DNA from: Actinocrinis puniceicyclus
GTDB taxonomy: Bacteria > Actinomycetota > Actinomycetes > Streptomycetales > Catenulisporaceae
Assembly (NCBI RefSeq): GCF_018283645.1
Contig: NZ_JAGSXH010000060.1
Coordinates: 1-37,745 of the forward strand
Direction of reading: 5' to 3'
DNA length: 37,745 bases
Position 1 is the stretch's first letter, and every line of letters starts with the position of its first letter. Positions 1 to 37,745 of the stretch are shown piece by piece. The position numbers were made by a program, and so were the translations under genes. The notes under the pieces were generated by a model. That model saw only the letters and a list, made by a program, of their open reading frames with translations, did not search any database and had not been told where the DNA came from.

Positions 1-147
1 GAAACGGACATCCTCACCGTCACGCCGCGGACCGCCGGAAAGCAAACCCAGGACCCCCACACAGACCATCACCAGCCCGGACGTCGGCACCGACCCGCGG
101 GAACCTCACACAGACTGACGCTCAACAGGCCTCCATGGCGAGTGCGA

Positions 148-447
148 TCACGGGTGTCGAGTCCCCGCTCGGCCGCATGGAGCGCCGCGTCGCCGGCCCG
201 CGTGCTGGCCGACGGCGGCGGTCCGGCCAGGGCCGCGCCCGGTACCGCAGCGGCTGCGCGGGGCGTTACGGGCGTGCACGGTCACCTGGATCTCACAGCC
301 GCGGCGTCGCTCGATGACGTGGCCGCCGCCGACCCGGTGCAGTTCGCCGATGACCCGGGCGGCCAGGCAGCCGCGGGACAGATCGCGCAGCCAGTGGCGG
401 GCTTCCGCGGCTCCGTAGGCCAGCGACGCGATCAACAGGGGGCTCAT
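148..447 (-). CDS. small hypothetical protein in E1 cargo region
   Basis: I do not recognise this 99-residue reading frame. It begins at an ATG preceded by AAGGA about 11 bases upstream and starts MSPLLIASLAYGAAEARHWL, which looks like a real protein segment. The second half is very rich in Arg and Gly and may be out of the true frame, so the gene may be truncated or frameshifted. It lies downstream of tniQ of E1, where Tn7-like elements carry cargo. A longer version starting at 630 is possible but lacks a good ribosome binding site. Function unknown. Confidence 0.3.
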   Translation of the reverse strand: MSPLLIASLAYGAAEARHWLRDLSRGCLAARVIGELHRVGGGHVIERRRGCEIQVTVHARNAPRSRCGTGRGPGRTAAVGQHAGRRRGAPCGRAGTRHP

Positions 448-741
448 GGTGGGTGGGTTCCTTGTGGGCGAAGGGAAGCTGTCACCCGTACAGAGCACCG
501 AGGCGGCTATCCGACGACAAGCACCACGAAAAATCTTCAGCGCATTGTTCGTCGCCTCCGGATGCGGAGGATGGCCCGCCCAATCGTGGCTTGACGACTC
601 GTCAGGAGGCCACCCTACCGGGCACGTCATCAGGTGAGAGCCCGAACGCCCGCGGAGTGTGCCGCCTGATTGCCCAAGCCATGATCTTGATATTTTCGTG
701 CAACCACTGCTGCGTCGGATACGAGCTCGGTGGGGCTCGGC
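448..741. other. non-coding stretch between tniQ (E1) and the left ORF
   Basis: No convincing gene. It contains a perfect 6-bp hairpin, CCTCCG-GATG-CGGAGG at 555-570, without a T run. This could end transcription coming from tniQ but is too short to be sure. Confidence 0.4.
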
Positions 742-3105
742 TCACACCTCTGCGGAGAGCCGCACGAGAGCGGCGGCGTGGCTGGCGCCGCCGCGGGCCC
801 GCAACGGGATGTCATGGGTTCGCGCCCATCTGGCCATGTTGGAGGTGCTCATACCCTTCTCCCGGGCGAGGTCCGGCAAGGTACGGCACCGGATGACGTA
901 TTGCTCGTAGAGCCACTCCCGTCCGACGGTGCCTCGCCGCTTGTAATCCTGAGGACCCTCACGCAGGACGATTCCGTACTCCCCGGCGAGCCGGGCGAGG
1001 GTTTGGCGCGAGCATCCGACCAGTCGAGCGATCTGCCGCAGCGATTGGCGCTGGTCCCGGTACAGGCGGCTGAATTCGTCCGCGGGAAGGAGACTGCGCA
1101 CTTCATGGCGGATCCGGCCGGTCGCCCGGGACTGGGAGGCCGTGAGTGCCGCGGCGGGCGCGGGATGCTCCTCCAAGGCGAACTGGACCGCGTCGGCAGT
1201 GGTGCCCAGGATCTGCGCTGCACTGCGCTGCGGGCGTCCCGCGGCGCGCACGAGCCGGTGTAGGTGCGGGATGTCGATGCGCTCCGGGTCGGGTCCGGGA
1301 AAGTCAAGACCGTCGAGCAGGTCGATGGGCGGCTGCCAGGCGACAGGTTCGCCGCGTACCTTCTGGCGGGCGAGGAAGTCGCGGGCCGCGTCGTCCAGGG
1401 CGGCGGCCAGTTCGGGTGTACGGACGATCGCGAACCGGGCGACCTGGGCTTTGAAGTCGGCCGGCTTCACCGCGGCGTCCGGCATGGCTGCGTAGGGCAG
1501 GCCGCTGATGCGCTGGAACAGCAAGCACTGCGCGACCTGCCGCCTGCGTCCCAGCCCGGGCGGCATTGAAATGCTGCGGCACAGCTCGCGCCATTGTCCG
1601 GTGGGCAGAAGGCCGGCGTAGTCGAGCGCACGGCGGCGCCGGTAGTCGATCGGCACGTCGTGAGCGTCCAGGTACTCGGCCAACTGGTCCAGCCCGGTGT
1701 GGATCGCGGTCCAGTGCGGGTCGTCGCGCAGCAGTTGCATGATCCGTGAGAGCGTCGGACCGTCGGTGGCCGAGCCCAGCAGGTCAGCGGCCTGGGCAAG
1801 CTCGATCCTGGCGCCGACCAGCAGGAGCATTCCGGACAGCACTGGCGCGAGGGTCTGGGGGTAGGCGCCGCCGGGCGGGCTTAGCCGCACGGCCCATGCC
1901 GGCCAGAGCGATCCGGGGATCTTGCGGGCTCGCCGTGATGACCGGGCCGTTTCTCCGGCCGGGCGGGTCGGCAGGGCGGAAACGGTGCGGTGGCGAAGCT
2001 GCTCGCCGGGCCGCATCGAGGGACCGAGGGCCGCCAGATGTACCGCCTTCAGCACCGGGCTGATCCCGCGTCCCCAGCTGTCGATGCTGGTGGCGCTGAC
2101 CTGCCACTGCTTCTCTCTGATCATCTGTATCAGGGCGCGCATGGCATGGGCGGCATGCTGGACCGTGTCGTGCTCGAGGATCCCAAGGGCGGCGACGGCC
2201 GCCACGGCGGTGCTCGCGGCATGCGGCGGGGCCATGAAGCCCGGGCGGCCCTGCGCGCGGGCCTGGTCCCGGCGCAAGGCGAGGTGCGCGTCAACTACGT
2301 CGCCGGGCGCCAGGGACGACAGGTCGTCCGAAGCGACGTCGGCAAGCACCCGCCCGGCCAAGGCCCTGATATCTGTCAGCGCAGCCGGGGCCGGTTGCGG
2401 GTGGGCGCGGTAGGCGCCGAAGTCCGCCGTGCCGGACTCGATGACGGCCAGCAGCCGCCGCTGTGCCCGCAGGACCGGATGGTCGGCGGGCAGGACCGGT
2501 GACCGAGCTTGGGTCAGGTCGAAGTCGCAGCCGCCCGGAAACGCGTGCCCCTTGCGCCGGGGCGGCGGGGTGCTGCAATGGCCGGGTTGGGGAACCCGGT
2601 TGCCCGAGTACGGGCGCCGGCGCTGCACCCGACCGCAGCACGGGCAGGCGTCCGCAAGCAGACGGCAGTGGGCGAGGCAGGCGAACGACCAGCCCAGCCG
2701 CCACGTCAACATCCACCGGCCGCCGCTCTCGGCCAGGCACGCAGCGCAGAACCGGGAACCGGAGCCACGCCCCCACAGAGCCCGCCGGTTGACTTCGCGC
2801 TTGGCAACGTCCAAGCGCAGGGCGCGTTGATCGTAGTGGGCGAGCGTCATGCGCCCCAGCTGATCGGCACGGGTGCCCGTGACGTAGGCGACGGCACCTG
2901 CCTCCTCGCGGCTCAGCACGATCGTCCAGTCCGCGGGCAGGCCCCGCGCACGCTCCTCATCGCGAGCCTGCGCCGGGAGACCAAGAGCGCGCAACACATC
3001 TCCGAGCGGGGTGGCCAAGCGCGCGGCCAGGGCTTCGAGCCACGAGTCCAGCGCCTCGCCCGGCGCCGGGGCCACGCGGATCGGCAGCGTCCGCAGCCCG
3101 GTCAC
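742..3105 (-). CDS. tniQ: TniQ/TnsD-like target-selection protein of E1
   Basis: TniQ-family proteins choose the insertion site and recruit TnsC; Tn7 TnsD binds the end of glmS. This 787-residue protein starts LRTLPIRVAPAPGEALDSWL, the usual TniQ opening. A zinc-binding block follows, with Cys120, Cys123, Cys143, Cys154 and Cys157 around GGRWMLTWRLGWSFACLAHC. The last 140 residues hold two helix-turn-helix-like segments (SLRQIARLVGCSRQTLARLAG and TLPDLAREKGMSTSNMARWA), as expected of a long TnsD-type sequence-specific binder rather than a short Cas-linked TniQ. The GTG start overlaps the tnsC stop (GTGA), so translation is coupled. Inference: since the element sits by dnaB, its target is probably the 3' end of dnaB. 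Confidence 0.9.
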   Translation of the reverse strand: MTGLRTLPIRVAPAPGEALDSWLEALAARLATPLGDVLRALGLPAQARDEERARGLPADWTIVLSREEAGAVAYVTGTRADQLGRMTLAHYDQRALRLDVAKREVNRRALWGRGSGSRFCAACLAESGGRWMLTWRLGWSFACLAHCRLLADACPCCGRVQRRRPYSGNRVPQPGHCSTPPPRRKGHAFPGGCDFDLTQARSPVLPADHPVLRAQRRLLAVIESGTADFGAYRAHPQPAPAALTDIRALAGRVLADVASDDLSSLAPGDVVDAHLALRRDQARAQGRPGFMAPPHAASTAVAAVAALGILEHDTVQHAAHAMRALIQMIREKQWQVSATSIDSWGRGISPVLKAVHLAALGPSMRPGEQLRHRTVSALPTRPAGETARSSRRARKIPGSLWPAWAVRLSPPGGAYPQTLAPVLSGMLLLVGARIELAQAADLLGSATDGPTLSRIMQLLRDDPHWTAIHTGLDQLAEYLDAHDVPIDYRRRRALDYAGLLPTGQWRELCRSISMPPGLGRRRQVAQCLLFQRISGLPYAAMPDAAVKPADFKAQVARFAIVRTPELAAALDDAARDFLARQKVRGEPVAWQPPIDLLDGLDFPGPDPERIDIPHLHRLVRAAGRPQRSAAQILGTTADAVQFALEEHPAPAAALTASQSRATGRIRHEVRSLLPADEFSRLYRDQRQSLRQIARLVGCSRQTLARLAGEYGIVLREGPQDYKRRGTVGREWLYEQYVIRCRTLPDLAREKGMSTSNMARWARTHDIPLRARGGASHAAALVRLSAEV

Positions 3106-4238
3106 TGTTTGCGTGCCCGGCCCGGGGCGATCCGGGTCGTCATCCGCCCGGTTTCCAACGCGGCCTCCAACTCCTTACGGGCCTTTTCGGCGCCTGCGTC
3201 GTTCTTGACTCTGTCCATCAGTTCGCGGTCCAGACGCTCCGCGCCAGTGCGGATCGCCCGCTGGCAGCCGCGGTTGATCAGCGTCATGAGCGAGCCGATG
3301 TGGCCGGTGGTGCGGGCGAACAGGTAGTCCGACAGCTCATCGGCGATCATTCCGGGGAACGTGTCCGCCAACACCACGCGCTTCTCGATCGCCAGCAGCA
3401 TGTTGCGCCATTGTCTGCGGCCCTGCGCTGTCTTGACTGTGAACGGCTTCATGGTCAGCAAGGTGGTGCGGCGCGCGGTCTGGTCCAGGGCCGGGTTGCC
3501 GGAGCCGATGTCGCCGAGCAGGCCCAGGGAGGCGAGATCTATGCCGATCACGACCAAGGTCACCGGGAAGTCGTTCGCGATCGTCTTGAGTTGATTCGAC
3601 ACCTCGGCGCGATTGGTCTTGCTCCTTTTGAGAAAGTGCAACTCGTCCAGAACGAGCAGTCTGCATTCGCAGGACAGTGCGCTGTCCAAAGCCCGGTGCT
3701 GGAAGTCCGCAGCGGTCCCGCGACGGGAGCCGGGGTGGGCGAAGAACTCCATCAGAGCGCGGTTGAGATCCCGCATGCCGGTGTTCCCGTTCAGGCTGAT
3801 CCGGCACACCGGATGCCGCTCCTGGCCGGCACGGGTAAGCTCCCCCTTCTCGGCGATCTCCCTCCGGTGAAATGCCATAGCGAACGCGAGCGCCGTGGTC
3901 GTCTTGCCCAGGCCCGCGAGAGCGTCGAGGGCAATCCCGCCCTTGGCCTTCTCCCCGTCCTGTTGATTGCTGTCCACGATGTCCCACATGTCCTCGTGCA
4001 CCTCGTCGAGCTGCGGCGTCCGAATCGGGCCGAGGTTCGCATGCCATACACGCCGCGCCACGTTGTAGGCCGCCAGGATGTCGTCCGCCATCTTCTTCAT
4101 CTGCGTCCTACTGAGCCATTGCGGCTGCTCGCGTCGTGGCGCGAAGACGGCCCGCGCCCAGCCCTCCTTGCGCGCCAGCGACAGGTTCGCCGGGTCGCTG
4201 TCTTCCTTCCCGGCAGTCGGCTCAGCCTGCTCGCTCAC
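3102..4238 (-). CDS. tnsC: TnsC-like AAA+ ATPase of E1
   Basis: TnsC is the ATP-dependent regulator that links the target selector to the TnsA/TnsB transposase and mediates target immunity. The 378-residue protein has a Walker A motif AGLGKTT (Gly111-Lys112) and a Walker B motif CRLLVLDELHFL (about residues 191-203). A basic tail (TTRIAPGRARKQ) ends the protein. The GTG start overlaps the tnsB stop by four bases, and its own stop overlaps the tniQ start, so the operon is translationally coupled. Its E2 counterpart shares the same layout but is clearly diverged, which may let the two elements evade each other's immunity (inference). Confidence 0.93.
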   Translation of the reverse strand: MSEQAEPTAGKEDSDPANLSLARKEGWARAVFAPRREQPQWLSRTQMKKMADDILAAYNVARRVWHANLGPIRTPQLDEVHEDMWDIVDSNQQDGEKAKGGIALDALAGLGKTTTALAFAMAFHRREIAEKGELTRAGQERHPVCRISLNGNTGMRDLNRALMEFFAHPGSRRGTAADFQHRALDSALSCECRLLVLDELHFLKRSKTNRAEVSNQLKTIANDFPVTLVVIGIDLASLGLLGDIGSGNPALDQTARRTTLLTMKPFTVKTAQGRRQWRNMLLAIEKRVVLADTFPGMIADELSDYLFARTTGHIGSLMTLINRGCQRAIRTGAERLDRELMDRVKNDAGAEKARKELEAALETGRMTTRIAPGRARKQ

Positions 4239-6355
4239 ACGTCGTCCAGCGCGTCGGCGTAGAAGTCCTCGGCCAGTTCCTCGAGGTCGACCTCGTCGTC
4301 ATCGCCCTCCTCGGCCGCCGGCTCCGCAGTCGCAACGCTCTGCGCCGCACCACGCCGCCGTCCCGTGGGTTCCGGGGAGGCTGCGGTCTCTTCTTCGAGG
4401 TCTGGCAGGACGATGCCTGCCTGTTCGCGGGACAGACGCAGGGCTATGCGGCGTTCGGCTGGCGTCGTGCCCAGCCCGAGATTCCAGCGTTCGAGCAGGT
4501 CGGCGAGCGCGAGCCGATCATCCGGATAGGTGTATTTCGATGCGGCCAGCTTCCGGGCGAACGCCAAGGCGTCCTCGCTCAGCGCCATGTCCAATGACGC
4601 GGCGTGCTCCCATGTCAGCACGTGCCAGCGGCGCTGGTCGGGATCTCGGAAGTAGATCTTGGAGATGTCGTCGGGGTCCACCTGGAACGGCCAGTGCCCC
4701 CGCACCGTGTCTTTGCCCTCGTAGGCGCTCTCTTCGTTGCGGTACGGGTTGATTCCCGGCCCGTTGTAGCGCCGGCCTTTGAGCTCGACGCCGTAGTGCT
4801 GGATCGTGCGCCACTTGGTCTTGAGGAACTCGAAGCCCAAGTACGGGTCTCTCGGCACCTCGATGTAGCCAGCCCGCGCGACTCCATGCTCGAACATCTT
4901 CGCCGGGGACATCCGCAGGCCAGGCACACCGGGGTCGATCAGACTGCTGTGCGGCCGGTGGTGATATACCGTCGCGACCCATCGTCGGATCTTTTCCTCT
5001 AACTCGTCCAGGTAGAAGAACGCCTCGTCCTCGACGTTCTCACCACGCGAGAAGATGTCCGGTCCCTTATACCCGGGAAGCGCCTGGAGCAGATCTTCCC
5101 GCAGGGTTCTGAAAAAGCGCTCGATCGGCCCCTTGTCCCGGCCCGTGCGCAGCCGGGCTGGCTGGATCGATATCCCCATCCGACGGCACACACTGGTCAA
5201 GTGCTCGGAGACGTAGACCTTGCCGTGGTCGATCACGACGGTCTCTGGTGCGAGCGGCGGCGTGGCGAAGCCGGGTCCTTCGACCGCCTGCACATCGACC
5301 AGCAGCGTGCGGGGAAGACCGTGCTCTGGCCACACCGCGTACGATGGCCAGTCTTTCCCGGCTGGGCGCGGCCGGAACGCCTGATAGAGCACGGCACTGA
5401 CATCGGCCGACTTCGTGGAAACCGGGGTCAGACGGATCCCGGTGATGCAGCGGGTGTACCAGTCCATGGCGACGCTCAACTCGGCCTGCACCCACCGCAG
5501 CGTGAACGGGTCGAACGCGAACACGTCCAACCGCGTGGTGTCCATCAGCAGGTATTCGCCTGGCCGGGTCGGGCGCAGCTTGCCGTAGACGCCCTCGGGC
5601 CGGCTGGCGATGTCCCGATTGCGCTTCGTGCTCAGTCGGAAGGTCGGGTGTCGGAGCTCCAGTACCACCAGGACTCGAAACGCAGTGGCGCGGCTGGGTT
5701 GGCGGACTACTCCCGCCCCGAACCTGGAGACCACCCGCGCGTTGGCGCGCTCGATCACCAGGGTACGTGAGGGTTTCGACTCGTCGGTGTGTTCGACCAT
5801 GATCTCGAGTGCGGCTTCCACCCACCGCTGGTCAACGTCGGGAAGCTCCCGCCGACCCGTCGGCCGTTTCCCAGCCAGGCCAGACTCTCCGTTCTCCCGA
5901 AAAGCGGCGGCCCAGCGCCTAACGCTCAGATGGGTGACTCCCAGTTCCGCCGCCTTCGCCGCATAGCGTTCGCCCAGCGGCAGCGAAGGATCGAACTGCG
6001 GCCGCGGCTCACCTTCCCGCGCGAGCTGCGCACTGCCGCTGCGGTATCCCGTCAGCACCTCCCGCACATGCTCGGCGCGTTCGAGCAACCTCTTGCGGGC
6101 CGGCTCGTCGAGTTGCCCGAGCACAGCAAACGCGAGCTGGTCATCATCGGACTGCGGTCCCGGACCTTCCGGGATCACACTGGCGCGATCAGAGAACAGC
6201 AGCTCGCGCAACGCGATCCGCATCAGCCGGTCTCGACCGTCCCTGAGCACGACCTCGTTCCCCGCCGTCGTCGCCGCGAACTCGACAACACTGACTACGT
6301 CCCCGTCGAACTGAAACCGGGTGCCCACCCCCACCCGTACGGCCGCGCCTGTCAC
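4235..6355 (-). CDS. tnsB: TnsB-like DDE transposase of E1
   Basis: TnsB binds the transposon ends and carries out 3'-end cleavage and strand transfer. I start the gene at the GTG at 6355, which overlaps the tnsA stop (GTGA) as the other junctions do; an open frame extends to 6427 but would overlap tnsA further. In the 706-residue product the catalytic triad is Asp272 (LLMDTTRLD), Asp376 (VVIDHGK) and Glu412 (DKGPIERFF), a DD(35)E spacing. An N-terminal helix-turn-helix region (YAAKAAELGVTHLSVRRWA) precedes the core. The acidic C-terminal tail (EEGDDDEVDLEELAEDFYAD) is also present in the E2 copy and in this family probably contacts TnsC. Confidence 0.95.
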   Translation of the reverse strand: MTGAAVRVGVGTRFQFDGDVVSVVEFAATTAGNEVVLRDGRDRLMRIALRELLFSDRASVIPEGPGPQSDDDQLAFAVLGQLDEPARKRLLERAEHVREVLTGYRSGSAQLAREGEPRPQFDPSLPLGERYAAKAAELGVTHLSVRRWAAAFRENGESGLAGKRPTGRRELPDVDQRWVEAALEIMVEHTDESKPSRTLVIERANARVVSRFGAGVVRQPSRATAFRVLVVLELRHPTFRLSTKRNRDIASRPEGVYGKLRPTRPGEYLLMDTTRLDVFAFDPFTLRWVQAELSVAMDWYTRCITGIRLTPVSTKSADVSAVLYQAFRPRPAGKDWPSYAVWPEHGLPRTLLVDVQAVEGPGFATPPLAPETVVIDHGKVYVSEHLTSVCRRMGISIQPARLRTGRDKGPIERFFRTLREDLLQALPGYKGPDIFSRGENVEDEAFFYLDELEEKIRRWVATVYHHRPHSSLIDPGVPGLRMSPAKMFEHGVARAGYIEVPRDPYLGFEFLKTKWRTIQHYGVELKGRRYNGPGINPYRNEESAYEGKDTVRGHWPFQVDPDDISKIYFRDPDQRRWHVLTWEHAASLDMALSEDALAFARKLAASKYTYPDDRLALADLLERWNLGLGTTPAERRIALRLSREQAGIVLPDLEEETAASPEPTGRRRGAAQSVATAEPAAEEGDDDEVDLEELAEDFYADALDDV

Positions 6356-7128
6356 CGGGCTGCCACCTTCGAGATCGGCACCGTGCCCAGCGGGCGGTCC
6401 AGGTCGACTTTGATGACCCCTGACCACAGAAGATGAAGGACCGCCGCGCGCACCATCGGTTCAGCGTGATCGGGTAGCGCCCGCGCGGCCTCGGCAATCG
6501 TGAGCCCAGCCAATCCGCTGGTCTTCAACGCGTCCAGAAGCCCCGGATCGAAGAGCCATTGTCGGCGATAACCCGCCAGGAACCGAACATTCTCCAGGTA
6601 CACGACGGGCGGCTCGCTCCACACCTCGTACCGCCAGCCGCGCTGCTCGACCGCGTACCGCGTCCACCGGAAGGTGAAGTCGACCTCCGGTTTGGCCAAG
6701 TGCTGCGTCGGCTTCACATCGACCACAACGGGGCCGCTGCCGGTCAACAACAAGTAGTCAGGGATATGCTTCCTCGCCCGGCGGCCCCCGACCTCAGCCC
6801 GCAGCAGGAAAGGCTGGGCGACGATGTGCCTGACCGTGGGATCGAAGTCCGCCAGCAGGAGCCGCGAGAGCTCCAGCCGGGACTCGTAGATGACGTGATC
6901 CTGCATCGTCGCAGACCAGTAAGTACCCGAATAGTGCTTCTGTCCCATGTACCACCGAAACGTCCGCCAGGGCACCGCGGACGCGAGCACGTCATCCGAC
7001 GCGTCCTCCCAAGCCTGATCTTCGATGACCTTGTCGCCCTCGTACCGAGAACTCACCGTCACCGACTGCGGCACAAACCCGTCCACCATGGCAGCCCCCA
7101 GATCCACGCTCCGCTGCGTACTGGCCAC
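6352..7128 (-). CDS. tnsA: TnsA-like endonuclease of E1
   Basis: TnsA nicks the 5' ends of the transposon, giving cut-and-paste transposition with TnsB. The 258-residue protein has the PD-(D/E)XK-type nuclease pattern: Glu82 in YESRLELSRLL, Asp124 in HIPDYLLL and Lys139 in VVVDVKP, corresponding to the Glu/Asp/Lys triad of Tn7 TnsA. The region after residue 200 is a helical C-terminal domain that in Tn7 contacts TnsC. A GTG start at 7128 is preceded by GGGA; an ATG at 7089 with GGGGG upstream is an alternative. First gene of the tns operon, transcribed away from the right end. A 16-bp palindrome lies 44 bases upstream of the GTG. Confidence 0.92.
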   Translation of the reverse strand: MASTQRSVDLGAAMVDGFVPQSVTVSSRYEGDKVIEDQAWEDASDDVLASAVPWRTFRWYMGQKHYSGTYWSATMQDHVIYESRLELSRLLLADFDPTVRHIVAQPFLLRAEVGGRRARKHIPDYLLLTGSGPVVVDVKPTQHLAKPEVDFTFRWTRYAVEQRGWRYEVWSEPPVVYLENVRFLAGYRRQWLFDPGLLDALKTSGLAGLTIAEAARALPDHAEPMVRAAVLHLLWSGVIKVDLDRPLGTVPISKVAAR

Positions 7129-7171
7129 AGTCCCACTGCGGCCATCGGGGGAAGGCAGGTATCCCGAGGCA

Positions 7172-7187
7172 TCACACGATCGAGTGA
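7172..7187. promoter_or_regulatory. palindrome upstream of tnsA (E1), conserved in E2
   Basis: The sequence TCACACGATCGAGTGA fits the symmetrical pattern TCACnCGATCGnGTGA. The same pattern occurs at 18636-18651 in E2, exactly the same number of bases (92) inside the transposon tip, although the tip-proximal repeats of the two elements are unrelated. It lies just upstream of tnsA. Inference: an operator controlling the tns operon, or a host or transposase binding site needed at the right end. Confidence 0.6.
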
Positions 7188-7203
7188 AAGCTCTGACCTG
7201 GCC

Positions 7204-7273
7204 GTCTCAAGGCAGCGATATTTCTATCATTCAGATATCATTGATCTTGAGAAAATATCGCCACACTTGAGAC
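7204..7273. repeat. E1 right-end TnsB-type sites and inverted repeat
   Basis: Two direct copies of the pattern TCTCAAG-N6-GATAT lie on the minus strand at 7254-7272 and 7234-7252, 20 bp apart. A third copy in the opposite orientation (TCTCAAG-N5-GATAT) is at 7205-7222. The outer and inverted copies form a large imperfect inverted repeat, with arms at 7204-7223 and 7253-7273 beginning GTCTCAAG and ending GCGATATTT, around a 29-base loop. Tn7-like right ends carry several short TnsB-binding repeats; these are the best candidates. Confidence 0.6.
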
Positions 7274-7274
7274 C

Positions 7275-7279
7275 CTAAA
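7275..7279. repeat. target-site duplication of E2 (left copy)
   Basis: CTAAA directly precedes the TGT of the E2 left tip and is repeated at 18744-18748 directly after the ACA of the right tip. A 5-bp duplication is the signature of Tn7-family insertion. These five bases also coincide with the last five bases of E1. Confidence 0.85.
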
Positions 7280-7379
7280 TGTAGGATCCGCGTTCCAGTG
7301 TCACATGCCGAGCTCTTGAGCTGGTTGTTCTCCCGGTTCCGCAGTCCTTGTCACCTTGATCGTTCCGTGGGTCGTGTCA
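7280..7379. repeat. E2 left end: terminal repeat plus two more TnsB-type sites
   Basis: The tip begins TGTAGGATCC. Three related sites follow in the same orientation: TCCGCGTTCCAGTGTCA (7287-7303), TCCGCAGTCCTTGTCA (7338-7353) and TCCGTGGGTCGTGTCA (7364-7379). They match the right-end sites in inverted orientation. Spaced sites on the left and closely packed sites on the right resemble Tn7. Confidence 0.8.
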
Positions 7380-7424
7380 TTTCCCCCTACCGCGCCAGCT
7401 GGCTCACCTTCGTCGAGCCGGCGA

Positions 7425-8423
7425 TCACAAAGGGGGTGCCTCGAATAGGTAGTCGTACACTTCGCGTAACCTCTCGTCGAAGAGGCCGCCCGGATCGGCC
7501 TCTGCCAGCAGAATCTCGTCGATCTCGGGCTTACCGAAGAGCACGACGGTCTTGGAGTTGACCGCTCGCCGGAATACGGCGCGGGCTCCGTCGTCGAATC
7601 CGGAGTGGGAGACGAACAGGCCGATCGTCGCCGGGCGTGGGTCGAGTTTCGCGAGGAACTCGCGTGCCTTTCCGCCGGTCATGGGCTTGGCGTACCAGCG
7701 CACCTCGCCCAGGATGTGCACACCGTTGCGGATCGCGGTGAAATCGTCGTCCTCGCCCGCGATGGTGATCTTCTTTGGGTGCCACCCGTGGTGCCCCAGT
7801 ACATCGCGCCACAGCTTCTCGAACGCGATTCCGCGTGTCTGCGGGCTCTCAGTCCACGCCAGCAGGGATCGGTACGCGTCACGGTATCCGGCGCGTACCT
7901 GCGTCCCCTCGAACGTCGCGCGCAGCGCGGGCAGTTGCTCCTGTGCAATGCGTCCGTCGTGGTTCGCGCGGCCGCTGCCGTGCAGCGGTGCGTCCCTAAG
8001 CATGGTCTGCGCGGTGTCGGCGACGAAGTTGGTGCCCGGCACGTTGACCAGCCCGAGAACGTTTTCCTCGGCCAGGCCGAGGAGTTCCCGAACCTTTCGT
8101 GCACGCATGTCGCCTGGCGTGCTCAGGGTCCAGTCCTGGTCGAAGCCGTCACTCGCGTCCACCTGCTGCCACAGTTTGAATTTGCCACTGGGTTCGTCGA
8201 TGAAGAAGAGGTAGAAGTCGAAGTCGCTGCTCAGCAGCACCAAGCTCGTGTCCTGCCCGATCCGGCGCCCATAGAGTGGAAACAAGCGTGACCGTTTGCC
8301 GAAAGACTCAAGCTCGCGTGCGACGGCGCCGAAGTTCGTCGCGACGGTGGCGGCGTAGGACCAGAGGAACGTCTCCGCGTAAGCCGTGACCTTCTGCTCA
8401 ACATCTGCGGCAGCGCCGGTCAT
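7425..8423 (-). CDS. restriction-endonuclease-like cargo protein (E2)
   Basis: The 332-residue protein has an unrecognised N-terminal domain (to about residue 195) and a C-terminal domain like the Mrr/PD-(D/E)XK nucleases: helix with Glu202 (FEKLWRDVLGHHGW), Asp226/Asp227 (GEDDDFTAIRNG) and Glu240 in ILGEVRWYAKP. The usual ExK is ExR here, though Lys246 is close and could substitute. The ATG start has AGAGGA upstream. It is the first gene inside the left end of E2 and is transcribed toward the tip. Inference: a defence nuclease acting on foreign DNA; the substrate and any modification dependence cannot be told. A nuclease-dead or transposon-maintenance role is possible. Confidence 0.6.
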   Translation of the reverse strand: MTGAAADVEQKVTAYAETFLWSYAATVATNFGAVARELESFGKRSRLFPLYGRRIGQDTSLVLLSSDFDFYLFFIDEPSGKFKLWQQVDASDGFDQDWTLSTPGDMRARKVRELLGLAEENVLGLVNVPGTNFVADTAQTMLRDAPLHGSGRANHDGRIAQEQLPALRATFEGTQVRAGYRDAYRSLLAWTESPQTRGIAFEKLWRDVLGHHGWHPKKITIAGEDDDFTAIRNGVHILGEVRWYAKPMTGGKAREFLAKLDPRPATIGLFVSHSGFDDGARAVFRRAVNSKTVVLFGKPEIDEILLAEADPGGLFDERLREVYDYLFEAPPL

Positions 8424-8674
8424 GACTGTCCTCTTCCAAATCGGTTGATGCGAGGAAGGCCAAGCAGTCCCTGCTGATGGGTGGTGGTGTGGACACGGCG
8501 CATTGATCTCGGTTGCCAGTAGTTGCCCGGTCGATGAATGATCACCGGACCATCTTGGCGAACCACACCGACAACCGGGGCACTCCGATCAGCGCCCATT
8601 CGCTGTCGGCGAACGCCTGCTCGTGCAGTGCGAGCCCCTCCTCGATGTATTACCGCCCACCACGTACAAGCTCG
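8424..8674. other. non-coding gap in E2 cargo
   Basis: No gene or clear repeat seen. It separates the nuclease-like gene from the nucleotidyltransferase operon and presumably holds the promoter of the former. Confidence 0.4.
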
Positions 8675-9343
8675 TCAGGCCACCCGACTACCCGAAACGC
8701 CGGACGAGGGACAACGCCGCGAGGAGTCGTCCGGTTGGTAGTTGACTCCCACAGGCACCAAGGTCAGCAGCGGGAATGATGAGGCCACAGTCAAGAGCTG
8801 GCTGGAGTCCCGTAGGTTTCGGCTACCTCGGCCCCAGTCCTCCGGCCGACATCTGGAGACGCCGCTCCTCGCCTGATGACCAGCTGCCGCTGTGGTCGGC
8901 ACCACGCCAACCTTCCGCAGTCTGCGGATGTCCCGCTGGTCTTTCGGCCGACCGAGTTGTTCCTTGTAGGCAAGGACGTCGGCGAGCTGGGCGAACGGGA
9001 GTCCCTGGATGATCTCTGCTCGGTCAATCAGCTCAGTCGCGTTCCACTCGTCCGACACCCACCCGGCGGAGAACTGGATGCGGCCGTCGCAGAATTGGGA
9101 GATGCGGGCGCCGTTGACCTCGCCGATGGAGGGGACGCCATGTTGTTCGGCCAGGCGCCAGGTCTCGTTGCGGGCCACAATGTCCAAGTCCCAGATTTTC
9201 GGCCGAAGCCCCTTTGCCAGTAGAGGGCCGCTGCCAAAGATCACCATGTCGCCCAGGTCTAGGCCGAGCTTGTCGACGATGACAAGTAGGTTGTGGATGA
9301 GTGGATGCTCACGCAGGCGGGCGTGATGCGCCAGTTTAGACAC
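8675..9343 (-). CDS. nucleotidyltransferase-fold protein (E2 cargo)
   Basis: The first 140 residues look like a Pol-beta-type nucleotidyltransferase: a GSG turn (residues 37-39) followed by Asp52-Leu-Asp54 in KIWDLDIV, and a later KEQLGRPKDQRDIRRL helix typical of MNT/AbiEii-like proteins. The GTG start follows the stop of the preceding small gene after one base (TAA-A-GTG), so the two are co-translated. After about residue 142 the sequence becomes low in family character (GHQARSGVSRCRPEDWGRG onward); this tail may come from loss of the original stop or from a frameshift. Possible roles: a toxin/antitoxin-type nucleotidyltransferase or the enzyme of a nucleotide-signalling module with the adjacent Crp-type sensor. 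The substrate is unknown. Confidence 0.6.
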   Translation of the reverse strand: MSKLAHHARLREHPLIHNLLVIVDKLGLDLGDMVIFGSGPLLAKGLRPKIWDLDIVARNETWRLAEQHGVPSIGEVNGARISQFCDGRIQFSAGWVSDEWNATELIDRAEIIQGLPFAQLADVLAYKEQLGRPKDQRDIRRLRKVGVVPTTAAAGHQARSGVSRCRPEDWGRGSRNLRDSSQLLTVASSFPLLTLVPVGVNYQPDDSSRRCPSSGVSGSRVA

Positions 9344-9344
9344 T

Positions 9345-9587
9345 TTAAGCCTCCGGAGCGGTCTTCAGCGCGGATGTTCCGTCGGATGCAGGGCTGCGCT
9401 TGCCGTCGAGATGCTTCTGCGCCTTGCCGAGGGCGATGGCGAGCTCCGGCCGCTGCTCCGGAGTGGAATCTTTGAGCATGCTCCGGAGTCGGTCCGTGAA
9501 GGCCCGCTCCTTGATCCAGATAGCCAGCACCCGTGCCAACGCGACGATGAGCGAAACGCACGTGCCCCCGACTTCGACGTAGATCAT
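9345..9587 (-). CDS. small membrane-anchored protein (E2 cargo)
   Basis: An 80-residue protein with one hydrophobic segment near the N-terminus (GGTCVSLIVALARVLAIWI) followed by a charged tail (KERAFTDRLRSMLKDSTPEQ and an Ala/Lys-rich end). It sits between the Crp-type regulator and the nucleotidyltransferase and is nearly fused to the latter (one-base gap), so the three probably act together. I do not know a function; small single-pass proteins beside nucleotide sensors and nucleotidyltransferases can be membrane effectors or regulatory subunits. ATG start with GGGGG upstream. Confidence 0.6.
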   Translation of the reverse strand: MIYVEVGGTCVSLIVALARVLAIWIKERAFTDRLRSMLKDSTPEQRPELAIALGKAQKHLDGKRSPASDGTSALKTAPEA

Positions 9588-9645
9588 GACGGGCCCCCGA
9601 CTCCAAACTGCGGCAGCGGCGTTGTCATCTGCATGACCCGGCCGG

Positions 9646-10326
9646 TCAGCCGACCGTCATGAGGCCATCGGCGATGTTGCGCAGCGCTGACAGCTTGCGG
9701 ATGGTGATCGCCTGTCGACCGGTATCGACGATGCCCGATGCCTTGAGCAGCCGGATGACTTTCTTGACCGACTCGAGCTTGTTCGCGCCTACTAGGGCAG
9801 ACATCTCCTCCTGGCTCATCCGCAGCAGCGCGCTGTCCTCATCGAGTCTCTCGCCGACGCCATAGTCGACTAGTTCGATGAGAGCCTTGGCGAGCTGCTG
9901 TCCAATAGCGAGTTCCGATTCGGTGCGCTTGGTGTTCGCCCGGCGGGTCCGGATCGCTGTTGCAGCCCACAAGTCCAAGATGATGTGTGGATGGGCGAGG
10001 AGGAACTTCGTCCATGGGCCTTTAGGTAGGAACACGGCACTGACGTCGTTGAGAGCGATGATGCCCGCCGATCGCGGTTCCTCTGTGATCACGCCGATCT
10101 CGCCGACGATCGCGCCGGGTCCCCGAACATCGACAATCCGGCCGGGCTCGCCCTGCACAACCTTGACAAAGCCCTTTTTGATCAGCAGGGCGAAGTCGCC
10201 GGGCTCGCCCTCGAGGAAGAATGGCTGTTCGGCGGCACGGTTGAGCGGATGGCCGATGGACTCCATCTCGGCCAGCTCTTCTGCGGAGCAGAACGGTTGC
10301 TCTCGCCAGCGAAACGCTTCAGACAT
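9646..10326 (-). CDS. Crp/Fnr-type cyclic-nucleotide-binding regulator (E2 cargo)
   Basis: I start the 226-residue protein at the ATG giving MSEAFRWREQ, since the frame upstream (to 10362) is not protein-like. No Shine-Dalgarno sequence is visible, so it may be leaderless. A cNMP-binding beta-barrel covers about residues 15-125. Its phosphate-binding cassette is largely preserved (GEIGVITEEPRSAGI, with Glu and Arg-Ser), so it may bind a nucleotide. The C-terminal winged helix is MSQEEMSALVGANKLESVKK. It precedes a small membrane protein and a nucleotidyltransferase in one transcriptional direction, 58 bases from the former. Inference: a sensor that responds to the product of that enzyme and controls the operon. 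Confidence 0.85.
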   Translation of the reverse strand: MSEAFRWREQPFCSAEELAEMESIGHPLNRAAEQPFFLEGEPGDFALLIKKGFVKVVQGEPGRIVDVRGPGAIVGEIGVITEEPRSAGIIALNDVSAVFLPKGPWTKFLLAHPHIILDLWAATAIRTRRANTKRTESELAIGQQLAKALIELVDYGVGERLDEDSALLRMSQEEMSALVGANKLESVKKVIRLLKASGIVDTGRQAITIRKLSALRNIADGLMTVG

Positions 10327-10395
10327 GCTTGAAAGTGTAATGCGACATGTTAGAAGAAGCAATAGTCTGCCTTGTAGAGGGTTTTACTACCCGTG

Positions 10396-10890
10396 CTACG
10401 CAGCGATGGCGTTGACGAGCATCTGTGGAACGGCGTCGAGCGCGGTATCGAGGAGATGCTCGATGGCGACGGCCGGTGATCCAGCTTGATCAACGTCGAC
10501 CATGCCGGCCCAGGCTTCCGGTTCGTAGCGAGCGAGCGACGAGAGTGCGAGCGTCACGATCCACCAAGCCAGCAGCGGGTGCAGCGGCCGGTCCATCCCG
10601 GATACAGCGGGCAGCACCCACCAGTCGCCTCGGTAGCGGGTAGCGCAGCGCTGTTCCACCGTGGACACGTCGGGGCCGGGATCGGGACGTTCATCAGAAA
10701 GCTCGTCTCGAGTACCGAGTTCGTGAAACGGTATTCGACTGGCGGAGCGGGCGGGGGCGAACTGCTCCGCGGCTGCGAGCCTTGCAGCGTGGGATAGCCG
10801 GACAGGAAGTCGAGGAGCCGGTCACGGGACGGATCGTCCGCGAGGGTCACGGGCAATCCAGTGGGCCTGAACAGCGCCGTGAGGATTAGG
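10396..10890 (-). pseudogene. frameshifted YaaC-like protein remnant
   Basis: The distal part (10396-10668) reads HPLLAWWIVTLALSSLARYE and then a stretch ending in DAVPQMLVNAIAA, which resembles the C-terminal end of YaaC-family proteins (HPLL, then LS..CRYE..WW). Upstream coding similarity continues in a different frame, about 10670-10890 (LADDPSRDRLLDFLSGYPTL, then YRFTNSVLETSFLMNVPIPA). The two parts would join by a one-base shift near 10665-10680. The family is over 300 residues long, so the N-terminal half is also missing. The fragment directly follows the ParB-like gene. Likely a decayed cargo gene. Confidence 0.5.
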
Positions 10891-10897
10891 GACCTGC

Positions 10898-11845
10898 CTA
10901 CTCGTACTCTTCGGCGACCTCGGTGGCACGGGCTGGGGATACGAGCATCTTCTTCCGGTCGCGCAGACCTGAGTTGTACGCGGTGACGATGTTCTCGGCC
11001 AAAGGGAGGCTGCGGGAGTTCGAGCCGCCGCCTGAAGTGGTCATCCGAACTGCGTGCATCTTCCAATGACCCACGGGCGCCTTCTGGAGGGTCCTGCTTA
11101 GGCGGTCGAGCTGGACTGTGTCCCAGTTGGTATCGATGACCATCCCCACGGCCCGGATAGCCATGTTGTCCCAGGTGGTCCGGTCCTTTGTCCAAGCGTC
11201 GGCAAGAGTGTTCAGGACTTTAGGAAGTAGCCCTTCGCGCTTAGCGCCAACCGCCATGACGGCCTGGACAGCGCCAATCTGGTTGGCCGAAGTGCTCCCG
11301 GTTACTGTCAGACCGCAGGACAGCACCTCGTCGTCGATTCGGGTCACCAATTTGTCCTTGGCGGTCAGCGCCACCCGGTAGTTGTCGACTGGGCGGACTG
11401 CCTTTCGGTCGCGGTTGGCAGCCAGGAACAGCGCGGCTTCCTCGGAGCGAGTCAAGCCCTCATAGACCATGCAGTGACGGGTGAAATTCGGTCCGTGCTT
11501 CTCCGCAGCCACCCTCGTGGAGTGCTGGCCATCTAGCAAGTAGTACCGGCCGTCCTCACGCTTGGACACGATCGCGGCCAGCAGGACCGCAGGGTTCCAG
11601 ATGCTTGCCAACTTATTGGCCCAAGAGCGCTGGTACATGCGCTGCGCATCCAGGGACGGGTCGATCTCCAGGAGGCCCACGGCGATCTTCTCGTGATACA
11701 CGGGCCGGTCGTCCTGCGGTGGTACCACGTACTGCGGAGGCACCTTACTGCGCTGTTTGCCTGGGGACTTCTTCGCCAGAACGGCCTTCGTTGTCAATGG
11801 ATTACCTCTCTGCGTTGACCCGGTTACTGACACAGAGTCAAGCAT
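10898..11845 (-). CDS. ParB/sulfiredoxin-fold protein, DUF6551-type (E2 cargo)
   Basis: The protein contains YYLLDGQHSTRVAAEKHG, the DGQHR-like box of ParB N-terminal/sulfiredoxin-fold proteins, then LTRSEEAALFLAANRDRKAV, as in actinobacterial and phage DUF6551 proteins. Function is not established; such folds bind DNA or nucleotides and can hydrolyse CTP or ATP. An open frame begins at 11860 (ATG CGA GAG), but that ATG lies inside a 17-bp repeat array, so I favour the ATG at 11845 (MLDSVSVTGS, 315 residues). The gene is the last cargo gene before tniQ and has a dedicated repeat array as promoter or operator. Confidence 0.65.
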   Translation of the reverse strand: MLDSVSVTGSTQRGNPLTTKAVLAKKSPGKQRSKVPPQYVVPPQDDRPVYHEKIAVGLLEIDPSLDAQRMYQRSWANKLASIWNPAVLLAAIVSKREDGRYYLLDGQHSTRVAAEKHGPNFTRHCMVYEGLTRSEEAALFLAANRDRKAVRPVDNYRVALTAKDKLVTRIDDEVLSCGLTVTGSTSANQIGAVQAVMAVGAKREGLLPKVLNTLADAWTKDRTTWDNMAIRAVGMVIDTNWDTVQLDRLSRTLQKAPVGHWKMHAVRMTTSGGGSNSRSLPLAENIVTAYNSGLRDRKKMLVSPARATEVAEEYE

Positions 11846-11853
11846 AGAAATCT

Positions 11854-11911
11854 CTCGCATGTCAATTTTTCTCGCATTGGTACATTTCTCGCACTAGTGG
11901 ATTCCTCGCAT
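11854..11911. promoter_or_regulatory. four repeats with 17-bp period upstream of the ParB-like gene
   Basis: CTCGCAT or CTCGCAC occurs at 11854, 11871, 11888 and 11905, exactly 17 bp apart, each preceded by a T-rich spacer (for example TTTTTCTCGCAT). On the gene's strand the unit is ATGCGAGAAA. The array is AT-rich against the GC-rich background and covers the start region of the ParB-like gene. Tandem sites in helical near-phase suggest cooperative binding of a protein, perhaps the gene product itself. Confidence 0.7.
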
Positions 11912-12205
11912 CGGCGCGCTGGAGTGGGGCTACAGCCGCGAGACCTGTTCAGCTCGGCGCGAACCTTGAGCCGATCATTGTGGTTCTCGCCCGCCTGTCG
12001 TGGCGCCGGGAAAGCCAACGCGGGTGATCTTTGTGGCCTCGGCCTAAGCTTCCTGCTCGGCCTGTGACGCAGCGCTACGAAGCGTCAGGAGCTGGATCTG
12101 TGCCGCGGCAATCTTTAGGGGGCGGATCAGTTCAAGGCCATGTTCGCTGCCCGTGTCGTCGAGTGACCTGGTGCTCGTTGAGGACCCTTGCGATGGACGC
12201 ATGGG
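11912..12205. other. non-coding gap between repeat array and tniQ (E2)
   Basis: No gene supported. Short open frames here lack ribosome binding sites and protein-like composition. It marks the junction of the transposition module and the cargo. Confidence 0.4.
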
Positions 12206-14584
12206 CTACGGGCTCGCGGCGCCCTGGTCAGCGTTTTGGTCAGAAGGTTTACGAAGGTGCGCCGCGTGGCTTCCTCCTCCTGGAGGACGCATCGGAATGC
12301 CGTAGGCATGAGCCCTGTCGAGAATGACGGAAATGCTCGTGCCCTTCTCCCGGGCGATCTCGCCCGGTGTTCGGCGCAGCTCGACGTACTGCTCGACGAG
12401 CCATTCCCGGTCGATGTCGTCGTAGCGTCGGTGGTGGACGGTGCGCATCGGGATGCCGTACTCGCCGGCCAGTCGTGCGACCATCGCGCGTGTGATCCCG
12501 TAGGCGTTTCCGATGGACTGGGCCGATTGGTACTCGTCGAGATAGCGGCGTCTGAGCTCGTGCTCTGGGAGCAGTTGGCGGGCGACCCGCATGCGTTGCC
12601 CGGTGGCACGCGCCTGGGTAGCGGTCTTGGGCGCCATGGGGGCCGGGTGTTCGGTGAGAACGTCGCGGATCGTCTCGATTCTGCTGCCGAGGGCGTCGGC
12701 GGCGAATCGTGCGGGGTAGCGACGTCCCTGGACAAGCTTGTGGAGGTGAGCGATGTCGATGTCTGCGGGGTCGGTTCCGGGAAGGTCGATGCCGTCGAGC
12801 AGGGCGATCGGTGGATTCCAGACGACGGGTTCGTCTTCTGCGCCCTGGGTGGCGAGGAACTCGCGCGCGACCGCGTCGAGCGCATCGGCGATTTCCGCCG
12901 GCCGTACTTCGATGAACCGTTCGCACTCGGAGCGAAATGGTGTCTGCTCGGTGGCGGGGAAGCCTGGGGCTGCGTCGATGGGCAGGGCGCTGATGCGGTG
13001 GAACAGGACGCATCGTGCAACGCGGGCCCGCAACTCACCTCCGGCGGGGTAGCCGATGGTGCGACACAGACCGGTCCACTGGGTACTGGGGAGTAGGTCG
13101 CGGTAGTCCAGTCGACGGCGCCGTTCGTAGTCGATCGCTATATCAGATTCATCGAGGAAGTCGGCCAGGCGGTCCAGGGCGACCGTCGCTGCGTCCCAGC
13201 CCTGCCGCTCTTGCAGCAGCTGCAGCAAGCGGGACACGGTCGGAAGGTCGGTGACCGAGCCGAGCATTGCTGCGGCGGCGTTCATGGTCAGCCCGCTGCC
13301 GACGAGCAGCGTTGCCGCGGCCCAGGCCGGTGCGAGGACACGGGAGTAGACCCCGGGTGGGCTCAGTCGCACCTGCCACGCTGTCCAAAAGACGCTGGGC
13401 AGTGCGCGGGCGCGGCTGTTGAGCTGCAGCTCGTCGGCCCTTTCTCGCGCGGGGAAGGCAGAGGTGCGCATCCGGAGCTGATCGCCAGGGCGCAGGGTCG
13501 GACCGAGTGCGGCGAGCTGTATCGATCGCAAGACCGGGCCGGTGCCCCGGCCCCACGTGACGATCGTGGTGACGGTGGCCTTCTCGGCGCCTTCGCGGCA
13601 TGAATCGATCAATTCTCGCATCGCTCTGGCCGCTGCGGACCGCGATTTGGTGCCGAGGATCCGCAGCGCTGCGGTGATTGCGATCGCGGTGGTTGATGCG
13701 GTCGGCGGGGCCATGAACCCAGGGCGGATCAAGGTCTTGCGCTGGGGGTCACCCCCGGAATCGTGTGAAGCGGCGTCAGCGTCCAGGATGTCCAGGGGAA
13801 CCCACGCCGACAGCTTCGGAGCCGTGATGTTGGCGAGCACTCTGCCGGCAACGGCCCGCACTTCGGAGAGAGCGACGCTGGCAGGCTGGGGAAGTCGTCC
13901 GTAGAGCCCGAATACGGCCCGGTCGGCGTCGATGGTCTCAAGCACAAGTCTTTGCGCCGTGAGCGCGGGGTGGTCCTCAGCGAGGCGGAGCGTGCGGGTC
14001 GTGCTTAGCTCATGGCCGCATCCGGAGGTGGGCTCCGCGCGTTTTGATGGCCAGCTCCCGCATCGTCCCGGTATGGGCAAACCGTCGCGTGAAAACATCA
14101 TCTGACGCGGTGTCCTCATGCACTTCGGACACAGGTCTGCCAGCAGGCGGCCGTGTCGCAGGCAGGCGAATGACCATCCCAGGCGCCAGGTCAGCTGCCA
14201 TCGGCCGCCGCTGTCCGCGAGGCAGTCCGGACAATAGCGAGAGCCGCTACCCCGTCCCCATAGGCGCTTTCTGTTCACCTGCCGCGTCTCCGAGTCGATC
14301 AGCAACGCCCGGCCTTGAAAACGCATCAGCGTCATGCGGTGAAGAACGCTCTGATCCGTGCCGGTCGCGTGGGCAATCCCCGCCGCTTCGTGCTCACGCA
14401 ACGCGATAGTCCAGTCATTGGGCACGTCCGGATTGCGGCTCTTATGCTTCGTGCGCGCCGACAGGTCGAGATCCTGCAGCACGTCGCCGTAGCGGACCTG
14501 CATGCGGTGAGTCAGCGCCTCCAACCAGGAGTCAAGCGCCTCTCCGGGCAGCGGTGCGATGCGGATCGGGAAGGTGCGGACCAC
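12206..14584 (-). CDS. tniQ: TniQ/TnsD-like target-selection protein of E2
   Basis: I start at the GTG at 14584 (product begins VRTFPIRIAPLPGEALDSWL), 5 bases past the tnsC stop; an open frame to 14656 would overlap tnsC and has no family resemblance upstream. The 792-residue length then matches the E1 copy (787). The TniQ zinc block is intact: RYCPDCLADSGGRWQLTWRL, then FACLRHGRLLADLCPKC. The C-terminus has two HTH-like segments (QSIGNAYGITRAMVARLAGE and TPGEIAREKGTSISVILDRA). Presumed role: recognition of the dnaB 3' end and recruitment of TnsC. It is the only target selector in the element. Confidence 0.92.
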   Translation of the reverse strand: MVRTFPIRIAPLPGEALDSWLEALTHRMQVRYGDVLQDLDLSARTKHKSRNPDVPNDWTIALREHEAAGIAHATGTDQSVLHRMTLMRFQGRALLIDSETRQVNRKRLWGRGSGSRYCPDCLADSGGRWQLTWRLGWSFACLRHGRLLADLCPKCMRTPRQMMFSRDGLPIPGRCGSWPSKRAEPTSGCGHELSTTRTLRLAEDHPALTAQRLVLETIDADRAVFGLYGRLPQPASVALSEVRAVAGRVLANITAPKLSAWVPLDILDADAASHDSGGDPQRKTLIRPGFMAPPTASTTAIAITAALRILGTKSRSAAARAMRELIDSCREGAEKATVTTIVTWGRGTGPVLRSIQLAALGPTLRPGDQLRMRTSAFPARERADELQLNSRARALPSVFWTAWQVRLSPPGVYSRVLAPAWAAATLLVGSGLTMNAAAAMLGSVTDLPTVSRLLQLLQERQGWDAATVALDRLADFLDESDIAIDYERRRRLDYRDLLPSTQWTGLCRTIGYPAGGELRARVARCVLFHRISALPIDAAPGFPATEQTPFRSECERFIEVRPAEIADALDAVAREFLATQGAEDEPVVWNPPIALLDGIDLPGTDPADIDIAHLHKLVQGRRYPARFAADALGSRIETIRDVLTEHPAPMAPKTATQARATGQRMRVARQLLPEHELRRRYLDEYQSAQSIGNAYGITRAMVARLAGEYGIPMRTVHHRRYDDIDREWLVEQYVELRRTPGEIAREKGTSISVILDRAHAYGIPMRPPGGGSHAAHLRKPSDQNADQGAASP

Positions 14585-14589
14585 AGCCG

Positions 14590-15717
14590 TCAGCCCTGCT
14601 TTCTGTGGTTCCTCGGCCTGCTGGTCTTCATGCCGCTCGCTAGCAACTCCTCCCATTGCGCCTGCTGCTCCCGCGCGGCCCTGTCGGGTTTGACGTGGGT
14701 GAGAAGGTCGGGCGTCAGGCGCTCTTCGCCGGTGCGGATGGCCCGCAGACAGGCCCGCTTGACCAGCGTCATCAGGGAGCCGATGTGGCCGCTGCAGCGC
14801 GCGTAGAGGTGGTCGGACAGGTCGTCGGCCAGCATGCCCGGGTACTTGTCAGCCAGCACCACGCGCTGTTCCAGGGAGAGCAGGAAGCTGCGCCACTGCA
14901 TGCGCCCGGCTTCGTTTTTGATCGTGAACGGGGCCAGTTCGAGCGGGGTGATCCGGCGCTCGAGCTGCGGGTCCTCGTACAGGCCCTTTTTGCGCAGGTC
15001 GTAGCCGATGAACAGGATCATCAAGGGGAACTCGTTGGCGATCGTCTTGAACTGGTTGGCCAGCTCGGTCCCGCGTATCGAGCGGAACCGCAGGAACTGC
15101 AGATCATCTACTAGCAAGAGCCTTGATTCGCAGGAGACGGCGCAGTCCAGGGCCCGGGAAAGGAACGAGTTCGCGGTCCCGCTGTTGCGCCCGGAATGGG
15201 CGAAGAACTCCAGCATCGCCCAGTTGAAGTCCTTGACCGTTGTGTCGCCCATCATGCCGACCCGGATCACCGGCCACCGCTCGTGACCCGCGGCGGTAAA
15301 CCGGCCGTGCTGGCGGATCAGGTCGTTGTGCACGCGCTTGGCGAAGGAGAGACCGACGGTGGTCTTGCCCAAGCCAGGGAACGCGTCAACCGCAGCCATG
15401 CCCTTGGCCTCCCAGTTCGGCTGGTCCAGCCCGGCTTCGAGGACGTCAGTTAGATCCGCTATGAGCCCATCGGCCTGCACCGTTTTGATCGGTCGTAGGT
15501 TGGCCAAGAACCTGCGACGTGCGAGATCGTGCTCTTCTTTCGCTGCTGGCCCCAAGGCCTTGAGTTCGACCATCGTCATGTCGGGCGGGCGTGGATAGTC
15601 CGGCGCCTCGGCGAACGCCGCGAACCCCTCCTTCCTGGTCAAGGTCAGCTCATCGAGGCGTAGGGACTTCCACGCCGGATCCTCCGGCACTGCGGTATCG
15701 GGTTTCGGCCTGCTCAC
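14590..15717 (-). CDS. tnsC: TnsC-like AAA+ ATPase of E2
   Basis: The 375-residue protein has Walker A FPGLGKTT (Gly117-Lys118) and Walker B SRLLLVDDLQFL (about residues 198-209). Layout and length match the E1 TnsC, but many positions differ, including the N-terminal 60 residues. It joins TniQ bound at the target to the TnsAB transposase. The GTG start overlaps the tnsB stop (GTGA). A short basic C-terminus (KTSRPRNHRKQG) resembles that of E1. Confidence 0.93.
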   Translation of the reverse strand: MSRPKPDTAVPEDPAWKSLRLDELTLTRKEGFAAFAEAPDYPRPPDMTMVELKALGPAAKEEHDLARRRFLANLRPIKTVQADGLIADLTDVLEAGLDQPNWEAKGMAAVDAFPGLGKTTVGLSFAKRVHNDLIRQHGRFTAAGHERWPVIRVGMMGDTTVKDFNWAMLEFFAHSGRNSGTANSFLSRALDCAVSCESRLLLVDDLQFLRFRSIRGTELANQFKTIANEFPLMILFIGYDLRKKGLYEDPQLERRITPLELAPFTIKNEAGRMQWRSFLLSLEQRVVLADKYPGMLADDLSDHLYARCSGHIGSLMTLVKRACLRAIRTGEERLTPDLLTHVKPDRAAREQQAQWEELLASGMKTSRPRNHRKQG

Positions 15718-17822
15718 AGGTCCTCCAGCGCTTCGGCGTAGAAGGCGTCCTCGTCCAAGTCCTCGGGCTCGAGTTCCGAACCGCCCTCGTCCTCTTCGAA
15801 ATCAGCCTCGTCATCGTCGCCGTATAGGTCCTGCTGCGGCGCCGACAACGCTCGTCGGCGCGCGGGCTCATCAAGCGCGATGGCGAACGCCGCCTGGTCC
15901 CGGGCTGCTCGTAGTGCCATGCGACGCTCGGCCAGTGTCATCCCCTGTCCGAGGTTCCAGCGCTCAAGCAGGACCTTGACCGCGAGGGCATCGCTCGGGT
16001 GCTCAAACCGTTCGGCCGCCAGCTTCCTACCGAACTCGAGTGCGTCCTCGCTGAGCGGGAAGTCACGCTCGGCCGCGTGCTCCCAGTCCAACTGATGCCA
16101 TTTGCGGTCCAGGTCCCGGAAGTAGGCGTGGTCGACGTCGTCCGGGTTGACCTGGATTGGCCACTTCCCGTTCAGATACGGGCTTGGGCGCCCATCGCGG
16201 TAGAGCCCCTCGCCGTTGTAGCGCCGCCCGTCGATCTCCACTCCGTAAGGCTGGATGGTGCGCCACTGCGTCTCGAGGAACTCCAGCGCGAGGTACGGGT
16301 CGCGCGGCACCTCGATGTACCCAGCGCGTGCGACGCCGTGCTCGAACATCTGCGCCGGACTCATGCGCAGGCCCTTGATGCCTGGGTCTCCGAGACTCGA
16401 GTGCGGCCTGCGATGGTAGGTGGCCGCGACCCATTGGCGAATCCGGTCGAATAGTTCGTCGATGTAGTAGAAGGCTTCGCGTTCCGGATGTTCGCCGCGG
16501 GCGAACAGGTCCTGGCCCTTGTAGCCGGGCAGCCTGTGCAGCAGATCCTCTCTCAAGGTTCTGAAAAACCGCTCGATCGGGCCCTTGTCCCGGCCCGTCC
16601 GCAGCCGCACCGGCTGGATGGAGATGCCCATCCGGGCGCACACGCTGCGCATGTGCTCAGAGACGTAGATCTTCCCGTGGTCGATGACGATGGCCTCGGG
16701 TGCCAGCGCGGGACCAGCGGCCTTCGCCATCGGCCCGTCGATTGCGGACGGATCCAGCACCACCGTGCGGGGGATGCCGTGCTCGGGCCAGACCGCTTCG
16801 GCCGGCCAGTGCGGCAGGACCGGCAGCGGCCGGTAGGCCTGGAAGAGGACCGCGGCCGCGTCCACGGCCTTCGTGGACACGGGGGTCAGACGCGCCCCGA
16901 CGATGCACCGGGTGTACCAGTCCATGGCCACGGTCAATTCGCAGTTGATCCACCGCAGGGTCGCCGGATCCAAGGCGTACACATCGAGCCGGGTGGTGTC
17001 CATCAACACGTACTCGCCTGGCCTCGTCGGGCGCAGCCGCCCGAACACGCCGCGGGGCCGGGCCGCGATGTCCCGGTTGTGCTTAGTGCTCAGCCGGAAC
17101 GTGGGATGCTGCCTCTCCAACTCGGTCAGCGCGTCATAGGCCTTCGTCCGGCCCGGAACCTCCACTGCCCCTTCCCCGAACCGGGCGACGACCCTGGCCT
17201 CGGCTTGCTCGAGCACCGTCTTGCGCATCGGCTTGGACTGGCCCGTGTACTCCTTGAGGATCTCGGCCATCACCTCCACCCATCGGACATCACACCGGTC
17301 GAGGACTGTCGGCACACGGATGGATCCGGCAAGGCCTGCCTCACCCAACCGCCTCGTCGCGACGACCCACCGGTACACCGTGCGCCAGTGCACCCCCAAC
17401 TCGGCTGCCTTCGCCTCATAGCGCGCCATCTGTGGGAGCGAGGGATCGTACCCCGGGCGAGGTTCACCTTCCCTGGCCAGTTCGGCGGAGCCGGACTTGT
17501 ACCCCGTGCACACCTCCCGCGCGTGCTCCGCCCGCTCAACCAGCCAGTCCCGCTTCTTGGAGTCGATCTCTTCGAGGAGCGAGAGCGTCGCCGAGGCCAA
17601 CTCGTCCGCGCCGTCACCGGATGGCCCCGGACCGTCAGCCACGATCCGCACACGCTCGGAGAACAGCAGTTCCTTGACCGAAACCCGCAGGTACTGCCCA
17701 CGAGCACTGCGCAGCACCACGTCGGTTCCGATCTGGCGCGCCGCGAACTCCACGACCTCGACCATCTCGCCGTCGTGGACCAAGCGGGTGCCCACCTCGA
17801 GCCGCGTTGCCCCTCGGCTCAC
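15714..17822 (-). CDS. tnsB: TnsB-like DDE transposase of E2
   Basis: A 702-residue DDE transposase: Asp275 (VLMDTTRLD), Asp381 (IVIDHGK) and Glu417 (DKGPIERFF), a DD(35)E pattern. An N-terminal helix-turn-helix region (YEAKAAELGVHWRTVYRWV) precedes the core, and an acidic C-terminal tail (DDDEADFEEDEGGSELEPED) matches the E1 copy. It should bind the TCCGC...TGTCA sites at both ends of E2; these differ from the candidate sites of E1, consistent with diverged DNA-binding domains. The GTG start overlaps the tnsA stop by four bases. Confidence 0.95.
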   Translation of the reverse strand: MSRGATRLEVGTRLVHDGEMVEVVEFAARQIGTDVVLRSARGQYLRVSVKELLFSERVRIVADGPGPSGDGADELASATLSLLEEIDSKKRDWLVERAEHAREVCTGYKSGSAELAREGEPRPGYDPSLPQMARYEAKAAELGVHWRTVYRWVVATRRLGEAGLAGSIRVPTVLDRCDVRWVEVMAEILKEYTGQSKPMRKTVLEQAEARVVARFGEGAVEVPGRTKAYDALTELERQHPTFRLSTKHNRDIAARPRGVFGRLRPTRPGEYVLMDTTRLDVYALDPATLRWINCELTVAMDWYTRCIVGARLTPVSTKAVDAAAVLFQAYRPLPVLPHWPAEAVWPEHGIPRTVVLDPSAIDGPMAKAAGPALAPEAIVIDHGKIYVSEHMRSVCARMGISIQPVRLRTGRDKGPIERFFRTLREDLLHRLPGYKGQDLFARGEHPEREAFYYIDELFDRIRQWVAATYHRRPHSSLGDPGIKGLRMSPAQMFEHGVARAGYIEVPRDPYLALEFLETQWRTIQPYGVEIDGRRYNGEGLYRDGRPSPYLNGKWPIQVNPDDVDHAYFRDLDRKWHQLDWEHAAERDFPLSEDALEFGRKLAAERFEHPSDALAVKVLLERWNLGQGMTLAERRMALRAARDQAAFAIALDEPARRRALSAPQQDLYGDDDEADFEEDEGGSELEPEDLDEDAFYAEALEDL

Positions 17823-18550
17823 GACGCTCTCCGCACAATGCTTCCGCGTGAGAGCACGCGATCGAGATCAGTGGTCAAGCGCCCAGTCCACAGCAGATGC
17901 AGCACGGCCGAGCGCACCAGTCTTGTATCAGCCTGCTCAGTCGCTTCGAACGCATCTTCCAGGGCCATCCCGGTCACGACACCCGAGCGCACCCACTTCA
18001 AAAGCGCGGGATCGAAGAGCGCGGACCTGCGGTAGCCGGCCAGGAACCGTAGATTTTTCAGCCGTATCGGCGGAGGCTCGCTCCACACCTCATAGCGCCA
18101 ACCGTGGTCGTCGACGATGCCTCTCGCCCAGCCGAGCGCGAACGCCACGTCTTCCTTGGCCAGCTTTGATGCGGGCTTCACGTCCACGACCAGGGGCCCA
18201 GACCCCGTCATCAGAAGGAAGTCGGGGACATGGCGGCGCACGGCACCATCGACCTCGGCCGTCATCAAGAACGGCTGCGCAACGATCCGGGAGACCTTCC
18301 GATCAAAGTCCGCGAATAGAAGCCGCGCTAACTCCAGCCGGGACTCGAAGATCACATGCGCCTGCTCGGTCGCCGACCAGTACGCCCCTGAATAGTGCCG
18401 CTGCCCGAAGTGCCAGCGAAACGTCCGCCACGGCCCGGCCGCAAGTAGCGCGTCCAACGGCGCGGCACTGAACTCACACGCGACTGCTTCCGAACCACAT
18501 GGGTCCTTGGCGCGTATGAAGGCACTCGACATTGCTATCCGACCAGACAT
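17819..18550 (-). CDS. tnsA: TnsA-like endonuclease of E2
   Basis: An open frame runs to 18685, but that would reach into the right-end repeats and read through the palindrome at 18632-18655. I prefer the ATG at 18550 (MSGRIAMSSAFIRA, 243 residues, GAGG four bases upstream); an ATG at 18532 is also possible. Relative to 18550 the nuclease residues are Glu69 (IFESRLELARL), Asp110 (HVPDFLLM) and Lys125 (LVVDVKP), the TnsA triad. With TnsB it forms a cut-and-paste transposase. The region following residue 180 is the helical domain expected to contact TnsC. First gene of the operon. Confidence 0.9.
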   Translation of the reverse strand: MSGRIAMSSAFIRAKDPCGSEAVACEFSAAPLDALLAAGPWRTFRWHFGQRHYSGAYWSATEQAHVIFESRLELARLLFADFDRKVSRIVAQPFLMTAEVDGAVRRHVPDFLLMTGSGPLVVDVKPASKLAKEDVAFALGWARGIVDDHGWRYEVWSEPPPIRLKNLRFLAGYRRSALFDPALLKWVRSGVVTGMALEDAFEATEQADTRLVRSAVLHLLWTGRLTTDLDRVLSRGSIVRRAS

Positions 18551-18631
18551 CCCGCCTCGCATCATGGCTTCGCTCAACGACGACGGGCCACGATCCCGCG
18601 CCACGACGCGGAGGACACCAAGAACGGCCCG

Positions 18632-18655
18632 GGCCTCACCCGATCGAGTGAGGCC
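18632..18655. promoter_or_regulatory. palindrome upstream of tnsA (E2)
   Basis: Arms GGCCTCAC and GTGAGGCC flank a CCGATCGA centre, a 24-bp near-perfect palindrome. The inner 16 bp (18636-18651) follow TCACnCGATCGnGTGA as in E1 at 7172-7187, at the same distance from the element tip. Probable operator for the tns operon, or a protein-binding part of the right end. Confidence 0.6.
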
Positions 18656-18657
18656 CC

Positions 18658-18743
18658 TGACTAGGATGTCCGCGGGATATGCCAAAACTGCTATCCGGCT
18701 GACATGGAGTCGCGGATTCTGACACCGGATTGCGGACCCTACA
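18658..18743. repeat. E2 right end: terminal repeat plus TnsB-type sites
   Basis: Reading inward on the minus strand the tip begins TGTAGGGTCC. TnsB-type sites are TCCGCAATCCGGTGTCA (18720-18736), TCCGCGACTCCATGTCA (18700-18716) and a weaker one, CCGCGGACATCCTAGTCA (18658-18675). They share TCCGC...TGTCA with the left-end sites in inverted orientation. Confidence 0.8.
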
Positions 18744-18748
18744 CTAAA
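18744..18748. repeat. target-site duplication of E2 (right copy)
   Basis: CTAAA directly follows the terminal ACA of E2 and matches 7275-7279. Seven bases (GCCGGGG) separate it from the dnaB stop codon. Confidence 0.85.
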
Positions 18749-18755
18749 GCCGGGG

Positions 18756-21230
18756 TCAACTCTGAGCCATGTCCACGAAGCGGGAGTAGTGGCCCTGGAA
18801 CGCGACCGTGATCGTGGAGGTGGGTCCGTTACGGTGCTTGGCCACGATCAGGTCGGCCTCGCCGGCGCGGGGCGACTCACGCTCGTAGGCGTCCTCGCGG
18901 TGCAGCAGGATGACGACGTCGGCGTCCTGCTCAAGGGAGCCGGACTCGCGCAGGTCGGACATCATGGGGCGCTTGTCGGTGCGCTGCTCGGGACCACGGT
19001 TGAGCTGCGCGATCGCGATGACCGGCAGTTCGAGTTCCTTGGCCAGCAGCTTGAGCGCACGCGACATCTCGGAGACCTCCTGCTGGCGGCTCTCCGGGCG
19101 GCGTGAACCCCCGGTGGACATCAACTGCAGGTAGTCGACGATCACAAGGCGCAGGTCGTGACGCTGTTTGAGACGGCGGCACTTGGCCCGGATCTCCATC
19201 ATCGACATGTTGGGCGAGTCGTCGATGAACAGCGGAGCGGCCGACACCTCGCCCATCCTGCGGGCCAGGCGCGCCCAGTCCTCGTCGGTCATCGTGCCGG
19301 AACGCATGTGGTGCAGGGCCACCCGGGCCTCCGCGGACAGCAGGCGCATGGTGATCTCGTTGCGGCCCATTTCGAGACTGAAGATCACACTGGTCAGGCC
19401 GTTGCGGATCGAGCAGGATCGAGCCAGGTCCAGGCCCAGCGTCGAGTTGTGCGTCGGAATCCAGGTCGGGCCCGCCAGATACAGGTGGTCGTCGTTGTCG
19501 ACCTGCACGCATCGCACCGGGACGGAAGCGATCGCTCGCACGTCCGTGATGTATCGCAGGCCCGTGCTCGGATCGTCCCGTCCGCTTTGGCGCACAACCT
19601 TCCGGGGCACTCGAAAGACCTTCTCGGAAGGCGTGAAGGCGACGGTGTGCGTGGCCGAACCGCCATGGTCGCGCTCGGCGCCGGGCCAGGTCGTCATCGT
19701 GGACTTGTAGCCGAGGCTCAGCACCAGTTCCCAGATGTCGCGCGCGAACCTCGGATGGGTCGCCGAGATGTGGACAGCGCCGGTCTCATCGACCTCGCCC
19801 TCGGTGTCGAGCAGGCCGGCGAGCAGATCGCGGCGCTGCGACTCAGAGGCTCGAAGATACTCGCCGGGGATGTGCTTGTCGCCGAGAACGCCCATGCTGC
19901 GCAAGAGCTCCGGCACCGTGCCGGCCTCGCCGGGACGGCACGTCTGACAGCGCGTCAGCTCAACTGATGAGCCCGCGCAGGCCTCGCACCAACGCTCCGC
20001 AACCGCGGCGAGCGTCCCATCCGTGGCGGCCGCGAAACCTTCGGCCGCGAGCTGCTCGACGATCTGTGGGTCGTCGATGTCGATGCGTGCGGCGCCCGAT
20101 GCGGCGCCCGCCCGGCTGCGCCCCAGCCAGACGCCGAGCGCGTACGGCGACAACGGAAGATCCCGCCCGGGCAGTTTCGCCGCGGCCGCGACGGCGACAG
20201 CGTGGTCCGGCCGGCTTCCGGGAAGATCGCGGCGCAGGGTGTCAGCGAGCTGCCTGGTCGTCTTCACGCACGCAGACGTCTGTGTCTGCGTCGGCCACTG
20301 ATGCAGTGCATCGGCGACCAGGACGGTGCCGTCGGAGAACTCGACCTCGTAGCACGGGCGGTCAGTCATGGCATCGGTCGCCGCGACCACACGAGTGGGG
20401 CGGCCGTCCGCGCCCAGCAGCCAGTCGCCGACCTGAACGACGCCCATCGTGGTCCAGCCGGTCGGCGTCGGCAGCGGTGTGTCGAGCGCCAGCGCCTTAC
20501 CGATGGCCGGACGCGCCGCGATGATGATCATCTGGCCCGGGTGCAGGCCGTTGGTCAGCTGGTCGAGATCGGTGAAGCCGGTTGGGACGCCGGTCATCTG
20601 GCCCGAGCGGTTGGAGATCGACTCGATCTCGTCGAGCGCGCCCTCCATGATGTCCGCCAGCGGGGCGTAATCCTCTCCGGCGCGCTGCTCGGTGACGCCG
20701 TAGATCTCGGCCTGCGCGCGATTGACGATCTCGTCGAGGTCCGCGCCGTCGGTCGCGTAGCCCATCTGCGTGATCCGGGTCCCCGCCTCGACCAGGCGGC
20801 GCAGGATCGCGCGCTCGCGCACGATCACCGCGTAATACCCCGCGTTGGCCGCGGTGGGCACCGAGGACATCAGCGTGTGCAGGTACGGCGCACCGCCGAC
20901 CCGGGTCAGCTCGCCGCGCTTGGTCAGCTCAGCGGAGACGGTGACGGCGTCGGCGGGTTCGCCCCGCCCGTAGAGGTCGAGGATCGAGTCGAAGATCAGC
21001 TCGTGTGCCGGCTTGTAGAAGTCCCGGCCCTTGACGACGTCGATGACGTCCGCGATAGCGTCCTTCGACAGCAGCATGCCGCCGAGGACGCCTTGCTCGG
21101 CCGCCAGATCCTGAGGCGGCGTCCGGTCATATGACGAGCGAGCGCCACCATAACCCGTCGGCGGACCGGGATCGCCCAGGCCGTCGTCGGGGGGTTCGGG
21201 GACGCCGTCCGGGCCGTTGAAGGCGGACAC
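18756..21230 (-). CDS. dnaB: replicative DNA helicase DnaB with intein
   Basis: DnaB is the hexameric helicase of the replication fork. The 824-residue precursor has the N-terminal primase-interacting domain (PPQDLAAEQGVLGGMLLSKD), the RecA-like motor (GFTDLDQLTNGLHPGQMIII), Walker A split at Gly-Lys245 by an intein (residues 246-595), and downstream motifs (LRLVIVDYLQLMS; DLRESGSLEQDADVVILLHR; VAKHRNGPTSTI). After splicing the protein would be 474 residues, a normal DnaB length, with Walker A restored as ARPAIGK-STLGLD. GTG start with AGGAGG upstream. It is separated from rplI by 342 bases. Its 3' flank is the insertion point of E2. Confidence 0.96.
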   Translation of the reverse strand: MSAFNGPDGVPEPPDDGLGDPGPPTGYGGARSSYDRTPPQDLAAEQGVLGGMLLSKDAIADVIDVVKGRDFYKPAHELIFDSILDLYGRGEPADAVTVSAELTKRGELTRVGGAPYLHTLMSSVPTAANAGYYAVIVRERAILRRLVEAGTRITQMGYATDGADLDEIVNRAQAEIYGVTEQRAGEDYAPLADIMEGALDEIESISNRSGQMTGVPTGFTDLDQLTNGLHPGQMIIIAARPAIGKALALDTPLPTPTGWTTMGVVQVGDWLLGADGRPTRVVAATDAMTDRPCYEVEFSDGTVLVADALHQWPTQTQTSACVKTTRQLADTLRRDLPGSRPDHAVAVAAAAKLPGRDLPLSPYALGVWLGRSRAGAASGAARIDIDDPQIVEQLAAEGFAAATDGTLAAVAERWCEACAGSSVELTRCQTCRPGEAGTVPELLRSMGVLGDKHIPGEYLRASESQRRDLLAGLLDTEGEVDETGAVHISATHPRFARDIWELVLSLGYKSTMTTWPGAERDHGGSATHTVAFTPSEKVFRVPRKVVRQSGRDDPSTGLRYITDVRAIASVPVRCVQVDNDDHLYLAGPTWIPTHNSTLGLDLARSCSIRNGLTSVIFSLEMGRNEITMRLLSAEARVALHHMRSGTMTDEDWARLARRMGEVSAAPLFIDDSPNMSMMEIRAKCRRLKQRHDLRLVIVDYLQLMSTGGSRRPESRQQEVSEMSRALKLLAKELELPVIAIAQLNRGPEQRTDKRPMMSDLRESGSLEQDADVVILLHREDAYERESPRAGEADLIVAKHRNGPTSTITVAFQGHYSRFVDMAQS
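19446..20495 (-). other. intein in the Walker A motif of DnaB, class 3-like
   Basis: Residues 246-595 of the precursor (350 aa). The N-terminal residue is Ala (ALALDTPLPTPTGW), not Cys or Ser, and the C-terminus is PTHN followed by Ser. It carries the three residues that mark class 3 inteins: Trp after the block B His (LHQWPT), Cys in block F (VRCVQVDN) and Thr before His-Asn. The endonuclease region has two LAGLIDADG-type helices. The first (YALGVWLGRSRAG) lacks the acidic residue normally after LG, the second (LLAGLLDTEGEV) keeps an acid, so homing activity is probably lost. Between them is a CxxC...CxxC pair (WCEAC, RCQTC), possibly a zinc finger. Confidence 0.85.
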
Positions 21231-21304
21231 AGGTGGCTCGCCTCCTCGGCTCGGTTCGCGGGTTGTCTACCGTACGGGCGAGGCCGGTCGGCTGGCGAGC
21301 GACA

Positions 21305-21478
21305 CGTCCACAGGGCTTGTGGATAACCTGGGGATAACTGCGTCGTTCCTGTTGAAAACCGCCGGTCTTCCTGTGCGTATGCGGTGGACAACCGATGTGG
21401 ACAGATCGCCGCGGCCGAGCCGACCGCTCGGTGAGGTGCGCAGCCGCCGGCTAACGTTCGTCCACCGTCTGTGGATAG
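21305..21478. promoter_or_regulatory. DnaA-box-like cluster upstream of dnaB
   Basis: Against the consensus TTGTCCACA / TGTGGACAA there are near matches at 21318-21326 (TGTGGATAA), 21383-21391 (GGTGGACAA), 21396-21404 (TGTGGACAG) and 21470-21478 (TGTGGATAG), and a weaker one at 21304-21312 (ACGTCCACA). All lie in the dnaB-rplI gap. They could regulate dnaB or titrate DnaA. The short, non-repeated pattern argues against oriC itself. Confidence 0.5.
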
Positions 21479-21484
21479 AAAAAA

Positions 21485-21520
21485 GCCGGGTGCCGCCTCT
21501 CCGTGGAGGGGCGGCACCCG
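21485..21520 (-). terminator. rho-independent terminator after rplI
   Basis: An 11-bp perfect stem (CGGGTGCCGCC at 21487-21497 with 21510-21520) is followed on the minus strand by a run of six T (TTTTTT). It lies about 50 bases past the rplI stop codon and ends the rpsF-ssb-rpsR-rplI transcript before dnaB. Confidence 0.9.
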
Positions 21521-21572
21521 ACACGATGTCGGTACCCGGCCGGGACTTGAACGCGCGTTGTCGAGCCGGGGC

Positions 21573-22019
21573 TCAGGCCGCGACGATCGTCAGTCCGATC
21601 GAGGCCGCCACCTCGGGGTGCAGCCGGACCGAGACCTTGTGGCTGCCGACCGTCTTGATCGGAGTGGGGATCTCGATGCTGCGCTTGTCCAGCGCCGGGC
21701 CGCCCGCCTTCGACACCGCCGTGGCGATGTCGGCGACGGTGACCGCGCCGAACAGCCGGCCCGAGTTGCCGGCCCGGCTCGACAGGCGCACGTTCAGCGC
21801 CTCGAGCTCGTTCTTGATCTCCTGGGCGTGGCCCAGGTCGCGCACCTCGCGGGCCTTGCGGGCCTTGCGGATGGTCTCGATCTGCTTCTCGGCGCCCTTG
21901 CTCCAAGCGATCGCGAAGCCGCGCGGCAGCAGGTAGTTACGGCCGTAGCCGTCCTTGACCTCGACGACGTCGCCGGGCGAACCGAGGTTCGAGACCTCGT
22001 GGGTGAGGATGAGCTTCAT
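21573..22019 (-). CDS. rplI: 50S ribosomal protein L9
   Basis: A 148-residue protein of normal length. The N-terminal domain [20 protein letters not shown], then [17 protein letters not shown], is the L9 signature, followed by the long connecting helix ([20 protein letters not shown]) and the C-terminal rRNA-binding domain. It binds 23S rRNA in the large subunit. It lies 17 bases after rpsR in the rpsF-ssb-rpsR-rplI operon and is followed by a strong terminator. Confidence 0.98.
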
Positions 22020-22036
22020 GATTCGTCCGCCCTTCC

Positions 22037-22273
22037 TCAGCGTGCGGTGCTGGTGTAGGGCAGCAGCGCCATCTCGCGGCTGTTCTTCACGGCCGTGGCG
22101 ACATCGCGCTGGTGCTGGGTGCAGTTGCCGGTCACGCGCCGGGCACGGATCTTGCCGCGATCGGAGATGTACTTACGCAGCAGGTTCGTGTCCTTGTAGT
22201 CGACGGACGTGACCTTGTCCTTGCAAAAGGCGCAGACCTTCTTCTTGGGCTTGCGCACTGGGGGCTTAGCCAT
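22037..22273 (-). CDS. rpsR: 30S ribosomal protein S18
   Basis: A 78-residue protein with the S18 core ([20 protein letters not shown], then TGNCTQHQR). The N-terminal CAFC and a later Cys make it a zinc-binding (C+) type; many actinomycetes also carry a C- paralogue used under zinc limitation elsewhere in the genome. It binds 16S rRNA next to S6, whose gene is two genes upstream in the same operon. Confidence 0.98.
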
Positions 22274-22303
22274 GATTACTCGCTTTTCCTACGAAGATCA
22301 GAT

Positions 22304-22870
22304 TTAGAAGGGGGGCTCGTCCGAGTAGCCGCCGCCCCAGCCGCCGCCGGAGCCGCCGGTAGCCCATGGGTCGTCCTGCGGTGCGGAGCCTCCGGACTGG
22401 GGGGCACCGCCGCCCTGGCCGCCCTGGCCGCCGGGACCGCCCTGGCCGCCGCTCCAGCCGCCGCGCGACTCGCCGCCGCCGCCGCCGAAACCGCCGCCGC
22501 CACCCCGGGACGCCTTGGTGACCTTCGCCGTCGCGTACTTGAGCGACGGGCCGACCTCCTCGACGTCCAGTTCGACCACGGTGCGCTTCTCACCCTCGCG
22601 GGTCTCGTAAGAGCGCTGCCGCAGCCGGCCCTGCACGACCACGCGCATGCCTTTTGTCAGGCTCTCGGCCACGTTCTCCGCGGCCTGCCGCCAGATCGAG
22701 CAGCGCAGGAACAGCGCGTCGCCGTCCTTCCACTCGTTGGTGGCGCGGTCGAAGGTGCGCGGGGTCGAGGCGACGGTGAAGCTGGCCACCGCCGCGCCGC
22801 TCGGGGTGAAGCGCAGTTCCGGGTCGTCGGTCAGGTTCCCGACGACGGTGATGACGGTCTCGCCTGCCAT
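22304..22870 (-). CDS. ssb: single-stranded DNA-binding protein
   Basis: A 188-residue SSB. The OB fold occupies residues 1-110 ([20 protein letters not shown], then [21 protein letters not shown]). A long Gly-rich linker from about residue 120 (coded by low-complexity GC repeats) leads to the acidic tip SDEPPF, the partner-binding tail. It coats single-stranded DNA at the fork and in repair, and lies between rpsF and rpsR as usual. Confidence 0.97.
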
Positions 22871-22960
22871 GGGGTTCTACTCGCCTTTCGGGCTAGCGGT
22901 CTGGTGGGGCGCACCGCCCCGACGGTGACACGGGCCCGGCGCAGCTCGGTGCCGGAACAC

Positions 22961-23263
22961 CTACCGCTGGTCGGGTCGGATGACCTTGGTCCGCAGCACA
23001 CCCTCGTTCAGGTTGAGCTGGCGGTCGAACTCCTTCACCACTGAGGGCTCGGCGTTCAGGTTGATGACGGCGTAGATGCCTTCCGACACCTTCCTGCCGC
23101 CCTTCTTGATCTCGTAGGCGAGCCGACGACGGCCCCAGATGTCGGTCTTCTCGACCGTGCCGCCGTTGCTGCGGATCACGTTCAGGAAGTTATCCACCGA
23201 CGGAGCGATCTGACGCTCTTCGAGGTCCGGGTCGAGGATGACCATGACTTCGTAATGACGCAT
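22961..23263 (-). CDS. rpsF: 30S ribosomal protein S6
   Basis: I start at the ATG at 23263 ([20 protein letters not shown], 100 residues), with AGGAGG 11 bases upstream; an in-frame GTG at 23275 overlaps the Shine-Dalgarno itself. The sequence shows S6 features including [20 protein letters not shown]. First gene of the ribosomal/ssb operon. It binds the 30S platform with S18. The promoter should lie within 23281-23400. Confidence 0.97.
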
Positions 23264-23512
23264 GCGGAAACCCACCTCCTATGGACTCAAGGCGGCCGCG
23301 GACTTTCCGCGGCAGGAGGGCGATGCGTCGGGCTGTGCTCAGGTGCGTGCACAGACCGGGTTCGGGCAAGTCTAGCCGGATGCCATTGGTCCCTTGAAAT
23401 CGACCGGGAACGCGTCGATGGTGACAGTGGAGCGGGTGGCCCCTCACCCAGCGCGCTGGGATGCGCCGCTTCCGCTCGCCTGGAGCCGCACCACGGAGGA
23501 AAGGAGTCACCG

Positions 23513-23827
23513 ATGGCACGCACGATCTCTCCTGAACAGTCCCACCGGCACCAGCTTCCGTTCACGCTCAACACCGACGGCGCCCGGCACCCCCTGGAGA
23601 ACACCGGCAGCGCCCTGACCGCGCTGCTCGGCATCGTCGCCGCGGTGTGCGCCTTCTTCCCCTCCATGCACCTGCTCGGATCCTGGGCCGGCCTGGCCGG
23701 CCTGGGTGCCGGACTGTGGGCGCAGATGATCTCGGCGACCACCGCCGAGCGTTTCGTGAACATCACCGGGGTCGTCCTTTCCGGGATCGGCCTGCTGTTC
23801 GGACTCGCTCACGGTGGACTTTACTGA
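23513..23827 (+). CDS. small integral membrane protein
   Basis: A 104-residue protein with three likely membrane segments: SALTALLGIVAAVCAFFPSM, LLGSWAGLAGLGAGLWAQMI and ITGVVLSGIGLLFGLAHGG. The soluble N-terminus (MARTISPEQSHRHQLPFTLN) is hydrophilic. The ATG at 23513 has GGAAAGGAG upstream. A similar small protein sits divergent from rpsF in other streptomycetes. Function not known. Confidence 0.85.
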   Translation: MARTISPEQSHRHQLPFTLNTDGARHPLENTGSALTALLGIVAAVCAFFPSMHLLGSWAGLAGLGAGLWAQMISATTAERFVNITGVVLSGIGLLFGLAHGGLY

Positions 23828-23876
23828 CGCCCACTGACAGCGGCGGGTGTCCGCGGCCGGCAGTACGGTTGCCCTC

Positions 23877-24695
23877 ATGGTGAACAAGAGCCCGCGGCCG
23901 CGCGTCGGCTGCACCGTCGACCCCGCCGACCCGCTCGGCGCCGCGGCCGCGCGCGGCGCCGAGGCCATGCAGATCCTGCTGGGCGACCCGCAGAGCTGGA
24001 CAAAACCGGCGACGCTGTACCCGGACGGGCCAGCGGCGCTGAAGCGGACGGTGAAGGACGCGGGGCTCGCGCTATATGTGCACGCGCCGTACGTGATCAA
24101 CGTCGCCTCGCCGAACAACCGGATCCGGATTCCCAGCCGGAAGCTGCTTCAGCAGACCCTCGACGCCGCGGCCGAGGTCGGGGCGCTCGGCGTCGTCGTG
24201 CACGGCGGGCACACCACGAAGAACGACGAACCGGCGGTCGGTTTCGACAACTGGCGCAAGGCGGTCGAGGGGTTGGAGTTCTCCTGCCGGCTGCTGATCG
24301 AGAACACGGCGGGCGGCGATCACGCGATGGCCCGGCGACTGGAGTCGATCGCCCGGCTGTGGGACGCGGTCGACGGGCACGATGTCGGCTTCTGCCTGGA
24401 CACCTGCCACGCGTTCGCAGGCGGTGAACCCCTGGACACCGTCGTCGGCAAGATCGTCGATGTCACCGGGCGGATCGACCTGGTCCATGCCAACGACTCG
24501 CAGGGCGGCCTGGACTCGGGCCGTGACCGGCACGCCAACTTCGGGAACGGTGCGATCGACCTGGACGACCTGGCCGTCGCCGTGCGCGCGGCCGCCGCCG
24601 TGGGCGCCGACTTCGTCTGCGAGACGCCCGGCGACGCGGCGGCCCAAGCCGCGGATATCGCCTGGATCCGGGAAAGGCTGGCTGACCCGGAGTAA
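23877..24695 (+). CDS. nfo: endonuclease IV-like AP endonuclease
   Basis: A 272-residue TIM-barrel enzyme of AP endonuclease family 2, which cuts DNA 5' of abasic sites. Metal ligands of the family are visible: His in VHAPYVINVASPNN, His in VVVHGGHTTK, Glu in LIENTAGG, Asp and His in CLDTCHAF, His-x-Asp in VHANDSQGG, a further His in RDRHANFGNG, and Glu in FVCETPG. I start at the ATG at 23877 (MVNKSPRPRVGCTV), since the upstream extension is not family-like. The next gene begins 11 bases after the stop. Confidence 0.92.
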   Translation: MVNKSPRPRVGCTVDPADPLGAAAARGAEAMQILLGDPQSWTKPATLYPDGPAALKRTVKDAGLALYVHAPYVINVASPNNRIRIPSRKLLQQTLDAAAEVGALGVVVHGGHTTKNDEPAVGFDNWRKAVEGLEFSCRLLIENTAGGDHAMARRLESIARLWDAVDGHDVGFCLDTCHAFAGGEPLDTVVGKIVDVTGRIDLVHANDSQGGLDSGRDRHANFGNGAIDLDDLAVAVRAAAAVGADFVCETPGDAAAQAADIAWIRERLADPE

Positions 24696-24706
24696 CCTGC
24701 TTCGGC

Positions 24707-25900
24707 GTGGCACTACTCTACGCGAGCGGATCATCACGTAAAGCGACTGACGAGTTGGTCATTCGACCTCTCGACCGCGACGAGCACCTGAAGTTCGTGC
24801 GCGGCGCGGCGACATTCGCCCACGACGCCGGGTCGGCGGTCTCCTTCCTGCAGTGCCCCTCATGGGGAGCCGTCAAGAGCGGTTGGGACGCCGAGTCGCT
24901 CGGCTGGTTCCGCGGCGGCGACCTGGTAGGTGCCGGCCTGGTGCTCTACCGATGGCTGCCTCGGGTACGACGCTGCCTGGCCTACCTGCCCGAGGGGCCG
25001 GTGATCGACTGGTTCGGCGAGCGGACCGGGCTCGGCCTGGAGCAATGGCTCGGGCCGCTGGTCGGCGAGTTGCGCCGGCGTGGCGCGTTCGCGGTCAAAC
25101 TCGGGCCGAAGGTCGTGGCGCGCACCTGGTCCTGCGCGACCGTCAAACGGGCGATGGCCTCGGGCCGGTGCCGACGGCTCGGCGAGGTCCCGGCGGACGG
25201 CGCGGACTCGCGCGCCGACGAGCTGTCGCATCGGCTGCGTTCACTCGGTTGGCGGCGCACTGAACGTGATGGGGATGGTTTCGCCGACTTCCAGCCGCGC
25301 TACCTCTTCCGCCTGCCGCTGCTCGGCCGCGACCGGCACGAGGTCAGCGCCGCGTTCAGCCAGCAGTGGCGGCGCAACATCCGACTGGCCGAGCGGGCCG
25401 GTGTGCGGGTGGAGCGCGCCCGCGAGGCCGATCTGCCAGAGTTTCACCGCCTCTACCTCCAGACCGCCGAGCGAGACCGGTTCATTCCCCGGCCCCTGGA
25501 GTACTTCCAGCGCATGTTCGGCGCCCTGAACGCGGAGGAGCCCGAACGCATCCGCCTGTACGTCGCTCGGCGCGGTGACACGGCCCTGGCCGCAGCGACC
25601 ATGGTGCGCGTCGGAACGTACGCCTGGTACAGCTACGGAGCTTCCGCGGACGCCGGGCGCGAGCACCGCCCGTCGAACGCGTTGCAGTGGCGCATGATCG
25701 AGGACTGTCTCACAGACGGCGTGAGCGTCTACGACCTGCGGGGCATCGCCAGCACGCTGGATCCCGCGCACCATCTGCACGGCCTGCTGCGATTCAAGGT
25801 CGGGCTGGGTGGTGAGGCGGTCGAGTACCTCGGCGAGTGGGATTTCCCGGTCAACCCCGTGCTGTACCGGGCCTTCCAGCTCTATCTGGCGCGGCGTTGA
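24707..25900 (+). CDS. FemABX-type aminoacyltransferase (peptidoglycan bridge)
   Basis: A 397-residue FemAB/FemX family protein, which transfers an amino acid from aminoacyl-tRNA to the lipid-linked peptidoglycan precursor. Seen: FLQCPSWGAVKSGW near the N-terminus, a second GNAT-like half with FSQQWRRNIRLAERAGVRV, FHRLYLQTAERDRFIPRP, and YSYGASADAGREHRPSNALQ followed by YDLRGI. These are typical of actinobacterial FemX. GTG start at 24707. An alanine-racemase-like gene begins one base after the stop, suggesting a joint envelope role. Confidence 0.9.
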   Translation: MALLYASGSSRKATDELVIRPLDRDEHLKFVRGAATFAHDAGSAVSFLQCPSWGAVKSGWDAESLGWFRGGDLVGAGLVLYRWLPRVRRCLAYLPEGPVIDWFGERTGLGLEQWLGPLVGELRRRGAFAVKLGPKVVARTWSCATVKRAMASGRCRRLGEVPADGADSRADELSHRLRSLGWRRTERDGDGFADFQPRYLFRLPLLGRDRHEVSAAFSQQWRRNIRLAERAGVRVERAREADLPEFHRLYLQTAERDRFIPRPLEYFQRMFGALNAEEPERIRLYVARRGDTALAAATMVRVGTYAWYSYGASADAGREHRPSNALQWRMIEDCLTDGVSVYDLRGIASTLDPAHHLHGLLRFKVGLGGEAVEYLGEWDFPVNPVLYRAFQLYLARR

Positions 25901-25901
25901 G

Positions 25902-26933
25902 ATGCCTCTCACGCTGTACGTCGATCGCGGAGCCTGGCGACATCACCAGATGTGCATGCTCGAGACCGAGCCGGATCTGGTCCCGGTGGCCAAAGGGAAC
26001 GGCTACGGGTTCACGGTGCCGGTGCTCGCGCGTGCCGCCGCCGGCCTCGGCGTGGACCAGTTGGCGGTGGGAACAGCGCAGGAGGCGACCGCGGTGCTCG
26101 GTTGCTTCGCCGGAGATGTGATCATCCTCGAACCGCACTTGGAGGGTGCGGAGCCGGCATTCAACGACAGTCGTATCGTGCGCACGGCAACCACGGTGGA
26201 CGCGGTGCGCAAACTCGCCGGACAGCGGATGATCATCGACTGCCGCAGTTCCCTGTTGCGCCAGGGGCTCGCCCGGCAGGATCTGGCCCTGGCCGCACAG
26301 GCGCTCGGCGGCCAGCAGGTCGACGGCTTCTCGCTGCACCTTCCGCTGGACCGGCCGGCGTCGACCGATCCCGCGGACGAGACCAGAGTCTGGGTGCGCG
26401 CACTGGGCCAGGCCGGGTTCCGGGTGGAGACGATATACGTCAGCCATTTGAGCCGCGCCGAGATCGCCGCACTGGAGCGTGCGTGCCCGGGCACCCGGTT
26501 CCGGCCGCGGATCGGCACTCAGTTGTGGCTGGGCGCGCCGGACGCCGTCGAGGCCAGGGCGACCGTGCTGGACGCCTTTCCCGTGCAGCGCGGCGACCGG
26601 ATCGGCTACCGGCAGAATCGGTCGCGACAGGACGGCTGGGTGGTGGTGGTCAGCGGCGGGACCGTGCAGGGCGTCGGGCTCGAAGCGCCGCGCACGCTGC
26701 GCGGATTGCTGCCGCGGGCCAAGGAACTGCTGCGTTCCGGGCTCGCGGCGGCCAACCGGACCCGCTCGCCGTTCACCTGGAAGGGCCGCAAGCAGTGGTT
26801 CGCCGAACCGCCGCACATGCTGGTTTCCATGCTCTACCTGCCGCGGCAGGTAGAGCCTCCGGAGCCGGGTAGCGAGTTGTGCGCCGACTTGAGGCACACC
26901 TCGACGCATTTCGACCAGGTCGTCATGCGGTGA
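25902..26933 (+). CDS. alanine-racemase-like PLP protein
   Basis: A 343-residue protein with the PLP-binding lysine in PVAKGNGYGF near the N-terminus and a fold type III TIM-barrel pattern (VDQLAVGTAQEATAV; VDGFSLHLPLD; RFRPRIGTQLWLG). It is shorter than typical Alr (about 370-390) and its C-terminal domain is diverged; the second catalytic Tyr of Alr is not obvious (possibly in GDRIGYRQN). It lies one base after femX, ATG start, so coupled translation is likely. Inference: it processes or supplies an amino acid used at the peptidoglycan bridge; racemase activity is not assured. Confidence 0.8.
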   Translation: MPLTLYVDRGAWRHHQMCMLETEPDLVPVAKGNGYGFTVPVLARAAAGLGVDQLAVGTAQEATAVLGCFAGDVIILEPHLEGAEPAFNDSRIVRTATTVDAVRKLAGQRMIIDCRSSLLRQGLARQDLALAAQALGGQQVDGFSLHLPLDRPASTDPADETRVWVRALGQAGFRVETIYVSHLSRAEIAALERACPGTRFRPRIGTQLWLGAPDAVEARATVLDAFPVQRGDRIGYRQNRSRQDGWVVVVSGGTVQGVGLEAPRTLRGLLPRAKELLRSGLAAANRTRSPFTWKGRKQWFAEPPHMLVSMLYLPRQVEPPEPGSELCADLRHTSTHFDQVVMR

Positions 26934-26975
26934 CTTCGAGGCCGGCACCGATCGTGCGGCGCGGAAGGCACAGCG

Positions 26976-28613
26976 TCAGGAGGCTGTGTCCGGCTGCTGC
27001 GCGTCGGCATCGGCGCCGGAACCGGTAGCGGCCTCGTCGCTGTGCCCTGCTCCGGTCCGCGCGGTGCCGAGCGCACCGGTCCCCGCTTCGCCCTCCTCGT
27101 CGCCGCTTTCGCCGGCTGCGGCCGTCTCAGCGGGACGTGACTGCGAGGGAACCGCGGCGACCTCCAACAAGTCGCGGAATCCGTATACGTCCGGCGCCTG
27201 GTCAAGCACGCCGCCGCCCGGGTCGTCGAATCCGCCGGCCCGAACCGGATCGCGCCGGGTGTCGAAGATGTCGCGGATCACCTGCACCACGAAGAACAGC
27301 GTGCCGCCGATGTGGATCGCGATCGCGGTGTCGTAGCCGCCTTGAGGCAGGCCCCGCTCCGGCGTGTTCAGGGTGACCAGGTACATCCAGATCGCCCCGT
27401 AGTACAGCACCTCACACGCCTGCCAGATCAGGAAGTCGCGCCAGCGCGGCCGAGCCAGCACGGCGAGCGGGATGAGCCAAAGCACGTACTGCGGCGAATA
27501 GACCTTGTTGAACAGGATGAACGCGGCCGCGGTGAGGAACGCGATCTGCGCGACCCGTGGACGGTGCCGGGCCAGCCAGGCGATCAGCCCGATACCGACG
27601 CACGATACCGCGAGCAACACCGCGAACAGCGTGTTGATCTGGTTCGGCTTGAAGCTCATGTGCAGCGGGCTGTATTCGAGGAAGAGCCAGAGCGAACCCC
27701 AGTCCGCGCCTCGGTTCTCGTTGAACGTGTAGAAGTAGGTCCACGAGTGCCAGTTCTCGATCATGAACGGCAGGTTCACCGCGAGCCAGGAGCCGGCCGC
27801 CCCCGCGAGGCACAGCGCCCACGACTTCATCTTCCCGGCGCGCCAGCACAGCAGTACCAGGGCGACCAGCAGCAGCGCCGGATACAACTTCGCCGCGGTG
27901 CCCAGGCCGATGAAGATCCCGGCCACCACGGGCTTGCCGCGCGCCCAGGCCAGCAGCGCGACGGCGGCCAGCCCCACCGCGATCAGGTCCCAGTTGATCG
28001 TGCCGTTGAGCATCAGCCCCGGGGCGACAGCGAACATCATGGCGTCCCACGGGCGCGGCCCGGACACTCCGATCAGCGCCACCACCGTGATCGCCGCGAA
28101 AGCGAGCAGGAACCAGGTGGTGAAGACGTAGAACCAGCGGCCCTGGTTGTTCGCGTCGCCGGGTACGTGCCGGGCCAGCAGCGCCGCCGTCTCCATCGCA
28201 GCGCCGGTGATGACCGGGTATTCGAGATAGTCGTTCGGGTTGGTCGAGTAGTACGCGACGTGACCCTGTGAGAAGCCGCGTCCTTGATACATGAACGGGA
28301 TGTCGGTGTAGCACATGTGCGTGTACTGCTGATTGCCGCCGCCGGTCCACGACGACTTGAAGCAGGGCTCGCGCATGCCGATGCCGACCGCTGTGGAAAG
28401 CAGGGTCAGCAGGAGCAGCAGGAAGGCCATCGTCGCCCGGCCGCGCGGAAGCCGGGCGCGGCGGCCGAGCACGCCGCCGAATCCGTCGGCGCCAAGGTTC
28501 GCCACGGGATCGTCCAAGCTCGGCGCTGTGACGACGAGCGTCGTCGGGCGCGTCGCGCGCGGCTCGGGAGCTTCGTCGACTTCGGCAGTGCTGACCGTCA
28601 TGCGCGTAACCAT
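26976..28613 (-). CDS. GT87-type polyprenol-phosphate mannosyltransferase, membrane protein
   Basis: I start at the ATG at 28613 (MVTRMTVSTAEVDEAPEPRA, 545 residues); an ATG at 28601 is an alternative, and the frame upstream is not protein-like. The protein has about 10 membrane segments (e.g. ATMAFLLLLLTLLSTAVGIG; IPLAVLARPRW; HIGGTLFFVVQVI) and the GT87/DUF2029 pattern NDYLEYPVITGAA, LNGTINWDLIAVGLAA and FIGLGTAAKLYPALLL. Family members transfer mannose from polyprenyl phosphate to envelope glycans. The C-terminus (from about residue 470) is an Ala/Glu-rich tail, probably disordered. Convergent with the racemase-like gene. Confidence 0.85.
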   Translation of the reverse strand: MVTRMTVSTAEVDEAPEPRATRPTTLVVTAPSLDDPVANLGADGFGGVLGRRARLPRGRATMAFLLLLLTLLSTAVGIGMREPCFKSSWTGGGNQQYTHMCYTDIPFMYQGRGFSQGHVAYYSTNPNDYLEYPVITGAAMETAALLARHVPGDANNQGRWFYVFTTWFLLAFAAITVVALIGVSGPRPWDAMMFAVAPGLMLNGTINWDLIAVGLAAVALLAWARGKPVVAGIFIGLGTAAKLYPALLLVALVLLCWRAGKMKSWALCLAGAAGSWLAVNLPFMIENWHSWTYFYTFNENRGADWGSLWLFLEYSPLHMSFKPNQINTLFAVLLAVSCVGIGLIAWLARHRPRVAQIAFLTAAAFILFNKVYSPQYVLWLIPLAVLARPRWRDFLIWQACEVLYYGAIWMYLVTLNTPERGLPQGGYDTAIAIHIGGTLFFVVQVIRDIFDTRRDPVRAGGFDDPGGGVLDQAPDVYGFRDLLEVAAVPSQSRPAETAAAGESGDEEGEAGTGALGTARTGAGHSDEAATGSGADADAQQPDTAS

Positions 28614-28794
28614 AGCGAGCGATTCAAGAGCAAGCGCGATGGCATGGCGTGTCCGTGGGCGATCGATTGCATTGAGCGGCTCTGACGCGGTCTTATCTGC
28701 GCGCGGGTGCGTTACCGGTGCCGTCCGTGTCGTGAAAGCGCACGCGCGAGCGGTAACGGCGGGCTGCAGGTGCTGTGTGGCGGAGGAAGGCTGC

Positions 28795-28822
28795 GGCCCC
28801 GCGATCCTCGGATCGCGGGGCC
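28795..28822. terminator. strong hairpin after the PBP gene
   Basis: A perfect 12-bp stem (GGCCCCGCGATC with GATCGCGGGGCC) around CTCG lies 23 bases past the stop codon of the PBP gene. There is no T run, as is common for actinomycete terminators. Confidence 0.8.
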
Positions 28823-28845
28823 ACGCGCTGGGGTGGGCGCCGGAG

Positions 28846-31881
<3,036 letters not shown>

Positions 31882-32047
31882 AAGCCGCGTCTGCTCCCTG
31901 TGCCTGGTGCCTCGCCTTCCCCGGAAGGACGACAGCCTTTCCGGGGGTGGTTCCCCGCGTCGCTGACGACACGATTGGCAAGCAGAGTACGCCGCCTCCT
32001 CAAGCCGCCTGAAGCCGGGCGATCACTTTCCCACTGTTAGCGGTAGA
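31882..32047. other. upstream region of the PBP gene
   Basis: Non-coding. Contains CTTCCCCGGAAGG-type short inverted repeats around 31915-31945 and presumably the PBP promoter. Nothing more specific seen. Confidence 0.35.
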
Positions 32048-32227
32048 TGTCCGCAATGAGGCCGAAATGACGATATTTGCGGACACGCCGAGCCGCGGAC
32101 TTGTCAGGGGTGCCGCGACCGATCTATCGTTGCGATGTATCGGTTCGATACATCGATGAGAGTGGTCTTCACCGCCCGGACACGCAAGGTACCCCGTGTG
32201 TCCGGCGCACGGAAGATCTGCGGACAC
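32048..32227. promoter_or_regulatory. repeated TGTCCG/CGGACA motif between PBP and padR
   Basis: TGTCCGCAA (32048-32056) and its inverse TTGCGGACA (32077-32085) form a 9-bp inverted repeat with a 20-base spacer. CGGACA or TGTCCG recurs near 32178, 32199 and 32221; the last two form GTGTCCG (32198-32204) and CGGACAC (32221-32227). Candidate operator cluster in the divergent PBP/padR region; the bound protein is unknown. Confidence 0.45.
32133..32155. promoter_or_regulatory. PadR-type operator
   Basis: A perfect 10-bp inverted repeat, CGATGTATCG and CGATACATCG, separated by GTT. It contains ATGT-N11-ACAT, the half-site arrangement typical of PadR-family regulators. It lies 116 bases upstream of padR, in the gap shared with the PBP gene, and is probably bound by the adjacent regulator (inference). 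Confidence 0.7.
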
Positions 32228-32270
32228 CCGGTCCTCGCGCGGATCGGGCCGCTGACGGGCAGGAGGCCTG

Positions 32271-32906
32271 ATGGCGAAGCGCTCCGGAGTATTGGAGTTC
32301 GCCGTTCTCGGCTTGCTGCACGAGTCGCCGATGCACGGATACGAACTGCGCAAGCGGCTCAACGTCCTGCTCGGTTCGCTGCGCGTGTTCTCCTACGGCT
32401 CGCTCTACCCCTGTCTCAAGGAACTGGTCGCTTACGGCTGGCTCGTAGAGGACGCGGACGCGGACCCGGCACCGCGCAGGGTCGCGGCCAAGTCCGTCGC
32501 CGCGAAGGGTGCCGCGGCCGCCGGACAGGGTGCCGCGCCGCGCCGATCGAAGATCGTCTACAGGCTGACCCCGGAGGGCGAGGAGCGCTTCAAGCAGCTG
32601 CTGTCCGACGCGGGTCCCTCGGCCTGGGAGGACGAGAACTTCGGCGTGCACTTCGCCTTCTTCGGCCGCACGGACGCCGCCGTCCGGCTGCGGATCCTTG
32701 AGGGCCGCCGCTCCCGGCTTGAGGAGCGCCTCGACCTGTTCCGCCAGTCGGTGATCCGCACCAGGGAGCGGCTGGACCGCTACACCCTGGAGGCGCAGCG
32801 GCACGGGCTCGAATCGGTGGAGCGCGAAGTGCGTTGGCTCAACGAGCTGATCAAGACCGAGCACGACCAGCAGGTGGGCCCGCAGTTGGGCCCCCCGGCC
32901 GGTTGA
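32271..32906 (+). CDS. PadR-family transcriptional regulator
   Basis: A 211-residue protein: the N-terminal winged helix reads [20 protein letters not shown], then [20 protein letters not shown], the PadR signature. An unusual Ala/Lys-rich insertion ([20 protein letters not shown]) sits between the wing strands. The C-terminal half is the helical dimerisation domain ([20 protein letters not shown]). ATG start with AGGAGG. It is 97 bases upstream of ino1 in the same direction; this pairing is conserved in Streptomyces. A perfect inverted repeat upstream suggests autoregulation and possibly control of ino1. Confidence 0.93.
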
Positions 32907-33003
32907 CCGTCCCGAGGCGGGCCGCCGGCACGCCAGTCCCACGATCCAGGGCGCGAACAACCCCGCCCACCGAAGATCGACTATTCAGAAGGAGCAACAC
33001 CGC

Positions 33004-34083
33004 ATGGGTTCGGTTCGCGTAGCCATCGTGGGCGTGGGAAACTGCGCCTCCTCTCTCGTGCAGGGCGTCGAGTACTACAAGGACGCCGACCCGGGCACCA
33101 GGGTCCCCGGCCTGATGCATGTCCAGTTCGGTGACTATCACGTGCACGACATCGAGTTCGTGGCCGCCTTGGACGTCGACGCCAAGAAGGTCGGCCAGGA
33201 TCTCGCGCACGCCATCAACGCCTCGGAGAACAACACGATCAAGATCGCCGACGTGGCCCCCACCGGCGTGATCGTGCAGCGTGGCCACACCCTGGACGGT
33301 CTGGGCAAGTACTACCAGCAGACCATCGACGTGTCGCCGGAAGAGCCGGTGGACGTCGTCAAGGTGCTGAAGGACACGCGGGCCGACGTGTTGGTGTGCT
33401 ACCTGCCGGTCGGATCCGAGCAGGCCGCGAAGTTCTACGCCCAGTGCGCGATCGACGCGAAGGTGGCCTTCGTCAACGCGCTGCCGGTGTTCATCGCGGG
33501 CACCAAGGAGTGGGCGGACAAGTTCACCGAAGCGGGTGTCCCGATCGTCGGAGACGACATCAAGTCGCAGGTCGGCGCGACCATCACGCACCGGGTGCTG
33601 GCGAAGCTGTTCGAGGACCGCGGCGTGGCGCTCGACCGCACGATGCAGCTGAACGTCGGCGGCAACATGGACTTCATGAACATGCTTGAGCGCGAGCGGC
33701 TGGAGTCGAAGAAGATCTCAAAGACCCAGGCGGTCACCTCGCAGCTCTCGCACGACATCGGCAAGGGCAACGTTCACATCGGCCCTTCCGACTACGTGTC
33801 CTGGCTGGACGACCGCAAGTGGGCGTACGTGCGTCTGGAGGGCCGCGCGTTCGGCGACGTGCCGCTGAACCTCGAGTACAAGCTGGAGGTCTGGGACTCG
33901 CCGAACTCGGCCGGTGTGATCATCGACGCGCTGCGCTGCGCGAAGATCGCCATGGACCGGGGCATCGGCGGACCGATCCTGTCGGCGTCCTCGTACTTCA
34001 TGAAGTCCCCGCCGGTGCAGTACTTCGACGACGAAGCGCGTGACGCGGTGGAGAAGTTCATCCGCGGCGAAGTCGACCGCTGA
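33004..34083 (+). CDS. ino1: inositol-3-phosphate synthase
   Basis: A 359-residue enzyme that converts glucose 6-phosphate to inositol 3-phosphate with NAD, the first step to phosphatidylinositol and mycothiol in actinomycetes. Seen: Rossmann-type start [87 protein letters not shown] and [18 protein letters not shown], the family signature regions. The short length is that of the prokaryotic type. ATG start with AAGGAG nine bases upstream. Confidence 0.96.
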
Positions 34084-34110
34084 GCGCGGCTTGCCGTTGA
34101 CTCCGTTGGA

Positions 34111-34127
34111 GCGGGCGTAAGCCCCGC
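34111..34127 (+). terminator. possible hairpin after ino1
   Basis: GCGGG (34111-34115) and CCCGC (34123-34127) form a short GC hairpin 28 bases after the ino1 stop, without a T run. Weak. Confidence 0.35.
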
Positions 34128-34176
34128 GAGGTAAGCCTTCTGCGCGACATGCGCCCGGGCCGGTAGGCTCGATCGC

Positions 34177-34476
34177 ATGTCGCGCAAGGTCGTCTGGGGG
34201 ATCGTCGCAGGGGCGCTCCTTGCCGCCGGTTACCTCTACTGGGTCAACGAGGGCCGCGGCCACTACGCCGCGGTCGGTGACTGCGTGACGAGCCCCAGAG
34301 CCGGCGAACTCGTGCATGTCTCCTGCGGGAGCACCGGCGCTCTGCAGGTGCTTGCCAAGTTCTCCGGCGACGACTCGAATCGGTGCGACGCGGTGAACGG
34401 CACCACCCGAGCCTTCGTCGAGTACCCGAGGGGTGCGGCGGCGTTCGTCTTGTGCGCCGGTTCGGCGAAGAAGTAA
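34177..34476 (+). CDS. small exported or membrane-anchored protein
   Basis: A 99-residue protein with a signal-anchor (VVWGIVAGALLAAGYLYWV) and an extracytoplasmic part with VGDCVTSP, VHVSCGS, RCDAV and FVLCAG. The four cysteines and the VGDCV...V.C pattern resemble LppU-like small actinobacterial proteins. No lipobox. ATG start. Function unknown. Confidence 0.75.
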   Translation: MSRKVVWGIVAGALLAAGYLYWVNEGRGHYAAVGDCVTSPRAGELVHVSCGSTGALQVLAKFSGDDSNRCDAVNGTTRAFVEYPRGAAAFVLCAGSAKK

Positions 34477-34643
34477 GCGGACGCTGCTCAGCCGCCGACA
34501 CGGACCAACCGGGCGCGCACGACCCGGCCTGCACTGCTCACACAGCTCAGCGCGGGGAACCCTGCGCTCATAAGAGACGCCGCGCTCATGAGAGACTTAG
34601 CGCCGCGGCGAAGCAATCCCGGGAACGCGGAGTGCGGCCGCGA

Positions 34644-34728
34644 GGAGGGCTTGCATAGCGGCCTAATGCACCGGTCTTGAAAACCGGAGTGACGCGAGTC
34701 ACCGTGGGTTCGAATCCCACGCCCTCCG
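34644..34728 (+). tRNA. tRNA-Ser (anticodon UGA)
   Basis: A complete cloverleaf: acceptor GGAGGGC / GCCCTCC with discriminator G, D stem GCAT / ATGC, anticodon stem CCGGT / ACCGG with loop CTTGAAA (anticodon TGA), a long variable arm (AGTGACGCGAGTCACC) typical of class II tRNAs, and T arm GTGGG-TTCGAAT-CCCAC. The 3' CCA is not encoded (CC then T). It reads UCA-type serine codons. Confidence 0.97.
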
Positions 34729-34787
34729 CCTGTGGAGAATCCCGGTGCCGACCGGTGCCGACCGGTGCGGGCCGGTCGGCGCCGCGG

Positions 34788-35144
34788 TCAGCCCAGCGGA
34801 GAGATGCGCACCGCGGTGCCGTAGGCGCAGATCTCAGTCCACACGTCGCCCATCTCCGAGGTGTCGAAGCGCATCGCCGTGATCGCGTTCGCACCGCGCG
34901 CCTGAGCCTCGGCGATCATCCGCCCCATCACCTCGTTGCGGCTCTCCACCAGAACTTTGGTCATACCGCGCAACTCGCCGCCGAACATCGACTTCAGGCC
35001 GGCGCCCATCTGGCTGAACACGTTGCGGGATCGGACGGTCAGTCCGAACACCTCGCCGAACACCTGGTCGATCCGATAGCCGGGCACGTCATTGGACGTG
35101 ACGACGAGGAACTGCGGGCCGGTCCATCCGGACGCTTCGCTCAT
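34788..35144 (-). CDS. YbjQ/UPF0145 family protein
   Basis: A 118-residue protein with the UPF0145 pattern: FLVVTSNDVPGYRIDQVFGE, then RNVFSQMGAGLKSMFGGELR, then AEAQARGANAITAMRFDTSE. Family members form oligomeric domains often called heavy-metal-binding, but a role has not been shown. Start taken at the ATG at 35144 (MSEASGWTGPQ) with GGGAG upstream; the frame open to 35204 adds unrelated residues. Divergent from the phosphodiesterase gene. Confidence 0.9.
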   Translation of the reverse strand: MSEASGWTGPQFLVVTSNDVPGYRIDQVFGEVFGLTVRSRNVFSQMGAGLKSMFGGELRGMTKVLVESRNEVMGRMIAEAQARGANAITAMRFDTSEMGDVWTEICAYGTAVRISPLG

Positions 35145-35247
35145 CGGTGCTGTGCTCCCATCTGCGGTGAGTATGTGCACGATGTGTCTCGCGCACCGTG
35201 ACACCGCCGGCCTCTGCGGGGGTGTTCACCGGTCCTTCCTATCGCTG

Positions 35248-35266
35248 TCTGGTGTTGACCACCAGA
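35248..35266. promoter_or_regulatory. inverted repeat between UPF0145 and GDPD genes
   Basis: TCTGGTG (35248-35254) and CACCAGA (35260-35266) with a 5-base spacer lie in the divergent intergenic region, 30 bases before the phosphodiesterase start. Possible operator. Confidence 0.4.
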
Positions 35267-35295
35267 GACGCGGCGCTTGCTGACACGATGGGATC

Positions 35296-36096
35296 GTGAT
35301 GACCGAGCATCGGCGCCCCCAGGTGGTAGCGCATCGCGGAGCCTCCGCCGAGGCACCCGAGCACACGCTTACGGCTTACCGCACTGCGCTGTCCGTGGGA
35401 GCAGACGCGTTGGAGTGCGATGTCAGGCTCACGCTCGACGGTCACCTGGTGTGCGTGCACGATCGGCGCGTGGATCGGACGTCCGATGGCCGTGGCCTCG
35501 TCTCCACCTTGGAGCTGTCACGACTGCAAGAACTGGACTTCGGGTCTTGGCACGGTTCGAAGGACGCCGAAGCGCCGGACCTCGACCGCAATCGGGTGCT
35601 CACGCTGCGCCGACTGCTGGAACTGGTCGCGGAGCAGCCGCGCCGGGTCGAAATCGCCATCGAGGTGAAACACCCGACCCGGTACGCCGGACTGGTGGAG
35701 CGGAAGCTGGTGGAACTGCTCGACCAGTTCGGTTGGGCGCACCCGCCCGTGGGGGAGAGTTCGCCGGTGCGGGTGATGAGCTTCTCCCGGCTCGCGGTGC
35801 GACGGATCCACCGACTCGCGCCGAGGTTGGACACGGTCTTCTTGATGGAGCCGTTCTCGTACCTTCTGCGCGACGGCTCGCTGCCGCGCGGAGTGCCGAT
35901 CGGTGGGCCGGCGATCGAGATCCTGCGGCTGCGCCCGGAGTACGTACAACGGCTGCACCGCGCGGGGCGCAGCGTGCACGTGTGGACCGTCGATGATCCG
36001 CGCGACGTCGCACTGTGCCTGAAACTCGGCGTCGACGCGGTCATCACGAACCGGCCACGAGAGGTGCGTGCTTTGATCGACGCAGAGGGCAAGTAG
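35296..36096 (+). CDS. glycerophosphodiester phosphodiesterase
   Basis: A 266-residue GDPD-family TIM-barrel enzyme that releases glycerol 3-phosphate from glycerophosphodiesters. Seen: VAHRGASAEAPEHTLTAYRT, with the catalytic HRG and glutamate, ALECDVRLTLDGHLVCVHD, with the metal-binding Glu-Asp and catalytic His, then VEIAIEVKHPT, SFSRLAVRRIHR and VHVWTVDDPRDVALCLKLGV near the end. GTG start at 35296, or ATG three bases later. Cytoplasmic (no signal peptide). Confidence 0.95.
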   Translation: MMTEHRRPQVVAHRGASAEAPEHTLTAYRTALSVGADALECDVRLTLDGHLVCVHDRRVDRTSDGRGLVSTLELSRLQELDFGSWHGSKDAEAPDLDRNRVLTLRRLLELVAEQPRRVEIAIEVKHPTRYAGLVERKLVELLDQFGWAHPPVGESSPVRVMSFSRLAVRRIHRLAPRLDTVFLMEPFSYLLRDGSLPRGVPIGGPAIEILRLRPEYVQRLHRAGRSVHVWTVDDPRDVALCLKLGVDAVITNRPREVRALIDAEGK

Positions 36097-36101
36097 CCGG
36101 A

Positions 36102-36129
36102 GCTAGCTGGCGCTAGCTGTGTGCTAGCT
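36102..36129. repeat. three phased GCTAGCT repeats
   Basis: GCTAGCT occurs at 36102-36108, 36112-36118 and 36123-36129, 10 and 11 bp apart (about one helical turn each), just after the phosphodiesterase stop. GCTAGC is self-complementary. Could be a binding site or part of a terminator. Confidence 0.5.
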
Positions 36130-36484
36130 GAGGGAGCGCCCGGCAAGCGCTGTGGTCGTGCGCGCTAAGTGCCCGTCCGGACACGCTCCGATGGTCGCGT
36201 CTTGACACGATTTCCTGGCTTGCACCGCCGGATGCCTCAAATCTCGGTAAAGCCGGGGCATTGGGCGCACAGCGTGGTCAAACCGGGAACCCCGTCATGG
36301 CCAGCGCGGTTTCCCGGCGGGCGGTCGCGAGCCGGAGCCCGGCGGGGCGCGCGCGGCGCGAGTACGGCGTGCACGCGCCGTTGCGAACCGGAACAGGTCG
36401 TTTCCCCTCCTGCGGCCGGGGGCATCGATCCCATGGTGCCGTCTGGAACCTGGTCCGGGCACCCGGGAGCTGTGAGAGGGGTCG
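36130..36484. other. non-coding gap before the RsbW-like gene
   Basis: No gene supported. It holds a CCGGGAA...TTCCCGG inverted repeat around 36280-36320 with a long loop. Presumably contains the promoter of the downstream ATPase gene. Confidence 0.35.
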
Positions 36485-36496
36485 GTGGGGGTGATC

Positions 36497-37129
36497 ATGC
36501 CTGTGGCGCGGGTGTCGCCTGCCTCGTACACCGGCCACCTGCCGCACTCCTCGGTGAGCGTCAGGCAGGCGCGAGCCCAGCTGGCCTCGGCTCTGTACGA
36601 GCGTGACGTGCTCGGTTCGCTGGTGGACGACGCGGTACTCATACTCTCCGAATTCGTGACCAACTCACTACGGCACGCCCGCGCGCTGAATTCGGGCACC
36701 ATCCGGGTCTCCTGGGAGCTGAGCGGAGACGGGCTGCTGCGGATCGAGGTGACGGACGGCGGCGGGACCACCCGGCCGTCCACCAAGCCGTACTCGATGT
36801 CGGTGTCCGCGCAGGCGGGCCGCGGCCTGGAGATCGTGGACCGGCTCGCCGACCGCTGGGGCTCCCAGCGCGAGGAAGGCGGCGATGAATACACCGTGTG
36901 GGCCGAGTTGGGGCTGCGCGCCCGGCACACGGGGCGCAGGCTGCGCACGGAGCGCGGCGCGGTGGTGACCGGCACGGTGACCGCGCTGCCGTCCGCGCCG
37001 TCCGTATCGACGGACGGCGTGACCACCGATCCTCCCGCCGCGCCCACGGCGAGCGCTCCGCAGCGTCCGGTCCACGCCGAGCCACGGGCCGCCGTCCTGC
37101 ATCTGCTGCCGACCTACCCGCCGCGCTGA
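36497..37129 (+). CDS. RsbW-like ATP-binding (HATPase_c) anti-sigma/regulator protein
   Basis: A 210-residue protein with a GHKL ATPase domain: N box LILSEFVTNSLRHARAL, G1 box IEVTDGGGTT and G2 box GRGLEIVDRLADRWG. These single-domain serine kinase-like proteins are abundant in Streptomyces and act as anti-sigma or anti-anti-sigma switches. The C-terminal 70 residues (VTALPSAPSVSTDGVTTDPP) are Pro/Ala/Ser-rich and probably disordered. Start taken at the ATG at 36497 (MPVARVSPASYTG) with GGGGG upstream; GTG at 36485 is possible. No partner gene is adjacent. Confidence 0.9.
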   Translation: MPVARVSPASYTGHLPHSSVSVRQARAQLASALYERDVLGSLVDDAVLILSEFVTNSLRHARALNSGTIRVSWELSGDGLLRIEVTDGGGTTRPSTKPYSMSVSAQAGRGLEIVDRLADRWGSQREEGGDEYTVWAELGLRARHTGRRLRTERGAVVTGTVTALPSAPSVSTDGVTTDPPAAPTASAPQRPVHAEPRAAVLHLLPTYPPR

Positions 37130-37301
37130 TCAGCCGCGCAGCGGGTGTCGCGAACCGCCCAAGTATCGAAGAACCCTGTAATACAGGGCCCATCGCCGGG
37201 TCAAGACCGGGCAAAGCAGTGCTCTTAACTTGAGATTTGAGGTCGCGGGGATCGACTCCTGGCGGTTGACGGTGTTGTAGCGCATTGCTATAGCCGGGGT
37301 G

Positions 37302-37745
37302 TCATGGCGGTGCGGCGGTGCGTGCCCGGCTTGCCATGAGCGCTATATCCGATTTGTTGTAGACCGGCCGGAGGGGTTTCGGCTTGTTGCGACGCCCCGG
37401 GGGCCGCCCGCGTCCGGGCCGGACGGATTTCGCCGCACCGGCCGGGCTGCCCAACTGCCCGCGCAGGCGGCGAAACCCGGCCCGCACCCGGCACGGTGTC
37501 GGCATCCGCCCCGCGGCGGTCTTCTTCTGCCAGGCCCTGGGCTGGTCGGCCACCAGCGGCGCGGCGGCGCGCAACTGGGCGTAGCCGGCGATCACCAGGG
37601 CCGCCCACCGGTCCGCGGCCTGCGCCGAGAGCACCCGGGCGCGCGCCAGACCCAGGTGGACCTTGGCGAAGCGGTGGAAGTGCTCCTGGTCGAAACGTCG
37701 CAGGTACGCCTTCCACAACAGGTCCACGTCCACCGGCGTGCCGGG
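37302..37745 (-). mobile_element. insertion-sequence transposase fragment at window edge
   Basis: The reading frame enters from the right edge (LLWKAYLRRFDQEHFHRFAK near the start, then VHLGLARARVLSAQA). This matches the C-terminal part of an actinobacterial transposase family (VDxLWRAYLRRFDxEHxFRF), in which the Glu of this helix belongs to the DDE active site. The tail is Arg/Pro-rich (GRGRPPGRRNKPKPL). About 140 residues are visible; the start is outside the window. Ends of the IS are not visible. Confidence 0.7.

Follow-up and report, generated by a model that had tools for sequence, protein, structure and literature searches.

The solitary DUF6551 gene of Actinocrinis puniceicyclus is preceded by an array of four head-to-tail units at a 17-bp pitch, and this array is most likely a dedicated multi-site operator, through which the DUF6551 protein would repress its own gene. 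We would put the probability of this reading at about 0.6. Sequence comparison establishes the existence, conservation, uniqueness and position of the array, which lies in a stretch of 37,745 nucleotides that was analysed as a whole and is called the window here. Phages, plasmids and genomic islands all carry DUF6551 proteins, which are orphan nucleotide binders of the ParB fold, and the single paper found to name the family gives no function for it.

The first-pass annotation had reported four repeats with an exact 17-bp period, and every check on this point confirmed it. The 6-mer CTCGCA recurs in the window sequence at 11854, 11871, 11888 and 11905, with a spacing of exactly 17/17/17; the copies at 11854, 11871 and 11905 read CTCGCAT and the copy at 11888 reads CTCGCAC. 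Tandem Repeats Finder, run on the window, called the array at 11868-11911 (period 17, score 53). Nowhere else in the 37.7 kb does an identical 6-mer recur four times with exact spacing (periods 7-40 nt), and a four-copy exact-period 6-mer array (period 12-40) appeared in 0/200 dinucleotide-preserving shuffles. A unit matrix was also built from relatives alone, the window sequence being excluded. With it the three 17-spaced pairs of the window array scored 40.0, 36.1 and 26.4, and shifted frames of this array reached no more than 18.9; outside the array the top pair score, both strands of the window included, was 8.8. In gene orientation each unit consists of NNTGCGAGAAA and a free linker, and the unit site at its fixed 17-bp pitch, head-to-tail, is TGCGAGAAA. 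From 11912 down to 11845 the units are as follows:

11845..11912, minus strand: the four-unit 17-bp array
11896..11912, minus strand: unit 1, most distant from the gene, GATGCGAGGAATCCACT
11879..11895, minus strand: unit 2, AGTGCGAGAAATGTACC
11862..11878, minus strand: unit 3, AATGCGAGAAAAATTGA, whose 3′ end together with the next base forms TTGAC
11845..11861, minus strand: unit 4, closest to the gene, between the -35-like and -10-like hexamers, CATGCGAGAGATTTCTA

How far does the array extend beyond this genome? Among the 392 genomes of the order that were scanned, 28, including that of the window, have a DUF6551 homologue. The close relatives, a sample from the collections at hand, comprise ten from GTDB contigs, one from a viral contig and one from a plasmid. 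The array is present throughout the DUF6551 clade nearest to the window protein (46-90% identity; Streptomyces, Dactylosporangium, the plasmid and the viral contig), where all 12 other members carry it at the same position before DUF6551. Compared with the four units of the window, relatives have three to five: four in S. actuosus (L064), S. sp. SirexAA-E (L057) and S. sp. DH5 (L056), and five in Dactylosporangium vinaceum (L058). The S. lucensis group has two units plus a palindromic last unit (CGCGGAAATATTTCCGCG in L059, at 5888-5908; the corresponding region in L060 and L065 is likewise palindromic), which suggests that the binder may act as a dimer on two half-sites. In the SID12488 group units one and three are kept, 34 bp apart, and the middle unit has decayed. 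L061, L062, L066 and L078 were assigned by this 34-bp (2x17) spacing of the outer units, since a simple in-register counter misses their form because of the decayed middle unit. The 17-bp register is preserved even there.

In pairwise comparisons of the five best-kept members the unit cores are 78-94% identical, whereas the linkers are 22-44% identical; the DNA immediately upstream of the array is 21-56% identical. Conserved cores between diverged linkers are the pattern left by selection on spaced binding sites, and judged by it the array is under purifying selection. In the phylogenetic tree the array clade forms one side of a branch with 99/99 support, so placed that the array has one origin and was inherited with the DUF6551 clade. 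Within about 6 kb, DUF6551 is the only gene common to the 12 loci, and besides this gene the array is the only thing that they share. Neighbours vary from locus to locus. Only two are defence-like: near L060 a type I restriction-like gene, and near L064 a mads_2-like match; an association with defence systems was rejected, as the neighbours differ between loci. Searching the relatives' flanks with Rfam returned tRNAs only.

The features between the array and the gene, and the gene itself, are these:

11860..11865, minus strand: candidate -35 hexamer TTGACA over the junction of units 3 and 4, read from the sequence and not confirmed by the consensus scan
11836..11841, minus strand: candidate -10-like hexamer TTGACT, a weak match 18 bp after the -35-like hexamer, read from the sequence, with no consensus promoter
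11828..11841, minus strand: TTGAC-N5-GTCA dyad directly past the array, which several relatives retain (TTGACTGGACGTCAA in L064)
11805-11811, minus strand: ribosome-binding site AGAGAGG, read from the sequence
10898..11797, minus strand: DUF6551 (PF20188) ParB-fold protein of 299 aa from TTG 11797, with the motif LLDGQHS (profile E 3.7e-10; phrog_1033; predicted fold)

Originally the array had been placed at the start of the gene. This has to be corrected: the probable start on the minus strand is TTG 11797, behind the ribosome-binding site AGAGAGG, and the array therefore lies upstream of the DUF6551 gene and is not coding. An ATG at 11860 falls within the last repeat, and in the relatives the likely start codons are likewise downstream of the array. 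In the five best-kept members the last GCGA core and the start codon are 51-61 bp apart. Most relatives retain TTGAC or a variant that differs by one base, and likewise variants of the -10-like hexamer, which reads TAGAGT in Dactylosporangium and TACGGT in the S. lucensis group. The dyad and TTGAC are absent from some relatives (L056, L059 group), and a consensus promoter and terminator scan found nothing. The conserved sites lie in the promoter region of a ParB-fold gene, the promoter itself being putative.

That the gene encodes a ParB-fold protein, as the first-pass annotation had it, is borne out here. The PF20188 score is 40.2 bits against a gathering cut-off of 26.8, which places the protein in the family; its phrog_1033 match is ParB-like; and the first half of its structural model is a ParB N-domain. 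This model, built from 12 sequences (a low depth; mean pLDDT 74), reached Z up to 9.1 to a pNOB8-like ParB (rmsd 6.1, 165 aligned), and its fold matches include KorB (Z 6.2, rmsd 11.6, 134 aligned) and Noc. Within the limits of a low-depth model, the N-terminal nucleotide-binding fold of canonical ParB and KorB is present. The second half is helical. Taken alone it was matched to nothing by Foldseek at E<0.001 or by VIA-align at Z >= 5, and neither program recognised a clear helix-turn-helix or other DNA-binding domain in it. Relatives of solved structure, sought by sequence, yielded none that were meaningful.

The binder, the sign of regulation and nucleotide control are what we infer from these data. 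The DUF6551 protein is the likeliest binder. The orphan ParB-fold protein would bind the array units side by side, and on unit 4 it would cover the promoter; since this unit lies between the -35-like and -10-like hexamers, its occupancy should block RNA polymerase. Such a block would hold DUF6551 expression at a set level, and this autorepression may be gated by nucleotide binding, by analogy with DndB and with KorB, a ParB-fold transcriptional repressor using CTP (PMC12704722). DndB is described as an ATP-dependent repressor of the dnd operon (PMC12704722) and protects two sites in its own promoter (PMC4507180), and phage DUF6551 fusions bind CTP or ATP (PMC12704722). The overlap with the likely promoter, the ParB-type N-domain, the nucleotide-binding phage fusions and the DndB precedent together make autorepression the best explanation.

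Is the array confined to DUF6551 genes? A two-unit pattern was run against ten genomes, namely G000 and nine that carry relatives (the L056 genome left out), where 15 of 16 matches fell within DUF6551 arrays and the reversed control gave 0; each of the ten genomes has one array. In the 392 genomes of the order a three-unit pattern found the window array, and elsewhere it matched about as seldom as the reversed control did. A host-wide regulon was rejected, because these extra matches, occurring at about the control rate, resemble tandem repeats or chance. A strict array pattern found none in viral contigs; L066, a member of the viral set located by its protein, has the degenerate form. The proposal to look for similar arrays before other DUF6551 genes held for close homologues and failed for distant ones. 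More distant DUF6551 genes of the same order (~32% identity) are without the array, as is L098, a more distant profile match in another family (E 6e-41). Two mycobacteriophage homologues lie within an early operon and overlap the preceding gene, with no upstream room for an array.

A second DUF6551 subfamily of the same order, mostly from one genus, has a different upstream element. Here (L041-L051) a conserved leader, CGCGCTGT..ATCCCAAAATCCCGGCTTAGCCG..TCCCCCTAACGCAGCGC-RBS, lies between a -10-like TTAGAT and the DUF6551 ATG. Its outer stem has some compensatory changes (4/7 pairs; the covariation term is weak), and no Rfam family matched it at gathering score. Because another subfamily in the same order has another upstream element, the cis element tracks the protein and not the host.

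These observations bear on the possibility that a regulator encoded by the host, activating or repressing, recognises the array, and that the DUF6551 protein is not its binder. Being actinomycetes, the carriers could share such a regulator, and the second half of DUF6551 has no DNA-binding domain that was recognised. However, regulators usually have several targets, and an array that occurs once per genome, before the DUF6551 gene only, in the ten genomes searched counts against this explanation. In Streptomyces and Dactylosporangium alike the array also goes with the protein clade, whereas the other DUF6551 subfamily of the same order lacks it. We consider a host regulator unlikely. A multi-site operator tied to the ParB-fold gene, as first proposed, agrees better with an array that is linked to one clade across unrelated loci, is (nearly) unique per genome and overlaps the likely promoter.

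The first-pass annotation had also considered an iteron or a centromere, and neither found support: among the genes examined neither a replication gene nor parA turned up, each genome has a single array, chromosomes or large contigs harbour most of the copies, and the loci have no further gene in common. As a centromere-like (parS-like) or clamp-loading site, the array would let the protein load and then spread or tether DNA, stabilising the element. The ParB-type fold, the clustering of the sites and the location of one relative on a plasmid and another on a viral contig would suit this. Yet the parA partner of ParABS systems is lacking among the genes common to the loci, and the array is positioned over the likely promoter. 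Apart from the palindromic last unit of the L059 group, the units are direct repeats in one array per genome, not the inverted-repeat parS sites, often several per replicon, of such systems. This function is improbable.

The surroundings of the array in the window are those of a mobile element:

7280..18743, minus strand: complete Tn7-like transposon of 11,464 bp with DUF6551 as cargo; termini TGTAGGRTCCGC...GTGTCA, 5-bp duplication CTAAA
12206-14656, leftward: tniQ, upstream of DUF6551
14590-15717, leftward: tnsC-like gene
15714-17822, leftward: tnsB-like gene
17819-18685, leftward: tnsA-like gene (NF033179)
18756-21230: dnaB, with a LAGLIDADG-bearing insert

The element is of the TnsA_like_Actin type and lies beside dnaB, whose insert is probably an intein. 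Its ends are TGTAGGATCCGCGTTCCAGTGTCA at 7280 and TGTAGGGTCCGCAATCCGGTGTCA (read inward) ending at 18743, and the target duplication CTAAA is found at 7275-7279 and 18744-18748. The cargo consists of DUF6551, a Crp-like regulator and two unknown genes. A second tnsA-B-C-tniQ set, 46-60% identical to the first, directly follows at 7128-742; two related elements side by side next to dnaB suggest a dnaB-linked target site. In L057 the array and DUF6551 (10236-12793) are close to tnsA/tnsB-like genes 32-38% identical to those of the window, which makes two clade members linked to Tn7-like elements.

The position of the array between tniQ and the cargo might suggest part of a transposon end (TnsB sites) or of tniQ regulation, but both ends are mapped to 7280 and 18743 with CTAAA and rule out the first, their repeats are about 20 bp apart and of other sequence than the internal array, and only L057 among the relatives has tnsA/B/C/tniQ homologues near its array, so that the idea is hardly credible. 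Equally remote are iterons of a replication origin, which the fixed-pitch direct repeats and some AT-richness recall, as no replication initiator was found among the genes examined near the window array or among those shared by relatives, the copies are single and chromosomal, and the array is tied to DUF6551 only.

Conserved, present in one copy and exact in its spacing, this cis site offers the DUF6551 family a concrete 68-bp candidate DNA ligand, and such a ligand would make the role of orphan ParB-like switches directly testable. Tentatively, it may be the first recognised cis site of the family: a loading site of head-to-tail units, with which an orphan ParB-fold protein, gated by nucleotide and equipped with a DNA-binding domain unlike the usual ParB helix-turn-helix, would set its own level, and perhaps also load onto DNA, on mobile elements.

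Among known systems, KorB of plasmid RK2 has the ParB fold and is one of the fold matches of the DUF6551 model. Its sites are short palindromes at many promoters and it has a clear helix-turn-helix, in contrast to the one array per genome of DUF6551. The phage ParB-like/DUF6551 proteins (phrog_1033) belong to the same protein family as the window protein, but the two mycobacteriophage genes differ in their place inside an operon without space for an array. DndB of Salmonella, acting at the dndBCDE promoter, is ParB-like, with a DGQHR motif where DUF6551 has DGQHS, and it binds nucleotide, binds two sites of its own promoter and represses (PMC4507180, PMC12704722); the DUF6551 protein is predicted to act likewise at its array. 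The DndB sites, however, are palindromes (TACG-N10-CGTA), whereas the array of the window consists of head-to-tail 17-bp units, and DndB heads a phosphorothioation operon, whereas the DUF6551 gene is solitary.
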